From Tissierellia bacterium (lineage in GTDB: Bacteria; Bacillota; Clostridia; Tissierellales; Tissierellaceae): a DNA stretch of 52,993 bases. The position numbers were made by a program, and so were the translations under genes. Location: assembly GCA_012735245.1 (NCBI GenBank), contig JAAYHU010000080.1, positions 1-52,993 on the forward strand, read 5' to 3'. Numbering within the stretch: the first letter of the stretch is position 1; each line of letters opens with the position of its first letter. Below the pieces are notes generated by a model. The model worked only from the letters and a program-made list of their open reading frames with translations. It was not told where the DNA came from and made no database searches. Positions 1 to 52,993 of the stretch are shown in pieces.

Positions 1-54
1 TAATTATTACAAAATGATGAAATAAAATGTAAATAGTGTATAATATAAGTAGGC

Positions 55-77
55 ACACTAAGTTATAAGTTTAGTGT
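55..77 (+). other. 5'-leader hairpin followed by T-run upstream of aminotransferase
   Basis: acactaa-gttataagt-ttagtgt-cttttt, just downstream of a TATAAT-like -10 at 39-44. Confidence 0.45.
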
Positions 78-108
78 CTTTTTATAAAATAAAGGGAGGA
101 GAATTTTT

Positions 109-1425
109 ATGAGTAAGCCAATCTTATCAGCCCATTTTGAATCCAGGACCCCATCAGATGTCCGTTTAGCTCAAATTAGGTATGACAAACGTGAAAAAAA
201 ACCTGAGGCAGTAATAAATGTTGCCATTGGAAATGTCTCTCTACCCACCAATCCTGCTATGAAAAAGAGAATGTTTGAACTAAATGGACCCGAAAGCCCC
301 TTTGCTAATGGAGTTATCCGTTATACAGGCACAGCAGGTACTCCTGAATGCCAAGATGCCTTTAAAAATATTTTAAAAAGTGAAGGTTTTAAGGTAGATA
401 ATCTTCATGTGCAAGTAGTTGATGGCGGTTCAGCTGGGATGGAATTAGTTATACTTGGTGTTTGTGGTCCAGCTGGAACTGATGAAAAGCCACTATTGAT
501 GATTGACCCTGCTTATACTAACTACATTTCTTTTGCTGAAAGAGTTGGTCGTAAAACTATTACAATTAAAAGACAATTAGACGAAGATGGTAATTTTACC
601 TTACCTGATATGAATGAAATTGAAGAATTAATTAAAAAATACAATCCTGGCGGACTTTTAGTTATACCTTATGATAATCCTACTGGTCAATTCTATACTT
701 ATGATTTATTGAAAGAGCTAGCAGAACTTTGTGTGAAATACAATATGTGGATGATAAGCGATGAAGCTTATCGTGAGTTATTCTATGTAGAAGGGGAAAA
801 ACTAGTAAGTATTTGGGGGCTATCAGATGAAGACGTTCCTGGAATAGAAGGAAGAAGAATATCCATCGAAACTGCATCTAAGGTTTGGAATGCTTGTGGT
901 TTAAGAATAGGAGCTGTAATCACAGATAATGCTGAGTTCCATACTCGCTCAGTAGCTGAATATACAGCAAATCTTTGTGCTAATGCAATAGGCCAATATA
1001 TTTTTGGAGCCTTAGCCCATGAAAGTAAAGAGGACATTCTAGCATGGTGTAAACAACAAAGAGATTATTATAAAGATATAATAGTCAAGGTCTACAATAG
1101 ATTTAAAGAATTAGATCCAAACCTAATAGTTTCAAGTCCAGATGCTTCTATCTACTCAGTTATAGATGTAAGAAATGTTGTAAAACCAGGGTTTGATTCA
1201 ATAGATTTCGTTCTATACTGTGCTGAAAATGGTTCTGTGGAATTTGAGGATGTAGAAACTACATTGCTTGTAGCACCAATGAAAGGCTTTTATGATATTG
1301 AAAATGACGATGAAAACCCAGGAAGAACTCAGTTTAGAATTTCCTTCGTCGAAACTCCCGAAAATATGATGAAAGTACCAGACCTATTTGTTAAACTATT
1401 AAGACAATATGAAGCCCAAAGATAA
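109..1425 (+). CDS. PLP-dependent class I/II aminotransferase
   Basis: 438 aa ORF with gggaggag RBS; aminotransferase fold motifs (PYDNPTGQFYTYDLLKELAELC, SDEAYRELFY, ETASKVWNACGLRIGA with the PLP-lysine region). Confidence 0.9.
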   Translation: MSKPILSAHFESRTPSDVRLAQIRYDKREKKPEAVINVAIGNVSLPTNPAMKKRMFELNGPESPFANGVIRYTGTAGTPECQDAFKNILKSEGFKVDNLHVQVVDGGSAGMELVILGVCGPAGTDEKPLLMIDPAYTNYISFAERVGRKTITIKRQLDEDGNFTLPDMNEIEELIKKYNPGGLLVIPYDNPTGQFYTYDLLKELAELCVKYNMWMISDEAYRELFYVEGEKLVSIWGLSDEDVPGIEGRRISIETASKVWNACGLRIGAVITDNAEFHTRSVAEYTANLCANAIGQYIFGALAHESKEDILAWCKQQRDYYKDIIVKVYNRFKELDPNLIVSSPDASIYSVIDVRNVVKPGFDSIDFVLYCAENGSVEFEDVETTLLVAPMKGFYDIENDDENPGRTQFRISFVETPENMMKVPDLFVKLLRQYEAQR

Positions 1426-1428
1426 GAT

Positions 1429-1461
1429 AAAAATTAGGATGGGAAACCATCCTAATTTTTT
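1429..1461. terminator. Bidirectional intrinsic terminator between convergent genes
   Basis: Perfect stem aaaaattaggatgg-gaaa-ccatcctaattttt with T-runs on both strands, between convergent aminotransferase and MerR-like genes. Confidence 0.85.
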
Positions 1462-2062
1462 AACTAAAAATCCTTTTTAAAAATCCTCCATTTTTTTCTT
1501 CAGCTTTTTTTAGCTTTTCTCTGAGTTCAATGTTTTCGAAAGTCTTTTCCTTTATCTTCATCTTCAGTTTTGCATTTTCACAGATTAAAACATCTCTTTC
1601 CTTTGAATTTAACTCATTTCTTAGCATAATAATTTCTTCTTTTAACTCCTCAATTATCTTCGTATTTGTTTCTCTATTGTTGTCTAAACAAGATTGTAAT
1701 TTTTGAAAAAATTCTTCCCCTAAGCTTGTACTAATTTCCCTTGCCAGTTGATAAGTATCAAGATATGGCTTATTATTGAGTGATACCAGCTCTCCAGCCA
1801 TTGCTTCTTGGTTATTCATCATAATTTCTGGAGAAGCAAGTATTAATTTTATTTGCTTATTGCTAAACCCCTTCTCCTGAAGACTTTTAATATATAGTAT
1901 TAACTCAATTTCTTTATAGGTATAATACCTATGATTTGAGTTATTTCTAGGAATATCAATATCAAATTCCTTCTCATAATACCTTAATACATGTGGGGCA
2001 TAGCCTGTAATCTCTGCTACTTCAGATATGGTGTATTCCTTATTTACATCTAACATAATCAA
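1460..2062 (-). CDS. MerR-like HTH protein with C-terminal coiled coil
   Basis: N-term YTISEVAEITGYAPHVLRYYEKEF...NNSNHRYYTYKEIELILYIKSLQEKGFS is MerR-type HTH; C-terminal heptad-rich Glu/Lys region ending GGFLKRIFS. Confidence 0.8.
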   Translation of the reverse strand: MIMLDVNKEYTISEVAEITGYAPHVLRYYEKEFDIDIPRNNSNHRYYTYKEIELILYIKSLQEKGFSNKQIKLILASPEIMMNNQEAMAGELVSLNNKPYLDTYQLAREISTSLGEEFFQKLQSCLDNNRETNTKIIEELKEEIIMLRNELNSKERDVLICENAKLKMKIKEKTFENIELREKLKKAEEKNGGFLKRIFS

Positions 2063-2203
2063 CCCCCCTACCCCTAAAATAATTTTAATATTATATTATT
2101 CTTTACAAATCCTATAAATCCTTTTATTTTTGTAATATTTTTTCATACAAATTAGTATAAGAATATACATTTTTAACTAAAATACGCCAAATATCAATTC
2201 AAA

Positions 2204-2234
2204 AAGGATTGGATTCAATATAAACCCAATCCTT
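2204..2234 (-). terminator. Intrinsic terminator downstream of M42 peptidase triplet
   Basis: aaggattgg...ccaatcctt stem; on minus strand followed by TTTTT. Confidence 0.75.
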
Positions 2235-2256
2235 ATACCAGGCATTAAACAAATAT

Positions 2257-3255
2257 TTAAATATTTATTTCACTTTCTAAGAACTTAATCAATAATTTTA
2301 AACAATTTATAATATCGTTTTTAGAAGCCATTTCAACAGTTGAATGAACGTATCTAGTAGGTATAGATATTACTCCAGAAGGAACTCCCTCTTTGGTGAC
2401 GTGAATTGCTCCAGAATCTGTGCCTCCAAACTCTAAGACCTCCATCTGATAAGGAATTTCGTTTTCCTTAGCGATGTTTACTAATAACTCCCTAATTTTT
2501 GGATGGCAGATAATCGAATTGTCTTTAACTTTAATGGCAGCCCCCTTATTTAAACCAACAGCAAATCTCTTGGCCTTAGGAGTATCACCGTGGGCAGTAA
2601 CGTCTAAGGCTATTCCAATGTCTGGATCTATTTTATATGCAGCAGTTTTGGCTCCCCTTAGGCCAACTTCCTCCTGAGTTGAAAATACAAAATATAGGTC
2701 ATTAATTGGATTATTAATTTTCTTTATGGCTTCGATTGCAATAAAACATCCAACTCTATCATCTAAATAACTAGTAAATACCACATTTTCATTTTCTTCA
2801 AATTCAGTTTTATATATGCATATATCTCCAATACTAACCTTTTTTTCTGCCTCTTCTTTGCTAAAAGCGCCAATATCTATGTACATGTTTGATAATTTAA
2901 GCTTAGAAATATCATCTACTGGCTCATGATAGATTATACCTACAGTACCATTTTCAAAAACCACTTTTTGGCTAATGGAAATGAATGGAGATATCCCACC
3001 TACATTAGTAAATCTTAAAAAACCCTTCTCATCTATATCTATTACCATTAACCCAATTTGGTCCATATGGGCAGAAATCATTATCTTTTTTCCATTTCCC
3101 TTTTTTCTTGCTATTAAGTTACCTAAACTATCTATTTCAATTTCATCTACATAATCTTTTATTTCTTTTGTTATATATTCCCTAATGGTTTTTTCATTAC
3201 TAGCTGGTCCATAGATACCTACTAATTCCTTTAATAAACTAAAGTTAATATTCAT
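2257..3255 (-). CDS. M42 family metallopeptidase (glutamyl aminopeptidase/endoglucanase-like)
   Basis: ISAHMDQIGLMV, LDDRVGCF, STQEEVGLRGAK, FGGTDSGAIH motifs; GGAGG RBS. Confidence 0.9.
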   Translation of the reverse strand: MNINFSLLKELVGIYGPASNEKTIREYITKEIKDYVDEIEIDSLGNLIARKKGNGKKIMISAHMDQIGLMVIDIDEKGFLRFTNVGGISPFISISQKVVFENGTVGIIYHEPVDDISKLKLSNMYIDIGAFSKEEAEKKVSIGDICIYKTEFEENENVVFTSYLDDRVGCFIAIEAIKKINNPINDLYFVFSTQEEVGLRGAKTAAYKIDPDIGIALDVTAHGDTPKAKRFAVGLNKGAAIKVKDNSIICHPKIRELLVNIAKENEIPYQMEVLEFGGTDSGAIHVTKEGVPSGVISIPTRYVHSTVEMASKNDIINCLKLLIKFLESEINI

Positions 3256-4274
3256 TATATTTCCTCCCTTTCAAATTGATATAAAATTTCTTTTAGTAAA
3301 GCAAATGTACTGTCATAATCTTTTTTGCTCATAACAGATGCAGGAGAGTGTATATATCTACATGGTACAGAGATAGTAGCTGTTATGGAACCCTCTCTAG
3401 TAGTATGAATTTTACCTGAATCGTTCCCACCCATGGAAGTCTTTCTAAATTGATATGGGATATTATTTTTTTTGGCTATTTCTACTATTTTATTTCTAAA
3501 ATCCTTATTATATATAGTAGTCCTGTCTATTAAGGAAATGGCTGGGCCTTTATTTAAATATGTGGGAATCAAGTGTGTATCAAGTTTAGGCATATCATAA
3601 CATAGGGTCCCTTCTAATATTATTGCATAGTCTGGATCAACTTCATAAGCTGCTGGACCTGCTCCAACTAGCCCTACTTCTTCCATAACGGTGAATACGG
3701 CATAAAAGCTAAGATCTTTAATTTCTTTAATTAATTTAATCAATAAGGAACATCCAACCCTGTTGTCTAAGGCTTTTGCTTTAACAAGCCCTTCCCCAAA
3801 TTCTACATATTCAGAATCAAATATTACATAATCGCCAATACTAACATATCTTTCAGCTTCTTCCTTAGACCTGGCACCAATATCTATATATAATTCGTCT
3901 ATATTTAATGCCCTTGTCCTTTCATCAGGCTTTTGTAAATGAATTGGCTTAGCCCCTATAACTCCAGGCAATTTATCTTTACCTACTAAGACAGGTTTAG
4001 ATACTAAAATCCTCTTGTCTATACCGCCTACGGTCATAAATTTTAGGAAACCATCTTTATCAATATCCTTTATCATTAATCCTACTTCATCCATATGGGC
4101 TGTAATCATGATCTTTTTACCGATATCTTTACCCTTTTTATAGGCAATAATATTTCCAAGCCTATCTATTTTATAGCTGTCGACATAATCTTTAATTTCT
4201 GAAATTATAAGATCCCTTACTTCCTTTTCATTGCCAGATACACCCGAAGCTTCAGTAAGTTCCTTTAATAACAT
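3255..4274 (-). CDS. M42 family metallopeptidase
   Basis: TAHMDEVGLMI, LDNRVGCS, VMEEVGLVGAG, GGNDSGKIH motifs. Confidence 0.9.
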   Translation of the reverse strand: MLLKELTEASGVSGNEKEVRDLIISEIKDYVDSYKIDRLGNIIAYKKGKDIGKKIMITAHMDEVGLMIKDIDKDGFLKFMTVGGIDKRILVSKPVLVGKDKLPGVIGAKPIHLQKPDERTRALNIDELYIDIGARSKEEAERYVSIGDYVIFDSEYVEFGEGLVKAKALDNRVGCSLLIKLIKEIKDLSFYAVFTVMEEVGLVGAGPAAYEVDPDYAIILEGTLCYDMPKLDTHLIPTYLNKGPAISLIDRTTIYNKDFRNKIVEIAKKNNIPYQFRKTSMGGNDSGKIHTTREGSITATISVPCRYIHSPASVMSKKDYDSTFALLKEILYQFEREEI

Positions 4275-5320
4275 AGCAATCCCTCCAAATTATCATTAGA
4301 AATAGAAGCTACGAAAAAAGCTAAAAGCTTTCCAGTATTCCTTACATCCTCCACATCCAGTAACTCTACTGAGGTATGCATATATCTCAGTGGAATAGAT
4401 AAAAGTAGAGAAGGAATTCCATCTCTTGTAATCTGCATTGCCCTAGCATCAGTTCCAGTAGGACCTGGAGTTACCTCTACTTGACTTGGAATATTGTACT
4501 CCTTTGCTATATCTACAAGCTTTTTCCTTAAATTTGGATGAATATTCCCGCCTAAGGTAATAGCTGGGCCTTTGCCCAGTTCGATTGTGGTAGATATAGG
4601 CAATTCTGGTGTTGCTCCAAATCCAACATCCACAGCAATGCCAATATCTGGATTTATTTTATAACTACTTACTAAAGCTCCAGCCATACTGACTTCCTCT
4701 TGAACCGTAGTAACAAAATATATATCTGCTTCATGTTGTATTTTATTTAATTCTTTCATACATTCGTATAAAGCAGCTACCCCCGCCCTATCATCTAAGG
4801 CCTTACCTGCAATTCTATTTCCCAATAAATTCTTTACATTTCTCCTAATGGTAATAGGATCCCCAATATTTACTAGTTCTTCAACCTTTTCCTTAGGATA
4901 GCCTGTATCTATTATCATATCTTCCATTTTTATGGCCTTATTATGTTCTGAGGGTTCTTGAAGGTGGGGAGGCTTTGAACCAATTACTCCAAATAAATCT
5001 TCAACTCCATGGACTATGACTTCTTGGCCTAAAATAGTCCTTGGGTCAATACCTCCAATATTAGTAAACCTAATAAAACCATTGTCTTCAATATCCTTAA
5101 CCATTAACCCAATTTCATCCATATGGGCAGCAATCATTATTTTAACATTATTGTCCTTATATGTACCTTTTTTAAAACCAATTACATTGCCTAATTTATC
5201 AACTGATACATTATCTAAATATTTGCTAAAAGCTGATATAATTGTGTCCTGTAATGGATATTCATAGCCAGATACTCCTTTACTATTAGATAATAACTCT
5301 AAAAAAACTTTAGTCTCCAA
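4265..5320 (-). CDS. M42 family metallopeptidase
   Basis: AAHMDEIGLMV, LDDRAGVAAL, TVQEEVSMAGA, GPTGTDARAMQ motifs. Confidence 0.9.
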   Translation of the reverse strand: METKVFLELLSNSKGVSGYEYPLQDTIISAFSKYLDNVSVDKLGNVIGFKKGTYKDNNVKIMIAAHMDEIGLMVKDIEDNGFIRFTNIGGIDPRTILGQEVIVHGVEDLFGVIGSKPPHLQEPSEHNKAIKMEDMIIDTGYPKEKVEELVNIGDPITIRRNVKNLLGNRIAGKALDDRAGVAALYECMKELNKIQHEADIYFVTTVQEEVSMAGALVSSYKINPDIGIAVDVGFGATPELPISTTIELGKGPAITLGGNIHPNLRKKLVDIAKEYNIPSQVEVTPGPTGTDARAMQITRDGIPSLLLSIPLRYMHTSVELLDVEDVRNTGKLLAFFVASISNDNLEGLLCY

Positions 5321-5334
5321 ATTTTACCCTCCTT

Positions 5335-6108
5335 TTATATTATTTTTTTGTAAAAAAAAGTTCTAACAGGTTTTAGTTTGTATTTTTCTGGCATAATAAT
5401 CTGCTCAGTACTTCCAACAAATAATATTCCGTCATCACTGAGGGAATTGTAAAATTTAGAATATAATAATTCTTTTGCCTCTTCTGTGAAATATATCATC
5501 ACATTTCTACAAAGAATTAGATCTACATCGGTAGGAAATCTATCTTTTAACAAATCCATTTTCCTAAATTCAACACATCTTTTTATATCATCTGAGATTT
5601 TAAATGAGTTTTGAACTTTGGTAAAAAATCTATTCTTAAAATCCAATGGCAAATTTTCTAGAGCCTTTTCATTATATAAGCCAATTTTTGCCTTATTCAT
5701 GGCATCCTCATCAATATCAGTTGCCAAAACTTTAATCTTATTTAAGGGTAAGAACTTAGTCATCAACATTGCTAAGGAGTAGGGCTCTTCTCCAGTTGAA
5801 CAAGCAGAGCTCCATAGATTCAACTCTTTCTTCTTAGTCAATAGAAAAGGAATTATATCCTTTTCTAAAACATTCCATTGGTTAGGATTTCTATAGAATT
5901 CAGATACATTAATTGTCAAATAGTTTATGAATTGTTCAAGAAGAGCTTTATCACTTTTTAACCCTATAAAGTAATCGTCAAAATCTTTAAAATTATTTCT
6001 GGTTAAAAGGGATTGAATTCGCCTTTTCATTTGCTTTTCCTTATAATAATTTAAGTCAATATTGATTAATTTATTAATATTAGCCTTAAACACCTCATAT
6101 TTATCCAT
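5335..6108 (-). CDS. cheR: CheR-type chemotaxis protein-glutamate methyltransferase
   Basis: VSEFYRNPNQWNVLE, LNLWSSACSTGEEPYSLAM, ILCRNVMIYFTEEAKELLYSKFYNSLSDDGILFVGSTEQI. Confidence 0.9.
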   Translation of the reverse strand: MDKYEVFKANINKLINIDLNYYKEKQMKRRIQSLLTRNNFKDFDDYFIGLKSDKALLEQFINYLTINVSEFYRNPNQWNVLEKDIIPFLLTKKKELNLWSSACSTGEEPYSLAMLMTKFLPLNKIKVLATDIDEDAMNKAKIGLYNEKALENLPLDFKNRFFTKVQNSFKISDDIKRCVEFRKMDLLKDRFPTDVDLILCRNVMIYFTEEAKELLYSKFYNSLSDDGILFVGSTEQIIMPEKYKLKPVRTFFYKKII

Positions 6109-6145
6109 TAAATACCTCCTTTATAAAACCTGTCCAAATGAATAT

Positions 6146-6177
6146 AGGGCTTTAATGCTATTATACATTAAAACCCT
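6146..6177 (-). terminator. Intrinsic terminator downstream of IspH-S1
   Basis: agggctttaatg...cattaaaaccct stem (one mismatch) just past the stop codon. Confidence 0.6.
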
Positions 6178-6195
6178 TTCTAAATTAAGTTCTAT

Positions 6196-8187
6196 TTAAT
6201 TTTTTTCTACCATATCCTCAATTGTAAATTCAACTTCTTCCTTTAAATTATTAAGTTGACTTGCTTCATTTTCTTTCTCTTCTGCTTCCTTGGCTTCCTT
6301 TAAGCTCAGGCTTATTTTCTTTTCGTCACCATTTATGTCTATGACTTTTACTTTTATCTTATCTCCAATACTTAGTACATCGGAAGGCTTGTTAACATGG
6401 TCCTTAGAAATTTGAGAAACATGAAGTAAACCATCTACACCTTCTTTTAACCTTACAAAGGCGCCAAAATCTAAGAGATTAACTACAGTACCCTCTACTA
6501 TATCTCCAATGTTTACATTTTTAGAAAAAGCTATCCAGGGTTCTTCCATTGTTTGTTTTAATCCAAGGGATATTCTATTCTTTTCTCTATCAAAGGCTAA
6601 AACCTTAACATTTACCTTTTGCCCTTCTGTTACCACTTCAGAAGGATGTTTTATTCTGTTCCAGGACAAATCTGATATATGAATTAAACCATCTACACCG
6701 CCTAAATCAACAAAGGCACCAAAATCGGTTAATCTTTGAACTACACCTTCTCTTATCTGATCTACTTCTAAACTTGCCCAAAGCTCTTTTCTTCTGTTGT
6801 TAAGCTCTTCTCTTTCCACTTCTTTCCTTGATAGGATAACCCTTCTCCTGCTTCTATCGAAATCTATGATTTTAGCAATTAAGGTCTTTCCTTTATATGG
6901 ATTTAAATCTGAAACATATTTAAGTGATATTTGGGAAGCTGGCATAAAACCATTAATTCCATGAACTAAAACAGATAAGCCACCTTTTACAACATTTAAT
7001 ACTTTACATTCTACTCTTTCTTTTTCCTTATAGAAGTTTTCAACAATATCCCAATTCTTTATTTCTTCTATCCTTTTAGTAGATAATACTACATTGCCCT
7101 CACCATCGTCTAATTTTACCACATATACATCTATTTCATCTCCCTGATTAAATAGGTCCCTTGGCTTGATATCAGGGTCATTTGATAATTCATCCCTAGT
7201 AATTATTCCATCAGCCTTATAATTAATATTAACCATAACTTCGTCATCAGTAACGAAAATTACCTTTCCTTTTACCACATCTCCCCTATGTATTTTAGTA
7301 AAAGAACTTTCAATTACCTCCATCATTTCAGAATTGCTTAAATTATCATTATTGCTTAAATTCTCCATTGTTTCAATGACCTCCTTAATTATCCAATCAG
7401 GTGTTGATGCACCTGCTGTTATACCAATTTTATTAAATTTTTGTATCTCATCTAAGGGTAATTCATCCTTTGTTTCAATATGATATACATGCTTGCAATA
7501 TTTTTTACTAATATCAGCTAATTTTTTAGTGTTTGAACTATGATATCCACCTATTACTATCATGGCGTCTACTTTCTTTGCTACTTCTCTACAGGCCTCT
7601 TGGCGATGGTTAGTGGCATTGCAAATAGTATTGAATATCTTAACTTCATTACCCTTTTCCTTAACAATTTCTGATAGTCTTGCAAATTTTTCTTGGGTAT
7701 TGGTAGTTTGAGAAACTACACATACTTTATCCATCTTGGGAAGATTTAATGCTTCCTCTTCCGAATTTATAATAAAGGCTTTATTGTTACACCAGCCATT
7801 TATTCCAATTATTTCGGGATGATTTTTATCGCCAACTATTACTATATTATATCCTTGTTTATGATATTCTTCAACCTTATTATGAACTGATTTAACATAG
7901 GGACAAGTACTGTCTACAATGTCTATATTCTGTTCTTTCATCTTGTCCACTATTTCTTTACTAACACCATGGGATCTAATAATTACCTTACTATCTCTTA
8001 TTTCACTAATTTCATCAATTACCATCAATCCTTTTTCCTCAAATTCCTTAACAGCCTGAGGGTTGTGAATTAAGGGACCTAGAGAATACACTTTCTCTTT
8101 GGTATTGGAAAGCTCCTTCTCTGTCATTTCTACAGCCCTTTTTACACCATAGCAAAAGCCAGCTTTATCAGCTAAAATAATTTCCAC
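6196..8187 (-). CDS. ispH: Bifunctional 4-hydroxy-3-methylbut-2-enyl diphosphate reductase / S1 RNA-binding domain protein
   Basis: N-term IspH ([43 protein letters not shown]) fused to four S1 domains (e.g. [29 protein letters not shown]). Confidence 0.95.
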
Positions 8188-8193
8188 TTTTTT

Positions 8194-8781
8194 TCATCCC
8201 CTTTGCTTAATTGAATATATGGATTTTAATATATTTTTACTAACTAATAGGTAATCATCCTTAGAAGGCCTCTTATTATGATAATCAGAAAGGTCTATCT
8301 TTTCTCCAAAATAAACATTTATCCTACTAAAGGGCTTATAATTTCCTTCAATAAAAACTGGTAGTACGGTAGTCTTAGATTTAAGAGCTATAAGTCCAAC
8401 TCCAGGCTTTGCATTTTCCAAATCAATTTCTTTTACCCTTGTCCCTTCTGGAAAAATACCTAAAACACCATCGTTTTTCAAGACCTTTAAAGATTTTTTG
8501 AAAGTGGATAAGTCCGCTTCTTCTCTGTCAACTGGAAAAGCACCTAGTTTTTCTAAGAAATAGGCTGGTATTTTATATCGAAACAATTGCTTTTTTGCCA
8601 TCCAAAAGATTTGTCTAGGATATACGAGGGATATGATAATCGGGTCAAAATTGTGAATATGATTAGAGCATATTATAAGACTTCCCTTTTCTTGTAAATT
8701 TTCTTCCCCATATACATTGATTCTATAAATTATTTTAAATACAACATTTGCAATTTTCTTAAGAAAATTATAAAAGGACAT
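8194..8781 (-). CDS. plsC: 1-acyl-sn-glycerol-3-phosphate acyltransferase
   Basis: CSNHIHNFDPI (NHxxxxD) and GIFPEGTR motifs; adjacent to cmk. Confidence 0.88.
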   Translation of the reverse strand: MSFYNFLKKIANVVFKIIYRINVYGEENLQEKGSLIICSNHIHNFDPIIISLVYPRQIFWMAKKQLFRYKIPAYFLEKLGAFPVDREEADLSTFKKSLKVLKNDGVLGIFPEGTRVKEIDLENAKPGVGLIALKSKTTVLPVFIEGNYKPFSRINVYFGEKIDLSDYHNKRPSKDDYLLVSKNILKSIYSIKQRG

Positions 8782-9446
8782 CAGTTATCACCCTTAATTA
8801 TAGATATAATTTCTTCTACACATTCATCGACTGTTTTTCCAGTCGTATCTAGAAGATAAGCATCTTGGCTTTTTACCAGTGGGGAAATCTCTCTAGTTGA
8901 ATCTATTCTATCCCTATTTTCAATTTCCTTTTTTACATCTTCATATGAAATTCCTTCCTCACCTTTTTCAAGTAATTCCTTATATCTCCTTCTTGCTCTT
9001 TCTTCAACACTGGCAACAATAAAAAACTTATAATCCGCATTAGGTAAGACAACAGTACCAATATCCCTGCCATCCATAATTACTGATTTAGTCTTTGCCA
9101 GTTCTTGTTGGATTTTCACCATAGCTTCTCTTACTTCCTTAATTTTTGCAACATAAGAAACATTTTTGCTGATCCTATTTTCTCGAATCTCTTTGTCTAC
9201 ATTCTTATTATCTAAATATATATGATTGTTTCTGAAATCAATAGAAGTTCTTCCCAAGACAGACTTAACATCTTCAACTGATTTAGGATCTAGCCCCTCA
9301 TTTAAAACTTTCAATGTTATGGCCCTATACATGGCACCAGTATCTATATATTCTATTGATAATATTTCTGCAACCTTTTTTGCAATTGTACTTTTGCCAG
9401 CACCTGCTGGTCCGTCTATAGCAATTGTAATGTTTCTATCTAACAT
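8781..9446 (-). CDS. cmk: (d)CMP kinase
   Basis: ITIAIDGPAGAGKSTIAKKVAE, YIDTGAMYRAITL, MDGRDIGTVVLPNADYKFF. Confidence 0.95.
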   Translation of the reverse strand: MLDRNITIAIDGPAGAGKSTIAKKVAEILSIEYIDTGAMYRAITLKVLNEGLDPKSVEDVKSVLGRTSIDFRNNHIYLDNKNVDKEIRENRISKNVSYVAKIKEVREAMVKIQQELAKTKSVIMDGRDIGTVVLPNADYKFFIVASVEERARRRYKELLEKGEEGISYEDVKKEIENRDRIDSTREISPLVKSQDAYLLDTTGKTVDECVEEIISIIKGDN

Positions 9447-9479
9447 TAGCTTCCTCCTTATATCAAGGATACAAAATAA

Positions 9480-9496
9480 TAACCACCCCTGGGTGG
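9480..9496 (-). terminator. Hairpin terminator between aroH and cmk
   Basis: accaccc-ct-gggtgg stem immediately after aroH stop; minus strand followed by TTATTATTTT. Confidence 0.6.
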
Positions 9497-9868
9497 CTAT
9501 GCTTTAAACGACAGATCAGGTCTCAATGCTTTTGCATCTCTTAAATATATATGTTTGACATCCTTCTGCTCCATATCAGAATTATATAAAATCATAACCC
9601 TGATACACTTATCAATACTTCCTTCTACGTACATTTCGTTGAAACACATTAATGCAGCATTCAAATAACCTAACTGTCTAGCTGCCTTTGCTGGATATGC
9701 CTTATCTAAATCAGAAGTGCAGGAAAAAATTATGCTAATAACCCTATCTCTAACAAGATGGTTCTTTTTCTCTATTTCTATCAACAATTCACTTGTAGCT
9801 TCCAAGATACTTTCTACAGAATTATTGTCTACAGTGATGGCACCTCTAATAGCCACCGTACCCATCAA
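9497..9868 (-). CDS. aroH: Chorismate mutase (AroH type)
   Basis: VAIRGAITVDNNSVESILEATSELL...IISIIFSCTSDLDKAYPAKAAR. Confidence 0.92.
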   Translation of the reverse strand: MMGTVAIRGAITVDNNSVESILEATSELLIEIEKKNHLVRDRVISIIFSCTSDLDKAYPAKAARQLGYLNAALMCFNEMYVEGSIDKCIRVMILYNSDMEQKDVKHIYLRDAKALRPDLSFKA

Positions 9869-9927
9869 ATCACTCCCTATTAATTATATATTAAATTTTA
9901 TCTGTAAACAAGAGTTTTAATATTAAA

Positions 9928-11148
9928 TTAAATATTACTCCCTGCCAAATAACCGGTAGAATAAGCTATTTGTAGATTAAAGCCTCCTGTTAAAGCATCC
10001 ACATCTATTATTTCTCCAGAAAAAAATAAGCCTGGGATAATTTTAGACTCCATAGTAGAAGGATTTATTTCCTTAACATTGACGCCACCTGAGGTAACAA
10101 TTGCTTCTTCTATTGGCCTTAGGGATTTAAATGTTAGTGGGAAATTTTTGATACAATTTACTAATCTCCCTCTTTCTTCCTTAGTAATTTGGTTTATTGG
10201 TTTATCAGGTGAAATTGAAGCTAGCCTTATAATTATTGGTATTATTTTTTTAGGTAACAAGTCATCTAAACCATTTTTTACCTGCTTATTATTATTTTTC
10301 TTAAAATCCCTTAATATTCTATTATCAAGTTTTTTCTCATTTAAGGCTGGCTTAAGGTCAATATAAAACTTAATTCCTTCATTTAAATACTTATGTAAAT
10401 AATTGCTCATGGAAAGTACAATAGGACCTGATATCCCATAATGGGTAAAGAGCATCTCCCCAAATTCTTCATGTATTTTCTTTTCCTTTGCATATGCACT
10501 TAAATTCACATTTTTAAGGGATAAGCCTTGTAATTCCTTAATCCATTCTTCCTCCAATTCTACTGGAACCAAGGAAGGCATCAATTTGGTAACGGTATGT
10601 CCAAAACTTTTTGCAAACCTATATCCATCACCTGTGGAACCGGTCCTTGGATAAGACATGCCTCCTGTAGAAATTAGCAATTTATCAAACATTAATTCTT
10701 CTTTACCAATGACTACAACAAACTTGTTGTTTTTTATATAAACATTATCTACCTTTGAATTTAACAATAATTTTACATTATTATCCATTAAGAACTTCTC
10801 AAAAGCCTTTATCACATCAGAAGATTTATCGCTGGCTGGAAAAACCCTATTTCCCCTTTCAACCTTAGTTTTTACACTGTAACCCTCTAATAAGCTAATA
10901 ATATCCTTGTTGGTAAAAGTGTAGAAAGAGCTATAAAGAAAATTCTTGTTTGTCATAACATTATCAAAAAAATCCTCTATTGGCGCATTATTAGTTATGT
11001 TGCATCTGCCCTTCCCTGTAATAAAAAGCTTTTTACCTATCCTATCATTTTTTTCAATTAAAGTTACATCTTTTCCTCTAGAGCCAGCAATTCCTGCAGC
11101 AATTATCCCTGAAGGTCCAGCACCAATTATGCCCACTTTTTCTACCAT
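9928..11148 (-). CDS. NAD(P)/FAD-dependent oxidoreductase (HI0933/YtfP family)
   Basis: GIIGAGPSGIIAAGIAGSRGKDVTLIEKNDRIGKKLFITGKGRCNITN; C-term SGEIIDVDALTGGFNLQIAYSTGYLAG. Confidence 0.92.
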   Translation of the reverse strand: MVEKVGIIGAGPSGIIAAGIAGSRGKDVTLIEKNDRIGKKLFITGKGRCNITNNAPIEDFFDNVMTNKNFLYSSFYTFTNKDIISLLEGYSVKTKVERGNRVFPASDKSSDVIKAFEKFLMDNNVKLLLNSKVDNVYIKNNKFVVVIGKEELMFDKLLISTGGMSYPRTGSTGDGYRFAKSFGHTVTKLMPSLVPVELEEEWIKELQGLSLKNVNLSAYAKEKKIHEEFGEMLFTHYGISGPIVLSMSNYLHKYLNEGIKFYIDLKPALNEKKLDNRILRDFKKNNNKQVKNGLDDLLPKKIIPIIIRLASISPDKPINQITKEERGRLVNCIKNFPLTFKSLRPIEEAIVTSGGVNVKEINPSTMESKIIPGLFFSGEIIDVDALTGGFNLQIAYSTGYLAGSNI

Positions 11149-11150
11149 AG

Positions 11151-11762
11151 TTATAACCCCTTTAAATGTGATGTGTCATTTAGTAATGTTAATACATTAT
11201 TGTATTGCCTGCATTCTACAATACTAAGGGAAACGTTATGTAAGGAGATATTTTTATAAAAGGCATTTCCCATACCCAGTAGGTTCAAAATAATGATTTT
11301 TAAAGTTGCATTATGGGAAACAATGGCTATATTTTTATCTTTGTTTTCCAAAATTATTTTTTCTACATAATTCATAACCCTATCCTTTAAGGCTTCTAAT
11401 GTCTCTGCACCTTCTAGTTTAAATTGAACTGGGTTTTTCATCCAAATTAAATATTGCTCTTTATGTTTTTTTAGAATTTCCTCTAAGGTCAAACCTTCCC
11501 AAATCCCAAAGTTTATTTCTCTAATTTCCTTACTTTCAACAATTGGCTTATTAATTATACTAGATATAATTTTAGCTGTTTCCAATGCCCTAGATAAATC
11601 ACTACTATATATAATATCTATATCTTCATCAATCAATCTTTCCCCTAATTTCCTTGCTTGTTCCCTACCTAGATCAGTAAGATTTGCATCTTTTTGACCC
11701 TGTACCTTAGATAACAAGTTCCATTCCGATTGTCCATGCCTTATTAGGTATATTTTAGTCAA
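11151..11762 (-). CDS. Histidine phosphatase family protein
   Basis: YLIRHGQSEWN, YSSDLSRALETA, IVSHNATLK. Confidence 0.9.
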   Translation of the reverse strand: MTKIYLIRHGQSEWNLLSKVQGQKDANLTDLGREQARKLGERLIDEDIDIIYSSDLSRALETAKIISSIINKPIVESKEIREINFGIWEGLTLEEILKKHKEQYLIWMKNPVQFKLEGAETLEALKDRVMNYVEKIILENKDKNIAIVSHNATLKIIILNLLGMGNAFYKNISLHNVSLSIVECRQYNNVLTLLNDTSHLKGL

Positions 11763-11855
11763 TAATATCCCTCCTCATATTATTATGTATTAATATTATA
11801 GTAAAAATAACTTAATTACAAGATATCATTTATGATAATATTTACTATGATAAAA

Positions 11856-11899
11856 ATCGACAATAAATAAAGCGAGAGCTCGCTTTATTTATTGTCGAT
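11856..11899 (-). terminator. Perfect 21-bp-stem intrinsic terminator overlapping the rpiR-like stop codon
   Basis: atcgacaataaataaagcgag-ag-ctcgctttatttattgtcgat; minus strand continues TTTTTAT. Confidence 0.85.
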
Positions 11900-12751
11900 G
11901 CTAGAATCATAAACATTATATTTTTTCCAAATTCTCTCTAACTCTTCGAAATAAACTGTAGTATCTTCTTTCTTTTTCAAACCTATTGCAACGATTAGGG
12001 CATTTATTAAACTCATAGGGGCCACTAAGGAGTCAACAAAGGAAAGCATGTCACTAGTTGCAATTAGGGTTATATCTGAGTATTTTGCAGCAGGTGAAAT
12101 TAAGCTATCGGTTATACTAATAATCTTGCATCCCTTTTCCTTACAGAAATCTAAGGCTTCAAGGGTTCGTTTAGAATATCTAGGATAGCTAATTCCAATT
12201 ATTACATCTTCTGAATCAGCTCTAAACAATTGTTCAAATAAATCATTTGCCCCTGAGGTAACTACTTTAATATCCTTAAATAAAAAGCTTAAGTAAAACC
12301 CCAAGTATCCTGCCAGAAAAGATGATGACCTTAAACCCAATATATAAATATTCTTAGCATTAAGTATTAAATCTATAGATTGCTCAAAGGCTTCCTGGCC
12401 TGTTTCATTAATGGTTCTCTGGATATTTTCCATATCCTTTTCCATAACCTTTTTTAAAACGCCTTCTTTATCAGAATACTTACTTACCATGGACAACCTT
12501 TGTACAGTTGTAAGCTTGTTTTTAACAAGCTCTTGCAATTGTTTTTGTAAATCCTTATAACCATCATATCCCAAGGAATGAGCAAATCTGACAACTGTTG
12601 ATTCACTAACGCCAACTGTTTCACCCAGGGTCAGGGCAGTCATAAAAGCAGCTTTATCATATTCATTGATTATGAATTCTGCTATTAGCTTCTGCCCCTT
12701 GGTTAACTTATTAAATTCCTTTTGAATTTTCTTAATTAAATCTACATCCAT
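11885..12751 (-). CDS. MurR/RpiR family transcriptional regulator (HTH + SIS)
   Basis: TLGETVGVSESTVVRFAHSLGYDGYKDLQ HTH_6; SIS domain YILGLRSSSFLAGYLGFYLS...IGISYPRYSKRTLEAL. Confidence 0.9.
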   Translation of the reverse strand: MDVDLIKKIQKEFNKLTKGQKLIAEFIINEYDKAAFMTALTLGETVGVSESTVVRFAHSLGYDGYKDLQKQLQELVKNKLTTVQRLSMVSKYSDKEGVLKKVMEKDMENIQRTINETGQEAFEQSIDLILNAKNIYILGLRSSSFLAGYLGFYLSFLFKDIKVVTSGANDLFEQLFRADSEDVIIGISYPRYSKRTLEALDFCKEKGCKIISITDSLISPAAKYSDITLIATSDMLSFVDSLVAPMSLINALIVAIGLKKKEDTTVYFEELERIWKKYNVYDSSIDNK

Positions 12752-13304
12752 AACCGATACACTCTTCCTTATGATTTCTTATTAGATTATATCCTTCTTC
12801 TAAGGCCTTAAGGTTTAATTCTTCTGTTCCTCTAGGAATCCTATTGCAAATGGCCTTTTCCAATGAAGTTTTTGACACTATCTTTGTTAATTCATATATG
12901 GTTCCTAAGGCTATCACATTGGAAACCATGGGATAGCCTAAGGAGTTCCTTGCAGTTTCTATTATAGGTACAACGTAAATCGTAATATCCTCTCTAATAG
13001 GTATATTGGAAATTGACTTATCAACGACTAAAATTCCCTTAGGTTTAATTGAATCCACATACTTGTCACATGCAGTCTGTGTTAAGGCAAGCATTAAGTC
13101 ACATTTGATTACCTTAGGATAATTTATCTCCTTACTGCTTATGATTACCTCTGCCTTACTGGCACCTCCTCTAGCTTCAGGACCATAAGACTGGGATTGT
13201 ACTACGTTTAAACCATCATATAATGCTGCTTCAGCCAATATAATACCAGCTAAAATAAGTCCTTGACCACCAGAGCCAGTTAACCTCAGTTCTTGATGTA
13301 CCAT
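12732..13304 (-). CDS. 2-oxoacid:acceptor oxidoreductase, gamma subunit
   Basis: LRLTGSGGQGLILAGIILAEAALYDGLNVVQSQSYGPEARGGASKAEVIIS. Confidence 0.9.
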   Translation of the reverse strand: MVHQELRLTGSGGQGLILAGIILAEAALYDGLNVVQSQSYGPEARGGASKAEVIISSKEINYPKVIKCDLMLALTQTACDKYVDSIKPKGILVVDKSISNIPIREDITIYVVPIIETARNSLGYPMVSNVIALGTIYELTKIVSKTSLEKAICNRIPRGTEELNLKALEEGYNLIRNHKEECIGYGCRFN

Positions 13305-13305
13305 G

Positions 13306-14127
13306 TTATACCCCCTCAGAGAAAGAATCTATAATCTTTTGATATTCTTCCGTATATTCTGGCCTCTTGCTTTTATATATTTCTCCTATAACAAACTTTC
13401 CTTCCCTCTGTTCTTTAGGTAGTTTGTCATAGGCAGCAATATTTATTGCATTTTCCTTCAGGTATACCATCATATCTACAGCTTCTCCTTTTCGATTTTT
13501 CCTTCCATAATAAGTGGGGCATATAGTTAAAGCTTCAATGAAGGAAAACCCATTATTCTTTATTCCATTTTCCACCTGTTTAATTAACATATTAGCAGTA
13601 AATATGGTACTTCTGCTAACATATGTGGCACCTGCTGCCTTAGCTAACTCACAAAGATCAAAATTCATATCTATATTCCCAAAAGGTGCTGTGGTTCCCT
13701 TATCGCCAGTTGGAGTAGTTGGTGAATATTGGCCTCCAGTCATCCCATAGGTATTATTATTAAATACTATTGTTGTTATATCTATATTTCTCCTTGCTGC
13801 ATGAATCAAGTGATTTCCCCCAATGGCTGAAGCATCACCATCTCCTGTAATAACTATTACTTTTAAATTTGGCTTTGCCAGCTTTATGCCCGTTGCAAAA
13901 GCTAAGGCCCTTCCATGGGTAGTATGAATGGTATTAAAATCTAAATATCCTGAAGCTCTAGAAGAACATCCTATGCCAGATACAACACATACTTCATCCT
14001 TATTAAGTCCCAAATTATCAATAGCCTTAACAATTGCCCTTGTTACTATACCATTGCCGCAGCCAGGACACCAGATATGGGGTAAATTCTCCGTTCTAAA
14101 ATATTCCTTTACCAATTGACTAGGCAT
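13306..14127 (-). CDS. 2-oxoacid:ferredoxin oxidoreductase, beta subunit (TPP-binding)
   Basis: PHIWCPGCGNGIVTRAIVKA, TGDGDASAIGGNHLIHAARRN; start trimmed to the ATG after AAGGAGG (ORF track gives 14154). Confidence 0.92.
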   Translation of the reverse strand: MPSQLVKEYFRTENLPHIWCPGCGNGIVTRAIVKAIDNLGLNKDEVCVVSGIGCSSRASGYLDFNTIHTTHGRALAFATGIKLAKPNLKVIVITGDGDASAIGGNHLIHAARRNIDITTIVFNNNTYGMTGGQYSPTTPTGDKGTTAPFGNIDMNFDLCELAKAAGATYVSRSTIFTANMLIKQVENGIKNNGFSFIEALTICPTYYGRKNRKGEAVDMMVYLKENAINIAAYDKLPKEQREGKFVIGEIYKSKRPEYTEEYQKIIDSFSEGV

Positions 14128-14128
14128 A

Positions 14129-15265
14129 TTAAACCTCCTTAATGTAATCAACAATCTCTTGAGGCGTTATTAACTCTCCACTTACCCTACCAAATTTTTC
14201 CACCTTAGTATGTTTACTTGCTACCCTATCTACAGCCAAATAGTATTGGCCTAAATTCATCTCTACGACAACTAATCTACTTACCTTTTTTGATAGTTCA
14301 ATAAGCTGTTTATCTGCAAAAGGCCAAATGGTTATTGGCCTAAACAATCCAACCTTTATTCCTTCTTCCCTTAATATATCAACAGCTGATTTAGCAGATC
14401 TGGCCGTTGAGCCAAAGGCAACTATTGCAATTTCTGCATCATCAAGTAAATACTCGTCAATTTCAACGATGTCGTCTTTATTGTCTTCTATTTTAGATAC
14501 TAATCTTTTAATTAAGTTTTCAGCTATATTCCCATTATTAGAAGGAAAGCCTGTTTCATCATGGGTTAAACCAGTTACATGAAACCTATATCCTTCACCA
14601 AAGCCTGCCATTTCTGGTACTATATCCCCTTCTTTAACTTTATAAGGCTTATACTCTTCAGGAGGACAAGTTGGTTTTTTTCTATTGTAAATTTCAATTT
14701 CATCTTCCTTTGGCAGTTCTATACTTTCCCTCATATGGCCGATTACTTCATCTAAAAGGAGTAATACTGGAGTCCTGTATTTTTCTGAAAGATTAAAGGC
14801 TTTAATAGTTGTATGGTAGATCTCTTTTACTGACCAAGGATATAAGGCAATTATTGAATGGTCTCCATGGGTCCCCCATCTAGCTTGCATAATATCTCCC
14901 TGTCCAGGCGCAGTTGGCATCCCTGTACTAGGTCCACCTCTTTGAACATTTACTATTACACAGGGAGTTTCTGTAATTACAGCATATCCGATTCCTTCCT
15001 GTTTCAATGAAAATCCTGGCCCACTAGTAGCAGTCATAGATTTAACCCCTGCTATTGATGCACCTATAACTGCTGAAATGCTAGCAATCTCATCTTCCAT
15101 TTGTATAAACCTTCCACCTACTCTTGGTAGCTTTTCTGCAGACAACTCAGCAATTTCAGTAGATGGTGTTATTGGGTATCCAGCATAAAACTTCATACCA
15201 GCTACTATGGCAGCTTCCACACATGCTTCATTTCCCTGCATTAATTTAATATTTTTATCTACCAT
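14129..15265 (-). CDS. 2-oxoacid:ferredoxin oxidoreductase, alpha subunit
   Basis: KLMQGNEACVEAAIVAGMKFYAGYPITPSTEIAE; TSGPGFSLKQEGIGYAVITETPCVIVNVQRGGPSTGMPT. Confidence 0.92.
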   Translation of the reverse strand: MVDKNIKLMQGNEACVEAAIVAGMKFYAGYPITPSTEIAELSAEKLPRVGGRFIQMEDEIASISAVIGASIAGVKSMTATSGPGFSLKQEGIGYAVITETPCVIVNVQRGGPSTGMPTAPGQGDIMQARWGTHGDHSIIALYPWSVKEIYHTTIKAFNLSEKYRTPVLLLLDEVIGHMRESIELPKEDEIEIYNRKKPTCPPEEYKPYKVKEGDIVPEMAGFGEGYRFHVTGLTHDETGFPSNNGNIAENLIKRLVSKIEDNKDDIVEIDEYLLDDAEIAIVAFGSTARSAKSAVDILREEGIKVGLFRPITIWPFADKQLIELSKKVSRLVVVEMNLGQYYLAVDRVASKHTKVEKFGRVSGELITPQEIVDYIKEV

Positions 15266-15267
15266 AC

Positions 15268-15468
15268 TTACTTACCTCCCAAATAAATGGCAAAATCTGG
15301 ACACCTAAGTTCGCATTGACCACATTGGATGCAGGCTTCTAGATCTCTTATATTAACTTTTCCATTTTTTATCTCAAGTACATTTTTAGGGCAAAATGCA
15401 ACGCATATTCCACATCCTTTACACCAGTTCTTTTCAACGATAAGAGAAACTTCAGTCTTCGTTGACAA
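15268..15468 (-). CDS. 4Fe-4S ferredoxin, delta subunit of 2-oxoacid oxidoreductase
   Basis: CKGCGICVAFCPKNVL and CIQCGQCELRCPDFAI. Confidence 0.93.
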   Translation of the reverse strand: MSTKTEVSLIVEKNWCKGCGICVAFCPKNVLEIKNGKVNIRDLEACIQCGQCELRCPDFAIYLGGK

Positions 15469-15605
15469 TTTAATTCCCCCTTTTTATATTCCTCAATTTA
15501 ATCATAACAAAGGATAATGTTTAGTGCAAGATTTATTTCATTAATTATTAAAATTTATAGATTTTTGCAAGTTTAGTTTCATCTCTCTCTTTATGACTAT
15601 AAAAA

Positions 15606-15625
15606 AACAAGCCCTTAGGCTTGTT
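15606..15625 (-). terminator. Intrinsic terminator overlapping oadA/pycB stop codon
   Basis: aacaagcc-ctta-ggcttgtt with TTTTTTT downstream on minus strand. Confidence 0.8.
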
Positions 15626-17024
15626 ATACTGGATAAACATTATATTCTTCATTTAATAACTCATGGTCTATTTTATATTTTTTTGCCAGCCTTTTTTTGA
15701 AAAACTCTAAGGCTACCTGCGGAAAAAGGGCATAGGTTAGCACATCTTCATCTTGTTCTATATATGCCTTTATCTCCTCCTTTAACTGATCCAATTGTGG
15801 TTCCAATAAATCTGCTGGCCTACCTGTATAAACTTCTTCATCACCAATTATCTTCCTTTTAATTTCTTCTGAAATCGGTAAAGTAGGCTTTCCATACAAG
15901 CCTTTAACGTAATTCTTAGCTTCTATTGGAATCATCTTATATCTTTCACCTAATACAACATTAAATACTGCCTGGGTTCCAACCATTTGACTCATTGGAG
16001 TTACTAAGGGAGGATATCCTAAGTCTTCTCTTACTCTAGGAACTTCTTTTAATACTTCTTCAAGTAAATATTCTTTGCCCTGCTTCTTTAATTGGGAAAC
16101 TAAATTAGATAGCATTCCACCTGGAACTTGGTATATTAAGGTCTTTACATCTACAGACAATAATTTGAGATTTAATAATCCTTCCTTAAAATACTTATCT
16201 TTCAATTCCTTAAAGTAATCTGAAACTCCCATTAACAACTCCATATTTATATCCTTAGGATAATATGGTGTACCTTTCAATGCAGCTATCATAGGTTCTG
16301 TAGCTGGTTGTGATGTCCCATTACCCATAGGAGATATGGCTGTATCTATTATATCTACACCTGCTTCTATGGCCTTCATATAGGTCTGATTAGCAATTCC
16401 ACTGGTAAAATGAGAGTGGATCTCGATAGGCACTTTTACCTTCTTTTTCAATTCCCTAACAAGTTCTTCAGCAGTATATGGTAATAAAATACCAGACATG
16501 TCCTTTATACATATGGAGTCTACTCCCATTCTTTCCATTTCTACAGCCAAATCTACATAATACTTTACATCATGAACTGGGCTAGTAGTATAACATATAG
16601 CAGCCTGGGCATGACCACCATATTTCTTTGTAGCATCAATTGATGTTTTAATATTTCTAATATCGTTTAATGCGTCAAAGACCCTTATAATATCTATTCC
16701 ATTTTCAATAGATTTTTTTACAAATTCTTCTACCACATCGTCTGGATAATGTTTATATCCCAATAGGTTTTGGCCCCTTAACAACATCTGTAGTTTAGTC
16801 TTTTTAAAGACTTTCCTTAATTCTCTGAGCCTGTGCCACGGATCTTCATCTAAGAACCTTAAACAGGCATCAAATGTTGCTCCTCCCCATACTTCTAAGG
16901 CGTGAAAGCCAACATTGTCCAATTTTTCAGCTATGGGAAGCATATCTTCTAATTTCATTCTAGTTGCTATTAGAGATTGATGGGCATCTCTTAAAGTAGT
17001 GTCAGTAATCTTTATACCTGTCAT
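15624..17024 (-). CDS. Oxaloacetate decarboxylase alpha / pyruvate carboxylase subunit B, no biotinyl domain
   Basis: ITDTTLRDAHQSLIATRMKLEDML, RGQNLLGYKHYPDDVVEEFV, EIHSHFTSGIANQTYMKAIEAGVDIIDTAISPMGNGTSQP; ORF ends without the AMKM biotin motif. Confidence 0.92.
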   Translation of the reverse strand: MTGIKITDTTLRDAHQSLIATRMKLEDMLPIAEKLDNVGFHALEVWGGATFDACLRFLDEDPWHRLRELRKVFKKTKLQMLLRGQNLLGYKHYPDDVVEEFVKKSIENGIDIIRVFDALNDIRNIKTSIDATKKYGGHAQAAICYTTSPVHDVKYYVDLAVEMERMGVDSICIKDMSGILLPYTAEELVRELKKKVKVPIEIHSHFTSGIANQTYMKAIEAGVDIIDTAISPMGNGTSQPATEPMIAALKGTPYYPKDINMELLMGVSDYFKELKDKYFKEGLLNLKLLSVDVKTLIYQVPGGMLSNLVSQLKKQGKEYLLEEVLKEVPRVREDLGYPPLVTPMSQMVGTQAVFNVVLGERYKMIPIEAKNYVKGLYGKPTLPISEEIKRKIIGDEEVYTGRPADLLEPQLDQLKEEIKAYIEQDEDVLTYALFPQVALEFFKKRLAKKYKIDHELLNEEYNVYPV

Positions 17025-17027
17025 TTA

Positions 17028-17609
17028 TTACCTCCTAATTCTTGCTTTTTCAATGGAAAATAATACAGGGGGATTGTTTCTTTGATTGATAAATTCATAT
17101 TTTAATACGTTGTATTTCTTCTGGTCTAAGGCCATAAGAAAATTTTCCACTGCATTTTTTTCTTCTAAGCCCCCTTCATGGCCTATGTAACATGTAACTA
17201 ATAAAAGTCCATTTTCTTTCAACAAGCCTAAGGCTTTTTCCAAACTAATTAAGGTTGTTTCTTTTTTTGTAATAATTCTTTTATCTCCTCCTGGTAAATA
17301 ACCTAAATTATAAATAATAAAATCTAATTCTTCCTCAATATACAAATCAATATTTTCATGGCCATCTAATATTAATATAACATATTTGTCTAGATTTTCA
17401 CAAGTCAATTTTTCCTTTGTTCTCTCAATGGCCTCTTTTTGAATATCAAAACCATAGACCTTTCCAGTAGGGCCAACACATTTAGCCAATGTTAAAGTAT
17501 CGTTTCCATTGCCTACTGTGCAATCTAGTACTACTTGTCCTTCTTTAACAAAATTAAGTATGAATTCCCTTGAAATCTTAATTGTATTGACTATCTTTTC
17601 AAAACTCAT
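17028..17609 (-). CDS. Class I SAM-dependent methyltransferase (rRNA methylase YtqB-like)
   Basis: GQVVLDCTVGNGNDTLTLAKCVG, YNLGYLPGGDKRIITKKETTL; start trimmed to the ATG after GGAGG. Confidence 0.88.
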   Translation of the reverse strand: MSFEKIVNTIKISREFILNFVKEGQVVLDCTVGNGNDTLTLAKCVGPTGKVYGFDIQKEAIERTKEKLTCENLDKYVILILDGHENIDLYIEEELDFIIYNLGYLPGGDKRIITKKETTLISLEKALGLLKENGLLLVTCYIGHEGGLEEKNAVENFLMALDQKKYNVLKYEFINQRNNPPVLFSIEKARIRR

Positions 17610-17610
17610 A

Positions 17611-18018
17611 TTAACCTCCACAATTATTACAATTATGGTCAAATAATTCCTCTATATTCAATTCATAGAGGTTTTCATCATTTTTTCTAAATCCTTTTTT
17701 TAACAAGAATTCATTTTTCTCTTGACAATAAAGCTTATCTATGCCATTTCTAAATAGATTATTGGCTAGAACCCTTAAGAGTCCATCACCTAACCTATTT
17801 CCTCTCTTATTTTTTCTTGTAATTAAATATTCTAAAAACCATTTTTTGTTTTCTTCCTTTACTTTCCCTACACCTAAAATTTCATCATTTTCTATGACTA
17901 CATAGATTATGCCTTCTACTTGCAGATTGGAAATATTCTCTTCTAATAAAATTTCTTTAACCTTGTCAAAATCTTCCTCTTTTATTTTTCTAAAACAAAT
18001 CATAGTCCACCACTTCAT
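17611..18018 (-). CDS. GNAT-like N-acetyltransferase
   Basis: FRKIKEEDFDKVKEILLEENI...FLEYLITRKNKRGNRLGDGLLRVLANNLF (acetyl-CoA loop R-x-x-RGxRLGDGLLR). Confidence 0.7.
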   Translation of the reverse strand: MKWWTMICFRKIKEEDFDKVKEILLEENISNLQVEGIIYVVIENDEILGVGKVKEENKKWFLEYLITRKNKRGNRLGDGLLRVLANNLFRNGIDKLYCQEKNEFLLKKGFRKNDENLYELNIEELFDHNCNNCGG

Positions 18019-18725
18019 AATAATTTTTTTAGATATTCTATCTCTTCATCCTCTAAATATCTCCATTGACCTAGGCCTAATTCACCTAATTCCAAGTCTC
18101 CTATGGCTATTCGCTTTAATTTTTTCACAGGGTGATTAATTGCTTCACACATCTTCTTTATCTGCCTATTTCTACCCTCATGTATAGTTATATCGAGGAT
18201 AGATTCATTTTCATACTTTCTGACTATCTTAATCTTTGCCCTAGAAGTATATCTTCCATCTATTTTAAGGCCCTTTCTAAAACTTTCAAGTTCTAATTTG
18301 TTAGGTACCCCTTCTACTATAGCAATATATCTTTTTGGTATTTCATTAGAAGGATGGGTTAGCTTATAGGTTATGTCTCCATCATTAGTTAACAATAATA
18401 ATCCAGTAGTATCTGCATCAAGCCTGCCCACTGGATATATCCTTTCCTTTACCCCTTCTATTAAATCCGTAACAACCCTTCTATTTTTTTCATCCTTTAA
18501 GGTGGTTACATATCCAATTGGCTTATTTAACATGATATAAACCTTATTCCTTTCTGGCTTAATTAGCCTGTCATTTACCTTAACCTTATCCTTGTCCACA
18601 TCTATTACAGTTCCCAGTTCTCTAACTACTTTATCATTAACTTTTACTTTTCCCTCAAGTATTAGTTTTTCCGCTTTTCTTCTAGAAGTTACTCCGCATA
18701 GGGCTATATATTTTTGTAATCTCAT
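18015..18725 (-). CDS. rluB: 23S rRNA pseudouridine synthase (RluB/RsuA family)
   Basis: S4 domain MRLQKYIALCGVTSRRKAEKLI; MLNKPIGYVTT, YPVGRLDADTTGLLLLTNDG. Confidence 0.93.
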   Translation of the reverse strand: MRLQKYIALCGVTSRRKAEKLILEGKVKVNDKVVRELGTVIDVDKDKVKVNDRLIKPERNKVYIMLNKPIGYVTTLKDEKNRRVVTDLIEGVKERIYPVGRLDADTTGLLLLTNDGDITYKLTHPSNEIPKRYIAIVEGVPNKLELESFRKGLKIDGRYTSRAKIKIVRKYENESILDITIHEGRNRQIKKMCEAINHPVKKLKRIAIGDLELGELGLGQWRYLEDEEIEYLKKLL

Positions 18726-18756
18726 AGCTAATCACCTTTCTCTTTAAAGGTATATT

Positions 18757-19857
18757 TTATTTACCCTTGATCCTTTCAATTAATCTTTCTAAGATATTGC
18801 TTTTTCCTACAGATGATTTGGCAATTAAATCGATTTTATTTATTAATTTACCATCAAAAAATGTATATAAGTATCCAATTTTAGTGCCTTCATTAATTGG
18901 GGCTTCAACCCTGTCAGGAACTTCAACAGTAAGCTTTATCTTACTTTTTTCGTCATCTTTTAATAAGTAGGTAAAGCTTGAATCGGTTACAAGGTCTAGA
19001 TACTTCTTTTTCCCCTTTTCCACTTCAATTTTTTTTATAAATTGGCCCTTATCGTAAATTAAGTATGGCTTGAAGTTTTCAAAACCAAAATCCAAGAGTT
19101 TGTAATTATCATTAAACCAATCCCTAGCATTTAGGGAAACAGCAATTAATCGATGGCCATTTCTAGTGGCAGAAGAAACTAAACATCTTCCAGCCCTCAT
19201 TGTATAGCCAGTTTTTACACCGTCCCCACCCTTATATTCCCAAAGGGTTTTATTCTTATTATAGTAATAGTTATTCTCCACCCTATTGGATATATAGGAT
19301 TTGGTCCCAGCAATTTTCGCAAATTCTTCATATTTAAATGCTTCCCTTGTAATCAAGGCCAAATCATAAGCAGTTGTATAATGGAGATCATCATGCAAGC
19401 CATGGGGATTGGTAAAATTAGTATTTACTGCTCCTATTTCCTTGGCCTTTTTGTTCATCAAATCAATAAAGTTTTCTAAATTGCCGCCAACATGGATAGC
19501 AATTGCCACTGCAGCATCATTTCCTGACCTTAACATTAAACCATATAGCAAGTCCTCTAAGCTCATAATTTCTCCTTCCCTTAAGTATATGCTAGAGCCT
19601 TCAATACCAACAGCTTCCTTAGTGATTATAACTTCATCTTCTAAATTCCCGTACTCTAGGGCAACTAATGCAGTCATTATTTTAGTAGTACTAGCCATCG
19701 GCATTTTTACATGAGGATTTTTTTCAAATAATATTCTCCCTGTATTAGCATCTATTAATATACATGAACTTCCGCTTAAATATATGTTCTCACCATTTAC
19801 TATACTAGAACTTAACAATATTATCAATAAAACAACAATATATTTAATCTTTTTCAC
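18757..19857 (-). CDS. dacF: D-alanyl-D-alanine carboxypeptidase (DacF-like)
   Basis: PMASTTKIMTALVAL (SxxK), SGNDAAVAIA (SxN), KTGYT (KTG); probable GTG start after GGAGG (ORF track 19911). Confidence 0.9.
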   Translation of the reverse strand: MKKIKYIVVLLIILLSSSIVNGENIYLSGSSCILIDANTGRILFEKNPHVKMPMASTTKIMTALVALEYGNLEDEVIITKEAVGIEGSSIYLREGEIMSLEDLLYGLMLRSGNDAAVAIAIHVGGNLENFIDLMNKKAKEIGAVNTNFTNPHGLHDDLHYTTAYDLALITREAFKYEEFAKIAGTKSYISNRVENNYYYNKNKTLWEYKGGDGVKTGYTMRAGRCLVSSATRNGHRLIAVSLNARDWFNDNYKLLDFGFENFKPYLIYDKGQFIKKIEVEKGKKKYLDLVTDSSFTYLLKDDEKSKIKLTVEVPDRVEAPINEGTKIGYLYTFFDGKLINKIDLIAKSSVGKSNILERLIERIKGK

Positions 19858-19918
19858 TGTAAAACCTCCTGACTTAATTAAAAGAAGCAAGATATCTATC
19901 CTGCTTCTCAAAATTTCT

Positions 19919-20353
19919 CTATATCATTTGAGTTGGGTCTACATTTGTGTTGTTGGTGTTGTTCTTATTGTTAGATAAGCTTTTTTGAATATTATCCGTC
20001 ATTTTTTCTATAAAACCAAATAGGTTAGTTAGAGCACTATTGCCTTCATCTACTGTGAGTAGTTTTATCTGGTCATTACCTACCACAATAAAACCTACCG
20101 GTGATAAGCAAACACCTGCTCCGCTACCTCCCCCAAAGGGGAATTTCTCTTCTGATATAACTTCTCTCTTATCTCGTCCTTTATTAAATTCGCTACCACC
20201 TGAGGCGAACCCAAAGGATATTTTAGAAACTGGTATTATTACAGTGCCATCAGCTGTATGAACTGCATCTCCTACAATAGTATTTACATCTACCATTTCT
20301 TTAAGATTAGCCATTGTAGTTTTCATTAAACCTTCTATGGGATGTTCTGGCAA
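19919..20353 (-). CDS. ytfJ: GerW family sporulation protein (YtfJ)
   Basis: PEHPIEGLMKTTMANLKEMVDVNTIVGDAVHTADGTVIIPVSKISFGFASGGSEF...FGGGSGAGV; likely TTG start inside the tracked ORF. Confidence 0.9.
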   Translation of the reverse strand: MPEHPIEGLMKTTMANLKEMVDVNTIVGDAVHTADGTVIIPVSKISFGFASGGSEFNKGRDKREVISEEKFPFGGGSGAGVCLSPVGFIVVGNDQIKLLTVDEGNSALTNLFGFIEKMTDNIQKSLSNNKNNTNNTNVDPTQMI

Positions 20354-20876
20354 AAATCTCACCACCTTTTCTTTTCTTCACAAACCTAAAATATACAATA
20401 ATAATATAAACAAATTTTGCTTTTATTATACACAAAAAAAATAATTGGAATATATCCTGATTAAATAGAGGAGTTACCATGATTTCTTTCTCCTTTACCT
20501 CTTCTAAAGTCTTATCTCTTAAGATTAGACCAAAAATAAAGCTTGTAATACTCCAAATAAGGCCTCCTAAAATTCCTAGCAAAAATGGATCTTTAAGACC
20601 TATCTTGACATTTAAAAATAATCTTTCGATTTTCCCTTTATCCACAAAATATCTTAATAGCTCATAGGCATCTATTTTTCTAAAATTTGTTAACCCCCTC
20701 CTATTCTCCTTCTTTTCCTTTTCAGTAGAATCTATTTCCTTCTTTATTAAGCCAAACAAATATGTAATAGTGATCTTATATTTTGATGAGTCAGTAAATT
20801 CATAATAAAATTTAATTTTCAATGGCAAAATTAGTAGGACTAAGATAATAAAAAGGATAATGACTAATATAATCAT
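20307..20876 (-). CDS. DUF2953 family membrane protein (YtfI-like)
   Basis: N-terminal TM, KIKFYYEF..., position immediately before ytfJ. Confidence 0.7.
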   Translation of the reverse strand: MIILVIILFIILVLLILPLKIKFYYEFTDSSKYKITITYLFGLIKKEIDSTEKEKKENRRGLTNFRKIDAYELLRYFVDKGKIERLFLNVKIGLKDPFLLGILGGLIWSITSFIFGLILRDKTLEEVKEKEIMVTPLFNQDIFQLFFLCIIKAKFVYIIIVYFRFVKKRKGGEIFARTSHRRFNENYNG

Positions 20877-20923
20877 ATAAACACTTCCTTTTTCTCCTAT
20901 ACCTTTATTTTTCCAAAAAAAAG

Positions 20924-20953
20924 AAAAATAATACTAAGTCTAGTATTATTTTT
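20924..20953 (-). terminator. Intrinsic terminator overlapping scpB stop codon
   Basis: aaaaataatacta-agtc-tagtattattttt perfect 13-bp stem with T-rich 3' side. Confidence 0.75.
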
Positions 20954-21491
20954 CCGAGTCTAGATTATCTAAACTATTATTAAAATCTTCTAAGGGGGGA
21001 AGCTGGTCTAAGCTCTCTAGGCCAAATGTCTTTAAAAAAAGATCAGTAGTCCCATATAGTATGGGTCTTCCCACCTTTTCAAGCCTTCCCAATTCAACTA
21101 CTAAGCCTCTTTCTATTAAGGTCTCAATGGCCTTATCACATCTGACCCCTCTTATGGCCTCTATATCAGATTTGATGATAGGTTGCCTATAGGCTATTAT
21201 GGATAATGTCTCTAAGGCTGCATTTGATAAACTCTTTGTAAACTTTGGACTTGAAAGTTTCTTAATCCATTCAAAATGTTCTGGTCTGGTAGATAGTTGA
21301 TAAGAATTATTAATTTTCATTATCCTTATTCCCCGTCTATTATAATCGAATTCACTAATCATTTCTTCTAAAAGTTTTTCCACTTGGCTTTCTTCTTTTT
21401 CTATTATAGATGCTATATCCTTTAGTTCCAAGGGATCTCCCCATGTAAATAACAAAGCCTCTATAATTGACTTTAATTCCCTATTCTCCAT
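20946..21491 (-). CDS. scpB: SMC-Scp complex subunit ScpB
   Basis: IIEALLFTWGDPLELKDIA, NAALETLSIIAYRQPIIKSDIEAIRGVRCDKAI, GRPILYGTTDLFLKTFGLESLDQLPP. Confidence 0.95.
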   Translation of the reverse strand: MENRELKSIIEALLFTWGDPLELKDIASIIEKEESQVEKLLEEMISEFDYNRRGIRIMKINNSYQLSTRPEHFEWIKKLSSPKFTKSLSNAALETLSIIAYRQPIIKSDIEAIRGVRCDKAIETLIERGLVVELGRLEKVGRPILYGTTDLFLKTFGLESLDQLPPLEDFNNSLDNLDSEK

Positions 21492-21494
21492 AAA

Positions 21495-22235
21495 CTATGC
21501 CTCTTTCTGTTTCTTGATAATAATTAAGTCAGAAAAGTCCTTTTCTTGAATAACATTTATATATTTCAGGTTAATTAATTCTAATACTGATAAAAAATAT
21601 GTTATTATTTCATTTCTTGTACTATCTTCCTTAAGCAAACTGCTGAAATAGATAGTATCTTCTCTTTTTAATCTTTCTTTAATATCTGAAACACATTTTT
21701 CCAAAGTATATTCTTCTCTTTGTATTTCCCTAACATCTAAAATCTTATCTTTGTTCTTTCTTCTTTTAATAATATTATTTAAAGCCTTTAATAAATCATC
21801 TATATTTACATCGCCAATTTCTAAATTATCGTTAAAATTATCTATTATATCTTCCTTAGGCTTATAAAAGACTTTCGACTGTATACTTTCCATTTCTCTC
21901 AGTTTTTCTGCTACACTTTTAAATTTCTTATATTCTACTAGTCTTCTTACTAATTCAGCCCTAGGGTCTTCTTCAGCTTCTAATTGGCTATCATCTGATT
22001 TTTCCCTTTGGGGTAATAGCATTTTAGATTTTATTTCTAATAAAGTTGCTGCCATTACTAAAAAATCACTAGTTATTTCTAGGTTTAATTCTTCCATTTT
22101 CTCAATATATTCTATAAACTGTTCAGTTATCAAACTTATTGGTATGTCATAAATGTCAATTTCCGCCCTATCAATTAAATGCAATAGCAAATCCATAGGA
22201 CCTTCGAAGACATCTATCCTAATTTTATATTCCAT
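21495..22235 (-). CDS. scpA: Segregation/condensation protein A
   Basis: IRIDVFEGPMDLLLHLIDRAEIDIYDIPISLITEQFIEYIE...FLVMAATLLEIKSKMLLP. Confidence 0.95.
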   Translation of the reverse strand: MEYKIRIDVFEGPMDLLLHLIDRAEIDIYDIPISLITEQFIEYIEKMEELNLEITSDFLVMAATLLEIKSKMLLPQREKSDDSQLEAEEDPRAELVRRLVEYKKFKSVAEKLREMESIQSKVFYKPKEDIIDNFNDNLEIGDVNIDDLLKALNNIIKRRKNKDKILDVREIQREEYTLEKCVSDIKERLKREDTIYFSSLLKEDSTRNEIITYFLSVLELINLKYINVIQEKDFSDLIIIKKQKEA

Positions 22236-22839
22236 ACACTACACTCCACAAATACCCTAATATTAAATCTAAAAGATCTAAGGCATATGATATAATAGGA
22301 CCCAATATTTTATCTATGGTATTAGTCCCTATAAGTATTACAAGGATAATATACAAGTATTTTTCATATCTATAAAAATAATATTCTTGCTTCCTAGGCA
22401 GTAAACTGGCTAGGATTTTTGACCCGTCTAAGGGTGGAAAAGGCAGTAAATTAAATACTCCCAACATTATATTATACCATAAAGTGATTACAAAGATTTT
22501 TTGCAATATGGGACTAGTAATTCTAGCAAATAGTATTACAAAGCTTACTAAAATAGCAATGATAAAATTTGTAAGAGGACCTGCTAAAGAAACTAAGATA
22601 GTATCTCTCTTTCTATTTCTAAAATTTAGAGGATTAATTGGAACAGGCTTGGCCCACCCAAACCTAAAAACTAGCATGCAAACAAAACCTACTGGATCTA
22701 TATGTTTAATAGGATTTAAACTCAACCTTCCAGCATTTTTTGCAGTATTATCTCCCAAAATATATGCCATATATCCATGGGCCAGTTCATGAAAAATAAT
22801 TGCAATAAACAATCCTGGTAAATTATAAACAAAATTCAT
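22225..22839 (-). CDS. Site-2 protease family (M50) membrane metalloprotease
   Basis: IIFHELAHGYMAYILGD (HExxH), NLLPFPPLDGSKIL (NPDG-like). Confidence 0.92.
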   Translation of the reverse strand: MNFVYNLPGLFIAIIFHELAHGYMAYILGDNTAKNAGRLSLNPIKHIDPVGFVCMLVFRFGWAKPVPINPLNFRNRKRDTILVSLAGPLTNFIIAILVSFVILFARITSPILQKIFVITLWYNIMLGVFNLLPFPPLDGSKILASLLPRKQEYYFYRYEKYLYIILVILIGTNTIDKILGPIISYALDLLDLILGYLWSVVYGI

Positions 22840-22878
22840 ATTTTACACCCTTCTTTTTTATTCATATAAACATTATAC

Positions 22879-22910
22879 AACCTCGACATATTAAAGTCGA
22901 GGTTTAATAT
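22879..22910 (-). other. Interleaved inverted repeats (A-B-A'-B') in the dacF/M50 intergenic leader
   Basis: On +: aacctcgac(22879-22887) / atattaaa(22888-22895) / gtcgaggtt(22896-22904) / tttaatat(22903-22910); first pairs with third, second with fourth. Confidence 0.7.
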
Positions 22911-22921
22911 CCTTCTTACAA

Positions 22922-24076
22922 TTATCTGCCTTTTAAATATGATTTAATAGTCCTATTTAAGATATTTAATAAATTTGCCTTTTCAACTTCAGATTTTATA
23001 ACCAAATTTACTCTATCAATCTCCTTACCATTTAATCTGATTATTAGTTCTCCTACTACATCTCCCGCTGACATGGGACTCTTTATTATATCTGGTAAAA
23101 CTACATCCTTTTCAATATTTCCTGATTCACCCTTAGGTAAAAGAACGAAACTATCCCTTTCAAGCATAATATCTACTTCATATAGTTTTCCCTTTTCTAC
23201 GGGTAATGTGGCTACAATATCACCTTTTTTACCTATATTTATAGATTCAAAATTTGCAAAGCCATAATCTAACATCCGCTTGGCTTCATCAAACCTAATC
23301 TGGGAAGTTTTTGAACCTAAAACAACGGCAATTAGTTCTAGATCTCCCCTTTTGGCCGAAGCAGATATACAGAATCCTGCCTCATTGGTAGATCCAGTTT
23401 TAATTCCAGTGGTACCTTCATATTCCTTCACTAATCTGTTGGTATTGACCATAGTTTGAATACTATTTTTATTCCTGCCTACTTTTAAGTCATACATGTA
23501 GGTGGTTAACCACTCATTAACTATTGGATATTTCAATAATTCTTTAGACATAATAGCTACATCGTAAGCTGAAACATAGTGATTTTCATTAGGTAAGCCA
23601 CTGGCATTGGCAAAATGTGTATTTTCCATGCCTAATTCCTTTGCTTTCTCGTTCATCATTTTTACAAAGATTTCTTCAGAACCTGCAATATGCTCAGCTA
23701 AGGCCACAGATGCATCATTTGCTGATCTTATGGCTATGGCCCTAAATAGGTCCTCTACAGTTTGGGTTTCACCAGCTTCCAAATAGACTTGGGAGCCTCC
23801 CATCCTAGAAGCATGATTACTGATAATAACCTTATCATTTAAGGATATTCTTCCTGAATTTAATGCTTCTACTCCTAATAACATTGTCATTATCTTAGTA
23901 ATACTGGCAGGTGCTAACCTTTCATGCTCATTTAATTTATATATAATCTCGCCAGTATTAACTTCCATAAGTATAGCAGCCTTTGCATCGACCTTTAAAT
24001 CTGCATTGGCATATACGCCAAGGGAATTTGTGAAGATCAAAAGTATTAATATGATAGGTGCAAGTTTTCTTTTCAA
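22922..24076 (-). CDS. D-alanyl-D-alanine carboxypeptidase (DacF-like), second copy
   Basis: LAPASITKIMTMLLG (SxxK), SANDASVALAE (SxN), KTGST (KTG); probable TTG start after GGAGG (ORF track 24118). Confidence 0.9.
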   Translation of the reverse strand: MKRKLAPIILILLIFTNSLGVYANADLKVDAKAAILMEVNTGEIIYKLNEHERLAPASITKIMTMLLGVEALNSGRISLNDKVIISNHASRMGGSQVYLEAGETQTVEDLFRAIAIRSANDASVALAEHIAGSEEIFVKMMNEKAKELGMENTHFANASGLPNENHYVSAYDVAIMSKELLKYPIVNEWLTTYMYDLKVGRNKNSIQTMVNTNRLVKEYEGTTGIKTGSTNEAGFCISASAKRGDLELIAVVLGSKTSQIRFDEAKRMLDYGFANFESINIGKKGDIVATLPVEKGKLYEVDIMLERDSFVLLPKGESGNIEKDVVLPDIIKSPMSAGDVVGELIIRLNGKEIDRVNLVIKSEVEKANLLNILNRTIKSYLKGR

Positions 24077-24173
24077 CTTAATACCTCCATTCCATATATT
24101 TACTTTTATATTCTCCACAAATTTCCTACTTATGCAGATTTAAAATAAATGACATTATTTGGTTATTATTAAT

Positions 24174-25478
24174 TTATTGGATTTCATTATAAATCAGCCT
24201 TTTAACTTCTTTATTCTTATCCCCTATGATGAAGATATTAAGTAGTCGATTTTTCACTTCCTCTACTTTGCTTAAGTCGTTTCCATGGACATAGGCTAAG
24301 GTCTCTCCTATTTCCACTTTATCGTCTACCTTCTTATTCAATACAATACCTGCAGCCAAATCTATTATTGATTCCTTAGTTTCCCTACCTGCCCCTAAGG
24401 CTAAGGCACATTTACCTACTTCCTCGGCATTTATTGACTTAACATATCCCTCATCATTTGATTTAACTTCCATAATATATTTTGCCTTAGGTAACAATTC
24501 AGGATTCTCTATATAGGATACATCTCCACCTTGATATCTTACCAATTCCTTAAGCTTTTCAAGGGCCTTGCCAGAGCCTACTGCCTCAATTAACATATTT
24601 CTTCCATCTATTTCATTGTCTACCTTCTCTGCAAGAACCAAAAGCTTTGCACCTAAAACTAGGCTTAGTTCATATAAATCTTCAGGACCATTTCCTTTTA
24701 AAGTTTCAATGGCTTCTTTTACCTCTAGGGCATTGCCTATGGCTTTGCCTAAGGGTTCATCCATATTTGTAACTAAGGCAGTGGTCTTTCTACCATATAG
24801 GTTACCAATATCTACCATTTCCTTAGCTAGTTTTATTGCATCATCTATATTTTTCATAAAGGCACCAGAGCCTACCTTAACATCTAAAATAATTCCATCG
24901 GATTCAACAGCTAACTTTTTACTCATTATACTGGCAGTTATAAGAGAAATATTATCTACTGTTGCAGTTACATCTCTTAAGGCATATAATTTTTTATCAG
25001 CAGGGGTTATATTGCCAGTCTGGCTACAAATTGCAATATTTATTTTATTGGCAATATCTTCAAATTCTTTATTATTTAATTCAACCCTAAAGCCTTTTAT
25101 AGATTCTAATTTATCTAAGGTTCCCCCTGTATGCCCTAGGCCTCTACCTGACATCTTAACAAAAGGTACTCCGCAAGCTGCCACCATAGGTCCTAAGACT
25201 AAGGTAGTAGTATCACCTACACCACCTGTTGAGTGCTTATCTACCTTAATCCCATTAATCCTGGACAAATCAAAGGTATCTCCTGAGTTGATTATTGCCT
25301 TTGTTAAATCCAGAGTTTCTCTTTTATCCATCTTGTTTAAAAAAATAGCCATTAGTAGGGCTGAAGCTTGATAATCCGGTATAAGCCCCTTAGTATAATT
25401 CTCTACAAAATAGCTGATTTCTTCAGTACTTAGTGCTTGTCCATCTCGTTTTTTCATAATAATGTCATACATTCTCAT
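24174..25478 (-). CDS. pdp: Pyrimidine-nucleoside phosphorylase
   Basis: MRMYDIIMKKRDGQALSTEEI, VDKHSTGGVGDTTTLVLGPMVAACGVPFVKMSGRGLGHTGGTLDKLESI. Confidence 0.95.
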   Translation of the reverse strand: MRMYDIIMKKRDGQALSTEEISYFVENYTKGLIPDYQASALLMAIFLNKMDKRETLDLTKAIINSGDTFDLSRINGIKVDKHSTGGVGDTTTLVLGPMVAACGVPFVKMSGRGLGHTGGTLDKLESIKGFRVELNNKEFEDIANKINIAICSQTGNITPADKKLYALRDVTATVDNISLITASIMSKKLAVESDGIILDVKVGSGAFMKNIDDAIKLAKEMVDIGNLYGRKTTALVTNMDEPLGKAIGNALEVKEAIETLKGNGPEDLYELSLVLGAKLLVLAEKVDNEIDGRNMLIEAVGSGKALEKLKELVRYQGGDVSYIENPELLPKAKYIMEVKSNDEGYVKSINAEEVGKCALALGAGRETKESIIDLAAGIVLNKKVDDKVEIGETLAYVHGNDLSKVEEVKNRLLNIFIIGDKNKEVKRLIYNEIQ

Positions 25479-25491
25479 AATTTATCCTCCA

Positions 25492-26310
25492 TTAGATACT
25501 ATTAAGTATTTCTACAATCAATTTTTCAAATTTATCCTTAACTTTTAAAGATGTTTCTACTACTTCTTCATGTTTTAATGGTTTGTTTAAGATGCCTGCT
25601 GCCATATTTGTAATACAGGATATTCCTAAAACTCTAACTCCTTCATGATTTGCTACTATAACTTCTGGAACTGTAGACATGCCTACTGCATCTGCTCCTA
25701 AGATCCTAGCTAATTTAACTTCAGCAGGAGTTTCATAGGTAGGTCCTGTAAACCACATATAAACTCCTTCTTTTAAGTCAATTCCTAACTTTTCACCAAC
25801 TTTTTTAGCTATATCTATATAACTATTATCATAGGCCTTAGACATATCTAAAAATCTTGGCCCTAATTGGTCTAAATTTTTTCCAATTAAGGGGTTTTGC
25901 CCTGTAAAATTGATATGGTCTTTAATTATCATTAAATCACCTGGAGTGAAATCCATATTCACTCCCCCTGCAGCATTTGTTACTACTAGGCTTTCAATCC
26001 CAAGTCTAATTAATACTCTTATTGGAAAAGTAACTTCTTTCATAGAATATCCTTCGTAAAAATGGAATCTTCCCTGCATTGCAACAACAGTTTTTCCACC
26101 TAATTCTCCTATGACCAATTGGCCAGCATGGCCTTCCACAGTAGACCTTGGAAAATTAGGAATTTCTTCATATTTTAATTTTATTGGATTTTCAATTTTA
26201 TCTCCCAAGGATCCTAAACCTGAGCCTAAAATTAAGCCTATTTTAGGCGTTTTTTCTATTTTAGATAATATATAGTCCTTAGATTCATTGATTTTATTTA
26301 AATAGTCCAT
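25492..26310 (-). CDS. punA: Purine-nucleoside phosphorylase
   Basis: IGLILGSGLGSLGDKIENP, GRFHFYEGYSMKEVTFPIRV, TNAAGGVNMDFTPGDLMIIKDHIN, GPTYETPAEVKLARILGADAVGMSTVPEVIVANHEG. Confidence 0.96.
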   Translation of the reverse strand: MDYLNKINESKDYILSKIEKTPKIGLILGSGLGSLGDKIENPIKLKYEEIPNFPRSTVEGHAGQLVIGELGGKTVVAMQGRFHFYEGYSMKEVTFPIRVLIRLGIESLVVTNAAGGVNMDFTPGDLMIIKDHINFTGQNPLIGKNLDQLGPRFLDMSKAYDNSYIDIAKKVGEKLGIDLKEGVYMWFTGPTYETPAEVKLARILGADAVGMSTVPEVIVANHEGVRVLGISCITNMAAGILNKPLKHEEVVETSLKVKDKFEKLIVEILNSI

Positions 26311-26321
26311 TTTATCTCCTC

Positions 26322-27209
26322 CTATGCTCTTGGATGTGAGTTATTATATACCTCTCTCAATTCCTTATTATTAGTCGCAAAGGAATAAATTTGAGTAGTT
26401 GATATATCAGAATGACCTAAAATTTCTTGCACTGTTTTAATATCTGCTCCATTCTCGATTAAATGTACGGCGAAAGAATGTCTAAGGGTTTGGGGAGTAA
26501 TATCTTTATTAATATTAGCTTTTTTCGTATACTGTTTAATTATTTTCCAAAACCCCTGCCTAGTCAGCCTTTTTCCACTATAATTTAAAAATAATGGTTC
26601 TTCCTTTCCTTCTTCAATATTTGACCTATAATTGGAGATATAGTAGGCTAATGCCTTTAAAGCTTTTCTCCCTATAGGTATCACCCTTTGGTTATTGTCA
26701 TCTCTTACAATAAGTAAGCTTGCATCTAAGTTAATGTCGTCCATATTTAAGGAGATGATTTCTGATACCCTAAGACCTGTTGCATATAAAAGCTCTAACA
26801 TGGCCTTGTCTCTAGCTCCTTTAAAATCCTTAGGGTTAGGTTGAGATAATAAGAGATTAACCTCCTCCATAGTTAATATGGAAGGAATCCTTTTTTCTGC
26901 TTTAGGCGATTTTAAGTTCAAAGTAGGATCTTCATCTAAAATATTCCTATTCAATAAATATTGAAAAAAACATCTAATAGAGGCTAAATTTCTAGATATA
27001 GTTGATGTAGATTTGCCTTTTTTCTGTAAATTCATCAAATATGTAATAATAGTGGTTTTAGTAGTATCTTTAAAACTGGATATCTTATTTTCCTGCAAAT
27101 ATTCTTTAAACTGTAGTATATCTCTAATATAAGCTTCTAGTGTATTTTCTCTTAATTTCTTTTCATTTTTCATATAATCGAGATAATCTCCAACAATTTT
27201 ATCAGACAT
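26322..27209 (-). CDS. xerD: Tyrosine recombinase XerD
   Basis: LLYATGLRVSEIISL, TPQTLRHSFAVHLIENGADIKTVQEILGHSDISTTQIYS; core housekeeping context. Confidence 0.92.
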   Translation of the reverse strand: MSDKIVGDYLDYMKNEKKLRENTLEAYIRDILQFKEYLQENKISSFKDTTKTTIITYLMNLQKKGKSTSTISRNLASIRCFFQYLLNRNILDEDPTLNLKSPKAEKRIPSILTMEEVNLLLSQPNPKDFKGARDKAMLELLYATGLRVSEIISLNMDDINLDASLLIVRDDNNQRVIPIGRKALKALAYYISNYRSNIEEGKEEPLFLNYSGKRLTRQGFWKIIKQYTKKANINKDITPQTLRHSFAVHLIENGADIKTVQEILGHSDISTTQIYSFATNNKELREVYNNSHPRA

Positions 27210-27244
27210 TATACTTCTCCTTTGCAATTAAACTAAAATCTTAG

Positions 27245-27859
27245 CTATACGTCCATGAATTTAATAAAATAGTGAGTATAAAATCCCTCTATTATACATC
27301 CTAATACTAATACAATAGAAAAAATAAATATTAAGAAGGAATAATCAGCTAAATTCCTATTAAAATCCTTGGCCCTTCTGAATTTCTTTCTATTAATGGA
27401 ATTAGATAAAGCAATTGCAGTAATGGCTAATAAGCTAGGCAAAACGATTAAATATTGGGGCAACAATCCTATTAAAGCAAAGAGAAATCCTTTAAATCCA
27501 AAGCTTTTAACTAAAAAACCTACTAAAAAACCTATATTAATACCGCTCCAACAAATAATAAGTGGTATTCCAATTAGGCCTATACCTATTAAGCCTAGGA
27601 GCCAGATAATAAAGATTTTTCTATAATTTAAAAAAAGGGAGGATATAAAGATATCCTTAAAATAAAAATTTCCATTGTTAATATGTTTCAAAAAAACATT
27701 CATATAATTGGCCAATTCAATACACTTATTCCTATCTAATCTATTGGCTATAATAGAGCCTATAATTATACCTAGAACTAGGGCTAAGGCCAATATAAAA
27801 TACAAAATAAAATTATTTTGTAAATGTCTTTTACATAAGTTTAAAATTTTCTTTGGCAT
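27245..27859 (-). CDS. spoIIM: Stage II sporulation protein M
   Basis: Multi-TM protein with SpoIIM-type region (GIIIGSIIANRLD..., FLVGFLVKSFGFKGFLFALIGLLPQYLIVLPSLL); adjacent to xerD. Confidence 0.87.
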   Translation of the reverse strand: MPKKILNLCKRHLQNNFILYFILALALVLGIIIGSIIANRLDRNKCIELANYMNVFLKHINNGNFYFKDIFISSLFLNYRKIFIIWLLGLIGIGLIGIPLIICWSGINIGFLVGFLVKSFGFKGFLFALIGLLPQYLIVLPSLLAITAIALSNSINRKKFRRAKDFNRNLADYSFLIFIFSIVLVLGCIIEGFYTHYFIKFMDV

Positions 27860-27922
27860 ATATTCTCCCCCTTTGTATACAAGCCCTAAAACATAGTATG
27901 CAAAGGTGGAAAATAATATCAC

Positions 27923-28483
27923 CTATTGTTTATTATCTAAATATTTTTTTGCTAAAATAATACCAATAATAGTTTTGCTATCTGTTATCTCTCCCCTTTC
28001 TATCATCTTAATTAAAAGATCAATATTATATTTTTCTACTTTAATGTATTCATCTGTATCTTGAGTTGCTTCCCCTTTAACTAAATCAGTAGCCAAAAAC
28101 AGATATATTTTTTCATTAGTAAAACCTGGAGATGTATAAAACTCCATTAAATATTCCATTTTTTCAGTAGAATAGCCTGTTTCTTCCTTTAGTTCCCTAA
28201 TTGCTGTAACCCTAGGCTCTTCGTTTATCTCTAGTTTTCCCGCAGGAATTTCTAACAAAAATTTTTCTACTGCTTTCCTATATTGTTTTACCAAAATAAT
28301 AGAACCATCATCAGCAATGGGGATTACTGCAACACTTCCTGGATGTTCTACAATTTCCCTTTTAGAATACTTTTTATCTGGAAGTTCAACGGTGTCAACC
28401 CTTAAATTTAATATTTTCCCTTCATATAGTTTATCGGATTTCATTGTTTTTTCTTCAAACATCTTGACCTTTCCTTTCCTCAA
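27923..28483 (-). CDS. NUDIX hydrolase (ADP-ribose pyrophosphatase-like)
   Basis: Nudix box GKLEINEEPRVTAIRELKEETGY; SPGFTNEKIYLFLA. Confidence 0.92.
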   Translation of the reverse strand: MRKGKVKMFEEKTMKSDKLYEGKILNLRVDTVELPDKKYSKREIVEHPGSVAVIPIADDGSIILVKQYRKAVEKFLLEIPAGKLEINEEPRVTAIRELKEETGYSTEKMEYLMEFYTSPGFTNEKIYLFLATDLVKGEATQDTDEYIKVEKYNIDLLIKMIERGEITDSKTIIGIILAKKYLDNKQ

Positions 28484-29564
28484 TTAATTTAACTACATAT
28501 TTGCCTACGGCACCTAGAGCTGCAAAATATTCTGGATCCTCCTTTATAGTTCTACCCATAGAGGTAGTTCTTATATCGAATTTTTTCATTGCATCATGAA
28601 TTAATTCTCCATTGCTAAATATTATATTATGCCTTTTGTCTAAATTATGATTTCTTATTTGCTCTATTAAAAAATCCTCCTTTTCTTTGTCTAAATAGGG
28701 CAAAACTAGATTTGACTTTGTATTGGTAATTTCAGATAGAACGGTTAAGGTGTGGTGGCTAAGACCCCTATGTCTTAAACGCCTATCTTGGAAACTAATT
28801 CTGGGTACTGCTATTGAAAGGCCACCAAGATTGTTTACAGCATCTATTATATAACCTTGTTCAATTCCTGTAAATCCGTATTTAGTACCGCTGCCTACAA
28901 TTCCTGGCCCCATAGAAATTATAGTAACATGTCCCTTTAATATCTCCTTTGCAGCAATTAGGCCAGTGTAAATATTTATACATTCTAAATCTCCACCGAA
29001 GGAATGGCCTATGGTTATGGTGTTTCTTAACAAGCCTTTATGTTTTAATTCTTTAACAGTATTGCTAAAATATATGGGTAAGGCTCCACCATCAGTCATA
29101 ATATAATCTATTTCTATATCTTGATTCAAGTACTTTATCATAGCTATTATGGGAGCAATCATACTATGCAAAGTCCCTACAACAAATATGTGATTATCTA
29201 GACTTTTAAAGTCTAGAAATTTTTCATGATAAGGACTGTCCTCCTCTTCAGCAGCAAAACACCTTACTTGAAATGGAGTATATCTTAATTTCATAATATG
29301 GCCTAAGCCTTCTAAATCCATGCTCTCATTATTATAATTATACATGACAAAATGATATCCACCAGTACCTAAATTTAATTCTACTGCAGTTGTATTTAAC
29401 ACTACTTCATCATTTATATTCACTTTACCAGTGATGTCTTTATAATTTACAGCCTTGTAAATTTCGCCATCAATATTTACAGAAATTATATCTACATGTT
29501 CATCTCCTCTAATAATACTTGTTACAATCCCATTCTTATAACTTATCATTTTCATACCTTCCAA
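28455..29564 (-). CDS. DUF3866 family protein
   Basis: Conserved blocks LNLGTGGYHFV, TLHSMIAPI, GHSFGGDLE, SMGPGIVGSGTKYGFTGIEQG, RHRGLSHHTLTVL; recognised from family context, function unknown. Confidence 0.75.
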   Translation of the reverse strand: MEGMKMISYKNGIVTSIIRGDEHVDIISVNIDGEIYKAVNYKDITGKVNINDEVVLNTTAVELNLGTGGYHFVMYNYNNESMDLEGLGHIMKLRYTPFQVRCFAAEEEDSPYHEKFLDFKSLDNHIFVVGTLHSMIAPIIAMIKYLNQDIEIDYIMTDGGALPIYFSNTVKELKHKGLLRNTITIGHSFGGDLECINIYTGLIAAKEILKGHVTIISMGPGIVGSGTKYGFTGIEQGYIIDAVNNLGGLSIAVPRISFQDRRLRHRGLSHHTLTVLSEITNTKSNLVLPYLDKEKEDFLIEQIRNHNLDKRHNIIFSNGELIHDAMKKFDIRTTSMGRTIKEDPEYFAALGAVGKYVVKLIEERKGQDV

Positions 29565-30369
29565 TCATATCTAAAAATTTTAGAAACCTATTGTTTTCAA
29601 TTACCTTAGAAAAAGATACCTTTTCTGATAGTATATGAAAAATAACTAGCAATATTAGTATAATAAGCTTTCCAGTTATATGGAATGAAGTTACTGCAAA
29701 TACGCCTAAGGTATAGCCAAGAGTATTAGAGCCAACATCTCCCATCATTGCCCTTGCTTTCAAATCTAGATTTATATAGGGAATAAGTATGCCAAAAAAT
29801 GACCATATTATATAGGCATATTTATTGTTTATATTAGCTATCAATAGTATTATGGCAAGAAAGATAAACATCTTTGCAGCCCTTCCAGGTCTTAAATCAA
29901 AGAGATTGATAAAATTCGTAAAGAGGCCGATAACAAATGTATTAATTACAAAATCTACAAAACTAGTGGAAAGGATTGAACTAGTTACTAAAGAGATAAA
30001 AAATCCAAAAATAGCTTTTAATGCTCCAGTTGTAATTTCTCCATGAAATAATGCTTTTATATGGCCTCTCAATCCCTTGATATACTTGCTGCCTATTAAG
30101 TCATCTAAAAGACCCAAAAATCCTATAAAAATAAAGCCTAAAAGGTAGACTAGAAAAAAATTATCATTAAAACCCAATACTATTTCCATAAGTCCTAAGG
30201 TAATAACTTGTACAAAAACGAAAACTAAGCCTACAGATGTAGGTATCATTTCAAGCTTATAATTCTCACAAACTATTTTAGCCTTTAATAGCATATTGAT
30301 AAATCTAGGTATCAGAATATAAGATAGGAACAATGATAAAGCGAAACTTACTAACATACTTATATACAT
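29536..30369 (-). CDS. MraY/WecA-like membrane glycosyl-1-phosphate transferase homologue (divergent)
   Basis: Polytopic; GFLGLLDDLIGSKYIKGLRGH (MraY DD motif), NLFDLRPGRAAKMF, MMGDVGSNTLGYTLG. Confidence 0.75.
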   Translation of the reverse strand: MYISMLVSFALSLFLSYILIPRFINMLLKAKIVCENYKLEMIPTSVGLVFVFVQVITLGLMEIVLGFNDNFFLVYLLGFIFIGFLGLLDDLIGSKYIKGLRGHIKALFHGEITTGALKAIFGFFISLVTSSILSTSFVDFVINTFVIGLFTNFINLFDLRPGRAAKMFIFLAIILLIANINNKYAYIIWSFFGILIPYINLDLKARAMMGDVGSNTLGYTLGVFAVTSFHITGKLIILILLVIFHILSEKVSFSKVIENNRFLKFLDMIGRYENDKL

Positions 30370-30373
30370 AATT

Positions 30374-31060
30374 TCACCTTTTATATCCTCTAATATATAA
30401 CATTATTGATGTCTTTAAGATATCTAAAAATTGCTTTCCCCTATGGATAAAACCCTTTAAATTTCTTCCAGAATACCTGTGTTTCATTGTAACAGGTACT
30501 TCTATAATAGAAAAGCCATTATTTATAGTTTGAACTGTCATGGCAAGTTCTATACCGTACCTATTAGGTATATAATCAATCTTATTTAAGACTTCCTTTC
30601 TATATACCCTTTGGCCAGACAAGGTGGTATCTAGTTCTACTCCAGTAAAATAGTAAACAGATTTTTTTGCAAAACCCTTTACCAATCCAAAACCACCTTT
30701 AACTTCCGCCTTTGGAAACTTGGCAATAGATACATCTCCTTTTCCATTTATTACTGGGTCTATAAGTTTTTCTACTTCCCAACTGGTGTTTCCCAAGTCT
30801 CCATCTACTAAGGCCAAATAATCAAAAGAAATTGATTCTATGGCACTTTTAATAGCATGTCCTTTACCCTGATTGTTTTCTATATCTATTACTGTAACAC
30901 CTAAGGATTTACAGATATCTGAAGTATTATCAGTTGAACCATCATTTACAACAACAATTTCATCTATAGACTCTATTTTTTTTAGTCCTTCTATAGTATC
31001 CTTAATTAAGTCACCTTCGTTATAAACAGGAACTACAGCAACAAGTTTACCTTTTTTCAA
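30374..31060 (-). CDS. Family 2 glycosyltransferase
   Basis: VAVVPVYNEGDLIKDTIEGLK, VVVNDGSTDNTSDIC, LALVDGDLG. Confidence 0.9.
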   Translation of the reverse strand: MKKGKLVAVVPVYNEGDLIKDTIEGLKKIESIDEIVVVNDGSTDNTSDICKSLGVTVIDIENNQGKGHAIKSAIESISFDYLALVDGDLGNTSWEVEKLIDPVINGKGDVSIAKFPKAEVKGGFGLVKGFAKKSVYYFTGVELDTTLSGQRVYRKEVLNKIDYIPNRYGIELAMTVQTINNGFSIIEVPVTMKHRYSGRNLKGFIHRGKQFLDILKTSIMLYIRGYKR

Positions 31061-31073
31061 GATAAAACCTCCA

Positions 31074-31952
31074 TTATTGTTTGTCTTCTAAATTATAATG
31101 GGGTACTATACCCATGGAAGTACTTTTAACTCCATAATTCCCATTTGCACCTTCCATGACCAAAATCATGGCTACCTTGCCCATTATGGTATCTACATTA
31201 TCTACAGTAGAAATTCCAAGGGTTTGATACTTAGGTATATATGAATAATCTACATTTACCTTCTCAACACCTAAAACTGGTATATTATAAGCTTCTGCAA
31301 CTTCTACTATAAGCTTATCTACTTGATTAATCCTTTTTGTTGGTTCTTCCTTACTTCCACCACATAAAATTATGTAATCTATATTTTCATTATAATTTCC
31401 CATTAACTCAATAAAACCTTCCCTCTCCAAGTCTCCTAAAATAAAATTATTGCTCCCTAAGATAATGGATTCAGTTATTATTGATACAAGTTCTTCCACA
31501 GGATTTCTAGGGTTTTGAATCTCAAATTTATTAAGAATTTCATTTATATTTTCCTTATTGACTATATCCTTATTAATAGTTGTAACATTAATTACCCTAG
31601 CTCCTGCCAATTCTAAATCCCTGCCAATACCTGATGTAACATAATCATTATTAGTTTCTATTATTGCTATATTTAAACCATTTAACTTATTTCTAATAAT
31701 ATGTTCATAGGTTAGTTCAATATATCTGTCTTTAATTTCAATTTCATCTTCTAAAAGCCTTTCATTATTTTTTAATTTTTGATTTTCTTGAAGTAATAAT
31801 TCCAGCTGGGTCTCGATCATTTCTGATATATTATCTTTTTGTTCAATAACAAATCTTTGAGTATTCATAGTAAAGCCAATGAAGATTCCTATACCTAAGG
31901 CAGCGAAGATAGCCACAATAGATATTATGTAAAACCTAAAACTAGGTAGCAT
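31074..31952 (-). CDS. SteB/MctB-like protein (commonly annotated copper transporter)
   Basis: Short N-term then single TM (FYIISIVAIFAALGIGIFIGFTMN), coiled coil, extracytoplasmic domain; directly downstream of steA. Confidence 0.78.
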   Translation of the reverse strand: MLPSFRFYIISIVAIFAALGIGIFIGFTMNTQRFVIEQKDNISEMIETQLELLLQENQKLKNNERLLEDEIEIKDRYIELTYEHIIRNKLNGLNIAIIETNNDYVTSGIGRDLELAGARVINVTTINKDIVNKENINEILNKFEIQNPRNPVEELVSIITESIILGSNNFILGDLEREGFIELMGNYNENIDYIILCGGSKEEPTKRINQVDKLIVEVAEAYNIPVLGVEKVNVDYSYIPKYQTLGISTVDNVDTIMGKVAMILVMEGANGNYGVKSTSMGIVPHYNLEDKQ

Positions 31953-31963
31953 GCAAATCCTCC

Positions 31964-33085
31964 TTAAAGATTAAAAAGTAATCTCAATTTAATTTTCAAT
32001 AGGGTTAATAGATATTGGGTTAGAGGATTGATAATAATTAAGATAATAATTGGAATTAAGGCTGCCCCCAAAACAAGCCAGAGATATTTAGTTTTAAAAG
32101 TAGATTTATAGAGTTTATTTACCCCCTTAGCGTCTACTAAGATACCTCCTACTTTTAATCTAACTAAAAAGGTACTTGCCATTCCAGGTCTCCCCTTCTC
32201 CAAAAAATCAATCATATTTGAATGGGTTCCTACAGCTACAATTAAATCAGCATTTTTTTCATATGCTAATAAAAGGGCTATGTCTTCACTGGTACCTGGA
32301 GAAGTGAAGATTTTCGATTTTAATCCCAAGTCCTTTACCCTATCTAAGCCTGGTGCCCTTCCATCAGAATATGCATGGACAATAATCTCCTTTGACCGTA
32401 AAAGACAGTCATCAGATACACTATCCATATCACCAATGATTATATCAGGTGTAAATCCGAATTCTAATAGTGCATCTCCACCTCCGTCTACACCAATTAA
32501 GACAGGTTTTACTTCATCGATATAGGATTTAATAGCCATTAGGTCTTCTTTGTAGTCCTTTCCTCTGACGACAACTAGGACATGTTTTCCTTCAATGTTC
32601 GTTTCAATATCAGGTATTTTAATTTTTCCTGTTACCAAAGACTTTTCTTTTTTGGCATATTCCAATGTATTTTCTATAAACTTATCTAACTCTTTCTCTA
32701 TATTATCATAACCTAATTTTGTTAATTCTTCAATCTTGCCATGGCTGAGAAAATTGCAGTCAGCAATTTTTTCCCCTTGAAAAATTATCTTATTTTCTTC
32801 AATTTCAATTATTTCTCCTTCAACAATTTTATCAAAAAAATTAATATCCTCCACTTCAAAAATGGGAATATTCTCTTCCATTAATACAGCAGGGCCCCTA
32901 TTTGGATATTTCCCACTTATGGTTTTTTCAGTATTTATTACACAAGCAACTTTTTTGTCTGCTAAGGATAGGGCTGCCATTTCATCTAAGTCCCTATGGG
33001 AAATAATGGCAATATCATTTGGATTTAATCTATTAACTAGGTTCTTCGTTTTTTTATCCTTTTTTGCGATTCCTTTTATATACAT
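31964..33085 (-). CDS. steA: Putative cytokinetic ring protein SteA
   Basis: LVVVRGKDYKEDLMAIKSYIDEVKPVLIGVDGGGDALLEFGFTPDIIIGDMDSVSDDCL (thiamin pyrophosphokinase-like fold) plus C-terminal TM; ATG after GGGAGG. Confidence 0.87.
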   Translation of the reverse strand: MYIKGIAKKDKKTKNLVNRLNPNDIAIISHRDLDEMAALSLADKKVACVINTEKTISGKYPNRGPAVLMEENIPIFEVEDINFFDKIVEGEIIEIEENKIIFQGEKIADCNFLSHGKIEELTKLGYDNIEKELDKFIENTLEYAKKEKSLVTGKIKIPDIETNIEGKHVLVVVRGKDYKEDLMAIKSYIDEVKPVLIGVDGGGDALLEFGFTPDIIIGDMDSVSDDCLLRSKEIIVHAYSDGRAPGLDRVKDLGLKSKIFTSPGTSEDIALLLAYEKNADLIVAVGTHSNMIDFLEKGRPGMASTFLVRLKVGGILVDAKGVNKLYKSTFKTKYLWLVLGAALIPIIILIIINPLTQYLLTLLKIKLRLLFNL

Positions 33086-33159
33086 GGTTACCTCCCATAG
33101 CTTATACAAATATTATTGACAATTTTTATTTAATTATATCACAATTAAGAAAAAGAATC

Positions 33160-33183
33160 ACATCCTCCTCAATTGGAGGATGT
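33160..33183 (-). terminator. Intrinsic terminator downstream of spo0A
   Basis: acatcctcc-tcaatt-ggaggatgt; minus strand followed by T-rich ATTCTTTTTCTT. Confidence 0.75.
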
Positions 33184-33185
33184 TT

Positions 33186-33983
33186 CTATAATGCAGTTTC
33201 CTGTTCTAGCCTTAGCTTATCCGCAATTAAGGCAATAAACTCGGAATTTGTAGGTTTTCCTTTAGCATTGTTAACAGTATATCCAAAAAGCTGATTTATA
33301 GTATCTATTCTACCCCTGGTCCAGGCTACTTCTATGGCATGTCTTATTGCCCTTTCTACCCTTGAAGCAGTTGTATTATATTTACTAGCAATAGTTGGAT
33401 AAAGTTCTTTTGTTATAGCACCTAAAAAATCCATATCTTCCACTACCATTGTAATAGCTTCCCTCAAATATAAATAACCTTTTATATGGGCAGGAATGCC
33501 TATTTCATGGATAATCTTAGTAATTTTCGCTTCTAAATTGCTTTCTGTTTGTTGAGCTTTATTTACGGTATAAAGTTCCTCACTATCTTTTATGTTGGAT
33601 GTAAAATCAGTGGCTGAAATTTGCTTTAATCTTTTTATAAAGACTTGGAAATCAAAGGGTTTAACAACATAATACTGAGCGCCAAGTTCTATAGCTCTTT
33701 GAGTTATCTTATCTTGTCCAACTGCTGAAAGGACTATGACCTTGGGAAAATACCCGTCCTCAAATTTATGAAGCCTTTCTAGGACCTCTAAACCGTCAAG
33801 GTGTGGCATTATAATATCAAGAATTAAGACATCTGGTCTTTCTTTTTCAAGTACTTGCAATGCTTCAATCCCATCTTTAGCTATACCCGTAACCTCGAAT
33901 TCCTCATAAGATGATATAAGTCGATTTAAAATCTCACAAAATTCCCTATTATCATCTGCAATAACTATTTTTGTTTTTTTCAT
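33186..33983 (-). CDS. spo0A: Sporulation master regulator Spo0A
   Basis: Receiver [17 protein letters not shown]...[20 protein letters not shown]...VVKPFD; C-term [20 protein letters not shown]...[30 protein letters not shown]. Confidence 0.97.
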
Positions 33984-34017
33984 TGATAATCCCCCTGTTT
34001 AGTAAATTTTCTTTTCT

Positions 34018-34038
34018 TATATTTATTCGATAAATATA
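34018..34038. promoter_or_regulatory. Palindrome in spo0A upstream region
   Basis: tatatttat-tcg-ataaatata, about 35 nt upstream of the spo0A start codon. Confidence 0.4.
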
Positions 34039-34078
34039 TAAAAACTCCTTCTTTTTTTATATTTTTTTTATATTTTTT

Positions 34079-34110
34079 AAAATAACCCTAGGATTACCTA
34101 GGGTTATTTT
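34079..34110 (-). terminator. Intrinsic terminator with spoIVB stop codon in its loop
   Basis: aaaataaccctagg-atta-cctagggttatttt, perfect 14-bp stem; SpoIVB stop TAA at 34096..34094. Confidence 0.85.
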
Positions 34111-35377
34111 CATGTTCTAACATCCATTCTATGAATATTCCATATCCTTTAGTAGGATCATTTACAAAAACATGAGTGATAGCTCCAATTAACTTTCCAT
34201 CTTGAATTATAGGACTACCACTCATTCCTTGGACTATACCACCAGTTAATTCCAGTAATTTTTCATCTGTTACCTTAATTACCATACTTTTTTGGTCTGG
34301 TTTAACTTGTGGCTGAACCTTTAATATTTCTACTTCGAATTTTTCGACTTTATCGTCGTTAACAGTAGTGTAAATATAAGCTTTTCCTTCCTTTACTTCT
34401 TCTTTGAAGCCAATTGGTATAGGTTTGTTTTTTATGGTTTCTAAATACTCTTTTCTCAAGGTTCCAAAAATGCCAAAGGAATTATTTAAAGTTATGTCTC
34501 CTGCAATATTATTTGCCTCATAAAATACTCCTCTGATTTCACCGGGTGAGCCTTTTTTTCCCTGTTCTATTTTTGAAATCCTAGCATTCATTATTTTGCC
34601 CTTATCTACAGAAAGTAATTTCCCTGTATCAGAATCTACTATTCCGTGACCTAAGGCTCCAAATTTACCGCTTTCCTTATCTAAATAGGTTAGTGTACCA
34701 ATGCCAGATGTCTTATCCCTAACCCAAACTCCCAATCTATAACTATTATCCTGTATACATTGTACAGGTGTAGCTTCGGTAATAAATTCAGCTTTATTCC
34801 TCTGAACTAAAATTTTTACTTTTTTGTCCTTTACTTCATTGAGAATTTTAACCACATGTTCAGCATCGTTGACTTTAATTCCATCTATTTCTAAAATACT
34901 GTCTCCAACCTTTATGCCTGCATCCCTTGCAGGACTATATCTTTCATTATCTACACCGATTAGGTCAGTAACTGCTACTACCAGTACACCCTTGGTATTT
35001 AATCTTACTCCTATTGCATTTCCTCCAGGAATTAGTTCTGGTCTATCTATTACGTCTACATTATAGTTCTTAATAGGAATAAGCCCTAAAAATTTAATCT
35101 GTATTTCTGCTTTTCCCGTACCAATTCCATTTAAGGAATAGGTTTTTTTAAAGCTAATATTTTCTGTATTATTTGCACTTGCCTCTATTACATCGTCTTT
35201 TTCCTTATCGGTGCTTAAAGAAAAGGGGAAAGTTATATCTAATGACTTATTTTCTCCTTTGACTATTTTTATATTTGATGGATAAAATAAAATTCTATTA
35301 GATTGGATTATGAAGCTTAGTAAGACTATTATTGAGAATAATGCTATAAATTTTTTGCTAAATTTTAATTTTCCCAA
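34094..35377 (-). CDS. spoIVB: SpoIVB peptidase (PDZ + S55)
   Basis: PDZ (DAGIKVGDSILEIDGIKVNDAEHVVKIL), FGALGHGIVDSDTG, TGGIVQGMSGSPIIQDGKLIGAITHVFVNDPTKGYGIFIEWML; TTG start. Confidence 0.95.
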   Translation of the reverse strand: MGKLKFSKKFIALFSIIVLLSFIIQSNRILFYPSNIKIVKGENKSLDITFPFSLSTDKEKDDVIEASANNTENISFKKTYSLNGIGTGKAEIQIKFLGLIPIKNYNVDVIDRPELIPGGNAIGVRLNTKGVLVVAVTDLIGVDNERYSPARDAGIKVGDSILEIDGIKVNDAEHVVKILNEVKDKKVKILVQRNKAEFITEATPVQCIQDNSYRLGVWVRDKTSGIGTLTYLDKESGKFGALGHGIVDSDTGKLLSVDKGKIMNARISKIEQGKKGSPGEIRGVFYEANNIAGDITLNNSFGIFGTLRKEYLETIKNKPIPIGFKEEVKEGKAYIYTTVNDDKVEKFEVEILKVQPQVKPDQKSMVIKVTDEKLLELTGGIVQGMSGSPIIQDGKLIGAITHVFVNDPTKGYGIFIEWMLEHENNPR

Positions 35378-35517
35378 AGATTTATCACTCTCCTAATTTG
35401 CTTTCTTTTATTCACCTCCTATTTGAAATTTCATATATAATTTAGCCTTTTTTGTCTTTAATTATTCTATATAAATATTTTTTTAAATGGGAACTAACCT
35501 CAAATTTTCCATAAAAA

Positions 35518-35546
35518 AAGAGTTTTGAATAATAATCAAAACTCTT
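35518..35546 (-). terminator. Strong intrinsic terminator downstream of recN
   Basis: aagagttttga-ataataa-tcaaaactctt with poly-T on minus strand. Confidence 0.85.
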
Positions 35547-35558
35547 AAATATATACCA

Positions 35559-37253
35559 TTATTTTTTGATTTTTTTTGACATCTCAATCATTTCTGAAGC
35601 ATGTTTTAATGTAGTCTTAGTTAAATTAACTCCTCCCAAAAGTCTGGCCATTTCTTCTATTCTTTCTTCTTCTGAAAGCTTTGTTACCTTTGTTATAGTT
35701 CTATTATCTTTACTTATTTTATTTATTACAAAATGGCTATCTGCCAAAGCTGCAATTTGGGGAAGGTGGGATATACATATTACTTGATGATTTTTTGAAA
35801 TATTGTATATTTTTTCTCCAACTATTTGGGCTGTTCTACCAGATATTCCTGCATCAATCTCATCAAAGATCAGAGTTGGAATTTTATCTAAAACAGCCAA
35901 AATGCTCTTAAAGGCCAACATAATCCTTGACATTTCTCCACCAGAGACAATTTTAGATAAGGATTTTAATCCTTCACCGGGGTTAGTAGATATTAAAAAT
36001 TCAATTTTATCAAAGCCTTGGGGCGTAAAATGTGCACTTCTATTAAAATCTACTTTAAAATCTACATTTGACATATTAAGTTGTGATAGCTCATTCTTAA
36101 CCTTGTCCTCTAAAGCTTCAGCAATTTTCTTTCTTTTTTCAGAAAGCTTTCTACAATTTTCTTCAAGGATTTCTTCCAATTCTTTAATCCTATCTAAGGA
36201 TTTCTCATATTCCTTTTCAAAATTTAACAGCTTGTTTAATCTTTCTTCAGCTTCATCCCTAAATTTAAATATTAAATCAATACTCTTACCATACTTCCTC
36301 TTAAGCTTGTTTACTAGGTCTATTCTTTCATGTAAATAGTTTAACCTTTCCAAATCTATATCAACATTATTAAGATAGTAATTTAATTCCCTGTTTATAT
36401 CTTGTAATTCATAATTTATATCCGATAACCTATTGTAGAATTCCTCTAATTTTTCATCAAATTCTTTCCCATTAGCGATTAAAGCTAAGGCTTTATTTAC
36501 TAAGTTTATGGCTCCTTGAAAATTGTAATCATCGCTATCTAAATGGGACAAGGCTAATTCTATAGATTGGGATATTTTGCTTATATTTGAAAGCTTTCTA
36601 AATTCAGCTTCTATCCTGTGTTCATCTTCTTCTGTTAGATTGGCTTCATCAATTTCCTCTATTTGAAATCTTAATATATCAATTTCCCTACCTCTTTCAC
36701 TACTATCCATAGTCAAGGATTTTATCTTTTTCTTCTCCTCTTGTACTTCATCATAGATTTCCTTAATCTTTGATTTTAATCGATTAAAGTCTTCATCTCC
36801 AAAGGCATCTACCAACAGCTGATGATTACTTATATCCAAAAGGGATTGATGTTCATGTTGGCCAAATATATCTACTAGTTTTGTTGTTATAGATTTTAGC
36901 ATTGTCAGATTCAAAGTTCTTCCATTTACCTTAGAAAGGCTTGGCCCATTTGCAGGTATTTCTTTAGTTATTATCAATAGGTTATCATGATCTATATCTA
37001 TTGCTAGTTCATCTAAAATTGGCTTTAAAGTAGATAGGTCTTCAATATAAAAAACTCCTTCTAGTACAGCCTTGTCACAGCCAGTACGGATAAACTCCTT
37101 GCTTGTCCTAGAGCCAAGGATCATTCCTAGGGCTTCTATTAAAATAGATTTACCAGAACCTGTTTCTCCAGTAATTACATTAAGGCCCTTAGTGAAATTA
37201 ATCTTTATATTATCTATAATAGCAAAATCTTTTATACTTAATTCTACTAACAT
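35559..37253 (-). CDS. recN: DNA repair protein RecN
   Basis: LVELSIKDFAIIDNIKINFTKGLNVITGETGSGKSILIEAL; VSGGEMSRIMLAFKSIL; TLIFDEIDAGISGRTA. Confidence 0.96.
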   Translation of the reverse strand: MLVELSIKDFAIIDNIKINFTKGLNVITGETGSGKSILIEALGMILGSRTSKEFIRTGCDKAVLEGVFYIEDLSTLKPILDELAIDIDHDNLLIITKEIPANGPSLSKVNGRTLNLTMLKSITTKLVDIFGQHEHQSLLDISNHQLLVDAFGDEDFNRLKSKIKEIYDEVQEEKKKIKSLTMDSSERGREIDILRFQIEEIDEANLTEEDEHRIEAEFRKLSNISKISQSIELALSHLDSDDYNFQGAINLVNKALALIANGKEFDEKLEEFYNRLSDINYELQDINRELNYYLNNVDIDLERLNYLHERIDLVNKLKRKYGKSIDLIFKFRDEAEERLNKLLNFEKEYEKSLDRIKELEEILEENCRKLSEKRKKIAEALEDKVKNELSQLNMSNVDFKVDFNRSAHFTPQGFDKIEFLISTNPGEGLKSLSKIVSGGEMSRIMLAFKSILAVLDKIPTLIFDEIDAGISGRTAQIVGEKIYNISKNHQVICISHLPQIAALADSHFVINKISKDNRTITKVTKLSEEERIEEMARLLGGVNLTKTTLKHASEMIEMSKKIKK

Positions 37254-37279
37254 ATAATACCCCCAAGTTAGTATAAAAA

Positions 37280-38077
37280 TTAACTTAGATTGTGATGAGC
37301 CTCGTCTATAATATTTAAGATCTCCTTATTTTCAATTGTTTTCTCACAGTTGTTCCTCAAATAAATTAAAAATTCTATATTTCCAGTAGCTCCTGTAATA
37401 GGCGAATAAGATAGTCCATTGATGCCAAATCCTAAGCCTTTAGAAAATTCAGCTATTGATTCAATTACCTCATAATGAATATTTTTATCTCTTACTATGC
37501 CTTTCTTGCCCACCTTGTCTCTACCTGCTTCAAATTGAGGTTTGATTAATGCAATTACCTCTCCATTTTCTTTTAGTAGGCTTTTTGCCACTGGTAAAAC
37601 CAATCTTAATGAAATAAAGGAAACATCAATAGATATGAAATCAATTTTTTCTCCAATATCATCATAGGTTACATTTCTAATATTAGTTCGTTCCATTACA
37701 ATAACTCGAGGATCATTTCTTAGCCTCCAGTCTAATTGGCCATAGCCTACATCTACTGCAAAGACCTTTGAAACACCATTTTGCAACATACAGTCGGTAA
37801 ATCCTCCAGTTGATGCCCCAATATCCATGGCCACCTTATTAGCTAGATCAATTTTGAACAATTCTATGGCCTTCTCTAATTTTAATCCTCCCCTACTGAC
37901 GTAGGTAATGGGATTTTCTTTTATAATTATTTCTACGTCCTCATCTAATTTTTCACCAGGTTTGTCTATCCTTCTGTTTCCAACAAAAACTGAACCTTCC
38001 ATTATTACCCTTTTAGCCTTTTCCCTAGATTCGACTAAACCCTTTTCAAACAAAATAACATCTGCTCTTTTTTTCAC
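37280..38077 (-). CDS. tlyA: TlyA family RNA methyltransferase
   Basis: S4 domain KKRADVILFEKGLVESREKAKRVIMEG; MDIGASTGGFTDCMLQNGVSKVFAVDVGYGQLDWRLRNDPRV. Confidence 0.95.
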   Translation of the reverse strand: MKKRADVILFEKGLVESREKAKRVIMEGSVFVGNRRIDKPGEKLDEDVEIIIKENPITYVSRGGLKLEKAIELFKIDLANKVAMDIGASTGGFTDCMLQNGVSKVFAVDVGYGQLDWRLRNDPRVIVMERTNIRNVTYDDIGEKIDFISIDVSFISLRLVLPVAKSLLKENGEVIALIKPQFEAGRDKVGKKGIVRDKNIHYEVIESIAEFSKGLGFGINGLSYSPITGATGNIEFLIYLRNNCEKTIENKEILNIIDEAHHNLS

Positions 38078-38091
38078 TACAATCCTCCATT

Positions 38092-38961
38092 TTATATTAT
38101 TCTATCGATTAATTTTTTTGTTAGAATTTCAAAAAACTCTGAATCCCTACTTTTTAATTTTTTCAAACAACTAATTGCATTATAACTGTATTCTTCTACA
38201 GCTTCCTTTCCTTTATTAATATCATAAAAAGACAAAAATGTTAACTTTTTAATATGTGCATCTTGCTCCTCATCTAAGATATCATCCCTAATCTGATAAG
38301 CAAGACCTAAGTTTAAACCAAATTCTCTTATATATTCAATTTCTTCTTCATCTGCTTCTCCAACTATGGCACCAGAAACTAAGGCTGCCTGTATTAAGGC
38401 AGCGGTCTTTGCCTTATACATAAACATTATCTTTTCTTCTGTCACTGTATCATGGCTTAATAAAAGATCCACCACTTGTCCACCTATCATACCATAAATA
38501 CCAGAATACTTACTTATTTCCTTTAAGGCCCTTGTATATTTTTTATAATCATTAATATCCTTAGCATTATTATCAATAAATTCTAAGATTAGCTCAAAAG
38601 ATAGATTTAATAACCCATCACCAGCTAAAATAGCCATGGCATCGCCAAATACCTTGTGATTTGTAGGCTTTCCTCTCCTAAAATCATCATTATCCATTGC
38701 TGGAAGATCATCATGTATTAATGAATATGTATGTATTAATTCAATCCCTATTGCAAAGGGCATTATTTCACTGAGCTGATTATTGAACATCTCATAAGAT
38801 TTTATTGCCATAATAGGTCTTAATCTTTTGCCACCAGTAAACAAACTATATTCAATAGATTCTAAGATCCTTTTTTGAAAACAATCCTTATTCTGGACTA
38901 ACTTCCCTAACTCTATGTCTATTAAAGATTTTACTCTTTCTAGTTCTTCGTTAAAATTCAT
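38092..38961 (-). CDS. ispA: Polyprenyl (farnesyl/geranyl) diphosphate synthase
   Basis: TGGKRLRPIMAI, LIHTYSLIHDDLPAMDNDDFRRGKPTNHK, YQIRDDILD. Confidence 0.95.
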   Translation of the reverse strand: MNFNEELERVKSLIDIELGKLVQNKDCFQKRILESIEYSLFTGGKRLRPIMAIKSYEMFNNQLSEIMPFAIGIELIHTYSLIHDDLPAMDNDDFRRGKPTNHKVFGDAMAILAGDGLLNLSFELILEFIDNNAKDINDYKKYTRALKEISKYSGIYGMIGGQVVDLLLSHDTVTEEKIMFMYKAKTAALIQAALVSGAIVGEADEEEIEYIREFGLNLGLAYQIRDDILDEEQDAHIKKLTFLSFYDINKGKEAVEEYSYNAISCLKKLKSRDSEFFEILTKKLIDRII

Positions 38962-38962
38962 T

Positions 38963-39184
38963 TTATACCTCCATGGAAAATGTTTCTTCCTTCATGCTTT
39001 CATCATCTTCTAATATGATTTTTATTTCCCCTTCAGCCTTAGTAATTAAGTCCTTACAATGATTGTACAGTTCAACTCCCCTTTTAAATTTTTCAAGGGC
39101 TTCCTTAAGTGTACAATTTTCACTTTCAAGTTCAATTAAGATCTTTTCCAATTCTAATATAGCTTCTTCATAAGCTAAATTCAT
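38963..39184 (-). CDS. xseB: Exodeoxyribonuclease VII small subunit
   Basis: YEEAILELEKILIELESENCTLKEALEKFKRGVELYNHC. Confidence 0.95.
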   Translation of the reverse strand: MNLAYEEAILELEKILIELESENCTLKEALEKFKRGVELYNHCKDLITKAEGEIKIILEDDESMKEETFSMEV

Positions 39185-40397
39185 CTATTTTCTCCCCTTT
39201 TTCAATATTGTCTACTATTGATAAGATCTTCCCATCCTTAAGTATTATGCCAATTTTATCTCCTAAATTAATATTATCTATAGATTTAACTAGATTATCC
39301 CTATTATCTACTATAATACCGTAGCCTCTATCTATGGCCATATTTGGATTAAGAAGTTCTAATTTTCCCTTTAATTCTTGGAGTTCAGCCTTTTTTTCAC
39401 TAAGCTTCTTCTCCATAATATAGTTTAAATCTTTAAAAATGTTATCTATTTCAATCTTCTTATCCTTTAATTGATTTAATGGACTGAACAAGTTTAGCTT
39501 TGTATCAAAATTTTCTAATTCCAACTTATAATCCCTAATTTTTTTATGCATTATATTTTTAAGTTCATCGTATTTGTTTTGTAATTCCTTTAATAGATAT
39601 GTAATATCAGGTACAGCAAGCTCTGCTGCAGCTGAAGGAGTTGGAGCCCTTAGGTCAGCAACAAAATCTGCAATGGTAAAATCAGTTTCATGGCCAACAG
39701 CACTGATGACTGGTGTCTTTAATTTATAAATAGTCCTAGCTAACTTTTCACTATTGAAGGCAAATAGCTCCTCGATGGAGCCCCCTCCCCTTCCAGTAAT
39801 TATCAAATCAATATCATCTCTACTATCTAGATATTCCAATCCTTTACATATTTCTTCAGGAGCATTAATGCCCTGGACTAAGGTTGGATAAATCAATATA
39901 TTACATGGAGGAAATCTTCTTTTTATTATAGTTATAATGTCCCTTATGGCAGCACCAGTTGAAGAAGTAACTACTCCTATTTTTCTTGGCATTGAAGGAA
40001 TCTGTTTTTTGTTTTCCTGGGAGAATAAACCTTCCTTCTCTAACCTGTTTTTTAATTCCTCAAAGGCCTTATATAGTTCACCAATGCCGCTTGCTTTTAT
40101 ATCTTTAACATAGAGCTGATATTCCCCTTCCCTTTCATATACTGATATATAGCCTGTGGCAATTATCTTCATTCCATCTTCAAGTTTAAAGTTTAATCTT
40201 TCATTATCTCCTTTAAACATTACAGCCTTTATCTTTCCCCTATCATCCTTTAAACTAAAGTACATGTGACCACTATAATGGTGTTTGAAGTTTGAAATTT
40301 CTCCTTCCACAGATATATTGGATAAAACCATGTCACTTAGGAGAATCCGCTTTATATAATTATTAACCTCACTTACCTTTAAGGGTTTAAGCTCCAT
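39168..40397 (-). CDS. xseA: Exodeoxyribonuclease VII large subunit
   Basis: LKVSEVNNYIKRILLSD...ISVEGEISNFKHHYSGHMYFSLKDDRGKIKAVMF; GVVTSSTGAAIRDI; ITGRGGGSIEELFAFNSE. Confidence 0.95.
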   Translation of the reverse strand: MELKPLKVSEVNNYIKRILLSDMVLSNISVEGEISNFKHHYSGHMYFSLKDDRGKIKAVMFKGDNERLNFKLEDGMKIIATGYISVYEREGEYQLYVKDIKASGIGELYKAFEELKNRLEKEGLFSQENKKQIPSMPRKIGVVTSSTGAAIRDIITIIKRRFPPCNILIYPTLVQGINAPEEICKGLEYLDSRDDIDLIITGRGGGSIEELFAFNSEKLARTIYKLKTPVISAVGHETDFTIADFVADLRAPTPSAAAELAVPDITYLLKELQNKYDELKNIMHKKIRDYKLELENFDTKLNLFSPLNQLKDKKIEIDNIFKDLNYIMEKKLSEKKAELQELKGKLELLNPNMAIDRGYGIIVDNRDNLVKSIDNINLGDKIGIILKDGKILSIVDNIEKGEKIDEFSL

Positions 40398-40399
40398 AA

Positions 40400-40819
40400 T
40401 TACCTCCACAATTTATCCTTATCGAGGGATCTGACAATACTGCCCAATACACCATTTATGAATTTATAGGAATCTTCATTACTGTATTTTTTGGCTGTTT
40501 CTATGGCTTCATTTATTGAAACCTCAATAGGTATATCTTCCCTATATAGAATTTCATACAGGGCTATTCTTAAAATAGCCAAGTCTATTTTTGCCAACCT
40601 GTTTATCTTCCAGCCTTCAAGAGTGCTTTCAATATGGTTATCAATAGTTTCTATATTGTTCTTAATTTTTGTATAAGCATCTACAATATATTCTTTTTCA
40701 GACTGATCAAAAGAAAAGTTTTCAAAGAAAAGGGATAAAGCTTCCTCCGAATAATCATCATTTATTTCCATTTGATAGATTAATTTCATAGTTCCTTCTC
40801 TTGCTTGTTTTCTTCCCAT
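40400..40819 (-). CDS. nusB: Transcription antitermination factor NusB
   Basis: GRKQAREGTMKLIYQMEIND...LAILRIALYEILYREDIPIEVSINEAIETAKKYSNEDSYKFINGVLG. Confidence 0.95.
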   Translation of the reverse strand: MGRKQAREGTMKLIYQMEINDDYSEEALSLFFENFSFDQSEKEYIVDAYTKIKNNIETIDNHIESTLEGWKINRLAKIDLAILRIALYEILYREDIPIEVSINEAIETAKKYSNEDSYKFINGVLGSIVRSLDKDKLWR

Positions 40820-40854
40820 AATTCCTCCTGCAACATCATAATAGAATATCTAAA

Positions 40855-40879
40855 TTACCCTCTGATCTACAGAGGGTAA
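40855..40879 (-). terminator. Hairpin downstream of asp23-like gene
   Basis: ttaccctctg-atcta-cagagggtaa; weak T-tract. Confidence 0.5.
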
Positions 40880-40884
40880 ATATA

Positions 40885-41295
40885 TTATTTTACTCTAGGC
40901 TCATCTTCAGTATCGGTTTTCTTAGCAATATGAACTCCTTGAATGTTGACATTTACCTCAACAACTTCCAAACCAGTCATTGTCTCTACTGATTTCTTAA
41001 CATTTTCTTGGATTTTCTCTCCTAATTCTTTTATTTTTGTACCATATTCTACGATAATGTACAAATCTATGGCAGCTTGTTTATCTCCAACTTCAACTTT
41101 AACACCCTTGGACAAGTTTTTCATGCCAAGAATATCAGCTATCCCTCCAGTTATACCTCCACTCATTCCAGCAACTCCTTCTACTTCAGTGGCTGCAATA
41201 CCTGCTATAATTGCTACTACATCATCTGATATTCTAACATTTCCGAATTCATTACCTTCATTGTTTAACATCCCGTTCAATATTAACACCTCCAA
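40885..41295 (-). CDS. Asp23/Gls24 family envelope stress protein
   Basis: GNVRISDDVVAIIAGIAATEVEGVAGMSGG...GVKVEVGDKQAAIDLYIIVEYGTKI. Confidence 0.93.
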   Translation of the reverse strand: MEVLILNGMLNNEGNEFGNVRISDDVVAIIAGIAATEVEGVAGMSGGITGGIADILGMKNLSKGVKVEVGDKQAAIDLYIIVEYGTKIKELGEKIQENVKKSVETMTGLEVVEVNVNIQGVHIAKKTDTEDEPRVK

Positions 41296-41351
41296 ACATC
41301 TTCTGTATTTAAAATAATTATATCAGAGCCCATTAGTATTTACAAACATTT

Positions 41352-41978
41352 CTATTGTTTTTTCATTATTTTAATATCCTTTGTATCGAAATCAGTCTCT
41401 GATTTAACTATCTCAAGTATTTTAACCATATCCTGCTCATTTAACTCAGGGGCAGATACTACTACCTTTATATCCTTATTAGTCAAAAATACAATTGCAT
41501 CATCATATCCTTTACTTTTTATCAAACCTTCAATTTGAAGTTCTATCTCTGAGTTATTGCCTAATTTAATTATTTCTCTTTGTGCATCTGCTCTAACGGC
41601 TTCAGAGGTATTTTCATTATTGATAATTTCTTGCAGCCTATCTACTAAGGTTGCCCTTAGCTTATCTCTGGATAATCTATATTCTACAAAATAGTTTTTA
41701 GTATCCTTAAGGGCATCAGAATACATGGTTTCCAAGACTTCACTTTCTTCATCTATAGCTGTTTCTATTATATCTACATGGTCTGTTGGATCTAAAACTA
41801 ATTGATCTTCCGTATCCCTTAACTCTAAATTCCTTGCCATTTCCTCAAGCTCATGGTTTTGATAATCTCTAGAGGATTTAATTTGTGCCTGTTGAGTAAA
41901 ATGGTGATTAAGGTATCCTGTAAAAACCAATAGTAAAACTAATAAACCGATAAACACAGGTCTTTTGATTTTAAACAT
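41352..41978 (-). CDS. spoIIIAH: Stage III sporulation protein AH
   Basis: TM + SpoIIIAH/YscJ-like domain (AVRADAQREIIKLGNNSEIELQIEGLIKSKGYDDAIVFLTNKDIKVVVSAPELNEQDMVKI). Confidence 0.93.
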   Translation of the reverse strand: MFKIKRPVFIGLLVLLLVFTGYLNHHFTQQAQIKSSRDYQNHELEEMARNLELRDTEDQLVLDPTDHVDIIETAIDEESEVLETMYSDALKDTKNYFVEYRLSRDKLRATLVDRLQEIINNENTSEAVRADAQREIIKLGNNSEIELQIEGLIKSKGYDDAIVFLTNKDIKVVVSAPELNEQDMVKILEIVKSETDFDTKDIKIMKKQ

Positions 41979-41990
41979 ATTTATTCCCCC

Positions 41991-42572
41991 TTACTTACTT
42001 GAATATACTTGAACTTTATTTCCCGTTATCCCCAGTACAGTTTTTACAGCTTCGTAAAGCTTTTCTTTAACCTCCGGGTCATCTGCGCCTTCTGCTATTA
42101 CTATAACACCCAGTACCTTAGGCTTGATCTCCTTTACTACTAAAAGGGAGCCATCACTTCCCCTTGTAACTACCTGCATAGTCAAATCTTCTCTTTGGAC
42201 CTGCCTTGTACCTCCTTCTCCATCATTTTCTACTATATTTTCCGTTGATTTAGTAGTATTTGTTGCCGTGATTTTTTCAACACTATTTTCTAAGGTTACC
42301 ATTACATTTACTTTGCCCACTCCTTCTAACTTGCTAAGAATATTCGCCAACTTCTTTTCTAAATAAGCACTATAATCCATTTCCTCCTCATAGGAAACTT
42401 GTGATTTAAATTCATTTTCTGTATTTGGGGCCTCCTTTTTTGAGTCAAGAATATAATTAGCTACAATTAAAAATATGATTGATATTCCTAATATTATGAA
42501 TAAATTGTTAATAAACTTTTTATTATTTATACTCTCTAGATGCTTCTTTATTTTATCAAATAAATCATTCAT
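41991..42572 (-). CDS. spoIIIAG: Stage III sporulation protein AG
   Basis: YLEKKLANILSKLEGVGKVNVMVTLENS...VKEIKPKVLGVIVIAEGADDPEVKEKLYEAVKTVLGITGNKVQVY. Confidence 0.95.
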   Translation of the reverse strand: MNDLFDKIKKHLESINNKKFINNLFIILGISIIFLIVANYILDSKKEAPNTENEFKSQVSYEEEMDYSAYLEKKLANILSKLEGVGKVNVMVTLENSVEKITATNTTKSTENIVENDGEGGTRQVQREDLTMQVVTRGSDGSLLVVKEIKPKVLGVIVIAEGADDPEVKEKLYEAVKTVLGITGNKVQVYSSK

Positions 42573-43191
42573 TTATTTCACCTATCCCCTTTTTATAGAT
42601 TTTTATGTTTATTCTATTCTTTTCAATTCCGTACTTGTCACTAATTAAGGCCTTTATACTTTCATCATTATTGTATTCAGTAAAGTCCTTTTCTAAATTA
42701 CGATTTATTTCAATCGGCTCTATCTTTTCAATAGATATCCTTCCTTGACTATTATTTCGGGTCTTCTCTCTAATGTATAGGACCAGATAGTCTATCTGAC
42801 CATAATTATCCTCATCTTTTAATATAGAAATATCTCCGTCAACTAATTCATATTCCGTTTCATTTTCTATTAGGCTTTGTAAATCTTCCACTATTTTTTT
42901 TAGATAGATTTTCTCAATTTGCCTTTCTTGATTATGATAAATTTCTTCAAGTTCCCAACTGTTAAAAGTCTCTGGCTTAGCATAGTTAAATACAACCTTG
43001 TCTAAGCTAAAATCAAACCTAAATAATTTGGCAAAGGGATTGATTATAGTAAAGATAATTAGTAGGCCTATTACTAGCCTTATATATTTTTTTAGATTTC
43101 CCTTTGGCATTATTAGTTCTGCAATTGAAATCAATATGAAAAGTACAACTATATCCCTTAGCCATGAATTGATAAAAGAAACTACACCCAT
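42565..43191 (-). CDS. spoIIIAF: Stage III sporulation protein AF
   Basis: SWLRDIVVLFILISIAELIMPKGNLKKYIRLVIGLLIIFTIINPFAKLF. Confidence 0.93.
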   Translation of the reverse strand: MGVVSFINSWLRDIVVLFILISIAELIMPKGNLKKYIRLVIGLLIIFTIINPFAKLFRFDFSLDKVVFNYAKPETFNSWELEEIYHNQERQIEKIYLKKIVEDLQSLIENETEYELVDGDISILKDEDNYGQIDYLVLYIREKTRNNSQGRISIEKIEPIEINRNLEKDFTEYNNDESIKALISDKYGIEKNRINIKIYKKGIGEINE

Positions 43192-43199
43192 ATGACCAC

Positions 43200-44366
43200 C
43201 TACCTTAGCATTAGTAGATTATTTCCTGCTTCTACAATTATGGTTATGGTAATGAAGAACATAGTTCCAGCAGAAATTAGGCTAATTAAGACAAGTGAAA
43301 GGGATTTTCCAACCTGGTTAAAAAACTCTACTAAATTGCTGGATGCAATAGGTTGTATTACTACCGATATCAGTTTGTAAACAGCAAGCAAGGCTAAGAC
43401 TTTAATAATTGGAACCATACAAATTAGTAGTAATATAATTAGTCCAATAAAACCTATACCATTTTTTAATATGGCTGAATATCCAACTACTGCTTCTACT
43501 GCATCAGACAAAAATCCACCTACTATGGGGATAAACTTGTCTACTGCAAATTTAGCAGTCCTTATGGTTAAACCATCTATTTTAGTTCCTAAACCATAAA
43601 TAGTTATTATTCCTATGAATAAGGTTAGGGCTGCAGAAATTGTAACAGCAATTGCCTGCCTGCCCAATTCCGATAATTTACTAAATTCCAATCTATTAGA
43701 TATGTTTGAAATAATGCTGATTATAAAGGAGAAAAATATTAAAGGTAAAATTATATTCTTTATCAATATGCCTATAAAATTAACTATTACTAATATCATT
43801 GGATGAAAAAGAATCCTTGTATTTGGTCCAGATGCTGCAGTTAACAAGGTAAGTAAAACAGGTAATATGGCTTGCATAAAACCTACCATCTTATCTACCG
43901 CTGCCCTAGCCAAGTCCATAACTTGGTTAAAACTTGTAATGACTAAAATGCCTATTAAACAATAAGATATATAATTTGCCAATTCTGCAACTGATGAATT
44001 TTCAAAAGTTGATTGAAGGTTTGTAAGTATAGAAGAAATCATGGTGATTACTAGTATTTTCCCCAATAGATTAAAAGATAGCTTTAACTCTTTTAGAAAC
44101 ATAGCCCCGAGATTTTTACCTATGTCTTTTAACCTAATGGGGATTTTTCCCATTACTAAATCTTTAAGAAAATCCTTAATGTTGAGTCTAGGCAAATCTT
44201 CATTTTCTGTAATAGCATCCTGTAAAAACATTTCTAAGTCTCCTAAATCTAAGAAATCCAATTGCTCATCTATTATAACCAGTTCTCCATCTTCTCCGTA
44301 GACTGTTTGTCCCATTAATAATAAGTAGATGATTAATCCGATCCAAAATTTCTTCATAGGTTTCAC
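43200..44366 (-). CDS. spoIIIAE: Stage III sporulation protein AE
   Basis: Signal peptide, multi-TM; operon position; MQAILPVLLTLLTAASGPNTRILFHPMI. Confidence 0.95.
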   Translation of the reverse strand: MKPMKKFWIGLIIYLLLMGQTVYGEDGELVIIDEQLDFLDLGDLEMFLQDAITENEDLPRLNIKDFLKDLVMGKIPIRLKDIGKNLGAMFLKELKLSFNLLGKILVITMISSILTNLQSTFENSSVAELANYISYCLIGILVITSFNQVMDLARAAVDKMVGFMQAILPVLLTLLTAASGPNTRILFHPMILVIVNFIGILIKNIILPLIFFSFIISIISNISNRLEFSKLSELGRQAIAVTISAALTLFIGIITIYGLGTKIDGLTIRTAKFAVDKFIPIVGGFLSDAVEAVVGYSAILKNGIGFIGLIILLLICMVPIIKVLALLAVYKLISVVIQPIASSNLVEFFNQVGKSLSLVLISLISAGTMFFITITIIVEAGNNLLMLR

Positions 44367-44368
44367 CT

Positions 44369-44755
44369 TTAAGAAAGTATTTTTAATATTAGTTCCATTA
44401 AGGCCAATAGTATAGGTATGGCTAGGACCATAATCAATACTTTTCCTCCCAGCTCTATCTTCATAGCTATACTTTCCTGCCCTGCATCTCTAGAAATTTG
44501 AGCCCCAAATTCCACTATATAGGCCATGCCTATAATCTTTAATATTGTAGAAAAGTAGGCAAATTCTATATTTACCCTCCTGGCCAATGTACTTAATGTC
44601 TCAATAACATAGGATAGTTCTCCTAAGATCATTGTAAAGATTGCAAAGCCAGTCAACAAACTAATGAACATGGGAAATTCTGGCCTGATTTCCTTTAGTA
44701 AAACTATAATAACCGTTGCCACAATTCCAAGACTAACTATCTTAATAATTTCCAT
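44369..44755 (-). CDS. spoIIIAD: Stage III sporulation protein AD
   Basis: EIIKIVSLGIVATVIIVLLKEIRPEFPMFISLLTG...ILKIIGMAYIVEFGAQISRDAGQESIAMKIELGGKVLI. Confidence 0.95.
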   Translation of the reverse strand: MEIIKIVSLGIVATVIIVLLKEIRPEFPMFISLLTGFAIFTMILGELSYVIETLSTLARRVNIEFAYFSTILKIIGMAYIVEFGAQISRDAGQESIAMKIELGGKVLIMVLAIPILLALMELILKILS

Positions 44756-44770
44756 TTGAAACTCCCCTTA

Positions 44771-44965
44771 CTATAACCTAAACATTACTTTTAGATTATC
44801 GAAAAGCCTACTTATCAAGCTTATTACCATGCCAAATGCTACAACTAAGCCAACTATTGTGACTATAAAAGCGTATTCTTCTTTTCCAAATTTACTTAGT
44901 AAGGAATGAATAATTCCCACTAAGATTCCAAGGCCTGTAATTTTTAGAATTAAATCTATTTCCAT
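44771..44965 (-). CDS. spoIIIAC: Stage III sporulation protein AC
   Basis: 64 aa, two TM; LILKITGLGILVGIIHSLLSKFGKEEYAFIVTIVGLVV. Confidence 0.94.
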   Translation of the reverse strand: MEIDLILKITGLGILVGIIHSLLSKFGKEEYAFIVTIVGLVVAFGMVISLISRLFDNLKVMFRL

Positions 44966-44975
44966 GGTAATCCTC

Positions 44976-45500
44976 CTATATTAGTAAAATTATTATTCCT
45001 ATTCCAGTTATTACTCCTAAGTTTCTATACAGTTTTTCATTTTGATTTTTTTCCACCTTTGCCTCTTCAATCTGTGCTCCTATTTGCTTTAAGACCAGTT
45101 TAAAGATTTTGCTCTGATCATCCCTATCAGATGACCCTAAGACCCTGCCTAAGGATAGTACTATTTCCACATCTTCTTTTTTGAAATATAGGCTTTTATA
45201 TAGTTCTCCTGCTATTTCAAGAAAGCTATCGTATACAAAACTTCTTTTATTTGCTACTAGATCCCTTTTTATTTCTTCAAATATATAGGATACTCTAGGC
45301 TTCCCCTTCTTATATACATTGGACAGGGCTTCTGGCAAGGGTGTTGCTCCATAGACTATTTCAGTTTCTAGGATCTTAATACATTGCTCTAAGGCAACTA
45401 AGTTTTCAAATCTTAGGGCATATTTTTGCCCATAATAATGGCCTAAAATAGTACATATGCTAAATATAGATATTATTGATAAAAGTTTAAGGAAAAACAT
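44976..45500 (-). CDS. spoIIIAB: Stage III sporulation protein AB
   Basis: SpoIIAB/GspF-like; LVALEQCIKILETEIVYGATPLPEALSNVYKK; LGRVLGSSDRDDQSKIFKLVLKQIGAQIEEA. Confidence 0.94.
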   Translation of the reverse strand: MFFLKLLSIISIFSICTILGHYYGQKYALRFENLVALEQCIKILETEIVYGATPLPEALSNVYKKGKPRVSYIFEEIKRDLVANKRSFVYDSFLEIAGELYKSLYFKKEDVEIVLSLGRVLGSSDRDDQSKIFKLVLKQIGAQIEEAKVEKNQNEKLYRNLGVITGIGIIILLI

Positions 45501-45501
45501 T

Positions 45502-46482
45502 TCATGCCCCCCTTACAAAACTGATAGGATTGCCATTCCTATCTGCCAACTCTTTAACCGTTCCTACTCCCTTGGACCTATCTAAGACTATATATCTTTC
45601 AAATATTCTTTCTTCAAAGATTTCCCTCATACTTTGCTTTTCTTTTATTTCCTGGATACTACTGCCGTGGATAGTTGCTATAAGTTTAATTCCTGCTCTT
45701 AGGGCTTCATGAATTGCTTCAACATCCCTTTTCCCCCCAATTTCATCTACTGCAATAATATCTGGTGATAAAGACCTTATGGCCATGATTATTCCATCTG
45801 ATTTTAAACATCCATCCAGTACGTCCGTCCTTATTCCTACATCCTTTTGGGGTACTCCATTATACATGCCAGCTAGTTCCGACCTTTCGTCTACAATGCT
45901 TACTTTAAAACCCTCATAGTAGTTAGCCCAGCCATTGCTTAAATTCCTAATTATATCTCGAAGTAAAGTCGTCTTCCCACACTGAGGAGGCGAAATGATT
46001 AATGTATTATAGAAACCCTTTCTGCCTTTAATCAAATACGGCATTAAAAAGTCTGATATGCCTATTTTTTCTCTAGCAATCCTAATATTTAAAGATGAAA
46101 TGTTTTTAATATTTTCTATGCCCCTTAGACCATAGACCACTTTTCCACCAATGCCAATCCTATGGCCTCCAGTAACTGTGATATATCCATTTTTGATTTC
46201 TTCTAAATAGGCGTAGGCAGAGTAATTGCTAATCAATTGGAAGGTTGATTCTATATGGTTTCCCTCTACTATCATGGCCTTGGATATATCCTTACTGACT
46301 TCACCTTTTTTTGATACGAAATAATCCTTTCCATCATAATAAATCATAAGTGGTCTATCCTTCTTCAATCTTATTTCTTCTACCTTCCCCTTTAAATGTA
46401 GGGGAACTTTTCTAAGTGCTTCTTTCAATTCTTCATTTAAATTTCCAACTAAGGAATCGTATATTTTAACTTCCTTCATCAC
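45502..46482 (-). CDS. spoIIIAA: Stage III sporulation protein AA (ATPase)
   Basis: NTLIISPPQCGKTTLLRDIIRNLS, VSIVDERSELAG, DIIAVDEIGGKRDVEAIHEALRAGIKLIATIHG. Confidence 0.95.
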   Translation of the reverse strand: MMKEVKIYDSLVGNLNEELKEALRKVPLHLKGKVEEIRLKKDRPLMIYYDGKDYFVSKKGEVSKDISKAMIVEGNHIESTFQLISNYSAYAYLEEIKNGYITVTGGHRIGIGGKVVYGLRGIENIKNISSLNIRIAREKIGISDFLMPYLIKGRKGFYNTLIISPPQCGKTTLLRDIIRNLSNGWANYYEGFKVSIVDERSELAGMYNGVPQKDVGIRTDVLDGCLKSDGIIMAIRSLSPDIIAVDEIGGKRDVEAIHEALRAGIKLIATIHGSSIQEIKEKQSMREIFEERIFERYIVLDRSKGVGTVKELADRNGNPISFVRGA

Positions 46483-46644
46483 AACATGTCCCTCCCTTGT
46501 AATAATTCTATGATTAAGCAGCCTATATATTCCAAAAAATAAAAAAAGCTTCTATAAATTTAAATAAAAAAATCATTTAAAAGCCATTCATATAAATTTT
46601 TGATTATAAGAATTCGGGCTAAAACTTTTTTTGGCAATAAAAAA

Positions 46645-46677
46645 AGGGATTCTAAAGTTTTAAACTTTAGAATCCCT
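46645..46677 (-). terminator. Intrinsic terminator downstream of acidic CD1247-like gene
   Basis: agggattctaaagttt-t-aaactttagaatccct, perfect 16-bp stem followed by TTTTTTT on minus strand. Confidence 0.88.
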
Positions 46678-46683
46678 CTATTG

Positions 46684-47064
46684 TTACTCATCTACCTTTT
46701 CTGCTTCCTCTGTCTCTACCAATTCATCATGGCAGTCACAGCAACATTCTTCATCATCACAATAATCATCGAAATCATCAAAGTCAAAATCATCGTCATA
46801 GTCATAATAGTCTTCAAAGTCATCATCATAGTCATCATCAGAATCATAAATTTCATCTTCTACATCAGCTAAGTCTTCATCGATAAAGTTTACGTACTCT
46901 TCTAATTCCATTTGATTTTCAATGGTTTCCTCTAAAACATCAGCAAAATCTTCTAAGACTTCCACTATCTCTAATAGCAACTTTCCTTCCTTTGATGTTC
47001 CATCAATACCAAGACCATCAGCTAAACCCTTTAAATAGGAAACTCTTTGCATTAAAAAATCCAT
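46684..47064 (-). CDS. CD1247 N-terminal-domain-like protein with polyacidic Asp/Tyr region and C-terminal Cys cluster
   Basis: MQRVSYLKGLADGLGIDGTSKEGKLLLEIVEVLEDFADVLEE N-domain; DSDDDYDDDFEDYYDYDDDFDFDDFDDYCDDEECCCDCHDE. Confidence 0.7.
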   Translation of the reverse strand: MDFLMQRVSYLKGLADGLGIDGTSKEGKLLLEIVEVLEDFADVLEETIENQMELEEYVNFIDEDLADVEDEIYDSDDDYDDDFEDYYDYDDDFDFDDFDDYCDDEECCCDCHDELVETEEAEKVDE

Positions 47065-47102
47065 AATTTTCCCTCCTAAATAATATTTTTAATGATTATA
47101 AC

Positions 47103-47660
47103 CTATTTTCTTGATAAATACTCACCAGTTCTTGTATCTATCTTAATTATGTCACCAACATTAACAAATAAAGGTACATTTATGGTTGCTCCTGTTTCTA
47201 CAGTAGCAGGCTTTGTTGCTCCTGCAGCAGTATCACCCTTAACTCCAGGTTCAGTCTGTATAACCTCTAATTCAACGAAGTTTGGTGGTAGCACTTCAAA
47301 GGGCTTACCTTTGTAGAATCTTACTGTAGCATTGTCGTTTTCCTTTAGGTAAACCATGGCTTCTTCTACAGCTTCCCTATCTAAAGGTAGCTGCTCATAG
47401 GTCTCAGTATCCATAAAATAATAAAGCTGGCCATCATTATATAAGTATTGCATTTCCTTAGTCTCAATATGAGCCTTGGGAAATCTATCTGTAGGGCTGA
47501 AAGTAACATCTTTGGTCACGCCAGACATTACAGATCTGATCTTTGCCCTCACAAATGCAGCCCCTTTTCCAGGTTTTACGTGTTGAAAATCTACTACTTG
47601 GTATACATCTCCATCCATTTCAAAAGTTATTCCTTTTCTAAAATCACCTGCTGAAATCAT
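47103..47660 (-). CDS. efp: Translation elongation factor P
   Basis: [47 protein letters not shown]. Confidence 0.97.
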
Positions 47661-47678
47661 CTTTTAACCTCCTAAATT

Positions 47679-48113
47679 CTACTTATTCAGTAATTTAATA
47701 GCCTCCATAGCTACTAAATAGCCATATACACCTAATCCTGTAATCTGGCCACTACATACAGGTGCAATAACGGATTTAGACCTAAAATCTTCCCTTCCAT
47801 AAATATTAGATAAGTGCACTTCTATTACTGGAATATGAAGGACTTCTATTGCATCCCTGATAGCTATGCTGTAATGGCTAAAAGCAGCAGGATTGATGAT
47901 TATGCCATCATATTCTAAATCTATAGAGGCTTGAATTTTTTCAACTATTGAACCTTCAAAATTTGATTGAAAGATTTCTACTTCAATATCTAGGTCTTTT
48001 GCCTTAGCTTCAATAAGCTTATTTATTTCCTCTAAAGATTTTCCACCATAAAGGGAGGAGTTTCTTTTTTCTAAAATATTAAGGTTAGGTCCATGAATAA
48101 CTAGTATTTTCAT
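47679..48113 (-). CDS. aroQ: Type II 3-dehydroquinate dehydratase
   Basis: ILVIHGPNLNILEKRNSSLYG, QSNFEGSIVEKIQ, INPAAFSHYSIAIRDAI, EVHLSNIYGREDFR. Confidence 0.97.
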   Translation of the reverse strand: MKILVIHGPNLNILEKRNSSLYGGKSLEEINKLIEAKAKDLDIEVEIFQSNFEGSIVEKIQASIDLEYDGIIINPAAFSHYSIAIRDAIEVLHIPVIEVHLSNIYGREDFRSKSVIAPVCSGQITGLGVYGYLVAMEAIKLLNK

Positions 48114-48162
48114 AGTTTCTCCTCTTCTTTCCACCTTATTATATCAGTATACATTATTTACC

Positions 48163-48693
48163 TCAAGAGTTAATTTTGTCACATAATTGCAAAATCTCAT
48201 AGATTATATTATCAATAGATCTATTATTGACATGGACAATATAATCTGCTGCAAAATGATACAATTCCTTTCTAGTCTCATACATATTTTCAACTTCTTT
48301 ATAGATGTCATTCCCTTTATGAAGTAGTGGCCTAACAACCTTAGATTTTTTCAAGTTTTTTACAATATTCTCAATAGAGGATTCTAACAAAATCAATACT
48401 CCCTTTTTCTTTAGTTTGATAAGGTTTTTCTCCCTTAATATTATTCCACCACCAGTAGATATAATTAAATCTTCTTTTTTACTAATTTCATCTACTATTT
48501 TTGTTTCAATATTTCTAAAATATTCTTCTCCATATCTCTCAAAAATTTCTTCTATGTCCATACCTAATCTTTTTTTAATTAAAATATCCGTATCTATAAA
48601 TTCCCTATTAAGTTTTTTAGAAAGCTCCTTGCCAATAGTAGTCTTTCCAGTACCACTCATGCCGATTAAAACTATATTTTTCAAATCTATCAC
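48163..48693 (-). CDS. aroK: Shikimate kinase
   Basis: IVLIGMSGTGKTTIGKELSKKLNREFIDTDILI, EEYFRNIETKIV, ISTGGGIIL. Confidence 0.95.
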   Translation of the reverse strand: MIDLKNIVLIGMSGTGKTTIGKELSKKLNREFIDTDILIKKRLGMDIEEIFERYGEEYFRNIETKIVDEISKKEDLIISTGGGIILREKNLIKLKKKGVLILLESSIENIVKNLKKSKVVRPLLHKGNDIYKEVENMYETRKELYHFAADYIVHVNNRSIDNIIYEILQLCDKINS

Positions 48694-48960
48694 CTATTTA
48701 TGTCTTGGATTATCTCTAACGACTTCAATTGCCTTAGTAATTTCAGTTATAATATCAGTACTAAATTGAGGTTTTAGGCTATCTGCCTTTGAAAACACAT
48801 AACCTTTTTCAGTAACTACGTATTTAGGCTTTAAATTGTTTAATGCAATGGCAGCAATGTCCAATTTGCATTTTTCACATTTACAAATATCATCCATATC
48901 CTTTAACACCTTATCTACTAAATACAGGACTTCATCTTTCAATAAATTACGAAGTTCCAT
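48694..48960 (-). CDS. comFB: Late competence development protein ComFB family
   Basis: LVDKVLKDMDDICKCEKCKLDIAAIALNNLKPKYVVTEKGYVF; start placed at the ATG after GGGGG (ORF track 48978). Confidence 0.87.
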   Translation of the reverse strand: MELRNLLKDEVLYLVDKVLKDMDDICKCEKCKLDIAAIALNNLKPKYVVTEKGYVFSKADSLKPQFSTDIITEITKAIEVVRDNPRHK

Positions 48961-48974
48961 AATAAACCCCCTTT

Positions 48975-49985
48975 TCAATTACTCTTAAACAATAGTATAT
49001 TAGGTTCGATAAATCCTGGTATATACAATCCATATCTATAGATGTTTTCACTATTATATGATACATCTATACTATCCTCATTTAAATCCTTAGAACTTAT
49101 TATCAATCCGTTTATCTTTGGCTTTTCATTGGATTTTACTATTATATCTCCATCCCTTAATATAATAATACCATTAAAGTTAAATTTGTTGAACACGGTT
49201 ATATTGCCTTCTACAAATATTAATCCATTTAGTTCCATAGGGCTATCTAAGCCTTCTTCATTACCTAAAATTAAGTCTACGTCATTTTCTCCATATTTCC
49301 TTATGATTAAAACTATGTTATTGTTACCAATATGCTCTATATATGGTTCCACCATGGTCTCTCGATATGCGTATAGATAGGAGTTGTTTTCATCAATTTG
49401 ATTTAAAATAAGGCTTTGAAAATTGGAAAATTGGCCTCCATAAGTATTTGATGGTAAATCCTTAAAATCTATATTTATTTCTTCAAATATTCTGTTTAAT
49501 AGCATGTGAAAATCTTCTGTAGAATTTTCTAAAGTAGATGGACTTAAAATAGGACTGCCTAACTCAAAAAAATCATTTACCAGTGTGCCAGAGGCAGTAA
49601 TATTTGTTTTTATGCCTTTGTAATCCGATTCAGAACTTAAGTTAAATTCCATCCGGTTATTATTCTCTCTTAGGGTGAGTTTTACCTTAGAAGGGGACTC
49701 AAATTCATCTATATCCCTATTATCTAATATTATATCCTTTGTAGTAGTCCTTTTTCCCCTAAAAACCTCTACTACAAATGGATAAAATTCTTCATCATAA
49801 TATTTATCAAATAATATCATATAGATTTTTCCCTCTGCTAAGTAGTAGGACTGTAAATTATTTCTTGTATTTATTGATATATGATATTCCACCTTAGATT
49901 CATAAACTAAATATGATGTTATTATCATAAGAATAGACATGACTAATAAAGCGTAAATTGATATATACCCTTCTCTTTTAATCAT
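48975..49985 (-). CDS. PilX/GspK-like pilus assembly protein
   Basis: N-term KREGYISIYALLVMSILMIITSYLVYESK...YYLAEGKIYMI, hydrophobic pilin-type helix without E5. Confidence 0.6.
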   Translation of the reverse strand: MIKREGYISIYALLVMSILMIITSYLVYESKVEYHISINTRNNLQSYYLAEGKIYMILFDKYYDEEFYPFVVEVFRGKRTTTKDIILDNRDIDEFESPSKVKLTLRENNNRMEFNLSSESDYKGIKTNITASGTLVNDFFELGSPILSPSTLENSTEDFHMLLNRIFEEINIDFKDLPSNTYGGQFSNFQSLILNQIDENNSYLYAYRETMVEPYIEHIGNNNIVLIIRKYGENDVDLILGNEEGLDSPMELNGLIFVEGNITVFNKFNFNGIIILRDGDIIVKSNEKPKINGLIISSKDLNEDSIDVSYNSENIYRYGLYIPGFIEPNILLFKSN

Positions 49986-50002
49986 GGCTACCCCTTATAA
50001 GA

Positions 50003-50584
50003 TCAATTGTCTATAGGACACCTGACGTAATAATTAGATTTTAGGTTAAGTTCTTGTCCACTATCAGATAATAATTGGAAGTCTAAATATATCATTTTAT
50101 TTTCTATATCTAAGCTTGTACCCTTAATGCTATGGATAAATTCACTAATTTCATTATGGCCTTGAAGTTGAGAATAAATTGGGTAGGTATTATTCTTTGC
50201 AAGGCCAGAAATCCTAATTAACTTGTCATCCTTCCTATAATAAGTTGTAAATCTATTAAATATTTCATCTTCTTTGTTGACGATTACAAAACCTACATTT
50301 TCACGATAATATCCATTTAAACCACTTATCTTACTAGATGGTATAATCTTTTCCGCTGATTTTACCTCATCTTTTATGTATTCAATGGCATATCTGCCAT
50401 TTAACATCAATTCATCTATTTCATTACTCAAGACAGAAACATGTTTTGAGAACCTTAGGAGGCTAGATATGGATAATATCAAAATAGAGGATAGGCCCAG
50501 GGCCAGTACTAGTTCAATTAAGGTAAAGCCTTTATTTCTTTGGAAGATAAGCTTTAAGTTCCACACTATCTGACTTACCCCCAT
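50003..50584 (-). CDS. Prepilin-type N-terminal cleavage/methylation domain protein (PilW/GspJ-like)
   Basis: RNKGFTLIELVLALGLSSILILSISSLLRF; alternative GTG start near 50566 preceded by GGGGG. Confidence 0.85.
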   Translation of the reverse strand: MGVSQIVWNLKLIFQRNKGFTLIELVLALGLSSILILSISSLLRFSKHVSVLSNEIDELMLNGRYAIEYIKDEVKSAEKIIPSSKISGLNGYYRENVGFVIVNKEDEIFNRFTTYYRKDDKLIRISGLAKNNTYPIYSQLQGHNEISEFIHSIKGTSLDIENKMIYLDFQLLSDSGQELNLKSNYYVRCPIDN

Positions 50585-50945
50585 CTTTATTATATACTAT
50601 AACAGCAATCTTCCATAATGAATCAGACTTATTTTCTTTTATTATCTTTATGGGATAGTCATAGCCTTCCTTATCTAGGCTTATTTCTATATAATCATTA
50701 CCTCTAAATTCTTCAATTAATTGACCTATTTCCACATCATATACAAATAATTCCTTTGAAGTCTCACAATCAAAAGCTTTGATCCTTTCCACTACCATTT
50801 CCCCTGTATAAATCATATTGTATCTTGTCTTCTGTTTAGAAAGGTTATAAAAAGCTCCATTAGCTATAGGCAGCACAGATACAGTAATTAAACCAAGTAG
50901 AAATAAACCCATTATGACTTCAATTAAAGTAAAACCCCTTTTCAT
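50532..50945 (-). CDS. Prepilin-type protein (PilV/GspI-like)
   Basis: MKRGFTLIEVIMGLFLLGLITVSVLPI. Confidence 0.88.
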   Translation of the reverse strand: MKRGFTLIEVIMGLFLLGLITVSVLPIANGAFYNLSKQKTRYNMIYTGEMVVERIKAFDCETSKELFVYDVEIGQLIEEFRGNDYIEISLDKEGYDYPIKIIKENKSDSLWKIAVIVYNKDGGKSDSVELKAYLPKK

Positions 50946-50953
50946 TGTACCCC

Positions 50954-51418
50954 CTATTTTCCATTAAAATAGATGTTTACTTTACCAGTGGCTGGTGTAA
51001 TGGTTATTTCAATATTTTGCCCCTTCTTGTTAGTCAGTTTTATGGTACCAGCCTTATTAGGTGTACCAGTAGGAGAAAATCTTAAAGAGCTGCTGAAATT
51101 ATTGCTAATAATCTTTATTCCATTTTCAAACTTCACATTTCTTATGGTTTCATTCTCAGTGCCATGCCTTATTATTTGATAGCTATTATTTCTAACGTTT
51201 ACATTTAGGGTATAATAAGTATTTTCTATAATAGCACTATTTCTGGCATTTATTATATCTCTTCTAAAAGTCATTAGCTCTCTCTTTTCCAGATTGATGA
51301 AAATACTTCTTATACTTGGGATAGAAATAGAAAAAACAATAGCAAATAAGGCTAAGACTGCTAGCAACTCCAGTAGTGTATAGCCTAATTTGCTACCTTT
51401 TAGTTTTCTGATAATCAT
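50954..51418 (-). CDS. Prepilin-type protein (GspH/FimT-like)
   Basis: SKLGYTLLELLAVLALFAIVFSISIPSIRSIFINLEKRELMTFRRDIINARNSAI. Confidence 0.87.
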   Translation of the reverse strand: MIIRKLKGSKLGYTLLELLAVLALFAIVFSISIPSIRSIFINLEKRELMTFRRDIINARNSAIIENTYYTLNVNVRNNSYQIIRHGTENETIRNVKFENGIKIISNNFSSSLRFSPTGTPNKAGTIKLTNKKGQNIEITITPATGKVNIYFNGK

Positions 51419-52993
51419 TTTATTAAATCATAGAGCAGGTATGAAAATTCTGCCCTAGTTATATTATTGTTCATACTGTCAAAACTATTAGATCTTACTT
51501 TTTTATCATAGATTATTTTATTAGCGATGGAATCCCAAGTAAAATTACTATTTTTCAGTATTCTTCTCATGATTATCTCAACCTCTTTATATGTTATATT
51601 GTTATTTGGCCTAAAATAATTATCAGGATAACCGCTAATATATCCATGGCTTAAAGCATAACTGATTTGCTTTTCACTGAAAGCATTAAAGGTATTCCTA
51701 TCCTTAAATAAGGAAAGGTTATTTGTATCAGCAGGTAAATTCCATTGGTATGCCCTACTCAATAGAACTAAAAACTCTGCCCTAGTTATATAATTGTCTG
51801 GCCTAAAGGTTTTATCTGGGTATCCGTTGATTATACCTTTTCTAACTAAGGTCTCGATTTCATTTTTAGCCCAATGCCCCCTAATATCATAGAAGTTTAT
51901 CATTTCCTTATCTACAAGTACTGCAAAAATACTGCCATTTCCACTTAAAAGGCTTGGATGTACACTGGTAGATATCCTATTGTCTTCAATTTTAGAATTT
52001 AAATATTCCCATTTATCATTTCTTTGTATATATATTCCACCCCTATTATCACCATAGTATTCAAAGGATATTAAAATTTTCTTATCCGGGTTAAATTCCC
52101 CTGATGGGTTGACAACACTAATTCTATAGGAGTTAGATGCAAAAATATATTTATTGTCAAACCTATTGTAACTACTTACCACATCTATATTGAGTATATT
52201 CTCTCTGTAATAGGTTCCTCTATCAATTTCCACAATTAAGCTACTATCGGAACTTTGAAATCTTCCCCCATCAAGTGGCACTACAAGGGAAGTAACTTTA
52301 TTGATGGCATCTTCTTGGCTCAGCTCCTTATAGGTGTCAGTATATCCCTTGCTGTAGCCCTCCCAAAAACCATTGACAAAGTCTTCCATATATCTTTGGC
52401 CTTGATACATTAGTTTATAGTCATAGATAATGGCAGAAGCTGATGGTCTTGATCTCATCCAATCATTTGTTTTTCTATTTACATAGTCTATTCTACCTTG
52501 TTCAATACCCCTAGCTTCACCTACTACATAGCCATTTTCATAGGCAAAACTCACTTCAAGTTCTTTAACATTGTTTCTTGCCTCTCTAAAACTAGTTATA
52601 TAGGCTTCCCTATAGGCATTTTTAAATCCCTCTATAAACCCCTTAGTGTATTCTTCATTATCCCTATTAAGGGAGTATTCAGATTTAATTATACTATCTG
52701 AAGGCATATTTCTTTGATGGTCAAGGGTCCTACCTTCAAAGTAATCCTTGGCCCCAAAGATGCTGCCAACAATTTCACCAAAATAGCTGCCATCATTTCT
52801 TCCTGCTTCTATACTGTCTCTTTTGAGACCATAATGGGCATTATAGTAGGCATCTTCATATCCCTTTCTGAAATTGCTTTTAAATTCCCTAATAAAATAG
52901 GTTCTATCAATTGAGGCAAGCTTTTTTAAATCAAAAGTAGTTGTGATTTCGGAGTCCTTAGGCAGTTCTCTCAGATAGTTTGGAGATTTTCCA
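51415..52993 (-). CDS. S-layer homology domain protein with N-terminal GX3-repeat region, 5' truncated by window edge
   Basis: C-terminal SLH repeats (DIRGHWAKNEIETLVRKGIINGYPDKTFRPDNYITRAEFLVLLSRAY; HGYISGYPDNYFRPNNNITYKEVEIIMRRI). The frame stays open from the tracked Met at 52707 to the window end (GKSPNYLRELPKDSEITTTFDLKK...GRTLDHQRN-MPSDS), so the tracked start is internal. Confidence 0.88.
   Translation of the reverse strand, partial: GKSPNYLRELPKDSEITTTFDLKKLASIDRTYFIREFKSNFRKGYEDAYYNAHYGLKRDSIEAGRNDGSYFGEIVGSIFGAKDYFEGRTLDHQRNMPSDSIIKSEYSLNRDNEEYTKGFIEGFKNAYREAYITSFREARNNVKELEVSFAYENGYVVGEARGIEQGRIDYVNRKTNDWMRSRPSASAIIYDYKLMYQGQRYMEDFVNGFWEGYSKGYTDTYKELSQEDAINKVTSLVVPLDGGRFQSSDSSLIVEIDRGTYYRENILNIDVVSSYNRFDNKYIFASNSYRISVVNPSGEFNPDKKILISFEYYGDNRGGIYIQRNDKWEYLNSKIEDNRISTSVHPSLLSGNGSIFAVLVDKEMINFYDIRGHWAKNEIETLVRKGIINGYPDKTFRPDNYITRAEFLVLLSRAYQWNLPADTNNLSLFKDRNTFNAFSEKQISYALSHGYISGYPDNYFRPNNNITYKEVEIIMRRILKNSNFTWDSIANKIIYDKKVRSNSFDSMNNNITRAEFSYLLYDLIK

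Follow-up and report, generated by a model that had tools for sequence, protein, structure and literature searches.

How the type IV pili (T4P) of monoderm bacteria cross the cell wall is an unsolved question, to which an enlarged PilO has been offered as a speculative answer (Pelicic 2019, PMC6916266). Diderm type IVa pili (T4aP) rely on PilP and PilQ together with helpers that bind the wall, TsaP being one of them (PMC7545093, PMC13319060); the second of these papers, from 2026, reports a PilO-LysM protein in a few Chloroflexota and treats passage through surface layers as not understood. SLH domains bind a pyruvylated secondary cell-wall polymer, and CsaB makes that ligand (PMC6030368). The locus described here touches two open questions of the field, namely how T4P cross and grip the thick monoderm wall (PMC6916266) and how filaments exit from an S-layer (PMC13319060).

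The window, i.e. the whole stretch of 52,993 nucleotides that was analysed, is an entire contig (C183) of a fragmented genome (G000; 184 contigs, 86.89% complete). The gene at its end, named Q here (Table 1), is real and widely conserved, and apparently represents an undescribed wall component of the monoderm T4P operon; a search of the open-access literature turned up no T4P operon of Firmicutes or of Tissierella reported to contain an SLH protein. The reading frame of Q stays open up to the last base of the contig, so that the gene is 5'-truncated and the start at 52707 internal, as had been proposed from the letters of the window. The closest intact relative (L041, which is the same as L106) has 671 aa, is 67% identical and has about 144 residues more at its N-terminus; as it carries four repeats, the window copy probably lost about one and a third of them through the contig break. 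Both the missing 5' end and pilMNO were sought in the window's own assembly and are absent from it, the search returning just the window plus unrelated jelly-roll and FtsA-like matches. A PilO-type jelly roll also occurs in a 965-aa ORF of the same genome (G000:C58:6812-7291, L128; E 9e-16).

Table 1. Gene Q, its parts and the pilus genes downstream of it in the window.
Feature	Position	Strand	Basis and remarks
Q (name used here)	51415..52992	(-)	525 codons; GX3 repeats, ZU5-like domain and SLH; 5' end cut by contig end
GX3 repeat copy 2, 3' part only (linker and helix A)	52840..52992	(-)	residues 1-51; family HMM built here, i-E 4e-14
GX3 repeat copy 3	52582..52806	(-)	residues 63-137; family HMM, i-E 3e-26
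GX3 repeat copy 4	52324..52545	(-)	residues 150-223; family HMM, i-E 8e-25
Beta domain, ZU5-like fold	51913..52296	(-)	residues ~233-360; AlphaFold strands, Foldseek; no Pfam match
SLH domain 1 (contains TRAE)	51772..51894	(-)	PF00395 E 4.3e-18
SLH domain 2	51583..51708	(-)	PF00395 E 3.6e-9
Degenerate third SLH-like unit, ending ..NNNITRAEFSYLLYDLIK	51418..51561	(-)	C-terminus conserved among homologues; no Pfam SLH score
First minor pilin (GspH/ComGD-like)	50954..51418	(-)	PF12019 2.3e-6, N_methyl 1.2e-4, ComGD 9e-16
Minor pilin (ComGE-like)	50532..50945	(-)	N_methyl 1.1e-4
Minor pilin	50003..50584	(-)	N_methyl 2.2e-6
Conserved pilin-like protein, hydrophobic N-terminus, PilX/GspK position	48975..49985	(-)	synteny in homologous loci; GspK match weak
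comFB, closes conserved block	48694..48978	(-)	PF10719 1.3e-24

The sequence-only reading had described Q as an SLH-anchored surface protein with a GX3 region; both of these parts stand, although that description missed a beta domain lying between repeats and anchor and offered no function. SLH is all that Pfam finds in the window copy (PF00395, 103.8 bits, two stretches, above cut-off), a third unit being degenerate yet conserved with ITRAE. Export is predicted from the intact homologues, all of which have a hydrophobic N-terminus of signal-peptide type as judged by hydropathy, the window copy lacking its own 5' end. CsaB is encoded in the window genome (contig C19, E 1.5e-79, over cut-off). 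The predicted fold of the beta domain is ZU5-like: Foldseek ranks ankyrin and UNC5b at the top, matching their ZU5 domains with probability 1.00 and E values of 3e-4 to 1e-2, and this is the only part of Q to give confident matches in a fold search. Pfam has no sequence match to ZU5 in the window copy or in the 24 family members scanned, and no solved relative of Q was found by sequence at E <= 1. No secretin, AMIN or PilP domain was matched by Pfam among 24 Q members, nor was LysM found by Pfam in Q itself; LysM sits on the neighbouring PilO.

The regular GX3 spacing reported earlier is beyond chance. Residues 1-237 of Q contain 10 pairs of glycines at spacing 4, against a mean of 1.5 and a maximum of 6 in shuffled sequences (0 of 5000 shuffles reach 10), and there are 17 aromatic pairs at the same spacing and over the same residues (shuffle mean 5.6, with 0 of 5000 having as many). 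Four homologues of Q likewise show this enrichment. The motifs that the sequence-only reading had called types A and B do exist, but as the two halves of one repeat of about 86 residues (about 74 plus a 12-residue spacer, according to a profile from aligned copies) rather than as independent alternating modules. This repeat consists of a B helix, a linker (NxWxxxxPSDxxI.xY.L) and an A helix, and the window Q holds 2.7 copies of it. Over 99 copies, four positions of helix B that follow each other at spacing 4 are small (G/A/S, 98-100%), five positions of helix A with the same spacing are aromatic (F/Y/W, 92-100%) and each have a mostly small residue before them, and the linker consensus reads N/S-D/N-W....PSD..I...Y/F-x-L. 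An AlphaFold model of Q made with twelve aligned sequences (mean pLDDT 83.5) bears out the predicted long GX3 helices, placing helices at repeat positions (27-54, 61-85, 113-141, 147-171 and 199-229); its pTM is only 0.45, so that the arrangement of the domains relative to each other is not given by the model. The glycine ridge of one helix would pack against the aromatic ridge of the other. The helical GX3 repeat of Q is extracellular and unregistered, and its sequence rule is clear: a G/A ridge plus an F/Y ridge.

Such spacing brings to mind the deca-GX3 proteins Yae1 and Lto1, in which ten GX3 units within 40 residues mediate complex formation (PMC4523923), and a resemblance to Yae1 (PF09811) had indeed been suggested. 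That Q is a secreted member of this family is most improbable. Some Q members are matched by the Pfam model Yae1_N at E 6e-6 to 0.02, but all members scored remain under the curated cut-off (the best of ten homologues reaches 26.3 bits against 27.5), and PF09811 gives no match at E <= 1 in the window Q. The longest GX3 run is five in the window Q and six in L058, rather than ten; the repeat is a two-helix unit of 86 aa, Q is extracellular, and no Yae1-like protein was matched in structure. Membership was therefore rejected on score, run length and location, Yae1/Lto1 proteins working in Fe-S cluster delivery inside the cytosol. The two groups have a helix-packing motif in common, GX3-spaced glycines, but Yae1/Lto1 proteins are cytosolic, lack repeats with an aromatic partner helix and show neither export nor anchoring (PF09811; PMC4523923). 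Since GX3 mediates complex formation there, oligomerisation of Q through its GX3 helices is a reasonable guess.

The repeat was also seen in exported, SLH-free proteins of other Firmicutes lineages (L135:840-1784 (-), L136:1-627 (+) and L137:252-1013 (-)), the best copies scoring E 1e-22 to 1e-25 in two of the three and weaker in L137. Two of these proteins (L135 and L137) combine GX3 repeats with a Cu_amine_oxidN1 domain and pass the PF09811 cut-off (33.8 and 29.1). A gene for a small double-LysM protein adjoins the repeat gene in L135 and L136, and no pilus genes were seen flanking the repeat genes of L135-L137.

Intact relatives of Q are about 500-950 aa long and consist of a signal-type N-terminus, 2-6 repeats, the beta domain and a C-terminal SLH region of about three units. 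Orthologues are found in 29 of 60 relatives and in some other families of the class, and of 219 genomes sampled from the order, 52 have one with a strong score; in a 398-genome sample of the phylum, matches beyond the order are partial or weak only. A search of genome contigs with a narrow C-terminal alignment identified Tissierella praeacuta DSM 18095, T. simiarum, T. pigra, Soehngenia longivitae and Sedimentibacter acidaminivorans among the carriers. The Q of Tissierella sp. P1 (L063:8310-10357, also L101) is split between its ZU5-like and SLH parts into two overlapping ORFs of 494 and 200 aa, by a frameshift or a sequencing error.

A link between the GX3-SLH protein and type IV pilin operons had been suspected, and it turns out to be very strong. 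In wide loci of relatives the gene order is pilB, pilT, pilC, pilin, pilD, (further pilin-type genes), pilM, pilN, pilO-like, Q, minor pilins, comFB, aroK, aroQ and efp, the upstream part being backed by Pfam matches to T2SSE (PilB and PilT), T2SSF (PilC), N_methyl (pilin), peptidase A24 (PilD), PilM and PilN. A PilO-like gene lies immediately upstream of Q in 42 of 44 distinct loci (those with an upstream gene on the contig), at a spacing of -14 to +19 nt in nearly all loci; the two exceptions belong to one genus, with pilO three genes off. All but one of the 29 Q-bearing relatives also hold a true PilM, and the exception lies at a contig edge. The window itself displays the downstream side of the operon, both sides being seen in relatives: after comFB come aroK, aroQ and efp, named by sequence and synteny. 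Q thus almost certainly belongs to the T4P operon.

Two side observations concern the same gene neighbourhoods. At 46684-47064 (-) the window encodes a small protein, conserved after efp in relatives, that has a CCC-C cluster and a tail that is very acidic and rich in D/E/Y. One family of relatives (L112, L120, L125) appears to have PilM and PilN as a single fused protein of about 540-570 aa; a PilM-PilN fusion has been described for C. difficile.

The ComGD and ComGE scores of the minor pilins, along with the comFB that closes the block, could be taken to mean that Q is part of a DNA-uptake (competence) pilus and helps DNA to cross the wall. We consider this very unlikely, as PilT, PilM, PilN and PilO are present, which are marks of a retractable T4aP and not of a Com pseudopilus, and no DNA-binding domain was seen in Q. 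Also unlikely, though less remotely so, is a role of Q as an adhesin or accessory surface protein associated with the S-layer, which would share the operon because both serve attachment and would make no contact with the machine. SLH proteins are often adhesins, the relatives have 10-60 SLH domains per genome, and the number of repeats in Q varies from 2 to 6, as in surface stalks. Against this, the slot of Q after pilO, between the core assembly genes and the minor pilins, is kept in those 42 of 44 loci across many families, and its flanks are overlaps or gaps of a few bases, whereas more movement or turnover would be expected of an adhesin gene that is freely exchangeable. Finally, Q might act on the fibre and not on the wall, binding its shaft or the minor-pilin tip as an exit-port or stop and controlling extension, retraction or tip exposure at the S-layer. 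The position of the gene between pilO and the minor pilins would agree with this, as would the four bases (ATGA) shared in the window by the stop of Q and the ATG of the first minor pilin, and the aromatic and glycine ridges would suit extended protein contacts; but Q persists where the minor pilins downstream vary or are replaced (L051, L052, L058, L061), and we regard such a role as quite improbable.

The gene next door provides the other half of the picture. Matches of its product to PilO/T2SSM are below threshold, and LysM, a domain that binds peptidoglycan, was found by Pfam in all 17 members scanned. Its structural model runs from a membrane and coiled-coil helix through a ferredoxin-like domain and a jelly roll to LysM. 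Foldseek gives a flagellar sheath protein as the top match, and further matches are the PilO chain in the model of the Myxococcus T4aP machine and family 11 carbohydrate-binding modules (CBM11). PilO with a CBM-like jelly roll and a C-terminal LysM is exemplified by L090:4741-6171 and its homologues (A6). Judged by these domains, the PilO of this group is predicted to be a wall-binding PilO in monoderm bacteria. In L142 (5972-7464), from a genome without Q and CsaB, pilO is divided into two ORFs by a break that separates the ferredoxin-like part from the jelly roll and LysM; this may reflect decay or a fault in the assembly.

Seven collinear operons lack Q (L109, L110, L117, L121, L140, L141 and L142) while keeping pilM-N-O and the same minor pilins, with 4-56 nt between PilO and the first minor pilin. 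Pili as such therefore do not need Q. CsaB and at least 10 SLH domains are present in all 29 Q-bearing relatives; CsaB was not found in six of the seven genomes with Q-less collinear operons, and three of these that were checked (G008, G012 and G039) have no SLH domain at all. Q and CsaB, along with many SLH domains, are present in two congeners of G008 (G016 and G022) and in a member of the family of G039 (G053). There are counter-examples, G048 having CsaB and 4 SLH domains without Q, and G480 having Q with CsaB not found. On a PilM-PilN-EFP tree there are five changes of Q, CsaB going in the same direction in 3.5 of 5 random independent pairs and in the opposite one in 0.2 (median p 0.25); as five pairs cannot reach significance, the joint loss of Q and CsaB is only suggestive. 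Fisher tests over the 60 relatives (Q vs PilM, p 2e-4; Q vs CsaB, p 5e-3) ignore kinship and are not relied on. These patterns suggest that Q may be of use only to cells with an SLH-type wall.

Other types of T4P operon in SLH-rich relatives (L113, L114, L118, L122 and L123) have no Q and no LysM on PilO. Long ORFs of 955-1282 aa lie amid their minor pilins (L113:11866-14733, L118:4426-8274, also L114, L122 and L123), and the two inspected (L113 and L118) have signal-peptide-like N-termini. They are possible functional counterparts of Q.

The reading that we prefer, with moderate confidence, is that Q is a scaffold anchored in the S-layer or secondary polymer that ties or guides the pilus machine at the monoderm wall. 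It builds directly on the domain composition of Q, its operon membership and conservation, the architecture of PilO and the joint absence with the SLH system in several lineages. Q would be a dedicated wall component of the T4aP machine in monoderm bacteria of the SLH/S-layer type (Tissierellales and some relatives). Its signal peptide would export it, its SLH domains would hold it in the outer wall through the pyruvylated secondary cell-wall polymer, and its 2-6 GX3/aromatic helical-hairpin repeats and ZU5-like domain would be turned toward the machine. PilO would span from membrane to peptidoglycan and Q would cover the secondary polymer and S-layer, the two making up a wall-spanning scaffold or collar that anchors the machine, lets the fibre through and may thereby take over the wall-side job of the diderm PilP, PilQ and TsaP. 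We infer that Q touches PilO or the fibre, that its GX3 ridges mediate oligomerisation and that it has a guiding or anchoring role. A more specific form, which we put forward tentatively and hold to be rather unlikely, has the glycine and aromatic ridges joining copies of Q into a ring or sleeve, which would be fixed in the S-layer/secondary polymer and sit on a cage of PilO-LysM. If true, this would be a secretin-free T4P passage through the thick Gram-positive wall, analogous to PilQ and made of unrelated parts. As PilO (with jelly roll and LysM) and Q are two candidates present in cultivable species (Tissierella praeacuta DSM 18095, Soehngenia longivitae, Sedimentibacter acidaminivorans), the question of wall passage becomes testable.

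Among known systems, the T4aP of monoderm Firmicutes (Streptococcus sanguinis, Clostridium; PMC6916266) share PilB/T/C/D/M/N/O, the lack of a secretin and a large, non-canonical PilO whose similarity is confined to its N-terminus. The ten-protein set of S. sanguinis contains no SLH protein (PMC6916266), whereas here PilO ends in CBM-like and LysM domains and is followed by Q. The diderm T4aP helpers TsaP and FimV are likewise dedicated wall-binding accessories of a T4P machine, but they bind peptidoglycan by LysM in a secretin system (PMC7545093, PMC13319060), unlike Q with its SLH, ZU5-like and GX3 parts and with neither LysM nor secretin. The PilO-LysM of archaellated Chloroflexota is the same kind of fusion and has been proposed as a peptidoglycan bridge; it occurs in 3 genomes beside archaellum genes, and the available part of that paper mentions no Q-like SLH protein or jelly roll (PMC13319060). 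With SLH-anchored, CsaB-dependent surface proteins (PMC6030368), Q shares the C-terminal SLH domains, the signal-peptide-like N-terminus and a csaB gene in the genome, but its passenger is no known enzyme or adhesin and its gene is fixed in a pilus operon.
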